This document shows positions 1 to 57,512 of a stretch of 57,512 bases of DNA, piece after piece. Under the pieces are notes generated by a model. That model worked only from the letters and a program-made list of their open reading frames with translations. It was not told where the DNA came from and made no database searches. The number at the start of each line of letters is the position of its first letter. Position 1 is the stretch's first letter. The stretch is from Lentisphaerota bacterium (GTDB lineage Bacteria; Verrucomicrobiota; Lentisphaeria; Victivallales; Victivallaceae). Both the position numbers and the translations under genes were made by a program. The stretch covers positions 1 to 57,512 of the forward strand of contig SUWE01000013.1 in assembly GCA_015061615.1 (NCBI GenBank), in the 5' to 3' direction.

Positions 1-51
1 GGGATATGGAACAGAGAAGCCCCAAATAAAACGCACTTGTTACTGCTGCGA

Positions 52-768
52 TCATTTCGACAATCTCTCTATGCCTTCGTCAAGGTATTTTTTGAAATCT
101 TCCGGATGCCTGACCAACTCCCAAACCCGGTCGAACCTTTCAAATTTTCCATTCCGTTCCATTACCACGCTGCGGCTGACCAGCTGAAAATCCCGTACAA
201 AGTGTTCGTGTTGCGGTTCTTCAACGTTTACGGAAATGAACTTGACATTTTTATATTTTTCCGCAGTTTCTCTGGCAAGTTGTTCAATGGTGTTGCAAGT
301 CATGCACCGCTTTGTACCGTGAAAGTAATAGACTTTCAACTCATTTGATGAAACCTTTTCTGTGACAGTTGCCGGAACTGCCGTTTTTGTTTCCCGGTCT
401 ATTACATAGAGAACACTCCCTGCCACAAAGATCAACAGCAGAATGGTTATGATTTTTTTCAGTTGATTTTCCGGCTTTTTACCGGAACAGCAACAAGTCC
501 TCTGTGTTGTCTGATTGCAGGTGGAGTTTTGATTCCCCTTGTTCAACAGCACTGAAATTTCCTCAACAGACAAAACCTTTCCGGAACTGGCGACTTTTCC
601 GTCAATTACCAATGCCGGAGTGACCATTATCCCCATTGCCACGATTTTTTCAATGTCGGTGATTTTTTCCAGATCACACTCGATGTGGTGTTGTTTTACT
701 GCCATTTCTGCATTGGCAAAAAGTTTTTGACATTTGCTGCATCCGCTTCCCAGAATTTGGATTTTCAT
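52..768 (-). CDS. Fused thioredoxin-like and ArsF-like redox protein
   Basis: 238 residues. The start at 768 is chosen because AAGGAG lies 8 bases upstream; a longer reading to 846 would overlap the permease gene. Residues 1-75 are a small thioredoxin-like domain of the type found beside ArsP-like permeases, with active site GCSKC. A cysteine-rich linker (TCCCSG) follows, then one membrane segment (about residues 106-122), then a second thioredoxin-like domain with CMTC, resembling the family called nitrophenyl compound nitroreductase subunit ArsF. The second domain is probably periplasmic. Last gene of an arsR-permease-redox operon. A role in reducing or handing a metalloid or thiol substrate to the permease is inference. 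These two domains are usually separate genes. Confidence 0.8.
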   Translation of the reverse strand: MKIQILGSGCSKCQKLFANAEMAVKQHHIECDLEKITDIEKIVAMGIMVTPALVIDGKVASSGKVLSVEEISVLLNKGNQNSTCNQTTQRTCCCSGKKPENQLKKIITILLLIFVAGSVLYVIDRETKTAVPATVTEKVSSNELKVYYFHGTKRCMTCNTIEQLARETAEKYKNVKFISVNVEEPQHEHFVRDFQLVSRSVVMERNGKFERFDRVWELVRHPEDFKKYLDEGIERLSK

Positions 769-782
769 TTGCAAGGCTCCTT

Positions 783-1787
783 TCAGATAAAGAATTTGTG
801 GAAAATATTGAACAGGTAACCGACCACTATGATGCCGATCACGCAAACTGCAATAAAAAGTGTAAGCAACTGCGGTTTGACAGCTTTACGCAGCATAATA
901 ATAGAGGGCAGACTTAAAGTCGTAACCGCCATCATAAAGGCAAGAACAGTTCCAAGCAATGCTCCCTTATCCAGTAATGCTTCTGTAACCGGGATCGTCC
1001 CAAAAATATCTGCATACATGGGGGTTCCGGCAATTACTGCAAGAATTATGCCGAAAGGATTTTTATTTCCCAGCAGATTTTCCACATAGTGTTGAGGAAT
1101 CCAATTATGGATAAACGCTCCGATCGCAACGCCGATCAGAATATAAGGAAAAACCTTTTTGAAAGTATCAAACATTTGCTCTTTTGCGTACATCAACCGT
1201 TCCTTGCGGTTTAATACGGCAGACTCTGCTGACGCAGATATATTGGTTTGGTAAATGAATTCTTCCACATACTTTTCCATACGCAATTTTTCAATGATGC
1301 CGCCACCGATCACGGCAATGACCAGCCCCGCAATCACATAGACAACTGCCACTTTTGCGCCGAAAATACTCATCAGCAGTATCAGACTGCCCAAATCCAC
1401 CATTGGAGAAGATATAAGGAATGAAAACGTTACCCCAAGCGGCAATCCGGCACGGGTAAACCCGATAAAAAGCGGAATCGATGAACAGGAACAAAATGGA
1501 GTGACTGTCCCCAGCAACGCTCCCAGAATATTTGCCCATACCCCACGGTATTTTCCCAGGATACGCTTGCTCCTTTCCGGTGGAAAATAACTTTGGATAT
1601 AAGAAATAACAAAAATCAAGACGCACAATAATATAGTGATTTTCAGCGTATCATAAAGAAAAAATTGTAATGAGCCGCCCCATCTGCCGGAAATATCCAC
1701 TCCGGATTTTTGAAGTATTTTCCCGATTGCTCCATTGAGGTAGTTCATCCCCAGCAGTTCATTTTGAATAAAGGACCAAAAGTTCAT
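783..1787 (-). CDS. ArsP/DUF318-family permease
   Basis: 334 residues, normal for the YraQ/ArsP (PF03773) permease family. About eight hydrophobic segments are visible. The conserved block TPFCSCSSIPLF (about residue 95) carries the cysteine pair typical of the family, and a later glycine-rich block contains GTPMYAD. GAGGA lies 6 bases before the ATG. Members export organoarsenicals (ArsP) or are uncharacterised. The upstream arsR and the downstream redox protein, 14 bases away, support a metalloid or thiol-reactive substrate, but the substrate cannot be read from sequence. Confidence 0.88.
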   Translation of the reverse strand: MNFWSFIQNELLGMNYLNGAIGKILQKSGVDISGRWGGSLQFFLYDTLKITILLCVLIFVISYIQSYFPPERSKRILGKYRGVWANILGALLGTVTPFCSCSSIPLFIGFTRAGLPLGVTFSFLISSPMVDLGSLILLMSIFGAKVAVVYVIAGLVIAVIGGGIIEKLRMEKYVEEFIYQTNISASAESAVLNRKERLMYAKEQMFDTFKKVFPYILIGVAIGAFIHNWIPQHYVENLLGNKNPFGIILAVIAGTPMYADIFGTIPVTEALLDKGALLGTVLAFMMAVTTLSLPSIIMLRKAVKPQLLTLFIAVCVIGIIVVGYLFNIFHKFFI

Positions 1788-1808
1788 AATTTTCCTCTTT
1801 GTTTATAT

Positions 1809-1828
1809 ATTTAGTTAAACAACTAAAT
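1809..1828. promoter_or_regulatory. Perfect palindrome between arsR and the permease gene
   Basis: ATTTAGTT and AACTAAAT form perfect 8-bp arms around a 4-base loop. It lies in the 58-base gap between arsR and the permease gene. The arm shares ATTTAGT with the sequence at the arsR promoter, so a second ArsR operator is possible; a role in mRNA processing is an alternative. Confidence 0.45.
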
Positions 1829-1845
1829 GTATCTATAAAAAAAGA

Positions 1846-2139
1846 TCACTCGACCTTTTTCTTTCCGATACACTCGATCATATTAAGTATACATGGACAT
1901 TGCAAGCGATAATAAACCTGCTTACCCCGTTTATCATCAGTAATGATTCCGGCATTTTTCAAAACCGTCAAATGCTGGCTGACAGTAGCAAACTTGACAC
2001 CAACAGCATTGACAAATTCGCAGACACAATGTTCCGCCCCGTCAGCAAGCTGCTTGACGATCCACAAGCGGATAGGATGTCCCAAAGCCTTGAAAACTTC
2101 AGCTTCTGTTTTACAACAATCTTTTTCATATACCAGCAT
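1846..2139 (-). CDS. ArsR/SmtB-family metalloregulator
   Basis: 97 residues, a full-length winged-helix ArsR protein. ALGHPIRLWIVKQL opens the fold; HCVCEF is the CxC metal-binding motif at the start of the recognition region; TVSQHLTVLKNAGII is the DNA-contacting helix. Extra cysteine pairs (DCC near the N-terminus, CPC near the C-terminus) could take part in metalloid sensing. GAGGTG lies 7 bases before the ATG. It probably represses its own promoter, which overlaps an imperfect palindrome, and the permease/redox genes behind it. Confidence 0.9.
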   Translation of the reverse strand: MLVYEKDCCKTEAEVFKALGHPIRLWIVKQLADGAEHCVCEFVNAVGVKFATVSQHLTVLKNAGIITDDKRGKQVYYRLQCPCILNMIECIGKKKVE

Positions 2140-2150
2140 AACAACACCTC

Positions 2151-2188
2151 GTTATTTAGTAATATAACATAATGTTCTGATTTTTCAA
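2151..2188 (-). promoter_or_regulatory. arsR promoter with overlapping operator-like repeat
   Basis: Reading leftwards, TTGAAA (2188-2183), 16 bp, TATATT (2166-2161). The -10 is buried in an imperfect palindrome (2168-2151) with outer arms GTTAT/ATAAC and ACTAAAT inside. A repressor site over the -10 fits ArsR autoregulation. Confidence 0.65.
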
Positions 2189-2416
2189 GCCGCTTTTTTA
2201 GAAAAAGCAATATTTTCAGTTGATGGCAACAGGAGAAACCTTGCCGCCATTTTTGCATTTTAAGGGGCGTGTCGCGGCGGTTGCAGCAAGGTTCGGGTAA
2301 GTGGCAAAAAGCAGAGAAAAAGCACTTGTGAAGCGGTTTTGTGAAAAAAACTTCACAGAATTTTTGGCGAGAGTTGAAAAATGGTCAGCGTTTTTTTATC
2401 TTCCCCCACCAAACAA

Positions 2417-2770
2417 TCATTTTTCCTCCCCTTTTGCCGTATTGATGGATTTTATCAGCATCACCCGGATTTGAGAACAGACATTATCTAATTCCTGATA
2501 TTTTGCTTCGTCAATATAATTTGTTTTCAGCAGGAGTTCCAGCCAGTAACTTGTTTCGTTGGCTTCTTTGAGGGCAATTTGCAGTTTTGCGATAAAGTCC
2601 GGTTTGCCGTGGGCATATTGTGCTTCGTGAATGTTTGCTCCGATACTGGTTCCGGCTCTGCCGATTTGATTGGAAACGATCGTTTCGTGCTGACTTTTCA
2701 GGAATTTTACCAGATTGAGAATCTGCACAGCAAAGTCAATGGAAAGTGTACGCAATTTGCTTTCAGCCAT
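2417..2770 (-). CDS. Four-helix bundle protein (S23/IVS-type)
   Basis: 117 residues from MAESKLRTLSIDFA. Start 2770 is chosen for AAGGAG 9 bases upstream; an ATT-rich extension to 2803 is unlikely. The motif QIGRAGTSIGANIHEA is diagnostic of the four-helix bundle family (TIGR02436/PF05635), first seen as intervening-sequence proteins in 23S rRNA genes and common as single chromosomal genes. Function is not established; it probably forms a pentamer. It stands alone with its own promoter. Confidence 0.88.
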   Translation of the reverse strand: MAESKLRTLSIDFAVQILNLVKFLKSQHETIVSNQIGRAGTSIGANIHEAQYAHGKPDFIAKLQIALKEANETSYWLELLLKTNYIDEAKYQELDNVCSQIRVMLIKSINTAKGEEK

Positions 2771-2793
2771 AAGATGATCTCCTTCTGTAAAGT

Positions 2794-2822
2794 AATATAT
2801 CACCGCAAAAGAAAAAAATCAA
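2794..2822 (-). promoter_or_regulatory. Promoter of four-helix bundle gene
   Basis: Reading leftwards: TTGATT (2822-2817), exactly 17 bp, TATATT (2799-2794), about 20 bases before the predicted start at 2770. Confidence 0.7.
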
Positions 2823-3134
2823 GGCGGCTTGCCGCCGTGTAAGCGAAGCGCACTAAAAGATAACACCATCCTTACTCGCACAGCGAGAAAACTTCACGGG
2901 CAGCGCAAGCTGACCTCTTCACAAGCGGAATGAAATGGAGCGTCTTCATCCACCTTCGCACAAGGCTACGGTGGACAAGCAAGTAAGTCTTCTCCGGGGT
3001 TTGGTGAAGATGTGAAGAAAAGGCTGCGCCTTTTGAGTGAAGAACTTTTGCGATTGCCGCTTTGCGGCAAGTTGCACAAAAGCAGTTAAGAGAAGACTTG
3101 CGTCTTCGTTCGCCATTTTTTTTGCTTTTCAAAA
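2823..3134. other. Gene-less stretch of short hairpins
   Basis: No credible gene. It contains a row of small perfect inverted repeats: GGCGGC-tt-GCCGCC (2823-2836), CCACC/GGTGG (2950-2975), AAAAGG/CCTTTT (about 3018-3034), TTGCCGC-ttt-GCGGCAA (3054-3070) and GAAGAC-ttgc-GTCTTC (3092-3107). The stretch CTTCGCACAAGG..GGACAAG (2953-2979) recurs twice at 32.5-32.75 kb. Probably a dispersed non-coding element; function unknown. Confidence 0.55.
2950..2980 (+). repeat. CTTCG..GGACAAG dispersed repeat, copy 1
   Basis: CCACCTTCGCACAAGG followed by CTACGGTGGACAAGC. Shares CTTCGCACAAGGCT and GGACAAG with 32505-32535. Confidence 0.6.
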
Positions 3135-3248
3135 ATGCTTTTCTGGGATTGCCTTCATTTCATTCAGGCTATCCCGCATTTTTGCAAAAAAATGCTTTTT
3201 GGGGATTGCCTTCATTTCATTCAGGCTATCCCGCATTTTTGCAAAAAA
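3135..3248. repeat. 57-bp tandem repeat, two copies
   Basis: Copy 1 is 3135-3191, copy 2 is 3192-3248; they differ at only two positions by eye. Each holds, on the minus strand, a stem GGGATaGCCT / AGGCaATCCC flanked by T-runs, so the array lies just behind tRNA-Ser where a terminator is expected. A duplicated terminator is the simplest reading. Confidence 0.75.
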
Positions 3249-3250
3249 AA

Positions 3251-3338
3251 TGGCGGAAGAAGAGGGATTCGAACCCTCGGAGAGTTGCCCCTCGGCGGTT
3301 TTCAAGACCGCTGCCTTAAACCACTCGACCATTCTTCC
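3251..3338 (-). tRNA. tRNA-Ser(UGA)
   Basis: 88 bases including an encoded CCA. Acceptor stem GGAAGAA pairs with TTCTTCC; the T arm is GAGGG-TTCGAAT-CCCTC; the anticodon arm GCGGT-CTTGAAA-ACCGC gives anticodon TGA, serine (reads UCN). A long variable arm (CGAGGGGCAACTCTCC) confirms a class II tRNA. The tandem 57-bp repeat follows directly. Confidence 0.96.
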
Positions 3339-3354
3339 GCAAGTTATCTTAATT

Positions 3355-3383
3355 AACATAACTCCAAAACAGGGATTTTGCAA
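3355..3383 (-). promoter_or_regulatory. Promoter of tRNA-Ser
   Basis: Reading leftwards: TTGCAA (3383-3378), 17 bp, TATGTT (3360-3355). Transcription would begin about ten bases before the mature tRNA 5' end. Confidence 0.7.
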
Positions 3384-3627
3384 ATGTGTTTTTGTAAAAA
3401 ACTAAAAAAAATGCTGTTTTTCTTTAATCTCTTTCCTTTTTACTTGAATAATCTCTGAAACGGTGATATATTTGAGGCAATTTCAAAAGTTCTAAAAAAC
3501 TCTTGAAAATTTCCGTTGCGATCTGAAAAAATGAGCATTTTCATCTCATCAACGGTATCTTTTCAATCTTTTTTTTATTGACTTTTGCAATTACCTCATA
3601 TTTCAGAAACTTTTGGAATGTGGATTT

Positions 3628-4398
3628 ATGAATGAACTTGTTGCTTTAGTTGCTGATATTTTGCGCAATGGCGGTGTGGAAAATTTCCGTCAGGAGTCGC
3701 GCTGGATCGCAGAAGATGCTCCCGATGCAGATTCTGCACTGGATTATGCCCGCCGCAGGGCAGGGGGGGAGCCTCTCCAATATATTCTGGGGAGTGCTCC
3801 TTTTCGCAATCTTATGTTGAAGGTCGATTCCCGTGTGCTGATTCCCCGGCCGGAAACTGAAACTCTTGTGCAGTGGCTCATTGACCGTGTGCCGTATGGT
3901 GGAAAAGTTCTTGATATCGGTTGCGGCAGCGGAGCGATTGCCATTTCTCTTGCCGGTGAGCGCCCCGATTTGCAGCTCTTTGCTGCGGATATAAGTCTTG
4001 AGGCACTTATGCTTGCAAAAGAAAATGCAGAACTTTGCGGAGTGAATGTCAAATTTTTTCACAGTGATATTTTTTCTGCATTTGATGGTGAGAAATTTGA
4101 TTTTATCGCTGCCAATCTTCCATACGTTACAGAAGATGAATATGCTGAACTTGACTCCGAAGTCCGCGATTATGAGCCGAAACTTGCATTGACCGCAGAT
4201 GATGACGGTTTGGCGCTGATTTTCAGAACTATCGACGGATTGCCCGCACATCTTTCCGGCGGAGGCGGAGTGATTTTTGAGCTTTCGCCTCATCAGGCTC
4301 CGCGCTGTTGTGCCGCGTTGGAAAAAATCGGCATGCGCAGCATGGTGATAAAAGATCTTTGTCAGCGTGACCGTTTTGTTGCCGGAATATCCTTATGA
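3628..4398 (+). CDS. prmC: Peptide chain release factor N5-glutamine methyltransferase
   Basis: 256 residues, close to the usual 270-290. It methylates the GGQ glutamine of release factors RF1/RF2 using SAM. Visible signatures: RRAGGEPLQYILGSAPF (N-terminal substrate-binding part), RPETETLVQWL, the SAM loop VLDIGCGSGAIAISLA, and the catalytic motif as AANLPYV where most PrmC proteins have NPPY. The ATG at 3628 is preferred over an in-frame TTG at 3613. Its last bases overlap the next gene as ATGA. The 290 bases upstream show no gene and only a weak promoter. Confidence 0.93.
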   Translation: MNELVALVADILRNGGVENFRQESRWIAEDAPDADSALDYARRRAGGEPLQYILGSAPFRNLMLKVDSRVLIPRPETETLVQWLIDRVPYGGKVLDIGCGSGAIAISLAGERPDLQLFAADISLEALMLAKENAELCGVNVKFFHSDIFSAFDGEKFDFIAANLPYVTEDEYAELDSEVRDYEPKLALTADDDGLALIFRTIDGLPAHLSGGGGVIFELSPHQAPRCCAALEKIGMRSMVIKDLCQRDRFVAGISL

Positions 4399-5651
4399 AC
4401 CGTCAGAAAATGCTTGCTTACCGCAAAAAGCTCGGCAACAAGGGTGAAAAGGCGGCAGAGGATATCTACCGTGCGCAGGGATATATGATCCTTGAACGTA
4501 ACTGGCGGTGCAAGGCGGGAGAGCTTGACATTGTTGCGACCGACGGAAAAACTTTGATTTTTGTGGAAGTTAAAACCTTGCGTTACCGTGAAGGGGCGCG
4601 TCCTGAGCTGAATCTTTCAAATCATCAGCGGCGGCGCAACTTCCGTGCGGCGCGGGTGTATCAAAAAATTTGCAGCGGACGGGGAATTTCCGGACGTTTT
4701 GATCTGGTGACGGTTATTTTCAAAGGAGCGTTTATTTATTCTCTGCGCAAATACACTGATTACCTGCCGATGCTGCCGCCGCTTGATGAGCCTTGCGGCA
4801 ATAACTCAGAAGATCTCTCTGTCCGGGAGGAAAAGAGCCGTCTCGGGTATCTGAAAGAGTTTTTCTGCGATCTGCTTACCTCTTTGCGTGAAATGAGTAT
4901 GAGGAAATTTCTGGAACTTTCATTTTCCGGTTGTCCCATTTGCGGTTCTGAGGATTATGGGATCAAAGACGGTCGATTCTGTCCGGAGTGTCTTGCGCAG
5001 CTGAACTTTTTTCCGGATAAGTTCCGTTGTCCGGTTTGTGGAGGTTTGAACGATACTTTGCTTGCGGTTTGTCCGCAATGTGCAGGCGCGCCCGCTCCGC
5101 CGTGGGAAAATGCGGTATCCATTTTTGAATATGCCGGATTGGGCAGAAAAATATTGATCCGTTATAAATTTCACAAAGCCAGCGAATTTGCCCTGTCTCT
5201 GGGGATTTACGGCGCTAAAGCGCTTGCAGACAGCGGTATTGATTGTGATTTGATAGTTCCTGTTCCGATGCATATCATCAGGAAAATGATTCGCGGTTAC
5301 AATCAGGCGGAGTTTTTTGCAGAGATAGTTTCTCAGAAAAGCGGTATACCGGTGATGAATTTACTGAAAAGCCGTTTTTCGTTGACAACTCAGCACAGCC
5401 GCACGCGTGCTGAACGTTATAAAAAGGTGAAAAAGCACTTTTTGTTGCGCCGTCCGGTTCCGGCAGGGAGCAGGATTCTTCTTGTTGACGATGTTTTTAC
5501 CACCGGTTCGACTTTGCGGGCGGCGGCGGAGGTGCTGCTTGCCAATGGTGCCGCTTCGGTATCGGTTCTGACCATTGCCCGCCGGAATCTGATTTCTTCC
5601 GTCAAAGTTGATGTGAGTGACGTGTTGCGGCTGAAAGCACGAGGCAAATGA
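4395..5651 (+). CDS. YraN-ComF fusion (nuclease-like plus phosphoribosyltransferase)
   Basis: 418 residues made of two families that are normally separate genes. Residues 1-125 are YraN/UPF0102, an archaeal-Holliday-resolvase-like fold, with GELDIVATDGKTLIFVEVKT carrying the D...EVK nuclease-type residues. After a linker (about 126-175), residues 180-418 are ComF: zinc-ribbon cysteines (CPIC, CPEC, CPVC, CPQC), YKFHKASEFA, VPVPMH, and the PRPP loop ILLVDDVFTTGSTL. ComF and YraN are both linked to natural transformation or DNA handling, although exact roles are open. Translationally coupled to prmC by ATGA. Confidence 0.92.
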   Translation: MNRQKMLAYRKKLGNKGEKAAEDIYRAQGYMILERNWRCKAGELDIVATDGKTLIFVEVKTLRYREGARPELNLSNHQRRRNFRAARVYQKICSGRGISGRFDLVTVIFKGAFIYSLRKYTDYLPMLPPLDEPCGNNSEDLSVREEKSRLGYLKEFFCDLLTSLREMSMRKFLELSFSGCPICGSEDYGIKDGRFCPECLAQLNFFPDKFRCPVCGGLNDTLLAVCPQCAGAPAPPWENAVSIFEYAGLGRKILIRYKFHKASEFALSLGIYGAKALADSGIDCDLIVPVPMHIIRKMIRGYNQAEFFAEIVSQKSGIPVMNLLKSRFSLTTQHSRTRAERYKKVKKHFLLRRPVPAGSRILLVDDVFTTGSTLRAAAEVLLANGAASVSVLTIARRNLISSVKVDVSDVLRLKARGK

Positions 5652-5698
5652 ATCTTTTTTGCAACTTTTTTGTTTGAGGAATTTTTAAATTGCCTCAT

Positions 5699-5726
5699 TT
5701 GACAAATATTTATTCTGTGCTATATT
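5699..5726 (+). promoter_or_regulatory. Promoter upstream of the dif-like pair
   Basis: TTGACA (5699-5704), 16 bp, TATATT (5721-5726), preceded by TGC. If used, the transcript starts near 5733 and carries the whole inverted pair in a leader of about 280 bases before the heptosyltransferase gene. Confidence 0.65.
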
Positions 5727-5783
5727 ATAAGGTACTTTTGTGTATTGTTGACTATTCTGTTTGATTTTTATTGTGTACAGGAT

Positions 5784-5811
5784 ATGTCGCATAATACACA
5801 TTATGTTAAGT
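5784..5811 (+). other. dif: dif-like Xer recombination site, left copy
   Basis: 28 bases that align with the E. coli dif site: XerC arm ATGTCGCATAA, 6-base centre TACACA, XerD arm TTATGTTAAGT. By hand 20 of 28 positions match E. coli dif, with 10 of 11 in the XerD arm. Bases 5785-5811 recur exactly, inverted, at 5915-5941, so the repeat ends where a Xer site would end. Whether it is the chromosome's working dif cannot be decided here. Confidence 0.7.
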
Positions 5812-5914
5812 CGTTTCAGCTTAAATCCTTGCACTTTCTCTTTCTTTTTTGTTTAATCCAGCAGTATCATTTTTTACAATCACTTTATTTCAAACATATT
5901 ACAAAACATTTCCC

Positions 5915-5942
5915 ACTTAACATAATGTGTATTATGCGACAC
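5915..5942 (-). other. dif: dif-like Xer recombination site, right inverted copy
   Basis: The reverse complement of the left copy over 27 consecutive bases (5915-5941). The two sites face each other across 103 bp. Phage CTXphi carries two dif-like attP sites in inverted orientation about 90 bases apart that fold into the recombination substrate; the geometry here is similar, but both copies are identical. Confidence 0.7.
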
Positions 5943-6012
5943 TGAAAATGCTTTGTTTTTGCAATCTCTTTTATAATCAGCAACTTGCATAGAATTGTGT
6001 TGAGTAGATAAG

Positions 6013-7221
6013 ATGGAAGAGAAAAAAGAAAATAATCCCAACGGGATGGGGATAGTGTTCGGAGATATTCCTAAAATCCCGACTCAGGATGCCATTGACG
6101 GAATAAAATTTGACTTCAACGACGGTTTGCGGGTGCAAATTCCCAAAGGAGCAAAGTCCTACCGTATCCGTTTTGTCGATTTGGGAACAAAATCTTGTGT
6201 ATATGATACCGTTACCCCCGATGGCGGCGACTGTGTTGTATTCAGTTTCAAAAAATATTTTATCAAGTTCCGGCTGGTCATTTCTGAAGTTGCTGATGAT
6301 AAACTGCTTTTTATGCACGATTTTGATGCAGCAGACAAAGAAGTTGTGGTACGTTTTCCGGTGCATACGCTTGGTGATACCATTGCCTGGTTCAGTTATG
6401 TGGAGCGTTTTCAGCAGAAATTGAACTGCAAGCTTATCTGCGTTGTGTCTGATTGGTTTGCGGAAATCGTAAAAAATCAATACCCTCAAATCAAATTTGT
6501 TTCCAAAGAAGAAGCAGCTTCAATCCAGTCTTATGCCAATTATAATGTAGGGCTTTATGAACTTGGCAATGTAACTCATCAGCCGGTGGATCACCGTTAT
6601 GTGGGCTTGCATCGGGTGGCGGCGCATATTTTTGGAGTGGATGACAGTGATATTCCGCCGCGTTTTGACCTTTCTGCGCCCCGTCAGATAAAAGAAAAAT
6701 ATGTGTGTATCGGGGTACAAAGCACAAGTTTAGCAAAATATTGGAATAATCCCGAAGGCTGGGATCGGGTAGTGGATTACCTGAAAAGCAAAGGTTACCG
6801 TGTATTGTGCATTGACAAAGACCGCATCGGCGGCAAGGCGGGAACCTTTATCCGCAAACCGGAAGGGGCGGAGGATTTTACCGGAGCGTTACCGCTTCAA
6901 CAGCGTATTGATTTGTTGAAAGATGCCGATTTCTATATCGGCTTATCCAGTGGATTGAGCTGGCTGGCATGGGGATGCAAAGTTCCTGTAATCATGATTT
7001 CAGGCTTTACCAATCCGATAAATGAATACAAGACCCCGTACCGGGTTATAAATTACAATGCCTGCAACAGCTGCTGGAACGAATTCAAAGATTTCAACCT
7101 GACCGATTTCTGGCACTGTCCGCGACTGGCAGGCACTGACCGGCGTTACGAATGTACCGCAATGATCACCGCCGATCAGGTAATTGATATGATTGATAAA
7201 GTAATAGAAGATATAAAATAA
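6013..7221 (+). CDS. TibC/Aah-like protein O-heptosyltransferase
   Basis: 402 residues. Matches the bacterial autotransporter heptosyltransferase family (BAHT; Aah, TibC), GT9-like enzymes that move heptose from ADP-heptose to serines of surface proteins in the cytoplasm. Visible: RFPVHTLGDTIAWF (heptosyltransferase-type N-terminal loop), GVQSTSLAKYWNNPEGW, the conserved GLSSGLSWLAWGCKVPVI, and the family's iron-binding cysteines as C351-NS-C354, HC369P and C381 (TibC also uses four cysteines). The first 120 residues form a beta-rich domain. The Shine-Dalgarno is weak. The gene ends 12 bases before the giant surface protein, its likely substrate. Substrate and donor are inferred from the family and neighbour. 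Confidence 0.88.
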   Translation: MEEKKENNPNGMGIVFGDIPKIPTQDAIDGIKFDFNDGLRVQIPKGAKSYRIRFVDLGTKSCVYDTVTPDGGDCVVFSFKKYFIKFRLVISEVADDKLLFMHDFDAADKEVVVRFPVHTLGDTIAWFSYVERFQQKLNCKLICVVSDWFAEIVKNQYPQIKFVSKEEAASIQSYANYNVGLYELGNVTHQPVDHRYVGLHRVAAHIFGVDDSDIPPRFDLSAPRQIKEKYVCIGVQSTSLAKYWNNPEGWDRVVDYLKSKGYRVLCIDKDRIGGKAGTFIRKPEGAEDFTGALPLQQRIDLLKDADFYIGLSSGLSWLAWGCKVPVIMISGFTNPINEYKTPYRVINYNACNSCWNEFKDFNLTDFWHCPRLAGTDRRYECTAMITADQVIDMIDKVIEDIK

Positions 7222-7233
7222 AGGTAAGTAATT

Positions 7234-10200
7234 ATGGCGACAGGCGAAAACAAAACCATTAATGGCAGTTTGACACTTGATGACAGATATCAAACTACGA
7301 TATACGATGATATATTGACTATCAGCGGTGCCAATATCTCATTGCTTGACCCAGCAGGTGAAATCTTTACCGATAAAGGCAATGATACGGTTACTGTAAC
7401 TGACTCGACAATCACCAGCAACAGTGAAAGCGGAGCTGAGCTGATGTTTTCCATGGGGTCTGACAACGACTCTCTTACGATATCCAATTCCACACTGAAC
7501 GTCAATACCTTTATGGGCAGCGGCAACGACACTGTTACTGTTGCTGGAAGCATATCATCTGAAGTAACCATTAATAATCAGTTTTCACTCGGTGCTGGTG
7601 ACGATACTCTGACCTTGAAATCTATACTTTCTGGAACCGGCGATCTGGTCTTCGGCGACGGTAATGATACGCTTGTTTTTGATGGCGGACATTTGCTGAC
7701 AACAGGAAGTATTACTGGACTTACAAATTTGACCGTTACAGGAAACACTGGTACGCTCGGGAATAATCTGACATTATCAGGATCCCAAAATGCAATTACT
7801 TTGAATGGAAATTTAACAGGAACGGATAGTTATAAAGTCATTACTGTTTCCGATAGCACAGCAACTTTCAAGACTGCAAATAATGTCAAAACAAATGTTG
7901 TTTATTCTGTTTCAAATGTAATATTCAATCATGTTGACGGCGGTACTCTGGAAATTGCCGAAAGTTCCTATTGGGCATTTTCAGCGGATTATTCAACTGT
8001 AACGCTCCATGATACAGTTTTGAGAAGCAATGGTGGCAGTTTTTATGGAACAGAGACCGACTGGATCATAAATAACAGTGATATATCCAATAACACTAAC
8101 GGAGCCAATCTTACCAACGGCTCTCTTGATTTGACTGCAGTCGGTTTTTCCAACAACAGCAATACTGCCTTGAAATTGTCGGGAACAGCTCTTACAGGTA
8201 AAGATGTTTCTTTTTCCTCCAATGCTAACGGGGCATTGGATATATTACACGCCAATGCGGTGTTGGATGACGCACGGTTTGCAAAAAATCATACCGATGC
8301 CTCGTGCATCTCCACCTCTCGCGTCTCCGCCTCTGTCTCCGCTTTTGGTGGAGCAATCAGACAAACTGCCGGTAATATGGTATTGAGCAATTCATATTTT
8401 TCTGGTAACAGCGCAAATGTAGATGTAATCGCTTCCAACAGTGCTTACGCCTACTCCTTCTCCTACGCTTCCGCTTCCGCCTACGCCTTTGCCACCGCTA
8501 CCGCTACTGTTTACGGTGGGGCGATTGCCAATAGTTCTGGAGATTTGATATTCAGCGGCAGTGCAAACTACTTTTCCGACAACAGCGCAAATGCAAATGT
8601 AATTGCCAAAGCCTATGCCATAGCCTCCGTCAGTGTCGGACCCTACGATAATGGCATTGCGTCCGCCTATGCCTATGTCTCCGCCACCGCTACCGCCACG
8701 GCTTACGGTGGTGCGATAGCCAATAGTTCTGGAGACTTGATATTCAGCAGCAGTGCAAACTATTTTTCTGGCAACAGCGCAAATGCAAAAATAATCGTCC
8801 AGGCCATTCCCAATGCCCGCTCCTCTGGCTATGTCTACTCCTACCCCACCTGCATTCAAAATTCCCGCGCCTTCGCCACCGCTACCGCCACGGCTTACGG
8901 TGGTGCGATTGCCAACTGTTCTGGAGACTTGATATTCAGCGGCAGTGCAAACTATTTTTCCGACAACTGTGCAAATGCAAATGTAATTGCCGTAGGCTCT
9001 GGCTTCGCCACCGCCATTGCTTACGGTGGTGCGATTGCCCACAGCTACGGTGTTTTGAAATTGAATAAAGCCTCTTTTGATGGCAACTATGCAAATGTCA
9101 GCGCTACCGCCGCCGTCCGAGATACTGCCGCCGTCCGAGGCAACGCGTACGGTGGCGCTATCGCTGCAAATAATTCAATTTTGAATTTGACAGATGTAAC
9201 ATTTTCGGCTAACAGTGCAAGTGCAACCGCTTATGGCTCTCCCAGTTCCGTCGTCTCTGCTTATTCTACCGCCTCCGTCACGGCTTACGGTGGTGCGGTT
9301 TATATTTCAAATTCAACTATGGAATATGTTGTTACAGAAAACGAATGTATTGAAAATATCGGCAATAATGCCCAAAAAGGCGGTTTTATCTATCTGGATG
9401 GTGTTTCAGAGACAACATTCAAAGTTGATGGCTCTCTGATTGTCGGTGATTCAACGGGTATGGACTCTATCGCAGGTTCTGAAACTTCAACCATTATCAA
9501 AACGGGAAGCGGCAAATGGACGGTCAATTCCGATATTTCAGAGTTTACAGGTTATTGGAATCTCAATGAAGGCATATTGAAACTTGACCGTATCGCCCGC
9601 GATATCACCCTTGATAACTGGACTATCGGTGTTGATGCTGAACTGCATTTGAGTGCATTGAATGATACGATAACCATGAATGTCGATAAAAAGATTGGTA
9701 CTATCGACCTCGGCGGTGGCAGTGACAGAATCAATACAGGGGGGTATCATCTTTCAGATGGTCTTTTGCGGATCAGTACATTGACCTTGACCGGCGGCGG
9801 CAGAGTCAGCAGTGAAATTACCAACCGGACCGCTGGGGCAGGATTTGACCTGATCCTTGATGATGTTACTTTGAACAGCATCATTACCGGCGGCAGTGCC
9901 GCGGATAAAATCACTGTTACTCAAAGCTCCACCATCGGCGGAGTGTTGAATCTGGGCAACGGTGCCAACACTATTACTGCAAATTCCGGTACTGAAACAG
10001 TATTTGCCAAAAGTGTGATACTCGGAACCGGGGCAGACACTTTGACTTTTTCATCTGTTGTGTTTCAGGACTCCCTGACTCTCGGAAATGGTAAAAACTC
10101 ATTTTCAGCAGAGGATTCTGCAAAAATCTCTGGTGCATTTTCTGCAGGAACAGGTGATGATACATTGAGTTTCGGCTCTGTCGAGTTTGGCAATTCTGCG

Positions 10201-13200
10201 GATTTGGGCGACGGTGTCAATTCTCTGACGGCTACGGGAAATGCTAAATTTTCCGGAACTCTTTCCGGCGGCAGCGGTGATGACACCTTTGATTTTTCTT
10301 CTGTAACTTTCAATCGCAATGTTAATTTGGGCGATGGAACCAATAAGCTCACAGCAACGACAGCAATCATCAATGGTGATTTGACCGCAGGCAGCGGCAA
10401 CGATACCATCAATTTGAAGCAGGATTCAGAACTTCGCGGCAATATCGCTCTGGGCGGCGGCAAAAATTATATTTATGTTACCAAAAATCTTACTATTACT
10501 GACGGTTTTACTCTGGATTCCGAAGGAGAAACCCATCTGATTGTTTACAACAATGCCGCCTTGAACAGCAATTCACTCAATGTCTATGACCCTGAGAACA
10601 GCAATACCGTCTCTGTAACTTATGATTGGAGTGACGTTGAAGGTTTGGATAAAGTCCGCCTGCTCGTTTCCAGTGATGCGACATTTGAAACCTTTGAATT
10701 CACTGTTGAACTTTACAATCAGAGCAAAGAGTTTACTCTGAATGTTTCCGACAACTACTTTATCCAGTTTCAGGCACAGGATGAAGACGGCTGGTCACAC
10801 CGTATCCTTGACGATACCGAAGCCCCCGATCAGGTCACTGGTTTTGCCATGGATGGCACGACTGCTGTCTGGGATGATACTCACGACAACTGGGGCGGAA
10901 ACGGTGTCAAACAATACAATATTCAAGTTGCTTCCGATGCCAATTTCAATTCTGTGATCGGCACTTACACCGCCACAGACAACTCATACGACTTTTCTTC
11001 CTTCGCCGACGGCAATTACTTTATCCGTATTCAGGCAGAGGACTTTACAGGCAACAAGGGCGAATGGAGCGATGCAGAAAACCTTTTGATCGACAACAAT
11101 GCCCCCACCAAACCGGCAAATGTCACCGGAAAAGTCTCCCTTGATTCCATCACGGTAAACTGGTCTCCGGCAAGCGATTCCGGCAGCGGACTCAAAGAGT
11201 ACAAAATTGAATTTTCCACCTCTTCCACCTTCTCAAGCATCACTCATTCGGCAACTCTTTCCGGCACAAGCTATACCGCAAGTGACCTTGCCGATGGAAC
11301 CTATTATTTCCGGGTGTCGGCGGTGGACAATGTGAACAATGTCAGCGCATGGAGTACCGTTTCCAGCGTGATCGTGGATACCACTGCCCCTCAAGCGGCT
11401 TCAAATGTGAAAGCTTCGCAAAATTCCGGAATCGTCACTCTAAGCTGGGATGCCGCCAGTGATGCCGGAGTCGGAGTCAAAGAGTACATCATCGAGTATT
11501 CCACCGACAACAGTTTCAGCAGTATCGCCGGAACCAGAACTGTCTCCGGAACCTCATGTTCCATCAACGGTCTTGCCGATGGAAATTACTGTTTCCGGGT
11601 GCAGGCAGTCGATAAAAACGGCAACGCCGCTTCATGGAGCAACACCGCAACGGTGATCGTCGACAGCGTTCCGCCCGCCAAGCCAACTGCATCGGCTGAT
11701 ATTACCTCCGCTACTAATAAAGATGTTACAGTCAGTGCCGTTTTTAGCAGTGATTCAGTGGTCAAAGAGTACAGTCTGGATAACCGGAATTGGTACGCGT
11801 ACTCCTCCGGAGTGGTCATGAGTAATAACGGCACGGTCTACTTCCGCGGCAAAGATGAAGCGGGAAATTATTCCGCAGTCACCAGTTACGAAGTGACCAA
11901 CATCGACAAAGTCGCTCCGACCAAGCCGACTGCATCGGCTGATATTACCTCCGCTACCAATAAGGATGTTACGGTCAGCGCCGTTTTCAGCAGTGATTCA
12001 GTGGTCAAAGAGTACAGTATGGATAACCGGAATTGGTACGCGTACACCTCCGGAGTGGTCATGAGTGATAACGGCACGGTCTACTTCCGCGGCAAAGATG
12101 AAGCAGGAAACTATTCCGCAGTCACCAGTTACGAAGTGATCAACATCGACAAGGTCGCGCCGACATTTGATATTTCAAGAAGCACGGAATCATTGACCAA
12201 TCAGAATGTCATCCTCACCGTTTCGGCAAAAGACAGTGCCAGCGGCATAAAATCTATCCAGTACAGTTTTAATAACAGCTCTTGGATGAGTGGTTCAACC
12301 GTCAATGTTGATTCCAATAAGACAGTTTACTTCAAAGTTACCGACAATGCCGGTAACGTCACGGAACACTCGGTCGTTGTTAACAACATTGACAAAACCG
12401 CGCCCGCCAAGCCAACTGCATCGGCTGATATTACCTCCGCTACTAATAAAGATGTTACGGTCAGCGCCGTTTTCAGCAGTGATTCAGTGGACAAAGAGTA
12501 CAGTCTGGATAACCGGAATTGGTACGCGTACACCTCCGGAGTGGTCATGAGCAATAACGGAACAGTTTACTTCCGCGGCAAAGATGAAGCGGGAAATTAT
12601 TCCGCAGTCACCAGTTACGAAGTGACCAACGTCGACAAGGTCGCGCCGACCAAGCCGGAAGTGTTTGCCAGTACCACCGCGCCGACCAATAAAAATGTGA
12701 CGGTCAGTGCGGAGTTCTCACTCGACAGCATCAAACAGCAGTTCTCCTACGACAACCAGACTTGGTACGACTACGAAAGCGGAATTGTCCTCTCCCGCAA
12801 CGGAGTGCTTTACTTCCGCGGTATCGATGCCGTCGGCAATGTCTCAGAAGTTGCCCGGTATGCCGTTACCAATATCGACAAGATCGCGCCTTCCGCTCCG
12901 GTTGCCAGTGCGGACATAACCAGTTTGACCAATAAACCGGTCACGGTCTCTGCGACCTTCAGCGATGATGCCGCCAAACAACAATACTCTTTTGATGGTT
13001 ATACCTGGAGTTCTTACTCGTCCGGCATTGTTATGGAAAGTAACGGTACAGTTTACTTCCGCAGTTTTGATGCCGCTGGAAATGTTTCGGAAATCACCGA
13101 ATATATTGTCGAAAATATTGATAATATTGCACCTGCCAAACCGACTGCAACCGCCGATATCACTGCTGAAACAGAAGATGCGGTAACGATTACCGCCGCA

Positions 13201-14256
13201 TTCAGCAAAGATTCTGTTGTTAAACAGTACAGTCTTGATAACAAAAACTGGAAAACCTACACTTCCGGCGTTGTTATGGAAAGCAACGGCACTGTCTACT
13301 TCCGCGGAATCGACGCCGCAGGAAACATTTCCGCTGTAACCGCTTATGAGGTAAATAATATCATTGCCGTTTCAGATGTGATTGCCGATGACCTTGATGG
13401 TAACGGTTTGGCAGATGTTATCCTTGTTCACACAAAACAGGGATACTCCGGAGCATGGCTTACAACGGGAGATGCTTCGGTTATCAAGTGGGGCAGTCTT
13501 TCTAATGTCAACGCAGGAACGGAAATCCTCGGTACCGGAACTCTTTACGGAAGTGAAAACGACGGTCAGGATATCTTCTTTGCCGACAGCAAATCCGTCG
13601 GAGCCTGGAATGTCGTTGACGGCAAAGTTACCGGATACAAGTCAATCATGAGTATAAACTCCAGCACCAACGTCCTCGGACTTGGTGACTTCAACGGTGA
13701 CGGTGCAACGGATATCCTCCTGCGTTCCACCAACGGCGACCTCGGATTCTACAATACCGACGGAACCGGGTTCACTTATCTCAAAGGATTGGGTAAGGAG
13801 TGGACAGTTGCGGCGATAGGCGACCTCAACGGCGACGGCTTGGATGATGTCGTCCTCCGTCACGATGCCGGATTTGCCGGAACATTCCTCACTCAGGAAA
13901 ATGGAACCGTCAAATGGGCAAGTCTTGATACGCTGAAAAGTGATATGACTATCGTCGGAACGGGAGACTTCAACGGTGACGGCGTTGATGACGTTCTCCT
14001 TCAGAACAAATCCAACGGCTGGGTCGGAGCTTGGCTCGTTGAAGACGGTAGAGTTGACAGCTTCATTGGTCTTTGCACCAATAAGAACACCATTGAACAG
14101 ATCGCGGACTTCAACGGTGACGGGATCGACGACCTCCGCATCCGTGCTGGAGCTGATATCGGTGTTCTCTACGTCAACGGTGCCGACGATACCACATGGC
14201 AATACTTCAAGAGTGTCGGAACTGAGTGGGACACCTCATTTTCCGCCCTCGCGTAA
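7234..14256 (+). CDS. Giant repeat-rich surface protein (adhesin-like)
   Basis: 2340 residues; AAAGG lies upstream of the ATG. No N-terminal signal peptide and no C-terminal autotransporter barrel is visible. Order: residues 1-300, strand-rich with GxGNDTVTV RTX-like repeats; 356-720, a beta-helix region with YGGAI and FSxNSAN repeats like chlamydial Pmp motifs, interrupted by Ser/Ala/Tyr/Thr-rich loops; 800-1150, more GTGDDTL-type repeats; 1195-1480, three fibronectin type III domains; 1480-2046, seven 81-residue Ig-like repeats; 2047-2340, FG-GAP/VCBS-like DFNGDGxxD calcium loops ending in SFSALA. A type I secretion route through an uncleaved C-terminal signal is plausible. Probably O-heptosylated by the upstream enzyme. 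Adhesion or biofilm function is inference. Confidence 0.85.
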   Translation: MATGENKTINGSLTLDDRYQTTIYDDILTISGANISLLDPAGEIFTDKGNDTVTVTDSTITSNSESGAELMFSMGSDNDSLTISNSTLNVNTFMGSGNDTVTVAGSISSEVTINNQFSLGAGDDTLTLKSILSGTGDLVFGDGNDTLVFDGGHLLTTGSITGLTNLTVTGNTGTLGNNLTLSGSQNAITLNGNLTGTDSYKVITVSDSTATFKTANNVKTNVVYSVSNVIFNHVDGGTLEIAESSYWAFSADYSTVTLHDTVLRSNGGSFYGTETDWIINNSDISNNTNGANLTNGSLDLTAVGFSNNSNTALKLSGTALTGKDVSFSSNANGALDILHANAVLDDARFAKNHTDASCISTSRVSASVSAFGGAIRQTAGNMVLSNSYFSGNSANVDVIASNSAYAYSFSYASASAYAFATATATVYGGAIANSSGDLIFSGSANYFSDNSANANVIAKAYAIASVSVGPYDNGIASAYAYVSATATATAYGGAIANSSGDLIFSSSANYFSGNSANAKIIVQAIPNARSSGYVYSYPTCIQNSRAFATATATAYGGAIANCSGDLIFSGSANYFSDNCANANVIAVGSGFATAIAYGGAIAHSYGVLKLNKASFDGNYANVSATAAVRDTAAVRGNAYGGAIAANNSILNLTDVTFSANSASATAYGSPSSVVSAYSTASVTAYGGAVYISNSTMEYVVTENECIENIGNNAQKGGFIYLDGVSETTFKVDGSLIVGDSTGMDSIAGSETSTIIKTGSGKWTVNSDISEFTGYWNLNEGILKLDRIARDITLDNWTIGVDAELHLSALNDTITMNVDKKIGTIDLGGGSDRINTGGYHLSDGLLRISTLTLTGGGRVSSEITNRTAGAGFDLILDDVTLNSIITGGSAADKITVTQSSTIGGVLNLGNGANTITANSGTETVFAKSVILGTGADTLTFSSVVFQDSLTLGNGKNSFSAEDSAKISGAFSAGTGDDTLSFGSVEFGNSADLGDGVNSLTATGNAKFSGTLSGGSGDDTFDFSSVTFNRNVNLGDGTNKLTATTAIINGDLTAGSGNDTINLKQDSELRGNIALGGGKNYIYVTKNLTITDGFTLDSEGETHLIVYNNAALNSNSLNVYDPENSNTVSVTYDWSDVEGLDKVRLLVSSDATFETFEFTVELYNQSKEFTLNVSDNYFIQFQAQDEDGWSHRILDDTEAPDQVTGFAMDGTTAVWDDTHDNWGGNGVKQYNIQVASDANFNSVIGTYTATDNSYDFSSFADGNYFIRIQAEDFTGNKGEWSDAENLLIDNNAPTKPANVTGKVSLDSITVNWSPASDSGSGLKEYKIEFSTSSTFSSITHSATLSGTSYTASDLADGTYYFRVSAVDNVNNVSAWSTVSSVIVDTTAPQAASNVKASQNSGIVTLSWDAASDAGVGVKEYIIEYSTDNSFSSIAGTRTVSGTSCSINGLADGNYCFRVQAVDKNGNAASWSNTATVIVDSVPPAKPTASADITSATNKDVTVSAVFSSDSVVKEYSLDNRNWYAYSSGVVMSNNGTVYFRGKDEAGNYSAVTSYEVTNIDKVAPTKPTASADITSATNKDVTVSAVFSSDSVVKEYSMDNRNWYAYTSGVVMSDNGTVYFRGKDEAGNYSAVTSYEVINIDKVAPTFDISRSTESLTNQNVILTVSAKDSASGIKSIQYSFNNSSWMSGSTVNVDSNKTVYFKVTDNAGNVTEHSVVVNNIDKTAPAKPTASADITSATNKDVTVSAVFSSDSVDKEYSLDNRNWYAYTSGVVMSNNGTVYFRGKDEAGNYSAVTSYEVTNVDKVAPTKPEVFASTTAPTNKNVTVSAEFSLDSIKQQFSYDNQTWYDYESGIVLSRNGVLYFRGIDAVGNVSEVARYAVTNIDKIAPSAPVASADITSLTNKPVTVSATFSDDAAKQQYSFDGYTWSSYSSGIVMESNGTVYFRSFDAAGNVSEITEYIVENIDNIAPAKPTATADITAETEDAVTITAAFSKDSVVKQYSLDNKNWKTYTSGVVMESNGTVYFRGIDAAGNISAVTAYEVNNIIAVSDVIADDLDGNGLADVILVHTKQGYSGAWLTTGDASVIKWGSLSNVNAGTEILGTGTLYGSENDGQDIFFADSKSVGAWNVVDGKVTGYKSIMSINSSTNVLGLGDFNGDGATDILLRSTNGDLGFYNTDGTGFTYLKGLGKEWTVAAIGDLNGDGLDDVVLRHDAGFAGTFLTQENGTVKWASLDTLKSDMTIVGTGDFNGDGVDDVLLQNKSNGWVGAWLVEDGRVDSFIGLCTNKNTIEQIADFNGDGIDDLRIRAGADIGVLYVNGADDTTWQYFKSVGTEWDTSFSALA
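8512..9030 (+). repeat. 192-bp Pmp-like repeats with variable serine/alanine loops
   Basis: Conserved blocks of about 96 bp begin at 8512, 8704 and 8896, exactly 192 bp apart, each encoding YGGAIAN.SGDLIFS.SANYFS.N.AN. Between them lie variable stretches of similar length rich in YA, SA, TA codons (pyrimidine-rich NCC triplets). A fourth YGGAI occurs at 9022 after a shorter spacer. Recent duplication with divergence of the loops. Confidence 0.85.
11668..13368 (+). repeat. Seven 243-bp tandem repeats (81 residues each)
   Basis: Anchored on the ACTGCATCGGCTGAT block, copies begin at a strict 243-bp step (11686, 11929, 12172 degenerate, 12415, 12658, 12901, 13144). Copies 1, 2 and 4 are almost identical in DNA; copy 3 is diverged. 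Each encodes TNKDVTVSAVFS..KEYS.DNRNWYAY..GVVM..NGTVYFRGKDEAGN, an Ig-like/OmpL47-like beta domain. Confidence 0.88.
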
Positions 14257-14276
14257 TTCTTTATAAAAGCAAACGT

Positions 14277-14309
14277 GCCGTACTCCGGTTTTCAGAGTGC
14301 GGCTTTTTT
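14277..14309 (+). terminator. Terminator of the surface-protein operon
   Basis: GCCGTACTC and GAGTGCGGC pair fully (one G-U) around a 9-base loop, followed by TTTTTT. Confidence 0.85.
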
Positions 14310-14315
14310 AGACCA

Positions 14316-14352
14316 AAAAACAGCCGCAAAACATTGTCTTGCGGCTGTTTTT
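14316..14352. terminator. Bidirectional terminator between surface protein and purQ
   Basis: AAAAACAGCCGCAA and TTGCGGCTGTTTTT form a perfect 14-bp stem with T-runs on both strands, ten bases from the purQ stop codon. Confidence 0.88.
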
Positions 14353-14361
14353 AACAGTTTT

Positions 14362-15171
14362 TCAGAAATTATCGGCAATGTAATCAATAGCATTGCGGAA
14401 GAATTTCACACCTTCACCCTCAGCAGGCAATTCGCCTTTGGTCGCCTTGACAGTCGTCCAGTCAGGCGCATTGAAGGGAGAAAGGAACGCCTCCGGGTGC
14501 GGCATCAGACCGAAGACTCTGCCGGTCGGGTCGCAGATACCGGCTATTGAATTGAGTGAACCATTCGGGTTCGCCGGAAACTCAGTCGCATTGTTTCCAT
14601 TGTCATCCACATAGCGGACTGCAACAAGATTGCGTGCCTCAATTTCAGCCAGAACTTTTTCGTCAGCCACAAATTTTCCTTCTCCATGACGGAGCGGCAG
14701 GCGGACGGTATCCATTCCTTTGGTAAAAACACAGGGGGATGCCGGATTTGCTTTCAAACGGCACCAGTCATCGCGGAAGACTCCGGAATCATTGTGCGCC
14801 AGCGCAGCAGTCTGCACAAAGTAGTTGCCATCAAGAGCCGGAACCATGCCAAGACGGGTCAAGGTCTGGAATCCATTGCAGATACCGATGACCAGTTTGC
14901 CGTCATCAATGAATTTCTGCAGCTGATCGCGCAAATTGAATTTGACCCGGTTGGCAAACACGGTACCGCTGCCCAGGTGATCGCCGAAAGAAAATCCGCC
15001 GATAAAGGTGAGGAAGTGGTATTTATCCAGAGTTTCCTTGCCCGCGAGCAGATCATTGAGGTGAACAAGTTCGGGGGTGCTTCCGGCGAGGCGGCACGCA
15101 GCAGCGGTCTCTTTTTCACAGTTGAGTCCGAAGCCGGTGATGACCAGAGTTTTGATGTCAGATTTTTTCAT
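14362..15171 (-). CDS. purQ: Phosphoribosylformylglycinamidine synthase, glutaminase subunit
   Basis: 269 residues. PurQ releases ammonia from glutamine for PurL in step four of purine synthesis. Visible: VLVITGFGxNCEKET-type opening (TLVITGFGLNCEKE), GGFSFGDHLGSG, the nucleophile cysteine in IGICNGFQTL, and the catalytic His-Glu in MPHPEAFL. At 269 residues it is of the longer PurQ form seen with small PurL. GGAG lies 6 bases before the ATG. Last gene of the queF-argJ-purQ run, 18 bases after argJ. Confidence 0.95.
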   Translation of the reverse strand: MKKSDIKTLVITGFGLNCEKETAAACRLAGSTPELVHLNDLLAGKETLDKYHFLTFIGGFSFGDHLGSGTVFANRVKFNLRDQLQKFIDDGKLVIGICNGFQTLTRLGMVPALDGNYFVQTAALAHNDSGVFRDDWCRLKANPASPCVFTKGMDTVRLPLRHGEGKFVADEKVLAEIEARNLVAVRYVDDNGNNATEFPANPNGSLNSIAGICDPTGRVFGLMPHPEAFLSPFNAPDWTTVKATKGELPAEGEGVKFFRNAIDYIADNF

Positions 15172-15189
15172 CTTTTCTCCAAATAAGTT

Positions 15190-16413
15190 TTATGTGTGAT
15201 AATCTGCATTGATTTTTACATATTCATAAGACACGTCGCTGGTCCAGACCCAGTATTCGCCGTCACCTTCATGAAAATCGCAGGTGATGGTAAATTCACG
15301 CTGTCTCACGGTATCCAGCAGAGCTTCTTCCGGGGTTCCGGCATCGCCGCCGTTTTTCACCACCGGAATATCGCCGAAATAAACATCGCATTTCTCATCG
15401 GAAAATTTCGCTCCGGAATATCCCAGCGCGGCAACAACTCTGCCCCAGTTCGGATCATTGCCGAACCATGCTGTTTTGCAGAGCAGTGAATTGCCTACCG
15501 CTTCGGCGGCAAGTTTTGCATCAGCATCAGAACGGGCATTGACCACACGCACTTCAACAAACTTTGTTGCGCCTTCTCCGTCAAGAACCATCCGTTTGGC
15601 AAGATTCTGCATCAAAGCAAGAAGAGCCTGAGCAAAAACTTTTTCTTCCTCCGACTCAGGAGCTATCTTTACTCCGGATTCGCCGTTGGCAAGGATAAGC
15701 ACTGTATCATTGGTACTCATATCTCCGTCAACTGTGATCCGGTTGAATGAGGCATCAGCTGCCGGGGAAAGAAGTTTTATCAGCTGCGGCTTGGATATTT
15801 CTGCATCTGTGGTAATTATACATATCATCGTCGCATGAGGAGCGGTCAGGTGAGGATCGATCATGCCCGCGCCTTTGGTCATTGCTCCGATACAAACGCT
15901 TTTGCCGTTGATATCGACTTTAACCGCCGCCGCTTTGGGGACTGTATCGGTCGTCATGATCGCTTCACTCGCACTATTTCCTCCGTCAGCGGAAAGAGCC
16001 GGAACTGCAAGAGCCACGCCTTTTTCGATGAGGGACATATCCATCTGCACACCGATCCTTCCGGTGGATGCAACCGCAACTTCTTCTGCGGAAATCCCCA
16101 ACGCTTTTGCCGCGATCTCACAGCTTTTCTGAGCCGCCGCCATTCCCGGTTCACCGGTACAGGCATTGGCATTGCCGCTGTTGATCATGACCGCCTTGAG
16201 GTATTCGCTTTCAAGTACACGTTTACGGCAGAGCCGTACCGGTGCCGCTGCAAAAGTACAGCTGGTGAAAACGCCCGCAAATGCAGCAGGTTTTTCACTC
16301 AGCACCATTGCGAAGTCCGGCGCTCCGGAACGCTTGAATCCGGCGGTGACTCCGCTGGCAAGAAATCCTGCCGGAGTTGTTACCGAACCGCGTTCGATAA
16401 ATTCAAAACTCAT
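15190..16413 (-). CDS. argJ: Ornithine acetyltransferase / N-acetylglutamate synthase
   Basis: 407 residues, usual length. ArgJ transfers the acetyl group from N-acetylornithine to glutamate in the cyclic arginine pathway. Visible: GFxASGVxAG (GFLASGVTAGFK), INSGNANACTG, the oxyanion segment ASTGRIG, and the self-cleavage region KGAGMIDPHLTAPHATMICI in which the threonine of ATM is the nucleophile. That segment is three residues longer than the common MIHPNMATM. C-terminal NDPNWGR is conserved. AGGAG lies 7 bases before the ATG; the start overlaps the queF end by 11 bases. Confidence 0.95.
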   Translation of the reverse strand: MSFEFIERGSVTTPAGFLASGVTAGFKRSGAPDFAMVLSEKPAAFAGVFTSCTFAAAPVRLCRKRVLESEYLKAVMINSGNANACTGEPGMAAAQKSCEIAAKALGISAEEVAVASTGRIGVQMDMSLIEKGVALAVPALSADGGNSASEAIMTTDTVPKAAAVKVDINGKSVCIGAMTKGAGMIDPHLTAPHATMICIITTDAEISKPQLIKLLSPAADASFNRITVDGDMSTNDTVLILANGESGVKIAPESEEEKVFAQALLALMQNLAKRMVLDGEGATKFVEVRVVNARSDADAKLAAEAVGNSLLCKTAWFGNDPNWGRVVAALGYSGAKFSDEKCDVYFGDIPVVKNGGDAGTPEEALLDTVRQREFTITCDFHEGDGEYWVWTSDVSYEYVKINADYHT

Positions 16414-16837
16414 TGATATCTCCTCCGAATGAAGCTTTCACATTGATGGCAATACCGCCGCGGGGACGGAATCTGCCGATGACCTCAGCTTTGCGCGGTG
16501 CACAAGTTCTGACAATGGCATCAAGCAGAGAGTTGACCGACTCTTCATGAAAGATATTGGCATTGCGGAAGCTGTACAGATACAGTTTCAGCGATTTGCT
16601 TTCTATGCAGAGTTTATCCGGAATGTAACGGACTGTGATATGTCCGAAGTCAGGCTGTCCGGTTACCGGACAGAGCGAGGTGTATTCCGGACAGTCAAAT
16701 TCTATGACATAATCCCGGTCGGCATAAAGATTGTCGAAACACTCCAGTCTGGCTTCCTGCGGATGTTTCGGATAATTGCGCTCTGAAGCAGAGAGCAAAG
16801 TCAGTTTGCCGAATCTTTCTTTATCATTTTTTTCCAT
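16403..16837 (-). CDS. queF: NADPH-dependent preQ0 reductase
   Basis: 144 residues, the short unimodular QueF form. It reduces the nitrile of preQ0 to the amine preQ1 in queuosine tRNA modification. Visible: EFDCPEYTSLCPVTGQPDFG with the catalytic Cys and Asp, the QueF motif E-S-K-S-LKLYLYSFRN, and FHEE. Start 16837 is chosen because it begins at the conserved domain and has GGGAG upstream; an extension to 16963 crosses the promoter. First gene of an operon with argJ and purQ. Confidence 0.95.
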   Translation of the reverse strand: MEKNDKERFGKLTLLSASERNYPKHPQEARLECFDNLYADRDYVIEFDCPEYTSLCPVTGQPDFGHITVRYIPDKLCIESKSLKLYLYSFRNANIFHEESVNSLLDAIVRTCAPRKAEVIGRFRPRGGIAINVKASFGGDINEF

Positions 16838-16880
16838 GGTGAATTTCACTCCCAAAAAGAACAAAATATTTACTTTAGAT

Positions 16881-16909
16881 AATATAGCACATTTTTGGTA
16901 CTCTTGCAA
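16881..16909 (-). promoter_or_regulatory. Promoter of queF-argJ-purQ
   Basis: Reading leftwards: TTGCAA (16909-16904), 17 bp, TATATT (16886-16881). It stands back to back with the waaG promoter, the -35 boxes 2 bp apart. Confidence 0.75.
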
Positions 16910-16911
16910 GG

Positions 16912-16940
16912 TTGAAAAAAACAGCTTTTCGGGGTATATT
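16912..16940 (+). promoter_or_regulatory. Promoter of waaG operon
   Basis: TTGAAA (16912-16917), 17 bp, TATATT (16935-16940), about 52 bases before the waaG start. A second possible pair, TTGACA (16948) and TTACAA (16971), is weaker. Confidence 0.75.
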
Positions 16941-16992
16941 ATAATATTTGACAGAAATTTCACTGTTTTATTACAATAATTGAAAGGCTGAC

Positions 16993-18156
16993 ATGGAGCA
17001 GATAATTGAAGGCGGGGATAATTCCCGCCCTCCGTCTTGCGCGGAAAAGAGAGTCGTTTTTTCAGTATTCAAGTATTTTCCTTACGGAGGATTGCAGCTT
17101 GATCTCATGCGTATGGCAAAGGAATTTGTTTCCCGCGGGATCAATGTGGTGGTCTATTGTATGGGCTGTGATATCCCGGAAATTCCGGAAGGAATCGAAT
17201 TCCGGGTGCTTCCGGCAAAGGGGTGGAGCAATCACCGCCGGGCAAGAAATTTTGAAAAGGCTCTTGCCGCCGAACTTAAAAAGGAACAATTCCTTGCCCA
17301 TGTGGCATTCAACCGGCTGACTCCGGCTGATTGGTATTTTGCGGCGGATGTTCCTTTCGTTGAAAGTGCCAAACGCTCGTTTCTTCAAAAACTCCTGCCG
17401 CGTTACCGGACTTTTGCCGCTATGGAAAAAGAACTTTTCCAGCCGGAAAACAGTACAAAAATATTTTGCATAACTCATGCTCAGCAGCGTGATTTTCAAC
17501 GGATCTACGAAACTCCTTCCAACCGGATCTATCAGTTGCCGCCGGGAATTGATGAAAAGTTTGCCAACGCCCTGTCTCTGCGGGAAAAACGCGATGAAAT
17601 GCGCAGTAAACTCGGTATACACGAGGATGAAACTCTGCTTATTCAGGTCAGTTCCGCATTCCGTACCAAAGGAGTTGACCGTTCCATTGCAGCGCTGGCT
17701 TTTCTGCCGGAAAGTATCCGCGAAAAAACCCGGCTGCTGATCGTCGGCAGAGGGAATCCGGCTGCCTATATGAAGTTTGCAGAACGTTGCGGTGTTGCCC
17801 GTCAGGTGATATTTGCCGGAGGACGCACTGATGTTCCGGAACTGATCGCCGCCGCCGATCTGATGATACACCCGGCGCGCAATGAAGCCACCGGAACGGT
17901 ACTGCTTGAATCACTTGCCTGCGGAACCCCGGTTTTATGCAGTGCAAATTGCGGCTTTTCCCCATTTATCAAAGAGGCGGGAAATCTTGTGCTTCCCAAA
18001 CTTTTCCGTCAGAAAATATTGAACCGCACTCTAATGGTTGCTTTATCAACACCGGATAAACTTGCTGATTTGCAGCAATCTGCGGAAAATTACGGACGCA
18101 ACGGTGACTTTTACCGCCGGGCAAAGTGTGCAGTTGATTTAATTACAGGATGTTGA
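16993..18156 (+). CDS. waaG: LPS core glucosyltransferase I-like (GT4)
   Basis: 387 residues, usual WaaG length. A family 4 glycosyltransferase with two Rossmann-like halves: YFPYGGLQLDLMRMAKEF at the acceptor side, GIDEKF and LIQVSSAFRTKGVDRSI at the hinge, and the donor-site motif NEATGTVLLESLACGTPVL with the conserved E-x7-E spacing. It adds the first hexose to the heptose of the LPS inner core at the inner membrane. Identity as WaaG is supported by waaP following immediately. AAAGG lies 6 bases before the ATG. The sugar donor is not readable. Confidence 0.88.
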   Translation: MEQIIEGGDNSRPPSCAEKRVVFSVFKYFPYGGLQLDLMRMAKEFVSRGINVVVYCMGCDIPEIPEGIEFRVLPAKGWSNHRRARNFEKALAAELKKEQFLAHVAFNRLTPADWYFAADVPFVESAKRSFLQKLLPRYRTFAAMEKELFQPENSTKIFCITHAQQRDFQRIYETPSNRIYQLPPGIDEKFANALSLREKRDEMRSKLGIHEDETLLIQVSSAFRTKGVDRSIAALAFLPESIREKTRLLIVGRGNPAAYMKFAERCGVARQVIFAGGRTDVPELIAAADLMIHPARNEATGTVLLESLACGTPVLCSANCGFSPFIKEAGNLVLPKLFRQKILNRTLMVALSTPDKLADLQQSAENYGRNGDFYRRAKCAVDLITGC

Positions 18157-18989
18157 ACGATATGAGCAGAACCGATTTGCGCACACCTTTTGACACTCTC
18201 TGGCACGGAAAGGATGTTTTTGCAGAAGTTTTCGCGTTGGAAGGCGAAGAATTCCGCAATGTGAAAAACCGCCGTACATTCCGCATTGAAGTCAATGGCA
18301 AAGGTTTTTTCGTAAAGATCCATCGCGGTATCGGCTGGAAAGAAATATTCAAAAACATTTTCCAATTCAAACTTCCTGTGACCGGAGCCGGTAATGAATA
18401 CAACGCTTTGGAAAAACTTCACTTGCTGGGGATCGCCACTATGGATGTCGCCGCATTTGCCGAACGCAATCTCAACCCTGCGGCGAAGGAATCATTTCTC
18501 ATAACCCGTGAGCTGACCGGTGTGATTTCTCTGGAAGATCTCGTCAAAGAAACTGAACTATCTTTTGTATCCAAAAAGAAACTTATAGAGGCCCTCGGTG
18601 AATCTTCCGGCAAAATGCACCGCGCCGGTATAAATCACCGGGATTGCTACATTTGCCACTATCTTTTGCACAAAGATACCTTGGATAGTTCTTCCCCGCG
18701 GCTTTCTGTGATTGATCTGCACCGGGCACAGATAAGGAAAAAAGTTCCTTTCCGTTATCAGGTGAAAGATACCGCAGGATTGCTTTTTTCGTCTTTCGAT
18801 GTTCCTTTGAGCAAGAAGGATATTTTCCGTTTCATCAAAGCGTACAGCGGCAGGTCACTGCGGGAAGAATTGAAAGAAAACAGCAGATTTTATCAGGCAG
18901 TATACCGAACTGCCTGTAAACTTTATCTGAAAGAATCCGGTACAGTTCCGGCAGCTGATCCGTTTGCCGGAAAAACAATTCAGAGGTAA
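18150..18989 (+). CDS. waaP: LPS core heptose (I) kinase
   Basis: 279 residues, typical RfaP/WaaP length. Phosphorylates the first heptose of the LPS inner core, which crosslinks the outer leaflet through cations. Kinase-like marks: FFVKIHRGIGWKEIFKN (the conserved K and family block), GAGNEYNALEKL, the catalytic loop INHRDCYICHYLL and the metal-binding VIDLHRAQIRKK. The ATG at 18150 overlaps the waaG end by 7 bases; an ATG at 18162 is an alternative start. Gene order waaG-waaP matches classical core clusters. Confidence 0.93.
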   Translation: MLNDMSRTDLRTPFDTLWHGKDVFAEVFALEGEEFRNVKNRRTFRIEVNGKGFFVKIHRGIGWKEIFKNIFQFKLPVTGAGNEYNALEKLHLLGIATMDVAAFAERNLNPAAKESFLITRELTGVISLEDLVKETELSFVSKKKLIEALGESSGKMHRAGINHRDCYICHYLLHKDTLDSSSPRLSVIDLHRAQIRKKVPFRYQVKDTAGLLFSSFDVPLSKKDIFRFIKAYSGRSLREELKENSRFYQAVYRTACKLYLKESGTVPAADPFAGKTIQR

Positions 18990-18994
18990 AAATT

Positions 18995-20860
18995 ATGAAT
19001 CAGGCGGCTAAATTGGCTTGGCGGCTTGCGGAAACTCCCGCAGAAATCGTTCCGGCTTTGCAAATCCTTGAAAGCGAATATCCGATTTCCGAAGGCGGCA
19101 GAGGTTTGAAACTCAAGTTCCGCAAGGTTGAAAGTAAAGAAACTTTGTCCAGAGTGCTGCGTAATCGCGGCGAAGTCACGATCGAATATTCCACATTGAC
19201 TGCGGCACTGCGCGGAGTCGGTTCCGCTCTTGCCAAACTTGATGGAGAAGAGAAAACCGCATTTGAAAAGCTCGGAATCATGCTCGATGTTTCGCGCAAT
19301 ATGGTTATGCGTCCGGAGCATTTCAAAAAATGGCTCCGCTGTATGGCACTTTGCGGATGCAATGAGGTTCTCCTTTACTGTGAGGATACTTACGAACTTG
19401 AAGATGAACCTTTTTTCGGTTCTCATCGCGCGCCGTATTCTCTGGAAGAGTTGCGGGATATGGATGATTATGCCGCCGCACTCGGTATTGAATTGATCGG
19501 CTGTATCCAGACTCTCGGACACATGGAACAGCTGCTTTGGCACCGCCATTACGCTTCGATGACCGATTCTGAACGGATCATGCTTGTTGACTCGGCTGAA
19601 ACAGAAAAACTTATCCGCAAAATGATATCTTTCTGGTCTTCGGCACTTCGCAGCCGCCGTATCCATGTCGGTATGGACGAGGCTCACGGCCTGGGACGCG
19701 GGTTGCATCAAACCCTGCACGGAGCTGAAAAAGAATCTTCGATCATGACACGGCATTTGAAACTCGTTTCCGCTATCTGCAAAGAAAACGGATTATCACC
19801 GATGATCTGGTCGGATATGTTTTTCCGCATGACAAATTCAGCTCACGAATATTACGACTACACCTCGCCGTTCCCTGCCGGATTGAAGCAGGAAATTGAT
19901 CCGGATACTCAGCTTGTTTACTGGGATTATTATCACCGGCAAACTCTGGATTACCGCAAAATGATCGCCCGTCACCGTGAGCTTGGCAAAGAACCGGCGG
20001 TAGCATCCGGAATCTGGGTGTGGTCACGGCTCTGGTATGACCATATCCAGACAATGGAAACAGCTCTGCCGTGCATCGATGTGTGCCGTCAGGAAAAGAT
20101 CAAAGAGTTGTTTTTTACCATGTGGGGCGATGACGGAGCCTTCTGCAATTATGATTCAAGTCTTGCCGGAATAATCCGTTGTGCTGATCTTGCTTACGGA
20201 GACAGGGATGAAAATGACAGTGCCGACCGTTTTGAGGTTGTCTGCAATGCCGATTACGGCGCCCATATCGCTGCAAGTGAACTGCAAATGCCGCTGAATG
20301 AAAATCTCACCCTGCTTCCGGCGATGATGCTGTGGGATGATCCCCTTCTGGGAAAATATTTTGACAGCTGCAAGCGTGCCAATCCGGAGTTTGATCTTGC
20401 CTATCTCGATCAGCTTGATGAGGTACTTTGCCGCATAATGCCTTCGGCGGAAGATAGTGCCGCAGGTGATATCGGTTACGCAGTCGATCTGATAAAATTC
20501 CTGATAAAAAAAGTTGAGCTGCGCGGAGCGCTTGAAGCCGCTTACGATCTCGGCGACCGTCTTGCCCTGCGTGAACTTGTCACGACCACGATCCCCGCGG
20601 CGATAGCGGCGCTGGTGGAAGTCGATGCAGGATTCCGCCGGAACTGGCTGAAATGTGCCAAGGCGCACGGTTTGGAACGTATCCAGGTGCGCAATGCCGG
20701 ACAGTTGGCGCGTCTGGAAGAGCTGTCGATCAGAATACGCGAATATCTTGACGGAACGATTGAGCGGATAGAGGAACTTGATGAACGTCTGCCGCACTCG
20801 GTTCCGCCGGAAATGATGAATCGTTACAAAGAAGTTTCAGGTGGATCATGGATCGTATAA
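18995..20860 (+). CDS. Cytoplasmic GH20-type beta-N-acetylhexosaminidase
   Basis: 621 residues and no signal peptide. GIMLDVSRNMVMRPEHFKKWL opens the GH20 TIM barrel; HVGMDEAHGLGRG holds the Asp228-Glu229 pair, the acid/base and partner of substrate-assisted retaining catalysis. An N-terminal GH20b-like domain occupies residues 1-85 and a long helical C-terminal part follows 440. It would remove terminal GlcNAc or GalNAc from an internalised oligosaccharide or recycled wall fragment. It starts 5 bases after waaP with AGAGGT upstream and overlaps the next gene by 13 bases. Confidence 0.85.
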   Translation: MNQAAKLAWRLAETPAEIVPALQILESEYPISEGGRGLKLKFRKVESKETLSRVLRNRGEVTIEYSTLTAALRGVGSALAKLDGEEKTAFEKLGIMLDVSRNMVMRPEHFKKWLRCMALCGCNEVLLYCEDTYELEDEPFFGSHRAPYSLEELRDMDDYAAALGIELIGCIQTLGHMEQLLWHRHYASMTDSERIMLVDSAETEKLIRKMISFWSSALRSRRIHVGMDEAHGLGRGLHQTLHGAEKESSIMTRHLKLVSAICKENGLSPMIWSDMFFRMTNSAHEYYDYTSPFPAGLKQEIDPDTQLVYWDYYHRQTLDYRKMIARHRELGKEPAVASGIWVWSRLWYDHIQTMETALPCIDVCRQEKIKELFFTMWGDDGAFCNYDSSLAGIIRCADLAYGDRDENDSADRFEVVCNADYGAHIAASELQMPLNENLTLLPAMMLWDDPLLGKYFDSCKRANPEFDLAYLDQLDEVLCRIMPSAEDSAAGDIGYAVDLIKFLIKKVELRGALEAAYDLGDRLALRELVTTTIPAAIAALVEVDAGFRRNWLKCAKAHGLERIQVRNAGQLARLEELSIRIREYLDGTIERIEELDERLPHSVPPEMMNRYKEVSGGSWIV

Positions 20861-21999
20861 ATGAACTTATCTTGCAGGCAGAGAAGTTTTTTGCTGATGT
20901 TCCGGGTGAAAAAATCGTATTTGCCGGAAATTTGAAGGAAGCATTGGTTCCTTACGATAAAGAAAATTGCATCGTCTTTTCCGGGACTCATTACGCAGAG
21001 GAGATCAAAGCCGAAGGCTTTTCCGTCTGGTGCGGTATTGAAGCAGAACCGGAAACATTGACCATCGAAAAGATGGCAGCGTTTTTGCGCGAAGAAAAAC
21101 CTGAACAGGTCATTGCTGTCGGCGGCGGAAGTGTGCTGGATGCCGCCAAAGCCGCCTGGCTCATGGTGCAGACAAATTGGTCTCTTGATGAACTTTTCGG
21201 GGTAAACCGCTGGAGCGGAGCAAATCCGGAAAAATCCCTGCGCCGCATAACCGCTGTTCCTACTACAAGCGGAACCGGTTCCGAAGCAACTCCTTACTCG
21301 AATATAGTTGTCAAAGCTGCCGGAGTGAAGCGGCTTATCGTCGAAAAAGAAAGCGTGCCGGAAACGGCGATACTCATTCCGGAGCTGACGTCAACGATGC
21401 CTCCTGAACTTACCAGAGCAACCGGATGCGATGCGTTGGCACATTTGATCGAAGGATTTCTGAATGTCGGTGCTGACAGTAATAATCCTGCGGCAAATGA
21501 TTGGGCAAAGTGCGGTATTGCATTGACGGTATCCGCCCTTCGTGATGCAATGAACGGGAGTGATCATGCCCGTACTGCAATGGCGTATGCTTCTTTGCTC
21601 GGTGGAATGACCATCCGCTATAAATCCACTGGATTGCCGCACTTGTGCAGTTTTTCATGGTTCGGCAGGATCGCACACGGTGATGCCGTTGCGGTGTTGC
21701 TTCCGGAGTGTTGGCGATATTATCTTGCCAATCCGGAAGTATGCAGAAGAACTATGGAATTAAGCGATATCTTCCATGGAAATACCCCGGAAGAAGTGAT
21801 TGCTTCTTATGAAGATTTTCTTGACAGTGTCGATATGCCCGGCGGCTTGTCTGCGTGGGTTGGTATCAACGCCGATTTGATCGAAAAAACCGCAAAAAGC
21901 GGCAGTCAGAATAAAATGAAGCTGGAATTGGCTCCGCATCCGGTACCGCTGGATGAGAGCTATGATATACTTAAAGCGATATTGAAACTCAGTTTGTAA
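20848..21999 (+). CDS. Iron-containing alcohol dehydrogenase
   Basis: 383 residues, family III (Fe-ADH). NAD-binding loop VIAVGGGSVLDAAKAAW, TTSGTGSEATPYSNI, and metal ligands D195 and H199 (GCDALAHLIEGF), H265 (GLPHLCSF) and H277 (RIAHGDAVAVLLP), so the active site is complete. Closest by eye to phosphonoacetaldehyde or short-chain aldehyde reductases; the substrate is unknown. AGGTGG lies before the ATG. Coupled to the GH20 gene by overlap. Confidence 0.88.
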   Translation: MDRINELILQAEKFFADVPGEKIVFAGNLKEALVPYDKENCIVFSGTHYAEEIKAEGFSVWCGIEAEPETLTIEKMAAFLREEKPEQVIAVGGGSVLDAAKAAWLMVQTNWSLDELFGVNRWSGANPEKSLRRITAVPTTSGTGSEATPYSNIVVKAAGVKRLIVEKESVPETAILIPELTSTMPPELTRATGCDALAHLIEGFLNVGADSNNPAANDWAKCGIALTVSALRDAMNGSDHARTAMAYASLLGGMTIRYKSTGLPHLCSFSWFGRIAHGDAVAVLLPECWRYYLANPEVCRRTMELSDIFHGNTPEEVIASYEDFLDSVDMPGGLSAWVGINADLIEKTAKSGSQNKMKLELAPHPVPLDESYDILKAILKLSL

Positions 22000-22014
22000 A
22001 AGGAGAAATGAAAA

Positions 22015-22305
22015 ATGATTTATGTTATCGCCCGTATGGAGCTGAACGAGGGATGCAAAGATGCCATGCTCGCCGTTCTGGCAAAAACTGTTCCGCAGGT
22101 TCTTGCTGAAGAAGGCTGTATCATGTACACTCCCTGTCTTGATGCCGATGATGCAGACGGCAAATATCTGACCCTTGTTGAAGCGTGGAAAAACCGTGAA
22201 GTCCACAAAGCGCATCTTGAAATGCCGCACATGGCTGATTTCCGTGCCGCTGTCAAAGATTTGCGCAAGGGTTGCGATGTTAAAATCATTGAGCCGGTAA
22301 TGTGA
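22015..22305 (+). CDS. ABM/YgiN-family monooxygenase-like protein
   Basis: 96 residues, a single antibiotic-biosynthesis-monooxygenase domain (dimeric ferredoxin-like fold). MIYVIARMELNEGCKDAML, a central CIMYTPC, YLTLVEAWKNREVHKAHLEMPHMADF are the family pattern. Members are small quinol oxygenases or aldehyde-tolerance proteins; no substrate can be given. AAGGAG upstream. Sits between the alcohol dehydrogenase and a membrane protein. Confidence 0.85.
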   Translation: MIYVIARMELNEGCKDAMLAVLAKTVPQVLAEEGCIMYTPCLDADDADGKYLTLVEAWKNREVHKAHLEMPHMADFRAAVKDLRKGCDVKIIEPVM

Positions 22306-22811
22306 AAAAATTGATAAAAAAATTATTTTTTTCCGATGATGCTGCCAAAGGGGCATTATTCGGAACTGCCTTGCTGATATTCGGCAGTTGGAGTGTTGTA
22401 AATCTGGCATGCATGTTTCAGTTTGACTTTTTGCTTCCGGCGGTCGCTGTTTTCTTTGTTTATGCCTTGATAACCGGATTCCGTTACGGTTGGCTCCGGC
22501 GCAAAGAACTGGCATTTTCCCGCAGATGGAAGTGGCAGATACCGGCAACACTCTGCTGGATTGCCGCCGCAGCCGGACTGGCTCTGGCGATAATGGCATT
22601 TTCAGGCGGTTTCGGTTTTTGCGGATGTTATGGATTTTATTCCATTATTTTTACCGGAGCGGTGCTTGCGGCAGGTTTGTTCTGTACCGCAAAAATAATT
22701 GCGGCAGCCGAATTTGAAGATTGGAAAATCCTTTTCGGCAAAAGCACATGCAGTGTATTGATAATTTGGGTCCTCAGCTGTGTAACACTTTATATAAGGA
22801 GTTTGTCATGA
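22302..22811 (+). CDS. Membrane protein of unknown function
   Basis: 169 residues starting with GTG, overlapping the preceding stop by 4 bases. Four hydrophobic segments (about 18-38, 43-63, 82-101, 108-132) and a last one near 147-165; a positively charged N-terminus suggests it faces the cytoplasm. FCGCYGF in the middle is cysteine-rich. I recognise no family. Its tight packing says it is co-translated with the ABM protein and the amidohydrolase. Confidence 0.75.
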   Translation: MKKLIKKLFFSDDAAKGALFGTALLIFGSWSVVNLACMFQFDFLLPAVAVFFVYALITGFRYGWLRRKELAFSRRWKWQIPATLCWIAAAAGLALAIMAFSGGFGFCGCYGFYSIIFTGAVLAAGLFCTAKIIAAAEFEDWKILFGKSTCSVLIIWVLSCVTLYIRSLS

Positions 22812-23947
22812 ACGAATATTGGATAGTTAACGGAATAGTCAACGATGCCGTAAATGAAACACCACAGCGGGCGGATATCCTTGTTCGCGACGGAAAAATT
22901 GCTGAGATCGGAACTTATTCCGGCGGAGAAAAAATCGATGTCAACGGCTTGCAGATTTTTCCGGGACTGGTCGAGGCACATTGCCATTTGGGATTGGATG
23001 GCAGCGGCAATGGTTATGCCGGAGCAGACTATAATGAGAAAAACGATTGCACGACCCCTGAACTCAATGCGATCGACGGAATAAATCCGATGGATCCGAC
23101 TCTGCATAATGCACTGGCTGGCGGTGTTACCTGTGTTGGAACCGGACCGGGCAGTTCCAATGTGCTTGGCGGAACATTTGTTGCCATCAAAACCTGCGGG
23201 AAGCGGATCGATAACATGATCGTAAAAGCCAAAGTTGCCATGAAGTGCGCCTTTGGTGAAAATCCCAAAAACCTTTATCAGAATAAATCCATCACCTCCC
23301 GCATGACGACAGCTGCCAAACTCCGGGAGATGCTTTTCAAAGCGAAGGAGTATATGGATAAAATTGATGCTGCCGGCGATGATGCGGGCAAGAAGCCGGA
23401 CTTCAACTTCCGTCTTCACTCATTGATTCCGGTTCTGCGCAGAGAGATTCCGTTGAAAGCGCACGCGCATCAGGCAAATGATATATTTACCGCCATCCGC
23501 ATTGCAAAAGAGTTCAATGTGCGCTTGACGCTTGAACATTGTACAGAGGGTCATCTGATCGCCGATGAGCTGGCAAAGGAAAATATTCCAGTTGCCGTGG
23601 GACCGAGTTTTATGCACATGACAAAGCCGGAAGTTATCAACCGCAGTTTTGTCACTCCGGGAGTCCTTCACAAAGCCGGATGCAGAGTGTCGATCATTAC
23701 AGACTCAGCCGTTACTCCGCAGGAACATTTGGCGGTGTGTGCCGGTTTGGCATGCCGTGCAGGAATGGATGCGTTTGCCGCATTGCAGGCGATCACGATC
23801 AATCCGGCGCATCATCTGGAAATCGCCGACCGCGTCGGTTCGATCGAAGTCGGTAAAGATGCGGACTTTGTGATCTGCGACGGTTCGATCATTGACAATC
23901 TGACCCATATCAAAATGGTGTTTGTCGACGGGAAACAGGTTATCTGA
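22808..23947 (+). CDS. Amidohydrolase (imidazolonepropionase-like)
   Basis: 379 residues, metal-dependent amidohydrolase superfamily. LVEAHCHLG is the HxH metal motif after strand 1, HAHQANDI and LEHCTEGH supply later histidines, and ITDSAVTP the final aspartate. The C-terminal half returns to the small beta domain (VGSIEVGKDADFVICDG, VFVDGKQVI). It hydrolyses a cyclic amide or a related C-N bond; no substrate can be fixed. AAGGAG is 6 bases before the ATG at 22808, which overlaps the previous stop as ATGA. Last gene of the waaG run. Confidence 0.88.
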   Translation: MNEYWIVNGIVNDAVNETPQRADILVRDGKIAEIGTYSGGEKIDVNGLQIFPGLVEAHCHLGLDGSGNGYAGADYNEKNDCTTPELNAIDGINPMDPTLHNALAGGVTCVGTGPGSSNVLGGTFVAIKTCGKRIDNMIVKAKVAMKCAFGENPKNLYQNKSITSRMTTAAKLREMLFKAKEYMDKIDAAGDDAGKKPDFNFRLHSLIPVLRREIPLKAHAHQANDIFTAIRIAKEFNVRLTLEHCTEGHLIADELAKENIPVAVGPSFMHMTKPEVINRSFVTPGVLHKAGCRVSIITDSAVTPQEHLAVCAGLACRAGMDAFAALQAITINPAHHLEIADRVGSIEVGKDADFVICDGSIIDNLTHIKMVFVDGKQVI

Positions 23948-23965
23948 TTTTCTGCAAAAAACAGA

Positions 23966-24012
23966 AACGGGGCTGTTGCTCACCTTTTTTCAGGTTTTGC
24001 GACAGCCCCGTT
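23966..24012. terminator. Terminator after the amidohydrolase gene
   Basis: AACGGGGCTGT and ACAGCCCCGTT are perfect 11-bp arms. The loop contains a copy (23991-24009, minus strand) of the GGGGCYG..GCAAAACCTG repeat family. Only a short T-run follows. Confidence 0.7.
23991..24009 (-). repeat. GGGGCYG..GCAAAACCTG dispersed repeat, copy 1
   Basis: Reads GGGGCTG-TC-GCAAAACCTG on the minus strand, inside the loop and right arm of the terminator after the amidohydrolase gene. Confidence 0.6.
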
Positions 24013-24126
24013 GCCGGTATCCATTAAGAGGAACTTTTCAGCCCTTTACTTCTCTAAAATTTTTACCGGACAGCAGTGATTTCAAGTTTATTTTGCAAAA
24101 TTTTGCATATAGTTTTTCTATATCGG

Positions 24127-24171
24127 TAAAAAACAACAGGAGACTGCCTTTTGGGTAATCTCCTGCTGTTG
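24127..24171 (-). terminator. Terminator of the oxidoreductase operon
   Basis: On the minus strand CAACAG..GAGA pairs with TCTC..CTGTTG (a 3-base bulge), followed by TTTTTTA. Lies 22 bases after the last stop codon. Confidence 0.75.
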
Positions 24172-24192
24172 CTGCATCGTGTGCAATTACGC

Positions 24193-25089
24193 TCAGAAAC
24201 GGAAAACCTTCTCCGCCTGACCGCTGATGATGGATTTTCTGGCGGCTTCCTGCATCGCCATCACTTCAACAGAGTCAGTCAGTTCCACGGGCTGTTCGCC
24301 GTCGAAGAAACGGACGATCTGTTTCAAAAGCATCAGATAGAAAGGAATTTCTCCGGTGACTTTGACCAGGGTGCAGTTGTTTTTGCTGTCGCGGATCAAT
24401 GCGCCGTAAGGTGAGTTGGGGGAAAGTTCCACAGAGGCTCTTCTGCCGTCATCATAAGATACATGGAAAACATATCCTGCCTGATCTTTGACACCGACAA
24501 CAGATTTCGCCCCTCTGCCCATTGCGGTCTGAAGCATTTCAAATGCGTGGCAGCCGTACCAGATGATATCTGAACCGGCCGGCGGAGGACCGACTGGAGC
24601 CCAGATGAGAACTTTTTCAGGGGTGACTCTTTCGGCAAGTCCGGCGGTGAAGTCTGCATCAAAACGCAAGCTGGAACTGGTGAAGTATCGGACATTGTAT
24701 TTTTCCGCCAGTTCAATGATTTTCTTCATATTTTCCAGATTGTCGGCAAACGGTTTGTCAAGGAAGATCGGTTTGCCCAGCGGCGCGCATTTTTCAAAAT
24801 ATTCCAGATGCAGTGACGGATCGTTGATTTCAATGAGGATCGCATCGCAGTCCGCGACCGCTTCATCGAAGTTTTCCGTTACTTTCACGCCGATGGATTC
24901 CAGATAAGCCTGGCGTTTATCCAGACCTTCTTTACCCTGAAACGGGGTTTCAAAACGGAGACAGGTTACCGCTTTGAGACGGTCGATACGCTGTTCCGCC
25001 GGAGTGGCAGGATCCTGCATCAGCTGAGGGAAGGCGGTCGCATGGCTTGTATCCAGACCGATGATGGCGATTTTGATTTGTTCTGACAT
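24193..25089 (-). CDS. Gfo/Idh/MocA-family oxidoreductase (short form)
   Basis: 298 residues. IKIAIIGLDTSHATAF opens the NAD(P) Rossmann fold; AILIEINDPSLH, then the signature PIFLDKPFADNLENM with the catalytic-type lysine (EKP usually; here DKP). The C-terminal alpha/beta domain includes IIWYGCHAFEML, where the histidine is the usual catalytic base. Shorter than the 330-390 norm. Likely acts on a sugar or cyclitol. Last gene behind the AraC regulator and a second, longer paralogue. Confidence 0.87.
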   Translation of the reverse strand: MSEQIKIAIIGLDTSHATAFPQLMQDPATPAEQRIDRLKAVTCLRFETPFQGKEGLDKRQAYLESIGVKVTENFDEAVADCDAILIEINDPSLHLEYFEKCAPLGKPIFLDKPFADNLENMKKIIELAEKYNVRYFTSSSLRFDADFTAGLAERVTPEKVLIWAPVGPPPAGSDIIWYGCHAFEMLQTAMGRGAKSVVGVKDQAGYVFHVSYDDGRRASVELSPNSPYGALIRDSKNNCTLVKVTGEIPFYLMLLKQIVRFFDGEQPVELTDSVEVMAMQEAARKSIISGQAEKVFRF

Positions 25090-25103
25090 TTTTTGAAATT
25101 CCT

Positions 25104-25910
25104 TTATCGTTTCAAATATAAAATTTTCTTTCTGAATTCAGACGGGGATTGTTTCATTACTTTGGCAAATTGGCGGGAAAAGTAAAATTCTCCGCCGAAT
25201 CCGCACTCGTAGGCTATTTCTTTGATCAGCATATCTGTTGATTGGAGCAGTGCAGAAGCATAACTTATACGGTGGTGCAGCACATAGTGGCGCGGCGACA
25301 TGCCGGTTTCCATAATGAACAGACGGCGCAAGTGTACTTCGGATATGTTGAATACGCTTGCTTCATGCTGGAAATCCCACTGTTCTTCCGGGTGTTCTGA
25401 GATCCTTTCTGCAAGATCGCGGATGAAATCCCGGTTGAATACCTCCGCTTTGCGCGGCGGGGGCTGATTTGCCGTAAGCAGCATCGCTTTTTCCAGAAGC
25501 AGCACCGCTTCGCCGAATGAGGTGGCGGAACGGCGGCGCAGCATCCTTAAAAGAGAATCCATTGTGGCTGAGAATGTTTCAGGGTCGGTTATCGGAAACT
25601 TTTTTCCTGAAACATCCGGCAGAAGACCGCTTTGCAGATAGCGCTCAACTCTTTCCCCGCGGAAACAGACAAAGAGATGATCTCTGCTGCCGCGAGGTGA
25701 ATAGTAGGTGAAATGTTTATCCGGAGAGGTGAAAAACACTACCGGACCGGATGCCTGCCACTCATCTTCATCCTCACAGCGCACAAGAATTTCGCCGCTG
25801 CGGACAAACTGCAAACCGTAATACCCGTCAAAAACCCGGTTGCGGGCAACGGTGGTGTTCTTACGGTTTGCACCGAAGACAACAAAACTGATGTCCTGAA
25901 AATAGTCCAT
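25104..25910 (-). CDS. AraC-family transcriptional regulator
   Basis: 268 residues. The N-terminal 130 residues form a cupin-like sensor (YYGLQFVRSGEILVRCE, GPVVFFTSPDKHFTYYSP). The C-terminal hundred residues carry both helix-turn-helices: ISEVHLRRLFIMETGMSPRHYVLHHRI and IKEIAYECGFGGEFYFSRQFAK, followed by SPSEFRKK. A sugar-responsive activator of the flanking oxidoreductases is the likely role. AGGA 8 bases before the ATG. It sits between the two oxidoreductase genes, 17 and 14 bases away. Confidence 0.93.
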   Translation of the reverse strand: MDYFQDISFVVFGANRKNTTVARNRVFDGYYGLQFVRSGEILVRCEDEDEWQASGPVVFFTSPDKHFTYYSPRGSRDHLFVCFRGERVERYLQSGLLPDVSGKKFPITDPETFSATMDSLLRMLRRRSATSFGEAVLLLEKAMLLTANQPPPRKAEVFNRDFIRDLAERISEHPEEQWDFQHEASVFNISEVHLRRLFIMETGMSPRHYVLHHRISYASALLQSTDMLIKEIAYECGFGGEFYFSRQFAKVMKQSPSEFRKKILYLKR

Positions 25911-25927
25911 CTGAATATCCTGACTGC

Positions 25928-27040
25928 TCAGAGAGTTCCTTCAGGTACTTCGACAAACGTCTTCATCGGATTCTGGCGGTGGCACTCTTCGATGATCGCG
26001 ATCTGACGGCGAACTTGAGAGAGTTTCACGACCAGCGGTTCACCGTTGGTAATTGCATTGTAGATATTGGTGTAGTAGCGGGTTCCCCAATCGTCGAAGG
26101 AGTTCACTGCTTCCGGAAGTTCGATTTTTTCACTGTAGAAATTAAGTTTTTCCCAGCAGTAAAGCGGCAGACGTCCTTCGCCTTCAAGCGGAGCAACACT
26201 GAGTTGTTTTTCAGGAGCATCGGCGGGGATGTAGTATTTGTATTCAATAGTGTTGCCGTCGGCAACGAGTGAACCGTTGGCACCGAAGACCTGATACATT
26301 TTTCCGGGGAAGAGGCACTCTTTGGTGACTTCAAGGTCGATAATGGGGTGACCTTCGCCTTTGAGAACGACTTTCACGAAGTCTTCGGCATCACCGAGGT
26401 TATTGATGACTGCCAGTTTTGAGAATATTTCATCGGGATCGCTTTCGCCGAAGATATCCCACAGGGAAATCATCTGATCCAGCGGGTGCGGAGCGGTATT
26501 GAGCAATTCACCGCCGTTGAGTCCCTGAATGGTCTGCCAGTCCCAGCGGCGGCCGAAACCGTTGTAAGCAACTTTGACCATTGCAATCTCTCCGAGAACA
26601 CCGGATTTGATAATGTCGCACATTTTGGTGAACAGCGGACGGAAACGCGCCTGCTGGAAAACTGCGAAGAATTTGCCGGTCTTTTTCTGCACTTCAAACA
26701 GACGATCGACATCTGCAACACATTTGGCAAGCGGTTTTTCGCAGAGGACATTGAATCCGGCTTCCATAGCTTCAATGGAAATATCCACATGTTTGTGACT
26801 GCGGCAGGCATTGACGATCAATTCAATGTTTTTATCCTGAAGCATTTCCTTGTAATCAGCGTAGTGTTTGCACTCCGGATTTGCTCCTTCGTTGGTGTTT
26901 GCGCGGCGTTCGGCGATGGGGTCTGCAACTGCGACGACATCGAAACGTTCCTTGAGCGGAGCGCAGCATTCGAGAAGATGACGGTGGATGTCACGGCCGC
27001 TGCGGCCCTGACCGATGATACCTACTTTGATACGTTTCAT
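25928..27040 (-). CDS. Gfo/Idh/MocA-family oxidoreductase
   Basis: 370 residues, full length. VGIIGQGRSGRDIH gives the dinucleotide loop; AMEAGFNVLCEKPLAKCVADVD has the conserved EKP; GGELLNTAPHPLDQMISL carries the catalytic histidine of the family. NAD(P)-dependent oxidation or epimerising redox of a sugar or inositol is expected. AAAGGA 8 bases before the ATG. First gene of the operon. Confidence 0.92.
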   Translation of the reverse strand: MKRIKVGIIGQGRSGRDIHRHLLECCAPLKERFDVVAVADPIAERRANTNEGANPECKHYADYKEMLQDKNIELIVNACRSHKHVDISIEAMEAGFNVLCEKPLAKCVADVDRLFEVQKKTGKFFAVFQQARFRPLFTKMCDIIKSGVLGEIAMVKVAYNGFGRRWDWQTIQGLNGGELLNTAPHPLDQMISLWDIFGESDPDEIFSKLAVINNLGDAEDFVKVVLKGEGHPIIDLEVTKECLFPGKMYQVFGANGSLVADGNTIEYKYYIPADAPEKQLSVAPLEGEGRLPLYCWEKLNFYSEKIELPEAVNSFDDWGTRYYTNIYNAITNGEPLVVKLSQVRRQIAIIEECHRQNPMKTFVEVPEGTL

Positions 27041-27087
27041 GATTTTTTTCCTTTATTTTTGATGTGGATCAAAGGGGACTCTATCTT

Positions 27088-27115
27088 AAATTATCACAAT
27101 TTGCGCTGATTTCAA
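27088..27115 (-). promoter_or_regulatory. Promoter of the oxidoreductase/AraC operon
   Basis: Reading leftwards: TTGAAA (27115-27110), 16 bp, TAATTT (27093-27088). The -10 is imperfect, as expected if AraC activation is needed. Confidence 0.5.
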
Positions 27116-27212
27116 ACCGCAAAAACATTTTTTACATGTCTTTTTTGATCATTTTTAAGAAAAAATGCTTTCTGTGATCGTTTTGTGACTGCCCGGCAAA
27201 TACCGGCAGAAT

Positions 27213-27241
27213 TTGAAAAATCAAATTTCCGATGCTATATT
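27213..27241 (+). promoter_or_regulatory. Promoter of pseudopilin gene 27308
   Basis: TTGAAA (27213-27218), 17 bp, TATATT (27236-27241) with TGC in front of the -10. About 60 bases of leader follow. Confidence 0.75.
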
Positions 27242-27307
27242 ATACTGTTTCCCTGTATTTTGTTTGTGTGTTTCCTTTATTAATCATTGTTTCAGAAAGG
27301 TTTCGTT

Positions 27308-28039
27308 ATGAAAAGACAGTTTACCCTTATCGAACTTCTCGTTGTTATCGCGATTATCGCTATTCTGGCAGCTATTTTGCTGCCTGCGCTTAATCATGCA
27401 CGTGAGGCTGGGAAAATGGCTGGATGTGCTTCCAATATGAAACAAATGGGAGGCGCTTTGCAGATGTATTTGAGCGATAACGACGACACTTTTCCAAATA
27501 GTTCTGGTTATGGCAAAGCTCAAGGGAATAATAAAACACTTGTTGCATCTTACTGGGATCAGGGAATCAGATATTGGGATACGACCAGAAAAAATTTTTT
27601 CTGGCATTATCAGCTTTTTTCATACATGGGCAATAACGTTGATGCGATGACTTGTCCTGCTATCGAACGCAAATTTCATGCTAATTATATTTCCGGATCA
27701 AATTACGCATACAATGGTTTATTTGCTTCGCAGCCGTTTGCTTCTCCTGCACAGGAAATAAGACATGTTCTCAGTGAAGTTGAATCTCCGTCCGAAACCT
27801 GTGTTTTTTCTGAAATGGAAAGTATTACTGGTCAGCGTTTTAATATAAAACCACATGCAAAAAGCAAAAAAGATTCCTATAAAAATTTGAATGTCGCTCA
27901 TCGCAATTTTACAGTTGGTAATGCTGCTTGTGTTGATGGTTCGGTGCAGGTTCGTGAAGGTGTTCGTGAAACAGGAACAATCCATTCAGGAAATATTGAT
28001 TGGGTTCAGCGTTTTTACGATCTGAAAAAAGAAGATTGA
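27308..28039 (+). CDS. Pseudopilin-like secreted protein (H-X9-DG type)
   Basis: 243 residues. The short basic leader MKRQ is followed directly by [20 protein letters not shown], the prepilin peptidase cleavage/methylation segment (cut before F). [23 protein letters not shown] continues the family pattern, and the C-terminus has [16 protein letters not shown], close to the H-X9-DG motif (11 residues here). Such proteins are hugely multiplied in Lentisphaerota and Planctomycetota; their use is not established. AAAGG 7 bases before the ATG. Precedes a secreted phosphatase and a large secreted protein. Confidence 0.9.
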
Positions 28040-28097
28040 TTGAGTTTATAATCATCTATTCTGAAATTGTTTTGATTTAAAAAGTTTGTATTTGTTT

Positions 28098-29150
28098 ATG
28101 AAAAAGTATCTGTTTTTGGGTGTTTTTTTGTCAGCTGCAACTCTCTGTGCTGCAAAAGTTGAAGATATTTCCCGTATTAATGGTGAAAAACTGGAATTGC
28201 GCCGCAATTTTCATATCAACTTTACCCGCACAGATAAAGAGGGGATAAATCTTTACAAGCGCCAGTTGATGGAGTTTGCCACCAGCCCGGTTCAGGTTCC
28301 TTTGAAATGGTATTTTGATGGCAAAATGCCACGTTCATATACCGTAGAGTTGTCGGCTGACAAAAATTTTTCAGATGTAAAAAAAATCGTTACCGATGTC
28401 AATATGGTGATCGTCGACAATCTCCTGCTGTCAACAACTTACTATTGGCGTGTGTCGGCGGTTGTTGACGGCAAAAAAGTTGTTTCCGATACTTTTTCCT
28501 TCCGGACTTCTGATATTCCGCCGCGCTGGATACGGGTTCCGGGAGCTGGAAACTTCAGGGATATTGGTAATTGGAGCGTGCCCGGCGGAAAGGTCAAGCA
28601 GGGCATGGTCTATCGCGGAACAAGAATTGATCGCGAGCCGTGGAAAGCTGCACCAGAGGGGATAGATATCCTTGTGAAAGATCTCAAAATCAAAACCGAT
28701 CTTGATTTGCGCGGTCCTCACAAAAATCCGTTTATTTTGAAAAAGTACGGTGTAAATGTTGTTGCGATTTCCTATCAGGGGTATATGATCGGTTTGCAAA
28801 AGCCTGTTATTCAGCAAAGGACTGTGGAACTGCTTAAAAAATTCACTGATCCTGATTTTTATCCGGTTTATGTCCATTGTGACGGCGGAGCCGACCGCAC
28901 AGGAACGTTGATATTTTTCCTTGAAGCGATTCTCGGCATGAGTGATAATGACCTGCTTCTGGATTACGAATACACCACTTTTTTCGGCTACCGCAACCGG
29001 AATACCAAAGAGATGAAGCCTTTTCTGGATATGATAAACAGCAAGCCGGGTAAGAATATGGCAGAAAAAGCCGTTTATTACCTTAAAGAATTGGGCTTGA
29101 CCGATGATGATATGAATAAAATCCGCACATTGCTTATTGACAAACAATAA
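28098..29150 (+). CDS. Secreted protein tyrosine/serine phosphatase
   Basis: 350 residues with a signal peptide (MKKYLFLGVFLSAATLCAA, cut near 20). Residues 55-140 look like a fibronectin III or Ig-like domain (SYTVELSADKNFSDVKK, TTYYWRVSAVVDGK). The rest is a Y_phosphatase3-type domain: NFRDIGNWSV, MVYRGTRIDR, KTDLDLRG, and the active-site CX5R loop VHCDGGADRTG. It would act outside the cytoplasm on phosphoprotein, phospholipid or phosphoglycan. The Shine-Dalgarno is poor. 58 bases after the pseudopilin. Confidence 0.88.
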   Translation: MKKYLFLGVFLSAATLCAAKVEDISRINGEKLELRRNFHINFTRTDKEGINLYKRQLMEFATSPVQVPLKWYFDGKMPRSYTVELSADKNFSDVKKIVTDVNMVIVDNLLLSTTYYWRVSAVVDGKKVVSDTFSFRTSDIPPRWIRVPGAGNFRDIGNWSVPGGKVKQGMVYRGTRIDREPWKAAPEGIDILVKDLKIKTDLDLRGPHKNPFILKKYGVNVVAISYQGYMIGLQKPVIQQRTVELLKKFTDPDFYPVYVHCDGGADRTGTLIFFLEAILGMSDNDLLLDYEYTTFFGYRNRNTKEMKPFLDMINSKPGKNMAEKAVYYLKELGLTDDDMNKIRTLLIDKQ

Positions 29151-29169
29151 AAAAGGAGAGAATAGCAAG

Positions 29170-32100
29170 ATGTTGAAAACAAAATCGTTGCTGGCTTTTA
29201 TGCTGGCTTTCGGAGTCGCGGCTTCTGCTTCGGCTGGTGTTTTTGAGCTTTTCGACGGAATGCCGGTCAACGGCAGACTGCGTACCGGAGCTGAACTTAT
29301 CAAAAATGAAGGTCAGGATGGTCTCGGCGCTTTGAAGATCACCGGAAACAATCATGTCGCACAATATGGCTATACTTACGGCTTCAATGTCGAACCCGGT
29401 AAAGAGTACGGCATGAGTTTTGCCTGCAAAACTTCTGAAAAGTTCCCTGCCTCTGCCATGCTGGTGATGGTGAATTTCGGTGATGCAAAAAAGAAAATCA
29501 ACCCCAAATGGACCAAGACATTCCGCGTTCCGGCAACCCGGGGCGAGTGGAAGCATCTACAGTTCAAAGCGGTTGCTCCGGAAGGGGCGGCTTACGGTGA
29601 AATGACTGTCCGTTTTATCAAAGTTCCTGCCAGTGAGTATGCGATCATCGACAATTTCCGCTGGGCGCCTCTTGACGCTGATAAAAACTTTTTCAATGCC
29701 CGTAAACTTGATACCATCTTTGATGATTGGCGTTTTCTCGGGCAGCAGCACTTTGAACACTATATCCTCGGTAAAAGCGCCAAAGTCGTTATGGAGTGGA
29801 AAAAAGCCAAAGCCGGTGAGTCTTTCCTTCAGATCAACGGTGACGGCAGCAAGATGCAGTATCCTTTCAAAATAGAAAATATCACCGTTGACGGTGACCG
29901 TAACTACCGTTTCAGCTGTTGGATCAAAACAACTGAGCATTTCAAAAGCGGTATCAAACTTTTCATGTTTACCTGTGAAGATGAAAACGGTAAATTTATC
30001 AAAGAAAAAGGCGGTACTTTCTATCAGCCGCGTAAATCTGTCTGGTATACCAAAGGCGAGTGGCAGGAACTGGTTTTTGACTTCAAAACCCATCCCAAAG
30101 CCCGCAGATTGCAGATCTGGTTCAATATGCGTAACTTCCCCAAAGATGCAGAAATCTGTATCGACCAGTTGAAGTTTGAAGAAGGTGCCGTCGGACCGGA
30201 AATGCGTCAGGAGTTTGACACCGCAAAAAAACTCATGTATATCGCTTGTCCGGTTCTCGGGGATATTTCAGATGATCCTATCAAGAAGACAGTTTACACC
30301 ATAAAAGATAATGCGGAAAAAGTTGTAAAAGTTATTGAGGATAAAGACAATAAACCTCTTACAATCAGCGTTGAAGAATTTGCTGACGGTGTTTATTTCA
30401 TCAAAGCCGATGTTCATTTGAAATCGGGCAAAGTCATGAGTACCGAATTCCGCAGATACGGAATTTACAAGAATCCTTACTGGGCGAACAACGGTATCGG
30501 TGTGATCGCCGATGACGGAGCTGCTCCTGCACCGTGGAAAGACCTTGTCCTCAGCGGAAATACCGTTCAGAGCTGGAACGGCAAGTTCGAGTTCACTCCC
30601 GCACTGGGAATTGCTCAAATCACCGACAAAGACGGCAATAAACTGCTGAAAAAGCCTGTTGCCGTTACTGTCAACGGTAAGGCTGTTGAAGCCGCCGGTG
30701 CAATCGAATGGAAATTCGGTAAAACCCGTACATCAGCCGTTGTTCCGGTCAAAGGTGCTGATTGGAGCGGTAAACTTTCCATGATCATCGACTATATCGG
30801 TTTTGTCCGTTATGCTTTTGAGTTTGACGGAAAGGCAGCGCTTATTAATCAGTGCAGTGTTGATTATGCTCTCAATGAAGTTGAGTTTATTCACCGTGCC
30901 GACGCCAGCTGGTCCAATGTCGGCGCTGTCGACTTGACTGCGAAGAAAAAATACACTACCAGACACCGTTATCATGAGGTGATTTTCGGTTCTGTTGACC
31001 GGGGATTGATTTGGTATGCTCCGCAGCTTTACCCTGCCGGTAATGAGTTTGATAACGTTGTCACCTCTGCAACGATTGACGGTGACTTCAAAATGAATCT
31101 GGTCAATGCTCCGCTTCAGATCAAAAAAGGAACTCCTTTCAAATTTGAATTTGCCATTTGTCCGTATCCCACCCGTCCGGATGGTGAAAATTGGAAAAAA
31201 CTGCGTTTCCGTGCCGGAAAATACAACAATTTCAATATGATGAGCAGTATGAAAGCAATGGCATATTGCGGTCTGCCTGCCAGTCGTGATGATAAATTGA
31301 CTCAGACTCAGCTGAGCAATATTCCTGAAGACGGAGTGATGACACTGTATCAGATCCCGCTTTACATCACTGACTTTATGCCGGAATTCCGTTACTTTGA
31401 AAAAGAGTGGACCGGTTATCCTGCCCGTTACTACAATCTCAAAGCATGGAAGAATGAAAAAAATGCCAAAATGCGTAAATGCGATCCCCGTGCAGAATTG
31501 TGGCATGATCTTTACTGCTGGATGATGCAGGAGTATCTCAAGAAATTCAAATGGGGCGGATTCTACTATGACTGCTATGGATCTGATCTTTTTTCTAAGA
31601 ACGGTGTGAGTATGCACCCGACTTTTGAAGTGAGAAAGTTCCATGAAAGGATTTACCACACCGGTAAAGCTGCCGATAAGGAGTTCTTTACTATCACCCA
31701 CATGGGGGCGCAGCAGGGCTGTACGTCAATGCCTTTTACTGACGTCGCTTTGATGGGCGAGCAGTACCGAGCGCAGTGCATGCTGAATGATTATGTCCTC
31801 GACTTCCTCACTCTCAATGAGTTCCGTTATGAAAATGCTGTGAATATGGGACCTGACCGCATGTTCCTGCCTCAGTACCGTCAGGCTGATAAAATCGAAT
31901 CTCCGGTGCTTGCGGCGCACAACGTTACGTTGGCATTTATTCACAAAAACATGCTTTATCCGAGCTTCATCAATGGTGATGTCAAGATGGCATGTTTGAA
32001 CAAAATAAATGAGTTCGGTCTGGAAAATGCCACCTTTCACGCTTATTGGAAGAGTAACAAAGACGGTATAGCCGGCACCAATGACAATGTCAAGGTCAGC

Positions 32101-32301
32101 TATTACAAAAATGACAAAGGACTCTTTATCGTGCTGCTCAACAGCGTTAAGAGTGCGCAGTTAACCAAACTTGCCATTCCTTTGAAATTTGCATCTGCCA
32201 AAGTTTACAATCCTATCGACGGCAGTGAAACTGATTTGCCTGCCGATGGAAAAATCGATTTTGAGCAGTATGCAGGAAAATTTGTGATCGTCAAATTCTG
32301 A
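29170..32301 (+). CDS. Large secreted glycan-active-like protein
   Basis: 1043 residues with a clear signal peptide (cut after ASASA, residue 22). Residues 25-180 and 190-350 are two CBM4/9-like jelly-roll domains (EWKHLQFKAVAPEGA..AIIDNFRW; EWQELVFDFKTHPKARRLQIWF). A beta-rich middle (370-640) precedes a C-terminal catalytic-looking TIM-barrel-like region with KKFKWGGFYYDCYGSDLF and FTDVALMGEQYRAQ, whose D and E could be catalytic. It resembles domain-of-unknown-function glycoside hydrolases common in Lentisphaerota; I cannot assign a GH family. AAGGAG upstream; 19 bases after the phosphatase. Confidence 0.75.
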   Translation: MLKTKSLLAFMLAFGVAASASAGVFELFDGMPVNGRLRTGAELIKNEGQDGLGALKITGNNHVAQYGYTYGFNVEPGKEYGMSFACKTSEKFPASAMLVMVNFGDAKKKINPKWTKTFRVPATRGEWKHLQFKAVAPEGAAYGEMTVRFIKVPASEYAIIDNFRWAPLDADKNFFNARKLDTIFDDWRFLGQQHFEHYILGKSAKVVMEWKKAKAGESFLQINGDGSKMQYPFKIENITVDGDRNYRFSCWIKTTEHFKSGIKLFMFTCEDENGKFIKEKGGTFYQPRKSVWYTKGEWQELVFDFKTHPKARRLQIWFNMRNFPKDAEICIDQLKFEEGAVGPEMRQEFDTAKKLMYIACPVLGDISDDPIKKTVYTIKDNAEKVVKVIEDKDNKPLTISVEEFADGVYFIKADVHLKSGKVMSTEFRRYGIYKNPYWANNGIGVIADDGAAPAPWKDLVLSGNTVQSWNGKFEFTPALGIAQITDKDGNKLLKKPVAVTVNGKAVEAAGAIEWKFGKTRTSAVVPVKGADWSGKLSMIIDYIGFVRYAFEFDGKAALINQCSVDYALNEVEFIHRADASWSNVGAVDLTAKKKYTTRHRYHEVIFGSVDRGLIWYAPQLYPAGNEFDNVVTSATIDGDFKMNLVNAPLQIKKGTPFKFEFAICPYPTRPDGENWKKLRFRAGKYNNFNMMSSMKAMAYCGLPASRDDKLTQTQLSNIPEDGVMTLYQIPLYITDFMPEFRYFEKEWTGYPARYYNLKAWKNEKNAKMRKCDPRAELWHDLYCWMMQEYLKKFKWGGFYYDCYGSDLFSKNGVSMHPTFEVRKFHERIYHTGKAADKEFFTITHMGAQQGCTSMPFTDVALMGEQYRAQCMLNDYVLDFLTLNEFRYENAVNMGPDRMFLPQYRQADKIESPVLAAHNVTLAFIHKNMLYPSFINGDVKMACLNKINEFGLENATFHAYWKSNKDGIAGTNDNVKVSYYKNDKGLFIVLLNSVKSAQLTKLAIPLKFASAKVYNPIDGSETDLPADGKIDFEQYAGKFVIVKF

Positions 32302-32319
32302 GACGAAAGCATTTCAAAG

Positions 32320-32338
32320 GGGGCTGAGCGCAAAACCT
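32320..32338 (+). repeat. GGGGCYG..GCAAAACCTG dispersed repeat, copy 2
   Basis: Reads GGGGCTG-AGC-GCAAAACCT, 18 bases after the stop of the 1043-residue gene. Confidence 0.6.
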
Positions 32339-32349
32339 AATGTTTTGCG
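32329..32349 (+). terminator. Possible terminator after the 1043-residue gene
   Basis: CGCAAAAC and GTTTTGCG form a perfect 8-bp stem with a CTAAT loop; the T-run is broken (GTCTCTTTT). It uses a copy of the GGGGCYG repeat family as its left arm. Confidence 0.5.
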
Positions 32350-32504
32350 GCTGTCTCTTTTCAGCGTAAAATAAATTTACTTGTAAGTATTGGCAGGCAA
32401 AAAAATCCATTGCTCAAAACTGATGTTTGAGCAATGGCAGATTTCAAGTTCAAGTATTGCAATTACGCCGTGAGAGTTGCGGCGAGCGTTGCACGCCGCC
32501 GCGA

Positions 32505-32535
32505 TCCGTCTTCGCACAAGGCTTCGCCGGGACAA
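32505..32535 (+). repeat. CTTCG..GGACAAG dispersed repeat, copy 2
   Basis: CCGTCTTCGCACAAGG followed by CTTCGCCGGGACAAG; near-identical over its core to the copy at 2950. Confidence 0.6.
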
Positions 32536-32716
32536 GGGGGTCTGGGGAATTTCTTCCCCAGAGTGGCACTCGTGGAGCAAATTTCATCCCTCCTGTCGCC
32601 AGAAAAGGCGGCAGAGGGTGAAACTTTGCGACACATGAGTCGAACCACCACAACACACGCATACCACTTGCCAGTACAAAATCCCGCATGCGCGGGCGCC
32701 AGGGGTGCAGGGGGCG

Positions 32717-32746
32717 TCCGTCTTCGTTACACTACGCCGTGACAAG
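32717..32746 (+). repeat. CTTCG..GACAAG dispersed repeat, copy 3
   Basis: CCGTCTTCGTTACAC followed by TACGCCGTGACAAG; more diverged in the middle. Enclosed by the AGGGGTGC/GCACCCCT inverted repeat. Confidence 0.5.
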
Positions 32747-32772
32747 TCGTTAGCACCCCTGCAAAAAAAAAA

Positions 32773-32791
32773 CAGGTTTTGCAACGGCCCC
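32773..32791 (-). repeat. GGGGCYG..GCAAAACCTG dispersed repeat, copy 3
   Basis: Reads GGGGCCG-TT-GCAAAACCTG on the minus strand and is followed there by ten Ts. Lies just before the aas promoter. Confidence 0.6.
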
Positions 32792-32799
32792 TTTTTTTC

Positions 32800-32828
32800 T
32801 TGAAAAAAGTGCTGTGACGGTGTATGTT
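32800..32828 (+). promoter_or_regulatory. Promoter of the LplT-PlsC-Aas gene
   Basis: TTGAAA (32800-32805), 17 bp, TATGTT (32823-32828); the start codon is 36 bases further. Confidence 0.7.
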
Positions 32829-32864
32829 ATAAGGTTGACAAAGAGCAATTACGGAGCCGTATAA

Positions 32865-35800
32865 ATGAAAAAACTTGCCGACAGTTCCAAAAGCTGTTTT
32901 AATGTGTTTTGGATAAATCTTTTCAGTGCGTTCAACCCTGTTTACTTTTGCACTTTGACTGCGATTTGTTTTTTCAGGGAAACTCCGGTCCTTTCCAGAC
33001 AATCTTACAACGTTTTGATGATTTCTGCACTTTATGCTCTGCCGTGGCTTTTCAGCAGTGCGTTGAGCAAATATTTCCTTACAAAATTTTCATCACGCGG
33101 TGTCGTTGTATATTGCAAACTTGCTGAAATAAGTGTGGCGATCATGGCAGTCGTGTTTTCTGCATTGACCGGAAAAATGGGTTATATCCCACTGTTTGCT
33201 GTTGCAGTTTTGATGGGGTTGTCTTACTCTATTTACCGTCCGGCATTGAAGACTTATGCCGCCGAAATGGTGAAATTGAAATCAATGGCACGCTTTGCCG
33301 CGGCGGTTGAATGTGCCACATTTGCCGCGATTGCTCTGGGAACTGTTCTTGCCGCAGCGGCATCGTTTCAGAATATTCCCATATATTATGCAGTTGCGTT
33401 GACATTGCCGATAGCTTTTCTCGGGTTGTTCTCATCATTTTCGCTTTCTCCGGTATATGCCCCGAAAAACAGTGCGGTATATACCGACCCGTTTCCGCTT
33501 TCTCCGCCGGCGGGGTTGAAAAAGCTCCAACGTTACTGGGAGCTGATATTTACCGGTATCGGCGAGTGTTATATTTTTGCTTCGATAGTTTTTGTTTCCT
33601 CAATGGTGATACACTACTTTTCTCTGCATTTCAAAAGTGATGAGAGTCTTGTCCATCATTACTTCTATATGGGGATTCCTGTACTCGGGGCCGCTGTCGG
33701 AGTTTTAAGGGCAGGGCGCCGCTCAAAGGGAAATATCGAAATAGGGCTTGTCCCTCCCGGAGTTCTGCTCATGTCACTGAGTATTCTCGGAATCGGAGTG
33801 CTGCCGTTTTTTGCCAATGCTCAAGTGGAAAAAACGATATTGGGTATTCTGCTTTTTCTTTTCGGTTTTTCAGCCGGAAAAATTCTTGTTCCTTTGCAGA
33901 GTTATCAGTGTTATTTTATTAAGAAAGATTTGGCTCCTGCGTATTTCAGCTGGTATTATCTCTGGTTTTCCACCGGAATTCTGCTTGCAGTGGGGATGAC
34001 CTTTGTCGTTTATTTTTTCAATATCGGCATTTTTGCTGTTATGGCAGGATTTTATCTGCTCACAACGGCAGTTGCCGTAACGATATTCTTCCTCATGCCG
34101 CAATTCCTGTTGCGGATGCTTATACGTATACTGCTTGCATTCTTTTACCGGTTGCGGATTTTTTACGGGGAACGGCTGCCTGAACACGGACCGGCACTTA
34201 TAGTTGCCAACCGGGCATCTTTTGTTGATATGCTTTTTATTTCAGCGTGTACGAGCCGCCCGATCCGTTTCATGATGCACGAACATTACTTCCGCCAGCC
34301 ATTGCTGCATAAATTGTATAAATCTGTTGGATTTCTGGAAGTTCCCAGCCGCCGTCCGAAGCAGCTGAGACAACTGATATCTGATACTCATCAGCTGTTG
34401 AAAAACGGCGAATTGATTTGCGTTTTTCCGGAAGATGATATAACCCGTAATGGAACTATGTCAACCTTCCGCAACGGAGTCGGCAACCTTGTTCCGCCGG
34501 GGATACCGGTTATTCCGATGCGTATCGGAATGACTTGGGGAAGTATTTTTTCATGCAGCAATGCCGGAAAATTCAAACTTCAACTGCCGGGAACGAAGCG
34601 GCATCCTGCATCCGTGACTGTCGGTAAGCCGATCGCTCCGGAGACGAATGCTTATGAAATGCGTATTATCATGTCTGAACTTGCTGCGGAAACCGAACTT
34701 GTTGCCGATCAGGATGATTATCCGCTGCACACCCGTTTTGTCCGTCATGTGAAAAAGAACATGTCCGGTTCGCTGATAATGCAATGTGAATCCGGCAAAT
34801 GGGAAAGACCGAACAACTTTATTCTGTTGTGGAAAATCTCGCTTTTGAGCCGTTACCTGCGTAAAAATATAATTTCTGATGATGAAGAATATCTCGGAAT
34901 AATGCTGCCCAATTCCATTGATATGGCAATGTCGATGCTTGCAATTCAGCTTTGTGACCGGACTCCGGCTGTTTTGAATTATACCGCATCTGTTGAAGCA
35001 ATAGATATTGCCATAAAAAAAGCGAAACTCCGGCATATAATCACCAGCAGAAAATTTGTGGAAAAACTTCATATTCCGGTTTTGCCGCAAATGATTTTTA
35101 TTGAAGATATCAAACGTAATCCTGCGCCGTGGATGAGCCGTATACGCTATTTTATTTCGCTTTTGGTGCTGCCTTCCAAGGAAATCGTCCGTCAGATGGC
35201 TCCGGGGAGCTGGAATGATGTTGAAAAGGTCGGCGCTGTTATATTTTCCAGCGGTTCGACCGGGATCCCCAAAGGTATCATGCTTACGCACCACAATATA
35301 ATCTCTGATGTTCTGGCAATCAGCACTTCCTTGAGCTGGAAGAATAGTGACAGTGTTGTCGGCAATCTGCCGTTGTTCCACTCCTTCGGTATGGCGGTTT
35401 GTTTCTGGATGCCTATTGTTACCGGAACTAAAACAGTTCTTATTCCCAGTGCGCTCGATGCGGCAAGCGTGGGAGAGGCGATGCGCAAAGAGGGCTTGAC
35501 AGTATTGTGTGCCACTCCCGGATTTTTGCAGATCTATATGCGCCGCTGTGTGCCGGAAGATTTCAACTCTCTGCGTATCGTGATCACCGGTGCCGAAAAA
35601 TTGCGGCAGGATGTTGCTGAAAAATTCCGCAACATGACCGGGATCGTTATTACCGAAGGTTACGGCTGTACTGAGTTGAGTCCGGTCGTTTCGATAAATC
35701 TTTCTGACTCAGTCAGTAAACTTGGCAGTCATGTCGTAGTGCCCGGGAGTATCGGACCCCCGCTTATCGGTATTTGTGCCAAAGTCGTTGACCCATCGAC

Positions 35801-36308
35801 ATTTGAATTGATGCCGGAGGATTGTGACGGACTGCTTATCGTAAAAGGTCCTACCGTGATGAAGGGTTATCTCGGCGAGCCGGAAAAGACCAATGAGGTG
35901 ATTCGTGACAACTGGTATATCACCGGTGATATTGCGCGGATGAGCCGCAATGGTTTTATCACTCTGACAGGAAGACTGTCGCGTTTTTCAAAAATTGCCG
36001 GAGAAATGGTTCCGCATGAACTGGTTGAACGCGAGATAAACAACCTTGTCAAGCCGGATGACCGTATTATCGCAGTCTGTGGCGGCAATGATCCTGAAAA
36101 GGGCGAAAAGCTGATAGTCTTTTATTCAGACCGCAAGCTGATTGCACCTGAATCTATCATCAAAACCCTGCGCAGTAACGGTATTCCCAATCTCTGGATA
36201 CCCAAACCGGAAAACTTTGTTTATACCGAAACGATCCCGGCTTTGGGCAGCGGTAAACTTGATTTGGCGGCATTGCAGAATCTTGCCGATGAGTTTTGCA
36301 AAAAGTGA
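32865..36308 (+). CDS. aas: LplT-PlsC-Aas fusion: lysophospholipid transport and reacylation
   Basis: 1147 residues in three parts. Residues 1-420: twelve-helix MFS transporter like LplT, which flips lysophospholipids inward. Residues 425-625: PlsC-like acyltransferase. Residues 630-1147: acyl-ACP/CoA synthetase with AMP-binding loop IFSSGSTGIPKGIMLTHHN, EGYGCTELSPVV and YITGDIARMSRNGFITLTGR. The fusion is a known arrangement for lysophosphatidylethanolamine repair. Oddity: the acyltransferase HX4D box reads NRASFVD (Arg450 for His, Asp455 kept) and FPEG reads FPED (521-524), so this domain may be inactive or changed. GGAG 9 bases before the ATG. Single gene. Confidence 0.88.
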   Translation: MKKLADSSKSCFNVFWINLFSAFNPVYFCTLTAICFFRETPVLSRQSYNVLMISALYALPWLFSSALSKYFLTKFSSRGVVVYCKLAEISVAIMAVVFSALTGKMGYIPLFAVAVLMGLSYSIYRPALKTYAAEMVKLKSMARFAAAVECATFAAIALGTVLAAAASFQNIPIYYAVALTLPIAFLGLFSSFSLSPVYAPKNSAVYTDPFPLSPPAGLKKLQRYWELIFTGIGECYIFASIVFVSSMVIHYFSLHFKSDESLVHHYFYMGIPVLGAAVGVLRAGRRSKGNIEIGLVPPGVLLMSLSILGIGVLPFFANAQVEKTILGILLFLFGFSAGKILVPLQSYQCYFIKKDLAPAYFSWYYLWFSTGILLAVGMTFVVYFFNIGIFAVMAGFYLLTTAVAVTIFFLMPQFLLRMLIRILLAFFYRLRIFYGERLPEHGPALIVANRASFVDMLFISACTSRPIRFMMHEHYFRQPLLHKLYKSVGFLEVPSRRPKQLRQLISDTHQLLKNGELICVFPEDDITRNGTMSTFRNGVGNLVPPGIPVIPMRIGMTWGSIFSCSNAGKFKLQLPGTKRHPASVTVGKPIAPETNAYEMRIIMSELAAETELVADQDDYPLHTRFVRHVKKNMSGSLIMQCESGKWERPNNFILLWKISLLSRYLRKNIISDDEEYLGIMLPNSIDMAMSMLAIQLCDRTPAVLNYTASVEAIDIAIKKAKLRHIITSRKFVEKLHIPVLPQMIFIEDIKRNPAPWMSRIRYFISLLVLPSKEIVRQMAPGSWNDVEKVGAVIFSSGSTGIPKGIMLTHHNIISDVLAISTSLSWKNSDSVVGNLPLFHSFGMAVCFWMPIVTGTKTVLIPSALDAASVGEAMRKEGLTVLCATPGFLQIYMRRCVPEDFNSLRIVITGAEKLRQDVAEKFRNMTGIVITEGYGCTELSPVVSINLSDSVSKLGSHVVVPGSIGPPLIGICAKVVDPSTFELMPEDCDGLLIVKGPTVMKGYLGEPEKTNEVIRDNWYITGDIARMSRNGFITLTGRLSRFSKIAGEMVPHELVEREINNLVKPDDRIIAVCGGNDPEKGEKLIVFYSDRKLIAPESIIKTLRSNGIPNLWIPKPENFVYTETIPALGSGKLDLAALQNLADEFCKK

Positions 36309-36312
36309 GTTG

Positions 36313-36335
36313 TACCGGGCGGTCAGCGCCCGGTA
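36313..36335. terminator. Hairpin between convergent genes
   Basis: TACCGGGC and GCCCGGTA pair perfectly around a 7-base loop. It overlaps the last codons of the metallophosphoesterase gene (ends 36323) and follows the aas stop by 4 bases. The T-run is weak (ATCTTT). Confidence 0.55.
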
Positions 36336-37459
36336 TCTTTGCGCAGAGTTATAATTGCAATTTCAGAATGCCTGCCGAGCCGTAACGGAAAACCGTTCCA
36401 TATCCCGGTTCCGTTGGAAATGAACAGCGTCATATCATTGATGTTGTAAATTCCGGAAACAAGTCCGTTATTGAACATGCTGACAAGGATATCCATTCCA
36501 TATATCATTCCGCCGTGGGTATGACCTGATAATTGCAAATTTATTCCATTTTGTGCTGCCTGCTGTGCAAGTTTCGGCTGATGAGCAAGCAGAATGCGGA
36601 AGTTTGCCTCCGGAGAGCCGGCAAATGCTTTGATTATGTCCGGGCGTTTGCCTCTTATTTTTTTTGCAGAATAGTCAGTTACACCTGCAAGGGTCAGTTT
36701 TTTCCTGATGATGATATGACGGTTTTCAAGCATATCAATGCCGCAGTTTTGTAAAAAATTCATCCAATCACTGTAACCGGAGTAATATTCGTGATTTCCG
36801 GGAACTCCGAACACTCCGCAGGGAGCTGATAAATTTTTCAGCACGGATAAATCATCGCCTCTCTGATTGGTTTTTCCATCGACAAAATCGCCGGTTATGA
36901 CGATGATATCAGCGTTTTGTTTATTGGTCAACTCAACGATTTTTTCAATCTTTTCTTTGCGTGTAAAAGGATCGGCGTGGATGTCCGATAGATGGGCGAT
37001 CGTAAAACCGTCAAGTTCTGAAGGCAGGGCAGGGAACTTTATTTCATATTTTGTGACTTCAGGAATTTTCAATCCTTCATACATTCCGCAAGTTACGAGT
37101 AACGCGGCGGGGAGCAAGGCTGTCAATCTCCATAACGGATTGGTGAAAAATCCCGGAAGTTCTTTTTTTCTTATGTGCGTTACAGCTTTGGCGGCAAGAC
37201 GGAGCAACTCGTAAATCAGCAGAAAAATGACAAAAAATATGATCAGAGCGTAAAGCCATGTGAAAACAAGAAGAATCGCCGGATTCCATTGCGGAGCTGA
37301 AAAAAGTTTGCCGCTGGCAAGGGAAAATATGTAGAATTTGAAAGTGATCATTGCCGATATCACACCGGCAATGATCTTCCACTTCAATGCCATCTTTTGC
37401 GGTATGATACCGCGCCAGATGGCGAGAAAGGCAACAAACAGCGAAAAGAGAAAAATCAT
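36323..37459 (-). CDS. Membrane-anchored metallophosphoesterase
   Basis: 378 residues. Four hydrophobic segments in the first 130 residues anchor it; the rest is a calcineurin-like domain with the full metal set: LSDIHAD, ITGDFVDG, PGNHEYY, LLAHQP and SGHTHGG. Resembles YaeI/YkuE-type enzymes, which act on phospholipid or lipid-linked substrates at the membrane; the substrate is not readable. Its ATG overlaps the nadA stop as ATGA. Last gene of cysK-nadA-phosphoesterase. Confidence 0.9.
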   Translation of the reverse strand: MIFLFSLFVAFLAIWRGIIPQKMALKWKIIAGVISAMITFKFYIFSLASGKLFSAPQWNPAILLVFTWLYALIIFFVIFLLIYELLRLAAKAVTHIRKKELPGFFTNPLWRLTALLPAALLVTCGMYEGLKIPEVTKYEIKFPALPSELDGFTIAHLSDIHADPFTRKEKIEKIVELTNKQNADIIVITGDFVDGKTNQRGDDLSVLKNLSAPCGVFGVPGNHEYYSGYSDWMNFLQNCGIDMLENRHIIIRKKLTLAGVTDYSAKKIRGKRPDIIKAFAGSPEANFRILLAHQPKLAQQAAQNGINLQLSGHTHGGMIYGMDILVSMFNNGLVSGIYNINDMTLFISNGTGIWNGFPLRLGRHSEIAIITLRKDTGR

Positions 37460-38361
37460 TTGGATAATTCCAGCATTTTTTCTATCGGGCGTCTGGCTTT
37501 TTCTATTATTTCAGGGGATAACTCAACTTTTCCGGACATTTCTCTGAGAACTGTTGCGATTTTTTCCAGAGTGATTTTTTTCATATCTTCGCAAACCGGG
37601 TTGCAGTCAAGCGGATAGAACTTTTTATCCGGATTTTCTTTCCGCATTCTGTGAAGAATACCGATTTCGGTTCCGGCAACAAATTCCGCGGCATCGCTTT
37701 CTTTAACGAAATTCAACATTGCTCCTGTGCTTAAAGCCATGTCTGCCAGAGCGGTGACTTCAACTTTGCATTCCGGATGCACCATGATAATGGCATCAGG
37801 ATGAGCTTTGCGTGCAAGTTGAATATCTTCCGGAGTTATGCGGTCATGAATGGGACAACACCCATGCCACAATTCCATCGGGCGGTCAAGTTTTTTGATG
37901 AGATTGCCGCCGAGATTGGCATCGGGAAGAAACATTACTTTCTGACCGGCAGGCAGGGCAGATACGATTTTTTCCGCATTGCCGCTTGTACAGCAGATAT
38001 CTACTTCGCTTTTTGTTGCCGCCGTAGTGTTTACATAGGCAATAAGCAGAGTATCCGGATTATCCGCTTTGAATTTTTTCACTTCTTCAGGGTCTGCCAT
38101 ATCTGCCATCGGACAGCCGGAGTCAACTGCCGGGTGAAGCACTGTTGCCGCCGGAGAAAGTATTTTTGCCGTTTCAGCCATGAAACGCACGCCGCACAAA
38201 ACGATCACTTCAGCATTGCACTTTGCCGCTATCCGGGCAAGTTCCAGAGAATCTCCGCAGTAATCTGCGATATCCTGTACCTCTCCGAGGGTGTAATTAT
38301 GCGCCATTATAACGGCGTTGCGTTCTTTTTTCAGTTTGAGTATTTCCTGAATGATATCCAT
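37456..38361 (-). CDS. nadA: Quinolinate synthase A
   Basis: 301 residues. Condenses iminoaspartate with dihydroxyacetone phosphate to quinolinate in NAD synthesis. Visible: VIMAHNYTLGEVQDIADYCGDSL, and the three cysteines for the 4Fe-4S cluster in VLCGVRFMAET, HGCCPIH and LDCNPVCEDM. Start 38361 has AAGGAG 6 bases upstream; an ATG at 38367 directly abuts the Shine-Dalgarno and is unlikely. Its 5' end lies 16 bases after the cysK stop. No nadB or nadC is in view. Confidence 0.95.
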   Translation of the reverse strand: MDIIQEILKLKKERNAVIMAHNYTLGEVQDIADYCGDSLELARIAAKCNAEVIVLCGVRFMAETAKILSPAATVLHPAVDSGCPMADMADPEEVKKFKADNPDTLLIAYVNTTAATKSEVDICCTSGNAEKIVSALPAGQKVMFLPDANLGGNLIKKLDRPMELWHGCCPIHDRITPEDIQLARKAHPDAIIMVHPECKVEVTALADMALSTGAMLNFVKESDAAEFVAGTEIGILHRMRKENPDKKFYPLDCNPVCEDMKKITLEKIATVLREMSGKVELSPEIIEKARRPIEKMLELSK

Positions 38362-38377
38362 TTTCATCTCCTTGCAA

Positions 38378-39295
38378 TCAATCAAAAAGCCATGTCGAAA
38401 GATACCGCTCTCCGGTATCCGGGAGCAGGACGGCAATATTTTTACCGGAAAAATCCGGCCGTTTTGCTATTTCAAGTGCGGCGTAAAGAGCGGCTCCCCC
38501 GGATATACCGATGAGCATACCTTCTTTGGATGCGGCGGCACGGGCGGTTTTTCCGGCGTTTTCAGCATCAACAGTGATGACTTCGTCGATAACGGCGGTA
38601 TCAAGAACTTCCGGAATGAATCCGGCTCCTATGCCCTGAAGTAAATGCGCTCCGGCCGGTTTACCTGAAAGAACGGCGCTTGTATCCGGTTCTACCGCAA
38701 AGATTTTGATATCCGGATTTTTTTCTTTGAGATACCTGCCCACTCCTGTCAAAGTTCCGCCGGTACCGACTCCGGCAACAAAGGCATCGATTTTACCGTC
38801 GGTATCGTCCCAGAGTTCGACGGCAGTCGTTTCATAGTGGATTTGAGAATTTGCCGGATTGGTAAACTGCTGCGGAATCATTGAGTTGGGAATTTGAGCA
38901 TGCAGTTCTTCCGCTTTTGCGATCGCGCCTGCCATACCGGCATTGCCGTCGGTCAGTACGATTTCAGCACCGTATGCTGCGGCAAGTTTTCTCCGTTCAA
39001 CGCTCATTGTTTCCGGCATAGTCAGAATCAGACGGAATCCTTTTACTGCGGCGGCGATTGCCAAGCCGATGCCGGTATTGCCGCTTGTCGGTTCGATAAT
39101 GACTCCTCCGGGAGCAAGGACACCTGCTTTTACAGCGGCATCGATCATTGCTGCACCGACCCGGTCTTTGGCTGAACCGCCAGGGTTGAAAAACTCCATC
39201 TTTGCCAGAATGACCGCATTTGAATCATTAAGTTTATTGATTTTTACCAGAGGAGTTCCTCCGATGGTACCCAGTATGTTTTCTTTGATATCCAT
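38378..39295 (-). CDS. cysK: Cysteine synthase A
   Basis: 305 residues, PLP-dependent O-acetylserine sulfhydrylase. NPGGSAKDRVG holds the Schiff-base lysine, PTSGNTGIGLA binds the substrate carboxylate, GVGTGGTLTGVGRYL binds the PLP phosphate, and EGMLIGISGGAAL carries the conserved serine. Makes cysteine from sulfide, which would also supply iron-sulfur assembly for NadA next door. AGGA 11 bases before the ATG. Confidence 0.95.
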   Translation of the reverse strand: MDIKENILGTIGGTPLVKINKLNDSNAVILAKMEFFNPGGSAKDRVGAAMIDAAVKAGVLAPGGVIIEPTSGNTGIGLAIAAAVKGFRLILTMPETMSVERRKLAAAYGAEIVLTDGNAGMAGAIAKAEELHAQIPNSMIPQQFTNPANSQIHYETTAVELWDDTDGKIDAFVAGVGTGGTLTGVGRYLKEKNPDIKIFAVEPDTSAVLSGKPAGAHLLQGIGAGFIPEVLDTAVIDEVITVDAENAGKTARAAASKEGMLIGISGGAALYAALEIAKRPDFSGKNIAVLLPDTGERYLSTWLFD

Positions 39296-39337
39296 AGTAA
39301 ATATTTTCCTGTTATGAGAAATTCTCAGCCAATATCT

Positions 39338-39366
39338 AACATACTATACAAAGATGCAAAATGCAA
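39338..39366 (-). promoter_or_regulatory. Promoter of cysK-nadA operon
   Basis: Reading leftwards: TTGCAT (39366-39361), 17 bp, TATGTT (39343-39338). Back to back with the HAD-gene promoter, -35 boxes 2 bp apart. Confidence 0.7.
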
Positions 39367-39368
39367 GC

Positions 39369-39397
39369 TTGTTTTTCCCGGCTTTTGATAGTATATT
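39369..39397 (+). promoter_or_regulatory. Promoter of HAD phosphatase gene
   Basis: TTGTTT (39369-39374), 17 bp, TATATT (39392-39397); start codon 31 bases further. Confidence 0.65.
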
Positions 39398-39427
39398 ATG
39401 AAAATTTTAATTGAAGAGGACGTGCTG

Positions 39428-40003
39428 ATGAAAAAAATTCTGCTTGCATTGGATATCGGTAATGTTTGTGTGCGTATAAATCATGCCAATTTTGCAGACT
39501 TTCTGGGAGTGAAATCTCTGCCGGAGGAGTCTCGTGTTCTTTTGCAGGAATATGAATGGGGGATTATTAAGAGCGAGGCAGAATTTCTTGACCGCAGTAT
39601 GAAGTTGTTCGACGGAAAATTTTCTGCGGACGAGATGATTGCTGCATTCAACTCCATTCTCATTGAAGCTGTTCCGGGAATGACTGAACTGGCTTCCAAG
39701 TTCGCAGAAATGAATGTCGAAGCTGTTTTTTTCTCCGACATTTCACCGACTCATTTGCGCAGAACTTGGGAACTTGTTCCGGATATCTGCCGTAATACGG
39801 CGGGGGGAGTTTTCAGTTTTGATGCCGGAGCATGGAAACCGTCGGAGGCGATGTTCAGCCGTTTTGAGAAACTTTACGGTGTTCCGGATCTTTATGCAGA
39901 TGACCGCTTGGAGTTGATCTTTGCAGCACAAAAACGGTCATGGAATGCTCTGCAATTTACCGGAGCTGAAAATTTGCGGGAAAAACTTCGTTCCTTGAGT
40001 TGA
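39428..40003 (+). CDS. HAD-family phosphatase
   Basis: 191 residues. LLALDIGNVCVRI supplies the nucleophile aspartate in the DxGNV form seen in YihX-type sugar phosphatases; VFFSDISPTH is motif II; AWKPSEAMFSRF holds the motif III lysine; DLYADDRLELI is motif IV. Cytoplasmic; the substrate is unknown, most likely a small phosphate ester. Start 39428 has GAGG 8 bases upstream. Confidence 0.82.
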   Translation: MKKILLALDIGNVCVRINHANFADFLGVKSLPEESRVLLQEYEWGIIKSEAEFLDRSMKLFDGKFSADEMIAAFNSILIEAVPGMTELASKFAEMNVEAVFFSDISPTHLRRTWELVPDICRNTAGGVFSFDAGAWKPSEAMFSRFEKLYGVPDLYADDRLELIFAAQKRSWNALQFTGAENLREKLRSLS

Positions 40004-40028
40004 TTTTTTTTACAATTCAAGATATAGT
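40000..40028 (+). promoter_or_regulatory. Promoter of gene 40075
   Basis: TTGATT (40000-40005), 17 bp, TATAGT (40023-40028); start codon 46 bases further. Confidence 0.6.
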
Positions 40029-40074
40029 ATAAAACAGTATTATTTTAACAGTCGAAATTGAAAAAGGACTTTTT

Positions 40075-40599
40075 ATGTTGAAAAAATCTATTTTGTCGGT
40101 CTTCGCAGTATTGCTTGTAACATTTTCTGTTTTTGCAGGAATCCGGCATTACCGCTCTGGAGTTATTCTGGCAGCGGAAATAAGCAAGGCAAAAATCAAT
40201 ATAGCCGGCTTTCAAGCGCTTGCATTTCCCAATATCCCGCAGAACAAGGCTTTCGCGGTGATATCTGTAAAACTTGATCCGGCACGCGAACTTAGCATTT
40301 TTGACTATTCGCTTGAAATCAAAGGGCAGAGTTGGCCTTGTGTGGCTGTTTACCGCAACAACCGTTATGAGTATACTACTGTCGATGTCAATGTTCGCGG
40401 CGGAGGAGTCATGCAAATGCTTTTTATCATTGACGGTGCGAATATCCCGGCATCCGGTGAGATCAATGCAATTTTGAAAAGCAATCTTTCCGATGCCCGT
40501 TTTTATTATGATACGGAAATTCCCTGTAAAATCATCGGCAGTAAGATGCCGACAGCTCCCCGGTCGATTCCCGCCGCCGGTTTGCTCCCTGGACGGTGA
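40075..40599 (+). CDS. Small secreted protein of unknown function
   Basis: 174 residues with a signal peptide (MLKKSILSVFAVLLVTFSVFA, cut near 21). The mature part is a beta-rich domain with alternating hydrophobic residues (FAVISVKLDPARELSIFDYSLEI, MQMLFIIDGANIPASGEINAIL), which suggests an Ig-like fold. No family recognised. AAAGGA lies upstream. It overlaps the YgiQ gene by 4 bases, so the two are co-translated. Confidence 0.75.
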   Translation: MLKKSILSVFAVLLVTFSVFAGIRHYRSGVILAAEISKAKINIAGFQALAFPNIPQNKAFAVISVKLDPARELSIFDYSLEIKGQSWPCVAVYRNNRYEYTTVDVNVRGGGVMQMLFIIDGANIPASGEINAILKSNLSDARFYYDTEIPCKIIGSKMPTAPRSIPAAGLLPGR

Positions 40600-42323
40600 C
40601 GGATATGTCTTCTATCAAAGCTGTACCGTTTCTGCCGACCAGTGCAGAAGAAATGGAAAAACTCAACTGGTCTGAGTTGGATATTCTTCTTATTACCGGA
40701 GATTGCTATGTTGATCATCCCTCTTTCGGGGCGGCGATCATCGGCCGTCTGCTTGAAAGCAAGGGCTTCAAAGTCGGAATCGTTGCCCAGCCGGATTGGA
40801 AAAATCCGGAGAGTTTGAAAGTTATGGGGACTCCGCGTATCGGTATCGGTGTTACCAGCGGCAATATGGATTCCATGGTCAATATCTATACCGCCGGCAG
40901 ACGGATGCGCCGCGATGATATGTTCAGTGAAAACGGGTTGACCGGAAACCGTCCTCCCCATGCGCTTGTTGTTTACGCTCAGCTTGCCCGTCAGGCATTT
41001 CCCGGCAAACCGGTTTTGACCGGCGGACTTGAGGCGAGTTTGCGGCGTGTGGCTCACTACGATTACTGGCAGGATAAGATACGTCCTTCAATGATGCTTG
41101 ATACAAAATGTGATATCATGGTGTATGGAATGGGGGAACGTCCCACGCCGGAGGCATTTTTCCGTATGCGTGACGGTCTGCCGCTTGACGGCATAAGGGG
41201 AACCGTGCGGCTGCTCGGAAAAAAAGCCGCGTTGGAGTTCGATACTTCCGGTTATGTTGAATTGCCATCCTACGAAGAAATTTTGCAGAATAAAGATGCT
41301 TTGATGACCGAAACAAAACTTGTCGAAGCAAATATGAATTATTACAGCGCTTCAGGCTTGATCCAGCGTTACGGAGAGCGCCTGCTGGTGATCGAGCCAC
41401 CGGCTGAACCTTTGAGCAGTGAAGAGCTTGATGCTGTTCACGAATTGCCTTACGCCAGAAAACCTCATCCTAAATACAAAGGCAGGATCCCGGCTTTTGA
41501 TGCTATTGCCGATTCCATTCAGGCGGTTCGCGGCTGTCCCGGAGGATGTGCATTTTGCGGTCTGGTCGCTCATCAGGGGCGCACTGTTATGAGCCGCAGT
41601 GAGAAGTCGATCGTTAAAGAAGCGGATATGATTTCCAGCCGTCCGGGATTCAAAGGAACCATCTCTGATGTCGGCGGTGCCGCCGGAAATATCTTCGGCA
41701 GTGCTTACGATACGGAAAAATGCCGCAAGTGCCGCCGGGTGAGCTGTCTTTTCCCCAAGCCCTGTCCCTCCTATAAGTGTGACGGTCAGGCATTGGTGCA
41801 TTTGCTGCGCACTTTGCGTAAAATGCCTAAAATCCGCCATTTGTACATAAACTCCGGAATCCGTCTTGATCTCTGTCTGCGGCAGAAAGAGCTGCTTTAT
41901 GAATTGATAGCCCATCATGTTTCCGGTCACATGAAGGTGGCTCCGGAGCATCTGCATCCGGAAGTTATGAAACTTATGCGCAAGGGTACTCCGGAAGAAT
42001 TTTACCAGTTTATGCGTGAATTTGAGCGCATCAGTAAAGAGTGCAATCTGGAGCAGTATCTTATTCCGCTGTTCATTTCAAACTTTCCCGGCTGTACTTC
42101 AAAAGAGATGAAAACTGTCGATGATTTTCTCAACAAGCACCATTGGAGTTTGCAGCAGGTTCAGGATTATATCCCTCTGCCGATGACGATGGGGTGTGCC
42201 ATGTACTATACCGGCAAAGCTCCTGATGGAACTCCGATCGAAGTGAATCGCGGTCTTGCTGAACGCAGGGAACAGATCCATGTATTGAAAAAGCGGCGTT
42301 CACCTGTCCGCAAAAAGCGTTGA
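40596..42323 (+). CDS. ygiQ: YgiQ-family radical SAM protein
   Basis: 575 residues starting with GTG at 40596 (an ATG at 40605 is an alternative). N-terminal cobalamin-binding-like half (DILLITGDCYVDHPSFGAAIIGRLLE, GVTSGNMDSMVN), then the radical SAM cluster motif VRGCPGGCAFCGL (CX3CX2C) and the YgiQ-specific VMSRSEKSIVKEA. Extra cysteines KCRRVSCLFPKPCPSYKC may bind a second cluster. The family (UPF0313) is widespread and its reaction is unknown. Length is slightly short of the usual 600-740. Confidence 0.92.
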   Translation: MTDMSSIKAVPFLPTSAEEMEKLNWSELDILLITGDCYVDHPSFGAAIIGRLLESKGFKVGIVAQPDWKNPESLKVMGTPRIGIGVTSGNMDSMVNIYTAGRRMRRDDMFSENGLTGNRPPHALVVYAQLARQAFPGKPVLTGGLEASLRRVAHYDYWQDKIRPSMMLDTKCDIMVYGMGERPTPEAFFRMRDGLPLDGIRGTVRLLGKKAALEFDTSGYVELPSYEEILQNKDALMTETKLVEANMNYYSASGLIQRYGERLLVIEPPAEPLSSEELDAVHELPYARKPHPKYKGRIPAFDAIADSIQAVRGCPGGCAFCGLVAHQGRTVMSRSEKSIVKEADMISSRPGFKGTISDVGGAAGNIFGSAYDTEKCRKCRRVSCLFPKPCPSYKCDGQALVHLLRTLRKMPKIRHLYINSGIRLDLCLRQKELLYELIAHHVSGHMKVAPEHLHPEVMKLMRKGTPEEFYQFMREFERISKECNLEQYLIPLFISNFPGCTSKEMKTVDDFLNKHHWSLQQVQDYIPLPMTMGCAMYYTGKAPDGTPIEVNRGLAERREQIHVLKKRRSPVRKKR

Positions 42324-42353
42324 CATCTTTATCGCCCTGAAAATATTCTGATA

Positions 42354-42388
42354 TCTCCGGTAAAAAAATTATACCGGAGAATTTTTTT
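42354..42388 (+). terminator. Terminator after ygiQ
   Basis: TCTCCGGTA and TACCGGAGA form a perfect 9-bp stem with a 9-base loop, followed by ATTTTTTT. Confidence 0.88.
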
Positions 42389-42409
42389 ATCTTTTTTTTG
42401 AAAAAACTA

Positions 42410-42438
42410 TTGACAAAATAATTTTGCAGCGCTAAATT
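42410..42438 (+). promoter_or_regulatory. Promoter of the GntR-led glycan locus
   Basis: TTGACA (42410-42415), 17 bp, TAAATT (42433-42438); start codon 51 bases further. Confidence 0.7.
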
Positions 42439-42488
42439 AATTGTGGAAAAGTGATATAAATCAGTTGAATTTTTGAGGTTGTAATAAG

Positions 42489-43577
42489 ATGTCTGTAATG
42501 TCTAAAGCATCCAGGATAAGGGAGTTGATAAAGTCTCAAATTTTGAGCGAAAGACTTCCCGATGGTACCCAACTTTTGCCGGTAAGACAGTTGGCAGAGC
42601 ATTATGCGGTCAGTTATCTTACAGTCAGCCATGCTTTGGATCAGCTGGAACAGGAACAGTTGATTTTGCGGGTGCATGGCAGGGGAGTTTTTGTCAACTA
42701 CTCTCCCAAGCTCCGCAATGCTGAAAAATTCCGTGTACTTTTGATATATCATGCTCAGGATGCGATCAGTCCGCTTTTTATTGACCGTCTTTTCAACTTT
42801 TTCTGTGAAAGGCATGATGAATTGACTTTGCTTGAAAGTTCTCTGCTTGATGGTTTGTCTCCGGAAGCACGGCTTGAAAAACTGATGGAATATCTCAATA
42901 AACCTGCGGATCTGCTGATCGCTGACGGTATTTACAATCTGCCGTTCCGTGAAATTGACCGTTGCCGTTCCAATTTCGGTAAAATCGTTTTCTTCAATCG
43001 TTATGAAAGCGATTTTGAATTGTTGAATGTCTCCCGTATCCTTTATGATTACCGTGCCGCCGGAAGACGGGCAGGGGAGGCGTTTTTGAAGAGAAAACGG
43101 CGGCGTATTCTGTATATTGCACCTGATTCATCCGTGCGCCGCAAGTTTCCGCCTTACGGACCGGAAGTTACTTATCACTGGCAGATGCGTGCCGGGCTGG
43201 AAGAATCCCTTGCCGGAAGCGGGGCGGAATTGGAAAATCTGATAATCACTCCCGCTAATCTTTCTTCAAAGTTGAAAAAATCTTTTAATGATTTTCAGCC
43301 GGATGCAGTTTTTGCATTCCATGATTATTGTGCGCTGAAAACGATCCAGATACTTAATGCCGACGGTTTCCGTGTCGGTAAGAAGGTCGATGTACTCGGA
43401 TGTTTCAATGCTGATATCGGCAGATGCTGGTCTGTTCCGGGCTTGAGTACTCTTAATTTTGATACCGGAAAAATTCTCGATGAATTGAAAAATATCATTT
43501 CCGGAAACGTAATCAATCCCAGCGTGATGATTGCGCCCGATTTGATTTGCAGAGAGTCTATGAGAGAGGAAAAATAA
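42489..43577 (+). CDS. GntR/LacI-type transcriptional regulator
   Basis: 362 residues. Residues 1-75 form a GntR winged helix (IRELIKSQILSERLPDGTQLLPVRQLAEHYAVSYLTVSHALDQLEQE, then GRGVFVN). Residues 85-362 are a LacI-type periplasmic-binding sensor fold (RVLLIYHAQDAISPLFIDRL, AAGRRAGEAFLKRKRRRILYIAP, DAVFAFHDYCALKTIQIL). The combination is typical of sugar-responsive AraR-like repressors. GAGG 9 bases before the ATG. It leads, in the same direction, the secreted genes behind it, and probably controls them with a sugar or oligosaccharide as signal. Confidence 0.9.
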   Translation: MSVMSKASRIRELIKSQILSERLPDGTQLLPVRQLAEHYAVSYLTVSHALDQLEQEQLILRVHGRGVFVNYSPKLRNAEKFRVLLIYHAQDAISPLFIDRLFNFFCERHDELTLLESSLLDGLSPEARLEKLMEYLNKPADLLIADGIYNLPFREIDRCRSNFGKIVFFNRYESDFELLNVSRILYDYRAAGRRAGEAFLKRKRRRILYIAPDSSVRRKFPPYGPEVTYHWQMRAGLEESLAGSGAELENLIITPANLSSKLKKSFNDFQPDAVFAFHDYCALKTIQILNADGFRVGKKVDVLGCFNADIGRCWSVPGLSTLNFDTGKILDELKNIISGNVINPSVMIAPDLICRESMREEK

Positions 43578-43601
43578 CCCAAACAGAAAGGAAAAAAGGT
43601 T

Positions 43602-44183
43602 ATGAAAAAATTCTCCGTTGCCTTGATTATTGCCGCACTTTGCCTGAATCCGGTTTCGGCAAATGAAGTAACTGTGGAAAGTGAAGAAGAAGAAAATTTG
43701 TTCAAAAACGGCTCTTTTGAAGAGGTCGGCAGGAATGAACTTTCTGCAAAGAATTGGGATGGTGCCGGTTATCAGGCTGCTGTCCGTACTCAGGAAAAGG
43801 CTTTTTCCGGTAAATACAGCATGAAAATAACCGGCGACGGGGAAAATGCTTTTGCCTTGCGTCAAATTATTCCGGGCAGTGTATTGAACGGAAAAAAGAA
43901 GTTGGAAGTGAGTGCATGTTTTTATATCACCAAATCGCTTTCCGGTCATTTGCTGCCGATATACTTTATTGTCAATGCCGATGGCAAACAATCCTGGCCA
44001 TCCGGCAGATCACGGTGCAATTCCGATCCGAAAGAAAAATGGTTCAAAGCCGGAACTACTCTTGATCTGAGCAAGTATTCCAATATCAAGTATGTCGAAG
44101 TTTATGTGCTTGGCTGGAAGTACAATAAAAAATATTTCTCAGGTACCGTGTATGTCGATGATTTTGAAGCATTCGCAGAATAA
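43602..44183 (+). CDS. Secreted carbohydrate-binding-like protein
   Basis: 193 residues with a signal peptide (cut after PVSA, residue 20). One CBM4/9-like jelly roll: NLFKNGSFEEVGRNELSAKNWDG at the front, SGKYSMKITGDGENAFALRQII, and KYVEVYVLGWKYNKKYFSGTVYVDDFEA at the end are typical. No enzyme domain. 24 bases behind the regulator, with AAAGG upstream. Probably captures a glycan for the enzymes that follow. Confidence 0.8.
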   Translation: MKKFSVALIIAALCLNPVSANEVTVESEEEENLFKNGSFEEVGRNELSAKNWDGAGYQAAVRTQEKAFSGKYSMKITGDGENAFALRQIIPGSVLNGKKKLEVSACFYITKSLSGHLLPIYFIVNADGKQSWPSGRSRCNSDPKEKWFKAGTTLDLSKYSNIKYVEVYVLGWKYNKKYFSGTVYVDDFEAFAE

Positions 44184-44201
44184 TTCTCAGGAGGTGTCAA
44201 A

Positions 44202-44948
44202 ATGAAAAAACAATCTGAAAAATCCACATCGTTTTTCCGGTATGCCGGAGTGAAGGATTCCTTCACTCTTATAGAACTTCTCGTTGTCATTGCGATAATC
44301 GCTATTCTGGCGGCGATATTGCTTCCGGCTCTCAACTCTGCCCGTGAGCGCGGACGCAGTGCTTCATGTGTGAATAATCTCAAACAGATCGGAGTCATGG
44401 TTCACGCTTATGCCGACGATCATGACGGATTTTTCCCCTCCCGCAGTGATCCTTCTGACCGCCGCTGGGATCAGATTTGTATTGATTATATAAAAACTTA
44501 TCTTGCTGTCGGTGAGAGTTTCAATCCGACGTATGCCGCCGCAACAGATTACCTTAAATACAAAAATCAGGCAGGAAACTTGAGTTGTCCGTCTGCTATG
44601 GACGAAAAAACATGGGCGATAGATTACGGGATGAATTATTACATGTATCAGGCAGTTACCAATACTGATGCGTGGGGCGGCAGTTATGCCAATAAAAAAC
44701 TTTATTACATCATCAGCAAAGCTCCTGCGCCGTCAAGCATATTTGTTTTCGGCGATGCTTACCAGTATACCATCCAGTATCGCGGAGATGAAGGCGATTA
44801 CCGTCAGTATGGATTTATTTTCCGTCACAACAATAATGCCAATATGCTCTTTATTGATGGTCATGTCGGCAGTGGAAATAACATTGCAATAGCCAAAGCT
44901 CCCGCTGTCAGCTGGACAGCCCGCTGGCCGTGGATGATGCATCGCTGA
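44202..44948 (+). CDS. Pseudopilin-like secreted protein (H-X9-DG type)
   Basis: 248 residues. A longer leader ([20 protein letters not shown]) precedes the prepilin segment [16 protein letters not shown]; cleavage is expected before F21. [20 protein letters not shown] continues the pattern, and [14 protein letters not shown] is an exact H-X9-DG motif. AGGAGGTG 6 bases before the ATG is the strongest Shine-Dalgarno in the window. Lies 18 bases after the CBM-like gene and 10 bases before the large secreted protein. Paralogue of the gene at 27308. Confidence 0.92.
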
Positions 44949-44958
44949 GGTATAAACA

Positions 44959-47820
44959 ATGAAAAATGCTGCTATTTTTCTTTTTGCAGGTATGCTCCTG
45001 ACATTGACTGCATCTCCGGAATTGACTGTTCCGCAAAATATTCCGCCAAAGTTTGATGGTGTCGTTGATTCCGCAGAATACCGTTCCGCAGTGGAATTGA
45101 ACAACTTTTTTCTCAGTGATACAGCAGCATTTCCGCAGGAAAAAAGTTCTGTTTCATTACTGCATGATGGAAAACATTTTTATGCAGGGGCGGTGCTGAA
45201 AGCCTATGCCCTCAATCCGTTCAGCAATATGGGCAAAGAGTTCAAGGCGACTCTTTACGGGGAAAAACAGCCGGTTTGGGAAGATGACAGCTTTGAGTTG
45301 CGGGCATTATCTGAATCCGGTGAACGTTTCTATTTCGGATTCAATGCCAATGGGGCAACGTTTATCCGCATACCTGCACGGTTTCATGCTGATATGCCGC
45401 AGGTTCGCTGTTATAAAGGTAAAGGTTTTTTCAGTGCGGAACTGAAACTTCCTCTTGAACTGCTCAATGGCAAGTGGAACATCAACTTTGTACGTTTTGA
45501 AAAACGTTTGAAAGAAACTTCCACACTTCTGCCGCAAAAATCATACAATCTCTGGGCATACGATCAATTCTGGAAACTTTCCAAAGGAAAAGCAAAAACT
45601 GTCTCTCCCGTTTTGTGTGATCTTGCCAATGCCAATACCGGGAATCTTGAGTTGTCTTTCCCTGCTGCTGTTTCCGGTGAATATAAAATCTCTGCCAATG
45701 GTTCAACTTTGCAGAAAAAGTTTTCTGTTCCGGCGGCAAGTGTTGTAAAAATCGCTTTCCCCGACAGTAAAAAAGGAGCTAATAAATTTTCTCTTTCTGT
45801 AAAAACTCAAGGGGGAAAATGGAATTTCCCTGAATATTCAGTGCCGTCTCCGGATTCGCAATTTTCTGTAAGTTGGGAAGGGGAGGGAATCAGGATGTTT
45901 TTCAACGGAGAATCCATTGCTTCCGGTGCAATTCTGCCGATGGCGAAAAAGCAGAACACTCTTGAAATCGTTTCCGATAAACCGCAAGTGACCTTTTTTA
46001 TGCGTCACAGCGGCTATGAAAACGCAGGTTTCCCCGGCAGTTTTGAAGGTGCAGAACAATTTTATTCTCAGGGATTCAAAAAAACTTTGACGGCTCCGGA
46101 AGACGCAAAAGCGCCTTACAAATTCCGCAAAATATTCACCTCCACTCCGGCTCTTATCAATCCATGGGGTGTGGAAAAGCAGAAATTGCTGCTTTCATCA
46201 GGCGATGCTCTGGATTTTGAGATCAATCCTGTCGAATGGGGAATCTTTCCTGTGGAAAATATTGAAATCAAACTCCTTGTGCCGGAAGAAGTGGAGTTGC
46301 TCGATGCCGTTTCCCGCATCCGTTATCCTGATGGATTTGCTCCGTTTCTCTGGATACCTGAAAGCAATATGTATAAAATCTCTGCCCGTGAAAAATGCTC
46401 TGTTGACGGTAAAAATTTTCAGTTGATCACAGTCAAGCGGGCGGAAAAGCTGATAAAAGTGCCGAATATGGCAAAACTTTATCACTCGATGCGTGAGCGC
46501 TGCCATCTGATTTTCCGCAGCAAAAATGTCGGATTCAAAGGAGATATCCATTTCTTTGTAATGGCTGGGAAACCGTCATTGGCTGAAAATCCCAAAATCA
46601 TTCCGGTTGAAGTTACTGAAAAACTTCAGGGGGTACAGCCGAAAAAATTGACGGTTTCACTTTATGCTCAAATGCAGGGGAACCTTGATTGGAATTTGGA
46701 AAAAGAACTTTTCAAAACTTATAAAAATGCCGGTATCAACGAACTGTTTCTGGAAACAGAACGCCCTGATATCAAAGATTTTACCATGATGTTCTTTCTT
46801 GAAGTATCCGGTCACGGCTATTACCGTTCTGTTCCTGCATTTGAAACGTTGTTTTTCCGCAAGCATCCTCACATGCGGGCAAAGAGCCGCTCCGGTAAGC
46901 CCCGTGATGTTGTCAGTCTGACTGCTCTTGGTGATATTGATGAGAAAACGGAAAAAGATTTGACCGGAGTTTTTGCTGCTTTGAAAACTAAATATCCGTC
47001 GCTTAAAAAACTTTTCTGGGATTTTGAACACCCGCCGTTTGGCGGATTGTACGCCGATTATTCAGAGGGCGCTCTGGCAAAATTCAAAAAAGATTATAAA
47101 ATCAGTGAAGAAAAAATTACTCCGGAACTTCTTGAAAAGAAGTATGCCGATAAATGGATAGATTTCCGCGCCCGCGAACTTGGGCGGTCTGTTGCTGTTA
47201 TCAGACGCATTGCCAATAAAAACGGCTATAAACTGGTGATGTACAGTGATTACGCAACGCCTGACTGTGCAAAAAATTACGGAGTAAATTGGGAATATAT
47301 CCGTTCAGCGGCAGATGAGGTCTATTGCGGTTACGGCAGAGATATCAACATTATCCGCAAGACGAAAGAGCTGGTTGCTCCGTCAAAAACAGTTTTCGGA
47401 CTTCTGACCAACCGTGGCAGTTCCACCCGGTTCCGTTCGCAGATATTGAGACGTATCCTCGACAGCCGTGGCGGTGTTCTTTGCTGGTATGAACGCGGCG
47501 CGGGAGTTTTTGAATTGCAGGAAATCGCCGCCGTTACCAAAGTTGTTACTCAATGTGAAAATGCGATCATTGAAGGAATAGATGTTGAGCCGGCAAATTT
47601 GAAACATAATGGTGTTGCAGATAATGTTGTTACCCGAAAACTCGGCTGCGACAACTATACCTTTATACTCAACGAAGAAAATTTGACCGGCAGAATCAAA
47701 ATAACATTTCCTGCTCCCGCGCAGGATTTGACAACCGGAAAAATCTATCCTGCCGGGAAAAAATTGTCTTTGAAAATACCCGCAATGAAATTTGCTGCAT
47801 TCAAATGGAAGGATAATTGA
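44959..47820 (+). CDS. Large secreted glycoside-hydrolase-like protein
   Basis: 953 residues with a signal peptide (about 1-19). Residues 25-220: a CBM9-like domain (IPPKFDGVVDSAEYRSAVELNNF, EDDSFELRALSESGERFYFGFNANG). A beta-rich middle (230-550) follows. Residues 560-860 look like a TIM barrel: VSLYAQMQGNLDWNLEKELFKTYKNAGINELFLE, KKLFWDFEHPPFGGLYADYS, YKLVMYSDYATPDC, with acidic residues at strand ends. The C-terminus is a small beta domain. I cannot name a GH family. Start has GAGG upstream. Part of the GntR-led locus. Confidence 0.75.
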   Translation: MKNAAIFLFAGMLLTLTASPELTVPQNIPPKFDGVVDSAEYRSAVELNNFFLSDTAAFPQEKSSVSLLHDGKHFYAGAVLKAYALNPFSNMGKEFKATLYGEKQPVWEDDSFELRALSESGERFYFGFNANGATFIRIPARFHADMPQVRCYKGKGFFSAELKLPLELLNGKWNINFVRFEKRLKETSTLLPQKSYNLWAYDQFWKLSKGKAKTVSPVLCDLANANTGNLELSFPAAVSGEYKISANGSTLQKKFSVPAASVVKIAFPDSKKGANKFSLSVKTQGGKWNFPEYSVPSPDSQFSVSWEGEGIRMFFNGESIASGAILPMAKKQNTLEIVSDKPQVTFFMRHSGYENAGFPGSFEGAEQFYSQGFKKTLTAPEDAKAPYKFRKIFTSTPALINPWGVEKQKLLLSSGDALDFEINPVEWGIFPVENIEIKLLVPEEVELLDAVSRIRYPDGFAPFLWIPESNMYKISAREKCSVDGKNFQLITVKRAEKLIKVPNMAKLYHSMRERCHLIFRSKNVGFKGDIHFFVMAGKPSLAENPKIIPVEVTEKLQGVQPKKLTVSLYAQMQGNLDWNLEKELFKTYKNAGINELFLETERPDIKDFTMMFFLEVSGHGYYRSVPAFETLFFRKHPHMRAKSRSGKPRDVVSLTALGDIDEKTEKDLTGVFAALKTKYPSLKKLFWDFEHPPFGGLYADYSEGALAKFKKDYKISEEKITPELLEKKYADKWIDFRARELGRSVAVIRRIANKNGYKLVMYSDYATPDCAKNYGVNWEYIRSAADEVYCGYGRDINIIRKTKELVAPSKTVFGLLTNRGSSTRFRSQILRRILDSRGGVLCWYERGAGVFELQEIAAVTKVVTQCENAIIEGIDVEPANLKHNGVADNVVTRKLGCDNYTFILNEENLTGRIKITFPAPAQDLTTGKIYPAGKKLSLKIPAMKFAAFKWKDN

Positions 47821-47824
47821 TTTC

Positions 47825-49051
47825 ATGAAAAAATTTATTGATGCGGTTGCAAAAAATGTCCGCTGGTTTGAAAAATCCGGAATAATGTATCCCGCCGATG
47901 GTTTCTGGGGGGTCGCGGAACGGCTTGTGACATTGGATATTGAAGATAGTGTTAGAGAGGAGATTTTGCAAAACTTCTCCTCCCGCACGATGCTTGACGG
48001 CTGTTTTGCCGTTGAATCACGCCGCCCGGACTGCAATTTTGAAACGGCGCTGATGTTTCTGATTTACGGAAATATTGCCAATGATGAAAAGCGGAAGAAA
48101 ACCGGCGAAAATCTTCTGGATTATCTCTTTTTCCGCAGTGCAATGCGCCGTTCTGAAAAACATGTTCTTCCCGGAGCGTGGCGCTGGTCACATGCCATTT
48201 GCACTAACGGCGGTCACTGGTTTGATGATAATTCCTGGTGCATAATTGCTGAAGCTGCGATCGCGGCAAAGTTTCCGGAACTTGATAAAAAATATAATGC
48301 CGGTTTCTGGGCAGAAAAACTTGCCGACCCGCTTCACGCGGCATTGGAGCGCACTGTGACACTGGAACCGGATGAAAAGGGTGAGATACATGATCCCGAA
48401 GAACTTTGGATCGGCAATATCCGGTTGCCGCATTGGGGCGGCTTGACCATTTTTGCCTTGAGCGCGGTTCACGCTGCAAAAGGCAGAAAAAAGTATTTAC
48501 CGGCCATTAAAAAATATATTGCCCGGATGATGGATGAATTACCGGGATTTTCAACAAGTGAATATGCTTATGCGCTGATGGGAGCAACTGCGGTTGCCGC
48601 TGCGTATGGCGATAAAACTGCTGGAAAAGCGGCAAAAAAAGCGTGTGAACTGCTTTGTTCCGCAGCTGATCCGGAAACCGGGACCCTGCCGTCAAGTCAC
48701 TATGAGGCACCTGCCGGTCAGGCATTGGCGGATTTGATTTACACATTGAATTGGAGTCTTCTCGGTTTGCAGATGTATTGCCGCTTATTCCCTGAGGAAA
48801 AAGATGCTGCCGAATTGCTTGATAAGCAGTTGAAGCTGGTCGTGAAAATTCAGGACAGAAGCAAATCCGATCATTACCGAGGGTGCTGGCGCGGTATGTA
48901 TGATATGGAAACAAAGTCATGGGGCGGAGGCAACCGCTATGAAGGCGGTTCATCCAGTATATATTCCGGTTGGACCAATGCCCCGATATCACTGGCTTTG
49001 TTGTTGCAAACTCAGCAAAGTTCACTTCTGGAACTCAGCGGAATATTGTGA
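47825..49051 (+). CDS. Alpha/alpha-barrel protein, probable glycan enzyme
   Basis: 408 residues, no signal peptide. Repeated helical hairpins with aromatic-rich turns (GAWRWSHAICTNGGHWFDDNSWCIIAEAAIAA, GNIRLPHWGGLTIFALSAVHAA, FSTSEYAYALMGATAVAAAYGD, EAPAGQALADLIYTLNWSLLGL) suggest an (alpha/alpha)6 toroid as in GH88, GH105 or GH127-like enzymes. HWFDDNSW resembles the catalytic Asp region of such folds. Would act on oligosaccharide in the cytoplasm. The start at 47825 has only a weak GGA upstream. Last gene of the locus; a perfect palindrome covers its end. Confidence 0.7.
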   Translation: MKKFIDAVAKNVRWFEKSGIMYPADGFWGVAERLVTLDIEDSVREEILQNFSSRTMLDGCFAVESRRPDCNFETALMFLIYGNIANDEKRKKTGENLLDYLFFRSAMRRSEKHVLPGAWRWSHAICTNGGHWFDDNSWCIIAEAAIAAKFPELDKKYNAGFWAEKLADPLHAALERTVTLEPDEKGEIHDPEELWIGNIRLPHWGGLTIFALSAVHAAKGRKKYLPAIKKYIARMMDELPGFSTSEYAYALMGATAVAAAYGDKTAGKAAKKACELLCSAADPETGTLPSSHYEAPAGQALADLIYTLNWSLLGLQMYCRLFPEEKDAAELLDKQLKLVVKIQDRSKSDHYRGCWRGMYDMETKSWGGGNRYEGGSSSIYSGWTNAPISLALLLQTQQSSLLELSGIL

Positions 49052-49065
49052 AAATATTCCGCTGA
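49035..49065. terminator. Palindrome over the stop codon of gene 47825
   Basis: TCAGCGGAATATT and AATATTCCGCTGA are perfect 13-bp arms with the loop GTGAA. The stop codon (49049-49051) lies in the loop. It also faces the end of the DUF1805 gene at 49072. No long T-run. Confidence 0.6.
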
Positions 49066-49071
49066 AAACAC

Positions 49072-49353
49072 TTAATTCATCAGTTGCAGAGCTTCAAAAC
49101 CGGTCATGCCCGCACGGACTCCAAGTGCCGCTGCGGCAGTGGAAACGCTTTTGACTTCGGCATTGAACATATCATCGTATGACGAGACACCGCTGACTGT
49201 TGCCAGTGCGTGTCCGAATTTTTCTGCGGCGGCAAGGTTGAGATAGGCACAGCCGAGAGAACCTTTTTCCGCATTTATGAGCAGGATATTGATTCCTGCA
49301 AGTACAATTTTTCCGGCGAGAAAATCTGTGTTGTTGAATGTGATTTTTTCCAT
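49072..49353 (-). CDS. DUF1805 (YunC-like) protein
   Basis: 93 residues. GCAYLNLAAAEKFGHALATVSGVSSYDDMFNAEVKSVSTAAAALGVRAGMTGFEAL matches in pattern the YunC/DUF1805 family of small alpha/beta proteins with unknown role. AAGGTG 8 bases before the ATG, 7 bases after the ybaK stop, so co-transcribed. Confidence 0.82.
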   Translation of the reverse strand: MEKITFNNTDFLAGKIVLAGINILLINAEKGSLGCAYLNLAAAEKFGHALATVSGVSSYDDMFNAEVKSVSTAAAALGVRAGMTGFEALQLMN

Positions 49354-49360
49354 TTGTTTT

Positions 49361-49840
49361 TCACCTTGTTATATCAGCAAATTTTGCATTGATTACAGAC
49401 GCAAGTGCTTCGGGATCGACTGCGATATTCAAGCCGACTCTGCCGCCGGAAACACAGATCGTATCAAAGAGTACGGCGGTTTCGTCGATAAAAGCAGGGA
49501 ACAGCTTTTTCATGCCCAATGGAGAACAGCCGCCATGTACATATCCGGTCAGCGGAAGAAGTTCTTTCATCGGGATAAGTTCAATACTCTTTTTACCGGA
49601 AACTTTAGCGGCTTTTTTCAAGTCGAGTTCACTTGCCGCCGGAACGATAAAAACAAAATATTCCCGTCCGGGAGCTTGAGTTACAAGAGTTTTGAAAACT
49701 CCGTCGGCAGGACGTCCGATTTTTTCTGCTATGGAAACCGCATCGATCCTTCCGTCTGAAATATCATATTCATACGCTGTGAAAAACAAACCGGCTGTTT
49801 CCGCCAGCCGCAAAGCATTCGTTTTTGTATTGGTTTTCAT
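49361..49840 (-). CDS. ybaK: Cys-tRNA(Pro)/aminoacyl-tRNA deacylase
   Basis: 159 residues, normal YbaK/EbsC length. Hydrolyses mischarged Cys-tRNA(Pro) to guard proline codons. Visible: VFKTLVTQAPGREYFVFIVPAASELDLKKAAKVSGKKSIELI with the conserved lysine of VFKT, GYVHGGCSPLGMKK (GGxSPxG substrate loop), and VSGGRVGLNIAVDPEAL. Start 49840 has AAGGA 8 bases upstream; a longer frame to 49918 crosses no motif and is unlikely. Operon with DUF1805. Confidence 0.93.
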   Translation of the reverse strand: MKTNTKTNALRLAETAGLFFTAYEYDISDGRIDAVSIAEKIGRPADGVFKTLVTQAPGREYFVFIVPAASELDLKKAAKVSGKKSIELIPMKELLPLTGYVHGGCSPLGMKKLFPAFIDETAVLFDTICVSGGRVGLNIAVDPEALASVINAKFADITR

Positions 49841-49936
49841 TTGAAATTCCTTGATCATGTTTTCAGATAATTTACAGCTTTGGGGCAGAAAAATCAACTT
49901 TTTTTGAAAAATATTCAAAAATTTTCTGTTCAGCTA

Positions 49937-49964
49937 TTGACATATCAATATTTTTTCGTATACT
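49937..49964 (+). promoter_or_regulatory. Promoter of the RRM protein
   Basis: TTGACA (49937-49942), 16 bp, TATACT (49959-49964): near-consensus. A 5' leader of about 75 bases follows. Confidence 0.8.
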
Positions 49965-50047
49965 TATAAGTAACTTACAACATGGAATTACAATTTTTCG
50001 GGATGGGCTTGAAAATAGAGTAATTCAACGAAAGGACAGTTTGAGGA

Positions 50048-50320
50048 ATGAATATTTACGTCGGTAATCTGCCGTACAGCACCACTCCGGACGATCTGCG
50101 CGAAATTTTTTCAAGTTTCGGTGAAGTTTCTGCCGCCAGAATCGTGAACGACCGGGAAACCGGCAGAGCCAAAGGTTTCGGTTTTGTCGAAATGCCCAAT
50201 GATGAAGAGGCCCGCAAAGCTATTGAAGCACTCAATGGCAACGATATCGGCGGCCGCAAGGCGGTCGTGAATGAAGCAAGACCGCGCGAACCGCGCACTT
50301 TCCGCGAAAAACGCTTCTGA
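50048..50320 (+). CDS. RRM-type RNA-binding protein
   Basis: 90 residues, a single RNA recognition motif: RNP2 as NIYVGNL and RNP1 as AKGFGFVEM, with a basic tail (NEARPREPRTFREKRF). Like the cold-inducible Rbp proteins of cyanobacteria and other bacteria. It would bind mRNA or ribosomes. Strong own promoter and strong terminator, so it is a single, probably highly expressed gene. Confidence 0.93.
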   Translation: MNIYVGNLPYSTTPDDLREIFSSFGEVSAARIVNDRETGRAKGFGFVEMPNDEEARKAIEALNGNDIGGRKAVVNEARPREPRTFREKRF

Positions 50321-50332
50321 ACGATTGATAAC

Positions 50333-50366
50333 AAAAACGGCACTGATTTTTGTCAGTGCCGTTTTT
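50333..50366 (+). terminator. Terminator of RRM gene
   Basis: AAAAACGGCACTGA and TCAGTGCCGTTTTT make a perfect 14-bp stem with a 6-base loop and T-run. Confidence 0.92.
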
Positions 50367-50455
50367 GTTTTCCCGGTTTTTATGCGTGCGCGGCAAAGGT
50401 GAAAAAAGTAACATTTCTCTTTTTTTTTAACATTTTGCCGATCAGGTTTTCTCCA

Positions 50456-50487
50456 CAAAAAATAACTGCCGCATTTCTGCGGCAGTT
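50456..50487 (-). terminator. Terminator of thyX
   Basis: AACTGCCGCA and TGCGGCAGTT form a perfect 10-bp stem with a 4-base loop; on the minus strand ATTTTTTG follows. Lies 23 bases after the thyX stop. Confidence 0.88.
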
Positions 50488-50509
50488 TCATTGAAAAGGC
50501 TTTGTTATT

Positions 50510-51205
50510 TTACCAAACTTGTCCCTGTTTTTCAAAGTAGGCGGCAACATTCGGAATATACGGTTTTATCAGCTTTTTGATGGCAACAGCATACTCTTTT
50601 ATTTCCCACTGGGCGTGTTCACTGTCACGCAGTTCGAGGAAATGAAGCAGATTGGAAAGATCGACTGTTCCCCAGAAGGTCACCATCATGTTTTGCGGAA
50701 GAACTCCGCGCGCCTGTTCACGGCAAACTCCGTTGGCAAGCAGTTTTTCATAAAGTTCCATGCTGCTTTTATTGTGCGCATCGATCAGCTCACGCATGGC
50801 GGAGCCGTCAAAATCCGGATCACTGTAAGATGCCTGACGGTTGCTTTCTGCCTGACGGCGCAACTCCGACGGAGTGTAAAACTCCATATCGATTTCAGTA
50901 TACCGGCGGGAAATTTCATTGTAGCTCCAGGTGCGATGGCGATGCCACTGACCGCGGATGAAGAGCGGGCAATGGATGCTGAATGTGAACACCATGTGTT
51001 CCAGAGGACTGGTATGCTTATTGGCAATAAGATACTCCAGCAGTTTGACATCGCCGGCTTCCATATTGCTTTTGAGTTTGCCGAAAGAGACTCGTGCGGC
51101 ATTGACGATAGTGGACTCTGTTCCAAGATGGTCGATCAGACCGACCCATCCCTGACCGTTCAGCACTTTTACATGATTGGTCGGCGGTACATTGAGATGT
51201 TCCAT
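50510..51205 (-). CDS. thyX: FAD-dependent thymidylate synthase
   Basis: 231 residues. Converts dUMP to dTMP with methylene-tetrahydrofolate and FADH2. The ThyX motif RHRTWSYNEISRRY (RHRxxSxNExSxRY) is complete, preceded by HTSPLEHMVFTFSIHCPLFIRGQWHRHRT. No thyA is in the window. GGGAG 10 bases before the ATG. Own promoter, so separate from the typA run behind it. Confidence 0.97.
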   Translation of the reverse strand: MEHLNVPPTNHVKVLNGQGWVGLIDHLGTESTIVNAARVSFGKLKSNMEAGDVKLLEYLIANKHTSPLEHMVFTFSIHCPLFIRGQWHRHRTWSYNEISRRYTEIDMEFYTPSELRRQAESNRQASYSDPDFDGSAMRELIDAHNKSSMELYEKLLANGVCREQARGVLPQNMMVTFWGTVDLSNLLHFLELRDSEHAQWEIKEYAVAIKKLIKPYIPNVAAYFEKQGQVW

Positions 51206-51250
51206 TTTTTATTCGCTCCCAAATTGTGTTGATAAAACTGTCATGCAGTT

Positions 51251-51278
51251 AAAATAGCATCAGTTGCCGAAAATTCAA
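51251..51278 (-). promoter_or_regulatory. Promoter of thyX
   Basis: Reading leftwards: TTGAAT (51278-51273), 16 bp, TATTTT (51256-51251). Confidence 0.6.
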
Positions 51279-51291
51279 ATTCCTGATGCTG

Positions 51292-53100
51292 TTATTTCAA
51301 TCCCAGTTCCTTTACATGCTGGCGGCGGCGTTCCAGTTCCGTCAGCAGAATTTTACGCAGACGGATATTTTTCGGAGTGACTTCCACCAATTCGTCATCT
51401 TCGATATATTCCAACGCCTGTTCCAGAGACATTTTGCGGGCAGGGGCGATTTTCATATTGCGGTCGCTGCCTGCTGCACGCATATTGGTCAACTGCTTTG
51501 CCCGTTGGACGTTTACTACCAAATCTCCATCCTTGCAGTGTTCACCGACGATCATCCCTTCGTATGCTTCAGTTCCCGGCTCGATAAAAAATTCGCCGCG
51601 CTGCTGCAAGCCGTCGATAGCAAAGGGCAGGGCTTTGCCCGCCGCCATACTGACCAGCACTCCGTTGATTCTTCCGGGAATCGCGCCTTTGAAAGGTTCG
51701 TAATGGTCAAAAACATGATTTACGATAGCTTCACCCTGACTTGCCGTGAGTGCCTTGCTGCGGAAGCCGATGAGTCCGCGTGTGGGGATGAAGAAATCCA
51801 GTATCTGCCGGTTGCCTCTTGACTCCATTTGAATCAACTCACCGCGACGCAGTCCTGCCATTTCAATTATCCGTCCGGCAAAATCATTGGGAACATCCAC
51901 GGTAAGCCGCTCAACCGGTTCATGCTGCACTCCGTCGATATCTTTGCAGATCACCTGCGGTTTGCCGACGGAAAATTCATATCCTTCACGGCGCATTGTT
52001 TCGACCAGAATCGCAAGATGCAGAACGCCGCGTCCGGATACATTGAAGGAGTCTCCGCTCATTGCTTCCACTCTGAGCGCAACATCCCGTTCTGTTTCAT
52101 TAAAGAGTCTTTCGCGCAGCTGGCGGCTGCTGACGTATTTGCCTTCTTTGCCGAAAAACGGCGAATCGTTGATGCGGAAAAGCATCGACAATGTCGGTTC
52201 ATCAATGGCGATCGGCGGCATCGCTTCCGGATTTTCCGCATCGCAAATCGTGTCAGATATATCAATATCCGGGATACCCACGATCGCGCAGAGGTCTCCG
52301 CAGGAAACGCACTCGGTTTCTTCTCTGCCCAAACCCTCAAAAGTGAAAAGCTGTTTTATGTGGGCAGGGGTGACTTCCCCGTCACGTTTGACTATGGAAA
52401 GCGGCTTTTTCAAATCGAGATTGCCGCGGTAGACTCTGCCGATACCGATTCTGCCGACAAAGGTTGAATAGTCAAGGGTTGCAACCTGAAGCTGTACCGC
52501 TCCTTCCCGTACCGGCGGGGGAGGCACACAGTCGATCATTGCATCCAGCAGCGGAGTGAAAGATTCAGGTTTGTCATCAAGGTTGCGGATTGCCCAGCCA
52601 TCTCTGCCGCTGGCAAAGAGGGTGGGAAACTCCAATTGCTCATCAGATGCATCCAATTCACAGAAAAGATCGAAAACTTTGTTCTGGATCTCCGCCGGAC
52701 GGGCATCAGGTTTATCCAGTTTGTTTATCACAACAACAGGGCGCAGGTTGAGAGAGAGAGCCTTATCCAGAACAAAACGTGTCTGCGGCATCGGACCTTC
52801 TGCTGCATCAACCAGAAGCAACACTCCGTCTGCCAGCTTCAGAACACGTTCAACCTGACCGCCGAAGTCGCTGTGTCCCGGAGTGTCAATGAGATTTATT
52901 TTCGTGTTGCGGTAAGTGATACTGATATTCTTTGAAAGAATGGTAATACCTCTTTCACGCTCAAGGTCGTTGCTGTCGAGAAAGCACTCTTCCACAACTT
53001 CGTTTTCTCTGAAAAGTTTTGCCTGACGGGAAATTTTGTCGACCAGCGTAGTTTTTCCGTGGTCGACATGGGCGATGATTGCGATATTTCTGATATCCAT
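51292..53100 (-). CDS. typA: Ribosome-associated GTPase TypA/BipA
   Basis: 602 residues, usual length. An EF-G-like GTPase that binds the 70S ribosome and helps 50S assembly at low temperature. G1 AHVDHGKTT, G2 region RERGITI, G3 DTPGHSDF, G4 NKLDKPDA; then beta-barrel, domain III and V, and the TypA C-terminal domain (GEFFIEPGTEAYEGMIVGEH, ALEYIEDDELVEVTP). ATG 53100 is preferred over an in-frame TTG at 53106. Follows the DUF2156 gene by 22 bases. Confidence 0.97.
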   Translation of the reverse strand: MDIRNIAIIAHVDHGKTTLVDKISRQAKLFRENEVVEECFLDSNDLERERGITILSKNISITYRNTKINLIDTPGHSDFGGQVERVLKLADGVLLLVDAAEGPMPQTRFVLDKALSLNLRPVVVINKLDKPDARPAEIQNKVFDLFCELDASDEQLEFPTLFASGRDGWAIRNLDDKPESFTPLLDAMIDCVPPPPVREGAVQLQVATLDYSTFVGRIGIGRVYRGNLDLKKPLSIVKRDGEVTPAHIKQLFTFEGLGREETECVSCGDLCAIVGIPDIDISDTICDAENPEAMPPIAIDEPTLSMLFRINDSPFFGKEGKYVSSRQLRERLFNETERDVALRVEAMSGDSFNVSGRGVLHLAILVETMRREGYEFSVGKPQVICKDIDGVQHEPVERLTVDVPNDFAGRIIEMAGLRRGELIQMESRGNRQILDFFIPTRGLIGFRSKALTASQGEAIVNHVFDHYEPFKGAIPGRINGVLVSMAAGKALPFAIDGLQQRGEFFIEPGTEAYEGMIVGEHCKDGDLVVNVQRAKQLTNMRAAGSDRNMKIAPARKMSLEQALEYIEDDELVEVTPKNIRLRKILLTELERRRQHVKELGLK

Positions 53101-53122
53101 ATTCAATGATGCTTTTGAAATA

Positions 53123-54022
53123 TTATTTTATATTACGCAGGAAGTAACGCTTGAAGAAACGTTCCGGATCGAGAGAACGTTTTGCGTGACGCAGTGATTC
53201 TTCATTCATATCCTGTTCGCGGTTCATGAATTTTGTTTTGCCGCGCAATGCAACTGCCAACTGCCATGTGAGAGTCTGGGATGCTCCCTTGATGGCATGG
53301 TCAGCTTTTTCAAAATGCACGTCAATCGTGTCGGACTCCGCCAGTTCGCTGTAAACAGACAAGCCGGCAGGATAATCCGGTTCGGCAAAAAGAATGATTC
53401 CGGATAATCCGAGTTCTTCAAAATTTTCCCACGCATTTTTCAAAGCAAGTGCTTCTTCGTCAAGAAATTCACACTGTTCAAGGCGGGAATTGAGGTCAGC
53501 TGCAAGTTTTGCCGCTACCGGAATGTCTGCTTTTGTGATTTTCCGGACTTCCGCATAGGGCCAGTTTGCCTGAAACTGTTTGACCAAATTGTGCTTTTTG
53601 CGCAGTTTCGGACCGGTAAACGAAGCGATTTTTTCGACGGAAAAGAGATAGTCGATAGCGCCTTCGTCATACTCAAGCTCGAAAAAACGGTCGCAATCAG
53701 GGAAATCATCCAGAAAAGACTCCGGAACATCATAAATGCCGCCGTCGGTCAAGCCTGCCTTGACAAAAGCCTTACTGATCTTGTAAAGCAATTCCGGGTC
53801 GGTTTTTTCGCCGAGAGGATAATGGATTATTCTGGTGACTCTTTCGTAAACAACCAATCTGCCTTCGATTTCAACAAACTCTATACCGTAAGGTTCGCGG
53901 TACATGAAAATGTTGGGGAAGCACGCTTCGCAACTCTGACTGGCCATTTTTGCCAGTTCTTTATCAAAACGCGCCCGGTCGGATAACTCCACCGGACGCA
54001 GAGAACTCAAATCAATTTTCAT
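53123..54022 (-). CDS. DUF2156-domain protein
   Basis: 299 residues, a tandem GNAT-like fold (PF09924). EACFPNIFMYREPYGIEFVEIEGRLVVYERV at the front and YPAGLSVYSELAESDTIDVHFEKADHAIKGASQTLTWQLA with FMNREQDMNEESLRHAKRSLDPERFF at the end are the family pattern. Related to the C-terminal domain of phosphatidylglycerol lysyltransferases, but this soluble form has no established substrate. AGGA before the ATG. Sits between mreB and typA in the same direction, 18 bases after mreB. Confidence 0.88.
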   Translation of the reverse strand: MKIDLSSLRPVELSDRARFDKELAKMASQSCEACFPNIFMYREPYGIEFVEIEGRLVVYERVTRIIHYPLGEKTDPELLYKISKAFVKAGLTDGGIYDVPESFLDDFPDCDRFFELEYDEGAIDYLFSVEKIASFTGPKLRKKHNLVKQFQANWPYAEVRKITKADIPVAAKLAADLNSRLEQCEFLDEEALALKNAWENFEELGLSGIILFAEPDYPAGLSVYSELAESDTIDVHFEKADHAIKGASQTLTWQLAVALRGKTKFMNREQDMNEESLRHAKRSLDPERFFKRYFLRNIK

Positions 54023-54040
54023 AAATATCCTGTTTTTTTA

Positions 54041-55069
54041 TTATGCAGACCAAATACTGTTTTCCTGAAGCATGACACCAGTACCATTGGCAACCGCACT
54101 CAACGGTTCTTCCGCAACGAATACGGGCATGCCGGTTTCTTCGGAAAGGAACTTATCCAATCCGGCAAGTTTTGCGCCGCCGCCGGCAAGCATGATACCG
54201 CTGTCGAGCAGGTCAGCTGCCAGGTCAGGCTTGTTGCAGGTGTCAAGCGTAGCATGAACTGCTTCGAGGATCGTGGCTATCGGTCCCTGAAGAGCTTTGC
54301 GTATTTCGCCTGCACCGATTTCGATTGCTTTGGGGTGGCGGGAGATCAAATCAAAACCGCGGACCACCATCGTCAAATCATCCTGAACCGGGTAGGCACT
54401 GCCGATCTGGATCTTGATGCGTTCGGCAGCCTGTTCACCGATTTGCATGTTGTACTCTTTCTTCAGGTGATTGATGATCGTCTGGTCGAGGATATCTCCG
54501 CCGACTCTGGCGCTCTTTGAACTGACGATACCTGAAAGGGAAATGATCGCAACTTCGGTAGTACCGCCGCCGATATCAACGATCATGCTGCCGTAAGGTT
54601 CTGCCACAGGAAGTCCCACTCCAACAGCGGCAGCCATAGGTTCTTCAACGAGAACTACTTCTCCGGCTCCGGCGTGTTTTGCACAGTCGATGACAGCGCG
54701 TCTTTCAACTTCTGTGATGCCGGAAGGCACTGCAATGAGAACCTGAGGGCGCAGAAGACGTTTGAACCAGGGAACAGTCTGGATCGCTCTGTGGATAAAA
54801 TAACGGAGCATACCGTCTGTAACTTCGTAGTTCGCAATAACGCCGTCTTTCATCGGACGGATGGCTTTGACATTTTTGGGGTCTTTGCCGAGCATCTCTT
54901 TGGCGGGGGCACCGACTTTGAGAACCTCGTTGGTATTCACTTTGATCGCCACCACGGATGGTTCATTCAGAACTATTCCACGATCGCGGACATACACCAG
55001 GCAGTTGGCGGTACCGAGGTCGATGCCTATGTACGCCGAAAACATTTTTGCGAGAAACTGAGTACTCAT
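54041..55069 (-). CDS. mreB: Rod-shape determining actin MreB
   Basis: 342 residues. Actin-fold ATPase that directs lateral wall synthesis. AYIGIDLGTANCLVYVRDRGIVLNEPSVVA (phosphate 1), DIGGGTTEVAIISL (phosphate 2) and GIMLAGGGAKLAGLDKFL (adenosine loop) are all intact. Start 55069 fits the family N-terminus and has AAAAGG upstream; a frame to 55117 is not needed. Unusually mreC/mreD do not follow; DUF2156 and typA do. Confidence 0.96.
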   Translation of the reverse strand: MSTQFLAKMFSAYIGIDLGTANCLVYVRDRGIVLNEPSVVAIKVNTNEVLKVGAPAKEMLGKDPKNVKAIRPMKDGVIANYEVTDGMLRYFIHRAIQTVPWFKRLLRPQVLIAVPSGITEVERRAVIDCAKHAGAGEVVLVEEPMAAAVGVGLPVAEPYGSMIVDIGGGTTEVAIISLSGIVSSKSARVGGDILDQTIINHLKKEYNMQIGEQAAERIKIQIGSAYPVQDDLTMVVRGFDLISRHPKAIEIGAGEIRKALQGPIATILEAVHATLDTCNKPDLAADLLDSGIMLAGGGAKLAGLDKFLSEETGMPVFVAEEPLSAVANGTGVMLQENSIWSA

Positions 55070-55154
55070 GGATATTAGCCTTTTTGTAAAATCCCGGCAA
55101 TACGCAAACGGGTGCATACAGCACGGTAAACTGAAAAAAATCTGTCATGTATAT

Positions 55155-55183
55155 AATAAACCTTGTAAACGTATATTTTTCAA
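55155..55183 (-). promoter_or_regulatory. Possible promoter of mreB
   Basis: Reading leftwards: TTGAAA (55183-55178), 17 bp, TTTATT (55160-55155). The -10 matches only 4 of 6 bases; a TATTAT two bases further is an alternative. Confidence 0.45.
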
Positions 55184-55233
55184 GTTTTTGCACAGTAAAA
55201 ATCATGATTTTTTCAAAATAATTGCGGTTTTTT

Positions 55234-55262
55234 TTGCAAAAGTGTGATTCCGGTGGTATTTT
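55234..55262 (+). promoter_or_regulatory. Promoter of waaF
   Basis: TTGCAA (55234-55239), 17 bp, TATTTT (55257-55262); start codon 34 bases further. Confidence 0.65.
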
Positions 55263-55295
55263 ATAGAGTTGAAGTTTTTAACAAGTGGAATAAAT

Positions 55296-56450
55296 ATGGT
55301 GAAAAATATTATCCGTCAAAGTTTGGATTTGGCTGCTCCGGAGTGTGATTTCCCTCCGGCAGAAGTTAAAGAATTCCGCAATGGTATCGTTGTCAGAATG
55401 CCCAATCACCTTGGCGATGCAGTGATGGCTCTGCCTGCTCTGGCGGCGCTGAAAAATGTCCTGCCTGACAAGTGCGGGCTGTTTGTCGTTGCTCCGGAAA
55501 ATACTCTTCAGCTTTATCAGACGCTGGATTTTGTAGATCAGACAGTTACCCTCGCTCAGCCGCACCGATTCTGGTCGCTGGATGAGCGGCGTCAGGTGAA
55601 ATGTCTCCGGGCAGGGGCGGCTGTGCTTTTCAACCACTCTTTCCGCGATGCGTTCTGTTTCAAGTTGTGCGGAGTTCCCGAACTTTTCGGAGAACCGACC
55701 CGCAACCGCGGTTTTCTGTTGAAAGGTAAGTTCCCGTTTGCAAAAAAGGTGCGGGGTGAGTATTCCGCTTCTCATCAGGCAATGCGCTATCTTGCAATAG
55801 CAGAAGCTCTCGGAGGCAAGGCTCCGGAAAGATTGATGCCGGAGTTGAAAATTCCCTGTTCACCCGATGAATTATCCGGGGATACCGCTGCACTTTTCTA
55901 TCACCCGATGCTTCTGACACTTGCTCCGGGGGCGGCTTACGGGGCTGCCAAACGCTGGCCGCATGAATACTATGCAAAAGTTGCAGCTTACTGGATCCGC
56001 AAAGGCGGGATCGTTGCGTTGACCGGAAGTTCCGCAGAAAAAAAGATTTGTGAAGAAATCGCAAAAGAACTTCCTGAAAACAAGGTCTTCAATCTCAGTG
56101 GAAAAACCGATCTTTTTTCGCTGATGTATCTTTTCAGGTACAATAAGTTTGCAATCACCAATGATTCCGGTTTGATGCATCTTGCTTCTGCTGTTGGTTC
56201 TGCGGGATTGACGGTATTCGGACCTACCGACCTTTATGATACAGGTCCGGTTTCGGATAAATGGCTGATGTTTCATGAAAGAGAAAAATGCGCACCGTGT
56301 CTCAGGCGGGTTTGTCCTCAGGGCAATCCAGTATGCACCCGCAAAATAACTCCTTTCAAAGTTATCCGGGTAATGCGGAAAGAGCTTGCTCCGCTTTTAT
56401 CCGGCAGAAAAAGATGCGGACTTCAACCGATGGTGGGCGGCGATGAATAA
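55296..56450 (+). CDS. waaF: ADP-heptose:LPS heptosyltransferase II-like (GT9)
   Basis: 384 residues. Adds the second L-glycero-D-manno-heptose to the LPS inner core. GT9 marks: VVRMPNHLGDAVMALPALAAL at the N-terminus, LAPGAAYGAAKRWPHEYYAKVAAYW at the donor side, FAITNDSGLMHLASAVG and TVFGPTD. The C-terminal cysteines CAPCLRRVCPQGNPVC follow the pattern common in WaaF. Start 55296 has AGTGGA 8 bases upstream. WaaF is favoured over WaaC by these cysteines. It overlaps the next gene by 8 bases. Confidence 0.9.
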   Translation: MVKNIIRQSLDLAAPECDFPPAEVKEFRNGIVVRMPNHLGDAVMALPALAALKNVLPDKCGLFVVAPENTLQLYQTLDFVDQTVTLAQPHRFWSLDERRQVKCLRAGAAVLFNHSFRDAFCFKLCGVPELFGEPTRNRGFLLKGKFPFAKKVRGEYSASHQAMRYLAIAEALGGKAPERLMPELKIPCSPDELSGDTAALFYHPMLLTLAPGAAYGAAKRWPHEYYAKVAAYWIRKGGIVALTGSSAEKKICEEIAKELPENKVFNLSGKTDLFSLMYLFRYNKFAITNDSGLMHLASAVGSAGLTVFGPTDLYDTGPVSDKWLMFHEREKCAPCLRRVCPQGNPVCTRKITPFKVIRVMRKELAPLLSGRKRCGLQPMVGGDE

Positions 56451-57327
56451 AAAACTTGTGTTTTCTCACTATGCCGATTGGTATTCTGTTCCCGATTCCA
56501 TATTGAGAAGTGTTCTGGCTGAAGCAAAAGAGCTTGGTGTTGAGAATCTTGTATTTACAGATAAGTGGATAACCCGTATCTTGCGTAATCCGGAGGATAT
56601 GGGGTTTTTCAGAAGAGTCCTGAAAAACTTCAAGTTTACTGATATGCACGCTCCATTCGGTGAGAGTTATGATCTTGCCTGTGCCGATCGCGGACGGCGG
56701 AAAGATATGATACGCGACCATGAACGCGCCCTCGGGTATGCTGCTGATTTCGGCTGCCGCACATATACGATCCATATAGGAGCGTATGACAGCGTATTTT
56801 TTCATAAACCCAATTCTGAAATCCGTTCGACGGCATTGGATGCTCTGGAAAAAATAATTCCTTTTGCAGAAAAATATGGTGTCGTCATTGCTGTTGAAAA
56901 TGCTTTTGAGCGATCGAATACACCGGATGAAGTAATGTATTATGTTGATTCAGTGAGTCATCCGAATGTAGGGTGTTGTTTTGACAGCGGTCATGCTTTG
57001 GTAATGGATTCATATCCGGGCAAGGGGGCTTATGCTGACTATATGACTGATACGGTGTGGAGCGGAAAAGTCGAAAATTACAGCAAGGCTTTTGAGAAAA
57101 TGGCTCCGGCTATGGTGACTTGTCATCTGCATGACAATGACGGTTTTTCCGATCAGCATCTGCCGCCTGAAAACGGAATCGAAAAGTGGGATGTTCTGGC
57201 GGATAAGCTGCTTTTGTATGCTCCGAAACTGATATCCATCCAATCCGAAGCGACCGTATTCCAAAACGGCTTTGCTTTGGCAGACATTGTGAAACGTTAC
57301 CGTAAGATATTCCCTGCATTGGCGTAA
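56443..57327 (+). CDS. Sugar isomerase/epimerase-like TIM-barrel protein
   Basis: 294 residues, xylose-isomerase-like TIM barrel (AP endonuclease 2 superfamily). TDMHAPFGESYDL, TYTIHIGA, VIAVENAF, VGCCFDSGHALVM and VTCHLHDND place the metal-binding His, Glu, Asp and His at successive strand ends. A sugar or ketose epimerase is likely; the substrate is unknown. Start 56443 overlaps the waaF stop by 8 bases, so coupled. The downstream 35 bases hold a GGGCTG repeat copy and then the IS end. Confidence 0.85.
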   Translation: MNKKLVFSHYADWYSVPDSILRSVLAEAKELGVENLVFTDKWITRILRNPEDMGFFRRVLKNFKFTDMHAPFGESYDLACADRGRRKDMIRDHERALGYAADFGCRTYTIHIGAYDSVFFHKPNSEIRSTALDALEKIIPFAEKYGVVIAVENAFERSNTPDEVMYYVDSVSHPNVGCCFDSGHALVMDSYPGKGAYADYMTDTVWSGKVENYSKAFEKMAPAMVTCHLHDNDGFSDQHLPPENGIEKWDVLADKLLLYAPKLISIQSEATVFQNGFALADIVKRYRKIFPALA

Positions 57328-57333
57328 AAAAAA

Positions 57334-57352
57334 GGGCTGAGCGCAAAACCTG
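57334..57352 (+). repeat. GGGGCYG..GCAAAACCTG dispersed repeat, copy 4
   Basis: Reads GGGCTG-AGC-GCAAAACCTG, six bases after the stop of the TIM-barrel gene, followed by a T-run and then the IS3-type end at 57364. Confidence 0.6.
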
Positions 57353-57363
57353 TGTTTTTTTGA

Positions 57364-57512
57364 TGTGACCCCAAAAAATTGTACGAATTAATTTACATGG
57401 AATGTGCTCGGTATTCCACTGGGCTCATTCCGTTTAATCTTAAAGATACTCTCCCATGATTAAAATAGCAAATGTATTCTTCAAGTTTTTGTTGAAAATC
57501 TTCTACAGAAGA
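57364..57512 (-). mobile_element. IS3-family element (IS150-like), one end
   Basis: The end appears to start at TGTGACCCCAAAAAATTG (57364), matching in style the IS150-group terminal repeats, and contains the 3' end of an IS3-type transposase. The rest lies outside the window, so the other end and target duplication cannot be seen. Confidence 0.75.
57393..57512 (-). CDS. IS3-family transposase, C-terminal fragment (runs off the window)
   Basis: The last 39 residues are visible: ...[20 protein letters not shown], then [13 protein letters not shown] and a TAA stop. This is the DDE transposase tail with the family pattern YI-x-YNxxRxxLxLxGxSPxEYR. The remainder is outside the window. The frame is open over all 120 bases, so no decay is visible here. 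Confidence 0.85.

Follow-up and report, generated by a model that had tools for sequence, protein, structure and literature searches.

Why would two matched dif-like Xer sites face each other across a short segment of DNA in front of a surface-protein gene? The Xer/dif system is usually described as a housekeeping system of dimer resolution, which is borrowed by phages and plasmids. The question is raised by a pair of such sites in the window, i.e., the whole stretch of 57,512 nucleotides that was analysed. A UPF0102/phosphoribosyltransferase fusion gene ends on one side of the pair, the gene at 6013 starts on the other, and the features of the locus are as follows.

5699..5726, forward strand: promoter-like site TTGACA-N16-TATATT with a TG before the -10 (11/12), lying beyond the unit and directed through it to the operon
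5785..5811, forward strand: left dif-like Xer site, with XerC-type arm 5785-5794, centre TACACA 5795-5800 and XerD-type arm 5801-5811
5812..5914, no strand: spacer of 103 bp, predicted invertible leader segment
5832..5834, reverse strand: weak candidate leader start GTG, proposed by analogy, on the strand that matches the RBS/start strand of the relatives and now facing away from the operon
5915..5941, reverse strand: right dif-like Xer site, exact reverse complement of 5785-5811 with an identical centre
6013..7221, forward strand: autotransporter strand-loop-strand O-heptosyltransferase (TIGR04414, 491 bits, cut-off 200)
7234..14256, forward strand: next gene, likely in the same operon, for a 2340-aa surface-type protein with OmpL47-type repeats, Ig-like and FG-GAP domains

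The fusion gene (4395-5651) is a single open reading frame that joins a UPF0102 domain (residues 17-107) to a phosphoribosyltransferase domain (residues 308-398). Elsewhere in the window, the translation of the open reading frame at 3037-3405 contains a 20-residue direct repeat; a reverse-strand gene for tRNA-Ser(TGA) lies beside it (3251-3338).

The left site (5785-5811) reads TGTCGCATAA-TACACA-TTATGTTAAGT on the forward strand, with the XerC-type arm outermost, followed by the 6-bp centre and the 11-bp XerD-type arm toward the spacer. The inverted repeat is exactly 27 bp long, and the pairing fails at 5784/5942 on the outer side and at 5812/5914 on the inner side. When 3 mismatches are allowed, the pattern CGCATAAT-N5-TTATGTTAAGT occurs twice in the window versus 0.01 expected from 100 dinucleotide shuffles, none of which contained two. 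A chance origin of the pair is negligible, and the perfect inverted pair of dif-like sites around a 103-bp spacer, described in the initial annotation, proved real on re-reading of the letters and in the shuffle control. The agreement with E. coli dif counted there, 20 of 28 positions, was also obtained by eye. The sites fit the layout of chromosomal dif, two 11-bp arms and a 6-bp centre, as outlined in the part of the Xer review drawn on here (PMC5357621), and their dif-like arms would make them putative XerC/XerD substrates. The arrangement is that of an inverton, with inverted recombination sites around a short segment at a surface gene.

One of the readings first proposed for the pair was the chromosomal dif accompanied by an inverted twin. 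A dif is a single site per chromosome near the terminus, and the assembly to which the window belongs (G000; 2.7 Mb, 84.65% complete, 109 contigs) contains five sites with up to 3 mismatches, versus none for the reversed-pattern control. They are the window pair, another inverted pair, located on contig C76, and a lone site on contig C54, with no further site in this incomplete assembly. The C76 pair has 27-bp arms, a 104-bp spacer and the centre TAAGCA. Its spacer is homologous to that of the window when both are oriented by their downstream genes (z 7.1, with 82 of 123 aligned columns); if one is flipped, the score drops to z 0.7. The lone C54 site has the centre TATACG, unlike TACACA of the window. 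Among the 34 genomes of the same genus, own assembly included, a site with up to 2 mismatches is present in 28, and exactly one in 23, and the lone site is therefore the likely dif. In the relative G007, of which 160 kb were read, the cumulative GC skew of this stretch peaks about 25 kb away from the lone site; neither the short contig C54 nor the window displays a clear switch of GC skew. The separate lone site with another centre, together with the mostly single-site relatives, speaks against the dif-twin reading, which is probably wrong.

A dif candidate could be named in 12 of the 14 genomes found to bear pairs, the other two being G054, with two candidates, and G068, with none named among the matches listed. 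In G059, with three lone sites, the candidate was picked by the similarity of its flanks to those of the G056 and G058 sites. The reversed control of this lone-site scan gave one match each in G054, G059 and G068. The arms of the pairs resemble these lone dif candidates.

The window pair is one of many. In a search for the exact pair pattern in one genome per species (84,980 species), four matches were obtained, three in the MAG SIG91 and one in the MAG RGIG4167 (Lentisphaerae, Lentisphaeria). With patterns of differing looseness, pairs occur in 7 of 78 genomes of the family and 15 of 137 genomes of the order, the reversed-pattern control of the order scan giving no match. A phylum-wide draw found pairs in 7 of 387 genomes, all seven inside the order of the window. 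From the fetched loci, 73 distinct pairs were compiled, which belong to 14 genomes of the order. L235, a duplicate of L092, and the pair at the start of contig G118:C41 are not among them. As many as 20 pairs are present in a single genome (G068). In 61 pairs, the unit spans 119-141 bp from core arm to core arm, and in 12, including that of the window, 150-152 bp. In 70 of the 73 pairs, the arms share their central hexamer, which was unconstrained in the searches, and 22 different hexamers are used. No pair carries the dif hexamer of its own genome on both arms in the 12 genomes with a named dif candidate; a degenerate pair of G105 (L141 at 1793) has it on one arm.

The position of the pairs relative to genes is equally recurrent. 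In 53 of the 73 pairs, one arm opens directly into a gene that is read through the arm, and 52 of these genes are pilin-like (FTLIELLVV), L077 being the exception. The two-sided loci (L141 at 3015 and L233) and 18 pairs without the gene motif stand outside the 53. At L086 5102-6448 (G058) and L084 (G059), the start of the cassette is joined in frame to a protein whose own start resembles a signal peptide; for the L086 protein, neither Pfam nor NCBIfam gave a family at E 0.001. Loci L221 (G105:C84) and L223 (G103:C208) align over their non-gene flanks (1656 bases) and have no blastn match between their gene sides, as if the pilin gene had been swapped at the site. In G068, the contigs C82, C164, C195, C201 and C216 start or stop about 15 bases or less from a pair; several of these contig-edge pairs share near-identical spacers at different loci, which hints at recent spread or exchange of spacers.

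Other pairs precede surface-protein genes, as in the window. The C76 pair is followed by an AIDA-like strand-loop-strand protein (TIGR04415, Pfam AIDA). Three pairs of G056 lie upstream of a 1548-aa repeat protein of similar look (by eye), of an FG-GAP/CARDB protein with a TibC-type glycosyltransferase after it, and of an AIDA protein with a 162-aa open reading frame in between. No fused start was found for the window, C76 and G056 loci in either orientation, and folding of the window leader RNA in both orientations gave an equal predicted accessibility of the heptosyltransferase start (0.36). In G004, an ortholog of the heptosyltransferase (93% identity) occurs without a pair, and its upstream DNA differs.

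Both orientations of the spacer are observed in the relatives. In the gene-flanked pairs, the spacer supplies an in-frame start codon, or the RBS for an ATG within the arm. This spacer/arm start or RBS faces the gene (ON) in 33 of the 53 pairs and away from it (OFF) in 20, where 31 ON and 18 OFF calls rest on the better RBS score given by a script and four on reading by hand. The script itself had divided the 73 pairs into 32 in, 18 out, 3 ties, 2 two-sided and 18 without gene motif; the ties were resolved by reading (L063 and L088 ON, L069 OFF), and L064 was moved from ON to OFF because the script had used a spurious TTG. In G068, five pairs point in and 12 out. When the 20 outward loci were flipped in silico, 18 acquired both an in-frame start and a scored RBS for it, and L064 and L069 an in-frame ATG with no scored RBS. 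The placement of RBS and start codon argues for control of expression by orientation in the pilin loci. An example of inversion at a single position is the orthologous locus of the sister species G110, G111 and G112 (L227, L230 and L232). Conservation is seen on the gene side, where L227 and L232 agree in 588 of 731 columns. The G112 spacer is inverted there, aligning with the other two when flipped (z 7.1 and 5.7), and not as it stands (z -0.2 and 0.3). In addition, the contigs G105:C49 (L141, about 3015-3222) and G054:C28 (L233, 1-182) fold back exactly at the pair, over 75 of 75 and 55 of 55 bases. Such mirrored ends would be expected if both spacer orientations were present in the sample, since an assembler could create them from the mixture, and may also be foldback artefacts. 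In a mirror comparison of 13 loci, six of which had 16 bases or fewer to compare, only L141 mirrors.

The loci of G068 also bear on the place of the exchange. The outer letters on the far side are taactt in 4 of 5 ON and 9 of 12 OFF loci (the rest being three cut by contig ends and one taaatt), and the inner half-arm goes together with the spacer. Since the outer letters are alike in both states and the inner half-arm moves with the spacer, the exchange point would lie within the shared core. The outer-arm variant CGTATAA, compared between L227/L230 and L232, adjoins the same spacer end in both orientations and not the same flank. Its movement with the spacer counts against the best explanation, as it would not be expected from a crossover within the centre.

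The same state is kept in the orthologous pairs L134/L138, L225/L228, L226/L229 and L147/L148 of sister species, matched by both flanks, and in L136/L140 and L135/L222, matched by the gene side only. L227 and L230 also share their state. Because these six locus pairs and L227/L230 keep the same state, flipping may be rare or biased. The five surface-protein pairs (two in G000, three in G056) are all in one orientation and, by analogy with the RBS strand of the relatives, the window copy, like the other four, would on balance now be OFF. The initial annotation had suggested that XerCD could flip the spacer: the inversion itself is backed by the loci of the relatives, where both orientations exist, while the window copy is seen in one orientation only.

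Promoter-like matches of at least 10/12, aimed from the far flank through the unit to the gene, are found in 26 of 59 loci. On the opposite strand, the number is 4 of 59, and among 1180 mononucleotide shuffles 5.2% reach this score. The 59 loci are 63 minus four with short far flanks, with orthologous loci counted separately. An outside match of this quality is also present in 7 of 18 OFF loci. At C76, the promoter-like site has the same hexamers and spacing as that of the window, and the window has an opposite-strand match of 10/12 at 5751-5724.

It is quite likely that the matched Xer sites let XerC/XerD invert the 103-bp 5′ leader between a fixed promoter and the surface-protein operon, switching the genes. 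In this mechanism, XerC and XerD would recombine the two matched sites and invert the 103-bp segment, which would serve as the 5′ leader between the fixed promoter (5699-5726) and the O-heptosyltransferase and surface-protein genes. The flip of the leader would turn the genes on or off via translation initiation or the post-initiation fate of the transcript. In the pilin-type relatives, the unit would act through its RBS and start codon, both being presented in the ON state and their complement in the OFF state. In the window, C76 and G056 loci, the leader would presumably work in a different way, e.g., by transcript termination or a short leader peptide. The matched centres, unlike that of dif, should stop the pair from recombining with dif. 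That XerC and XerD are the enzymes, that flipping is frequent and that it changes expression is what we infer from these arrangements. Besides the points already named, the lack of a fused start and the equal start accessibility in the window, its opposite-strand promoter match and the scarcity of outside promoter matches in G068 weigh against this explanation.

A classical inverton would place the promoter in the spacer and flip it toward or away from the operon. This is suggested by 9/12 promoter-like matches on both spacer strands of the window, and by the loci of G068, an exception in which an outside match of at least 10/12 occurs in 1 of 14. The pilin gene of G110, G111 and G112 has an apparent RBS of its own outside the unit, and because of that something besides the start codon must be switched in these three. 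However, promoter scores inside the units, with means of 5.92 and 5.99, do not exceed those of shuffled flank DNA (5.92), compared to 6.66 for the outside flank toward the gene, and in five loci a 12/12 promoter lies outside. Since many loci have promoter-like sites outside and the units score at the shuffled level, a fixed promoter with an invertible leader is the simplest picture; promoter inversion was rejected as the main mode on the same scores and is unlikely. The enzyme is a separate matter, as a dedicated recombinase in place of host XerC/XerD would be compatible with either mode of switching. Many described invertons carry their own recombinase, extra PF00589 or PF00239 proteins occur in several pair-bearing genomes (PF00239 in G056, G058, G068, G105 and G115), and an invertase may be missing from the incomplete assemblies. 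Against this, no third PF00589 protein (14 genomes) and no PF00239 protein (10 genomes) is common to all genomes tested. PF00239 is absent from the pair-bearing G000, G059, G014, G015 and G103 among the 10 searched, a set without G054, G110, G111 and G112. Exactly two PF00589 proteins, both strong and presumably XerC and XerD, were found in the pair-bearing G056 (94% complete), G103 (56%), G105 (82%) and G115 (78%). In G000, to which the typing of XerC/XerD families was confined, the only strong PF00589 proteins are XerD on C75 (TIGR02225, 329.8 bits, cut-off 329.6) and, on C37, a XerC-like protein (TIGR02224, 306.5 bits, below the cut-off of 335.15); a third match is weak and 191 aa long. FtsK gamma is present in 6 of 6 genomes tested. 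The likeness of the pair arms to the lone dif candidates adds to the case against a dedicated enzyme, which is distinctly unlikely. XerC and XerD are the candidate enzymes because of this elimination, limited by the incomplete assemblies, and the arm sequence.

It may also be asked whether the pairs move at all. A static element, either a conserved leader hairpin or a MITE-like repeat that has lost recombination, would agree with the six orthologous locus pairs in the same state and with the single orientation of the five surface-protein pairs. Such an element has little chance in view of the 33 inward and 20 outward loci, the inverted ortholog and the two mirrored contigs, and direct target duplications of the MITE type were seen by eye neither at the window edges nor at the listed G068 edges. 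The initial annotation had also considered the att hairpin or footprint of a CTXphi-type Xer-dependent mobile element, since two inverted dif-like sites about 100 bp apart recall attP1/attP2 as given in the part of PMC3089051 drawn on here. The window has such inverted sites, at a distance close to the 90 bp or so of attP, and has no unlike centres and, in the scans given below, no sign of an adjoining phage genome. Its centres are identical, whereas those of attP1 and attP2 differ in the same part of that source. The exact-arm pair pattern has no match in viral contigs, seven neighbouring proteins gave no phage hallmark against PHROGs, and the own assembly holds no further sites. The recurring position upstream of pilin or surface-protein genes, with starts in frame through the arm, is also against a mobile element, and this reading did not survive, with next to no chance of being right. 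The window pair thus appears to belong to a family of invertible leaders, and to be neither a dif twin nor a phage hairpin.

The wider proposal has even chances. In this order, the XerC/XerD of dimer resolution, acting on dif-like sites, would form a genome-wide phase-variation machine with a pair- or class-specific centre code, in which RBS/start leaders flip behind fixed promoters and switch pilins and adhesins at translation initiation. The pilin site would be hidden in the prepilin leader, which is cut off the mature protein. Host genes appear to borrow Xer/dif for switching, up to 20 pairs in G068. This poses the question of how Xer acts at many chromosomal sites without scrambling the chromosome, to which the matched, dif-unlike centres suggest an answer.

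Several known systems share parts of this arrangement. In Ureaplasma, the part of PMC3599477 drawn on here links a Xer-family recombinase, XerC, to inversion at short inverted repeats by which a surface protein phase-varies; those repeats are distinct from dif, and the putative dif is bound by a different recombinase, CodV. In contrast, the repeats of the present order are dif-like, reach 20 pairs per genome in G068 and surround a short leader/start module. The cps1 inverton of Akkermansia, a gut bacterium placed in Verrucomicrobiota, is likewise an invertible element beside a surface (capsule) locus, whereas its repeat motif CGGATT..AATCCG is not dif-like, as far as the consulted part of PMC13343947 goes; its main text has no occurrence of "recombinase" or "Xer". 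CTXphi attP1/attP2 and other IMEX also have opposite dif-like sites about 90-100 bp apart, and in the excerpts used of PMC3089051 and PMC5357621 the two CTXphi centres differ and integration needs folded ssDNA; here the centres match each other and differ from dif. The term "phase variation" does not occur in the main text of the Xer review (PMC5357621). No report of dif-like sites used for leader inversion was recognised among the papers listed by searches of the open-licence PMC literature.

In the flagellar switch of C. difficile, the promoter reportedly lies outside the invertible segment and Rho acts on the leader. As in the loci described here, a segment upstream of a surface operon is inverted, by RecV in the part of PMC7446863 drawn on. 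The recombinase is a different one, and the pilin units of the present family carry the RBS, the start codon and the first codons. A module that flips the start codon while the promoter stays in place is also another type of switch than promoter inversion.
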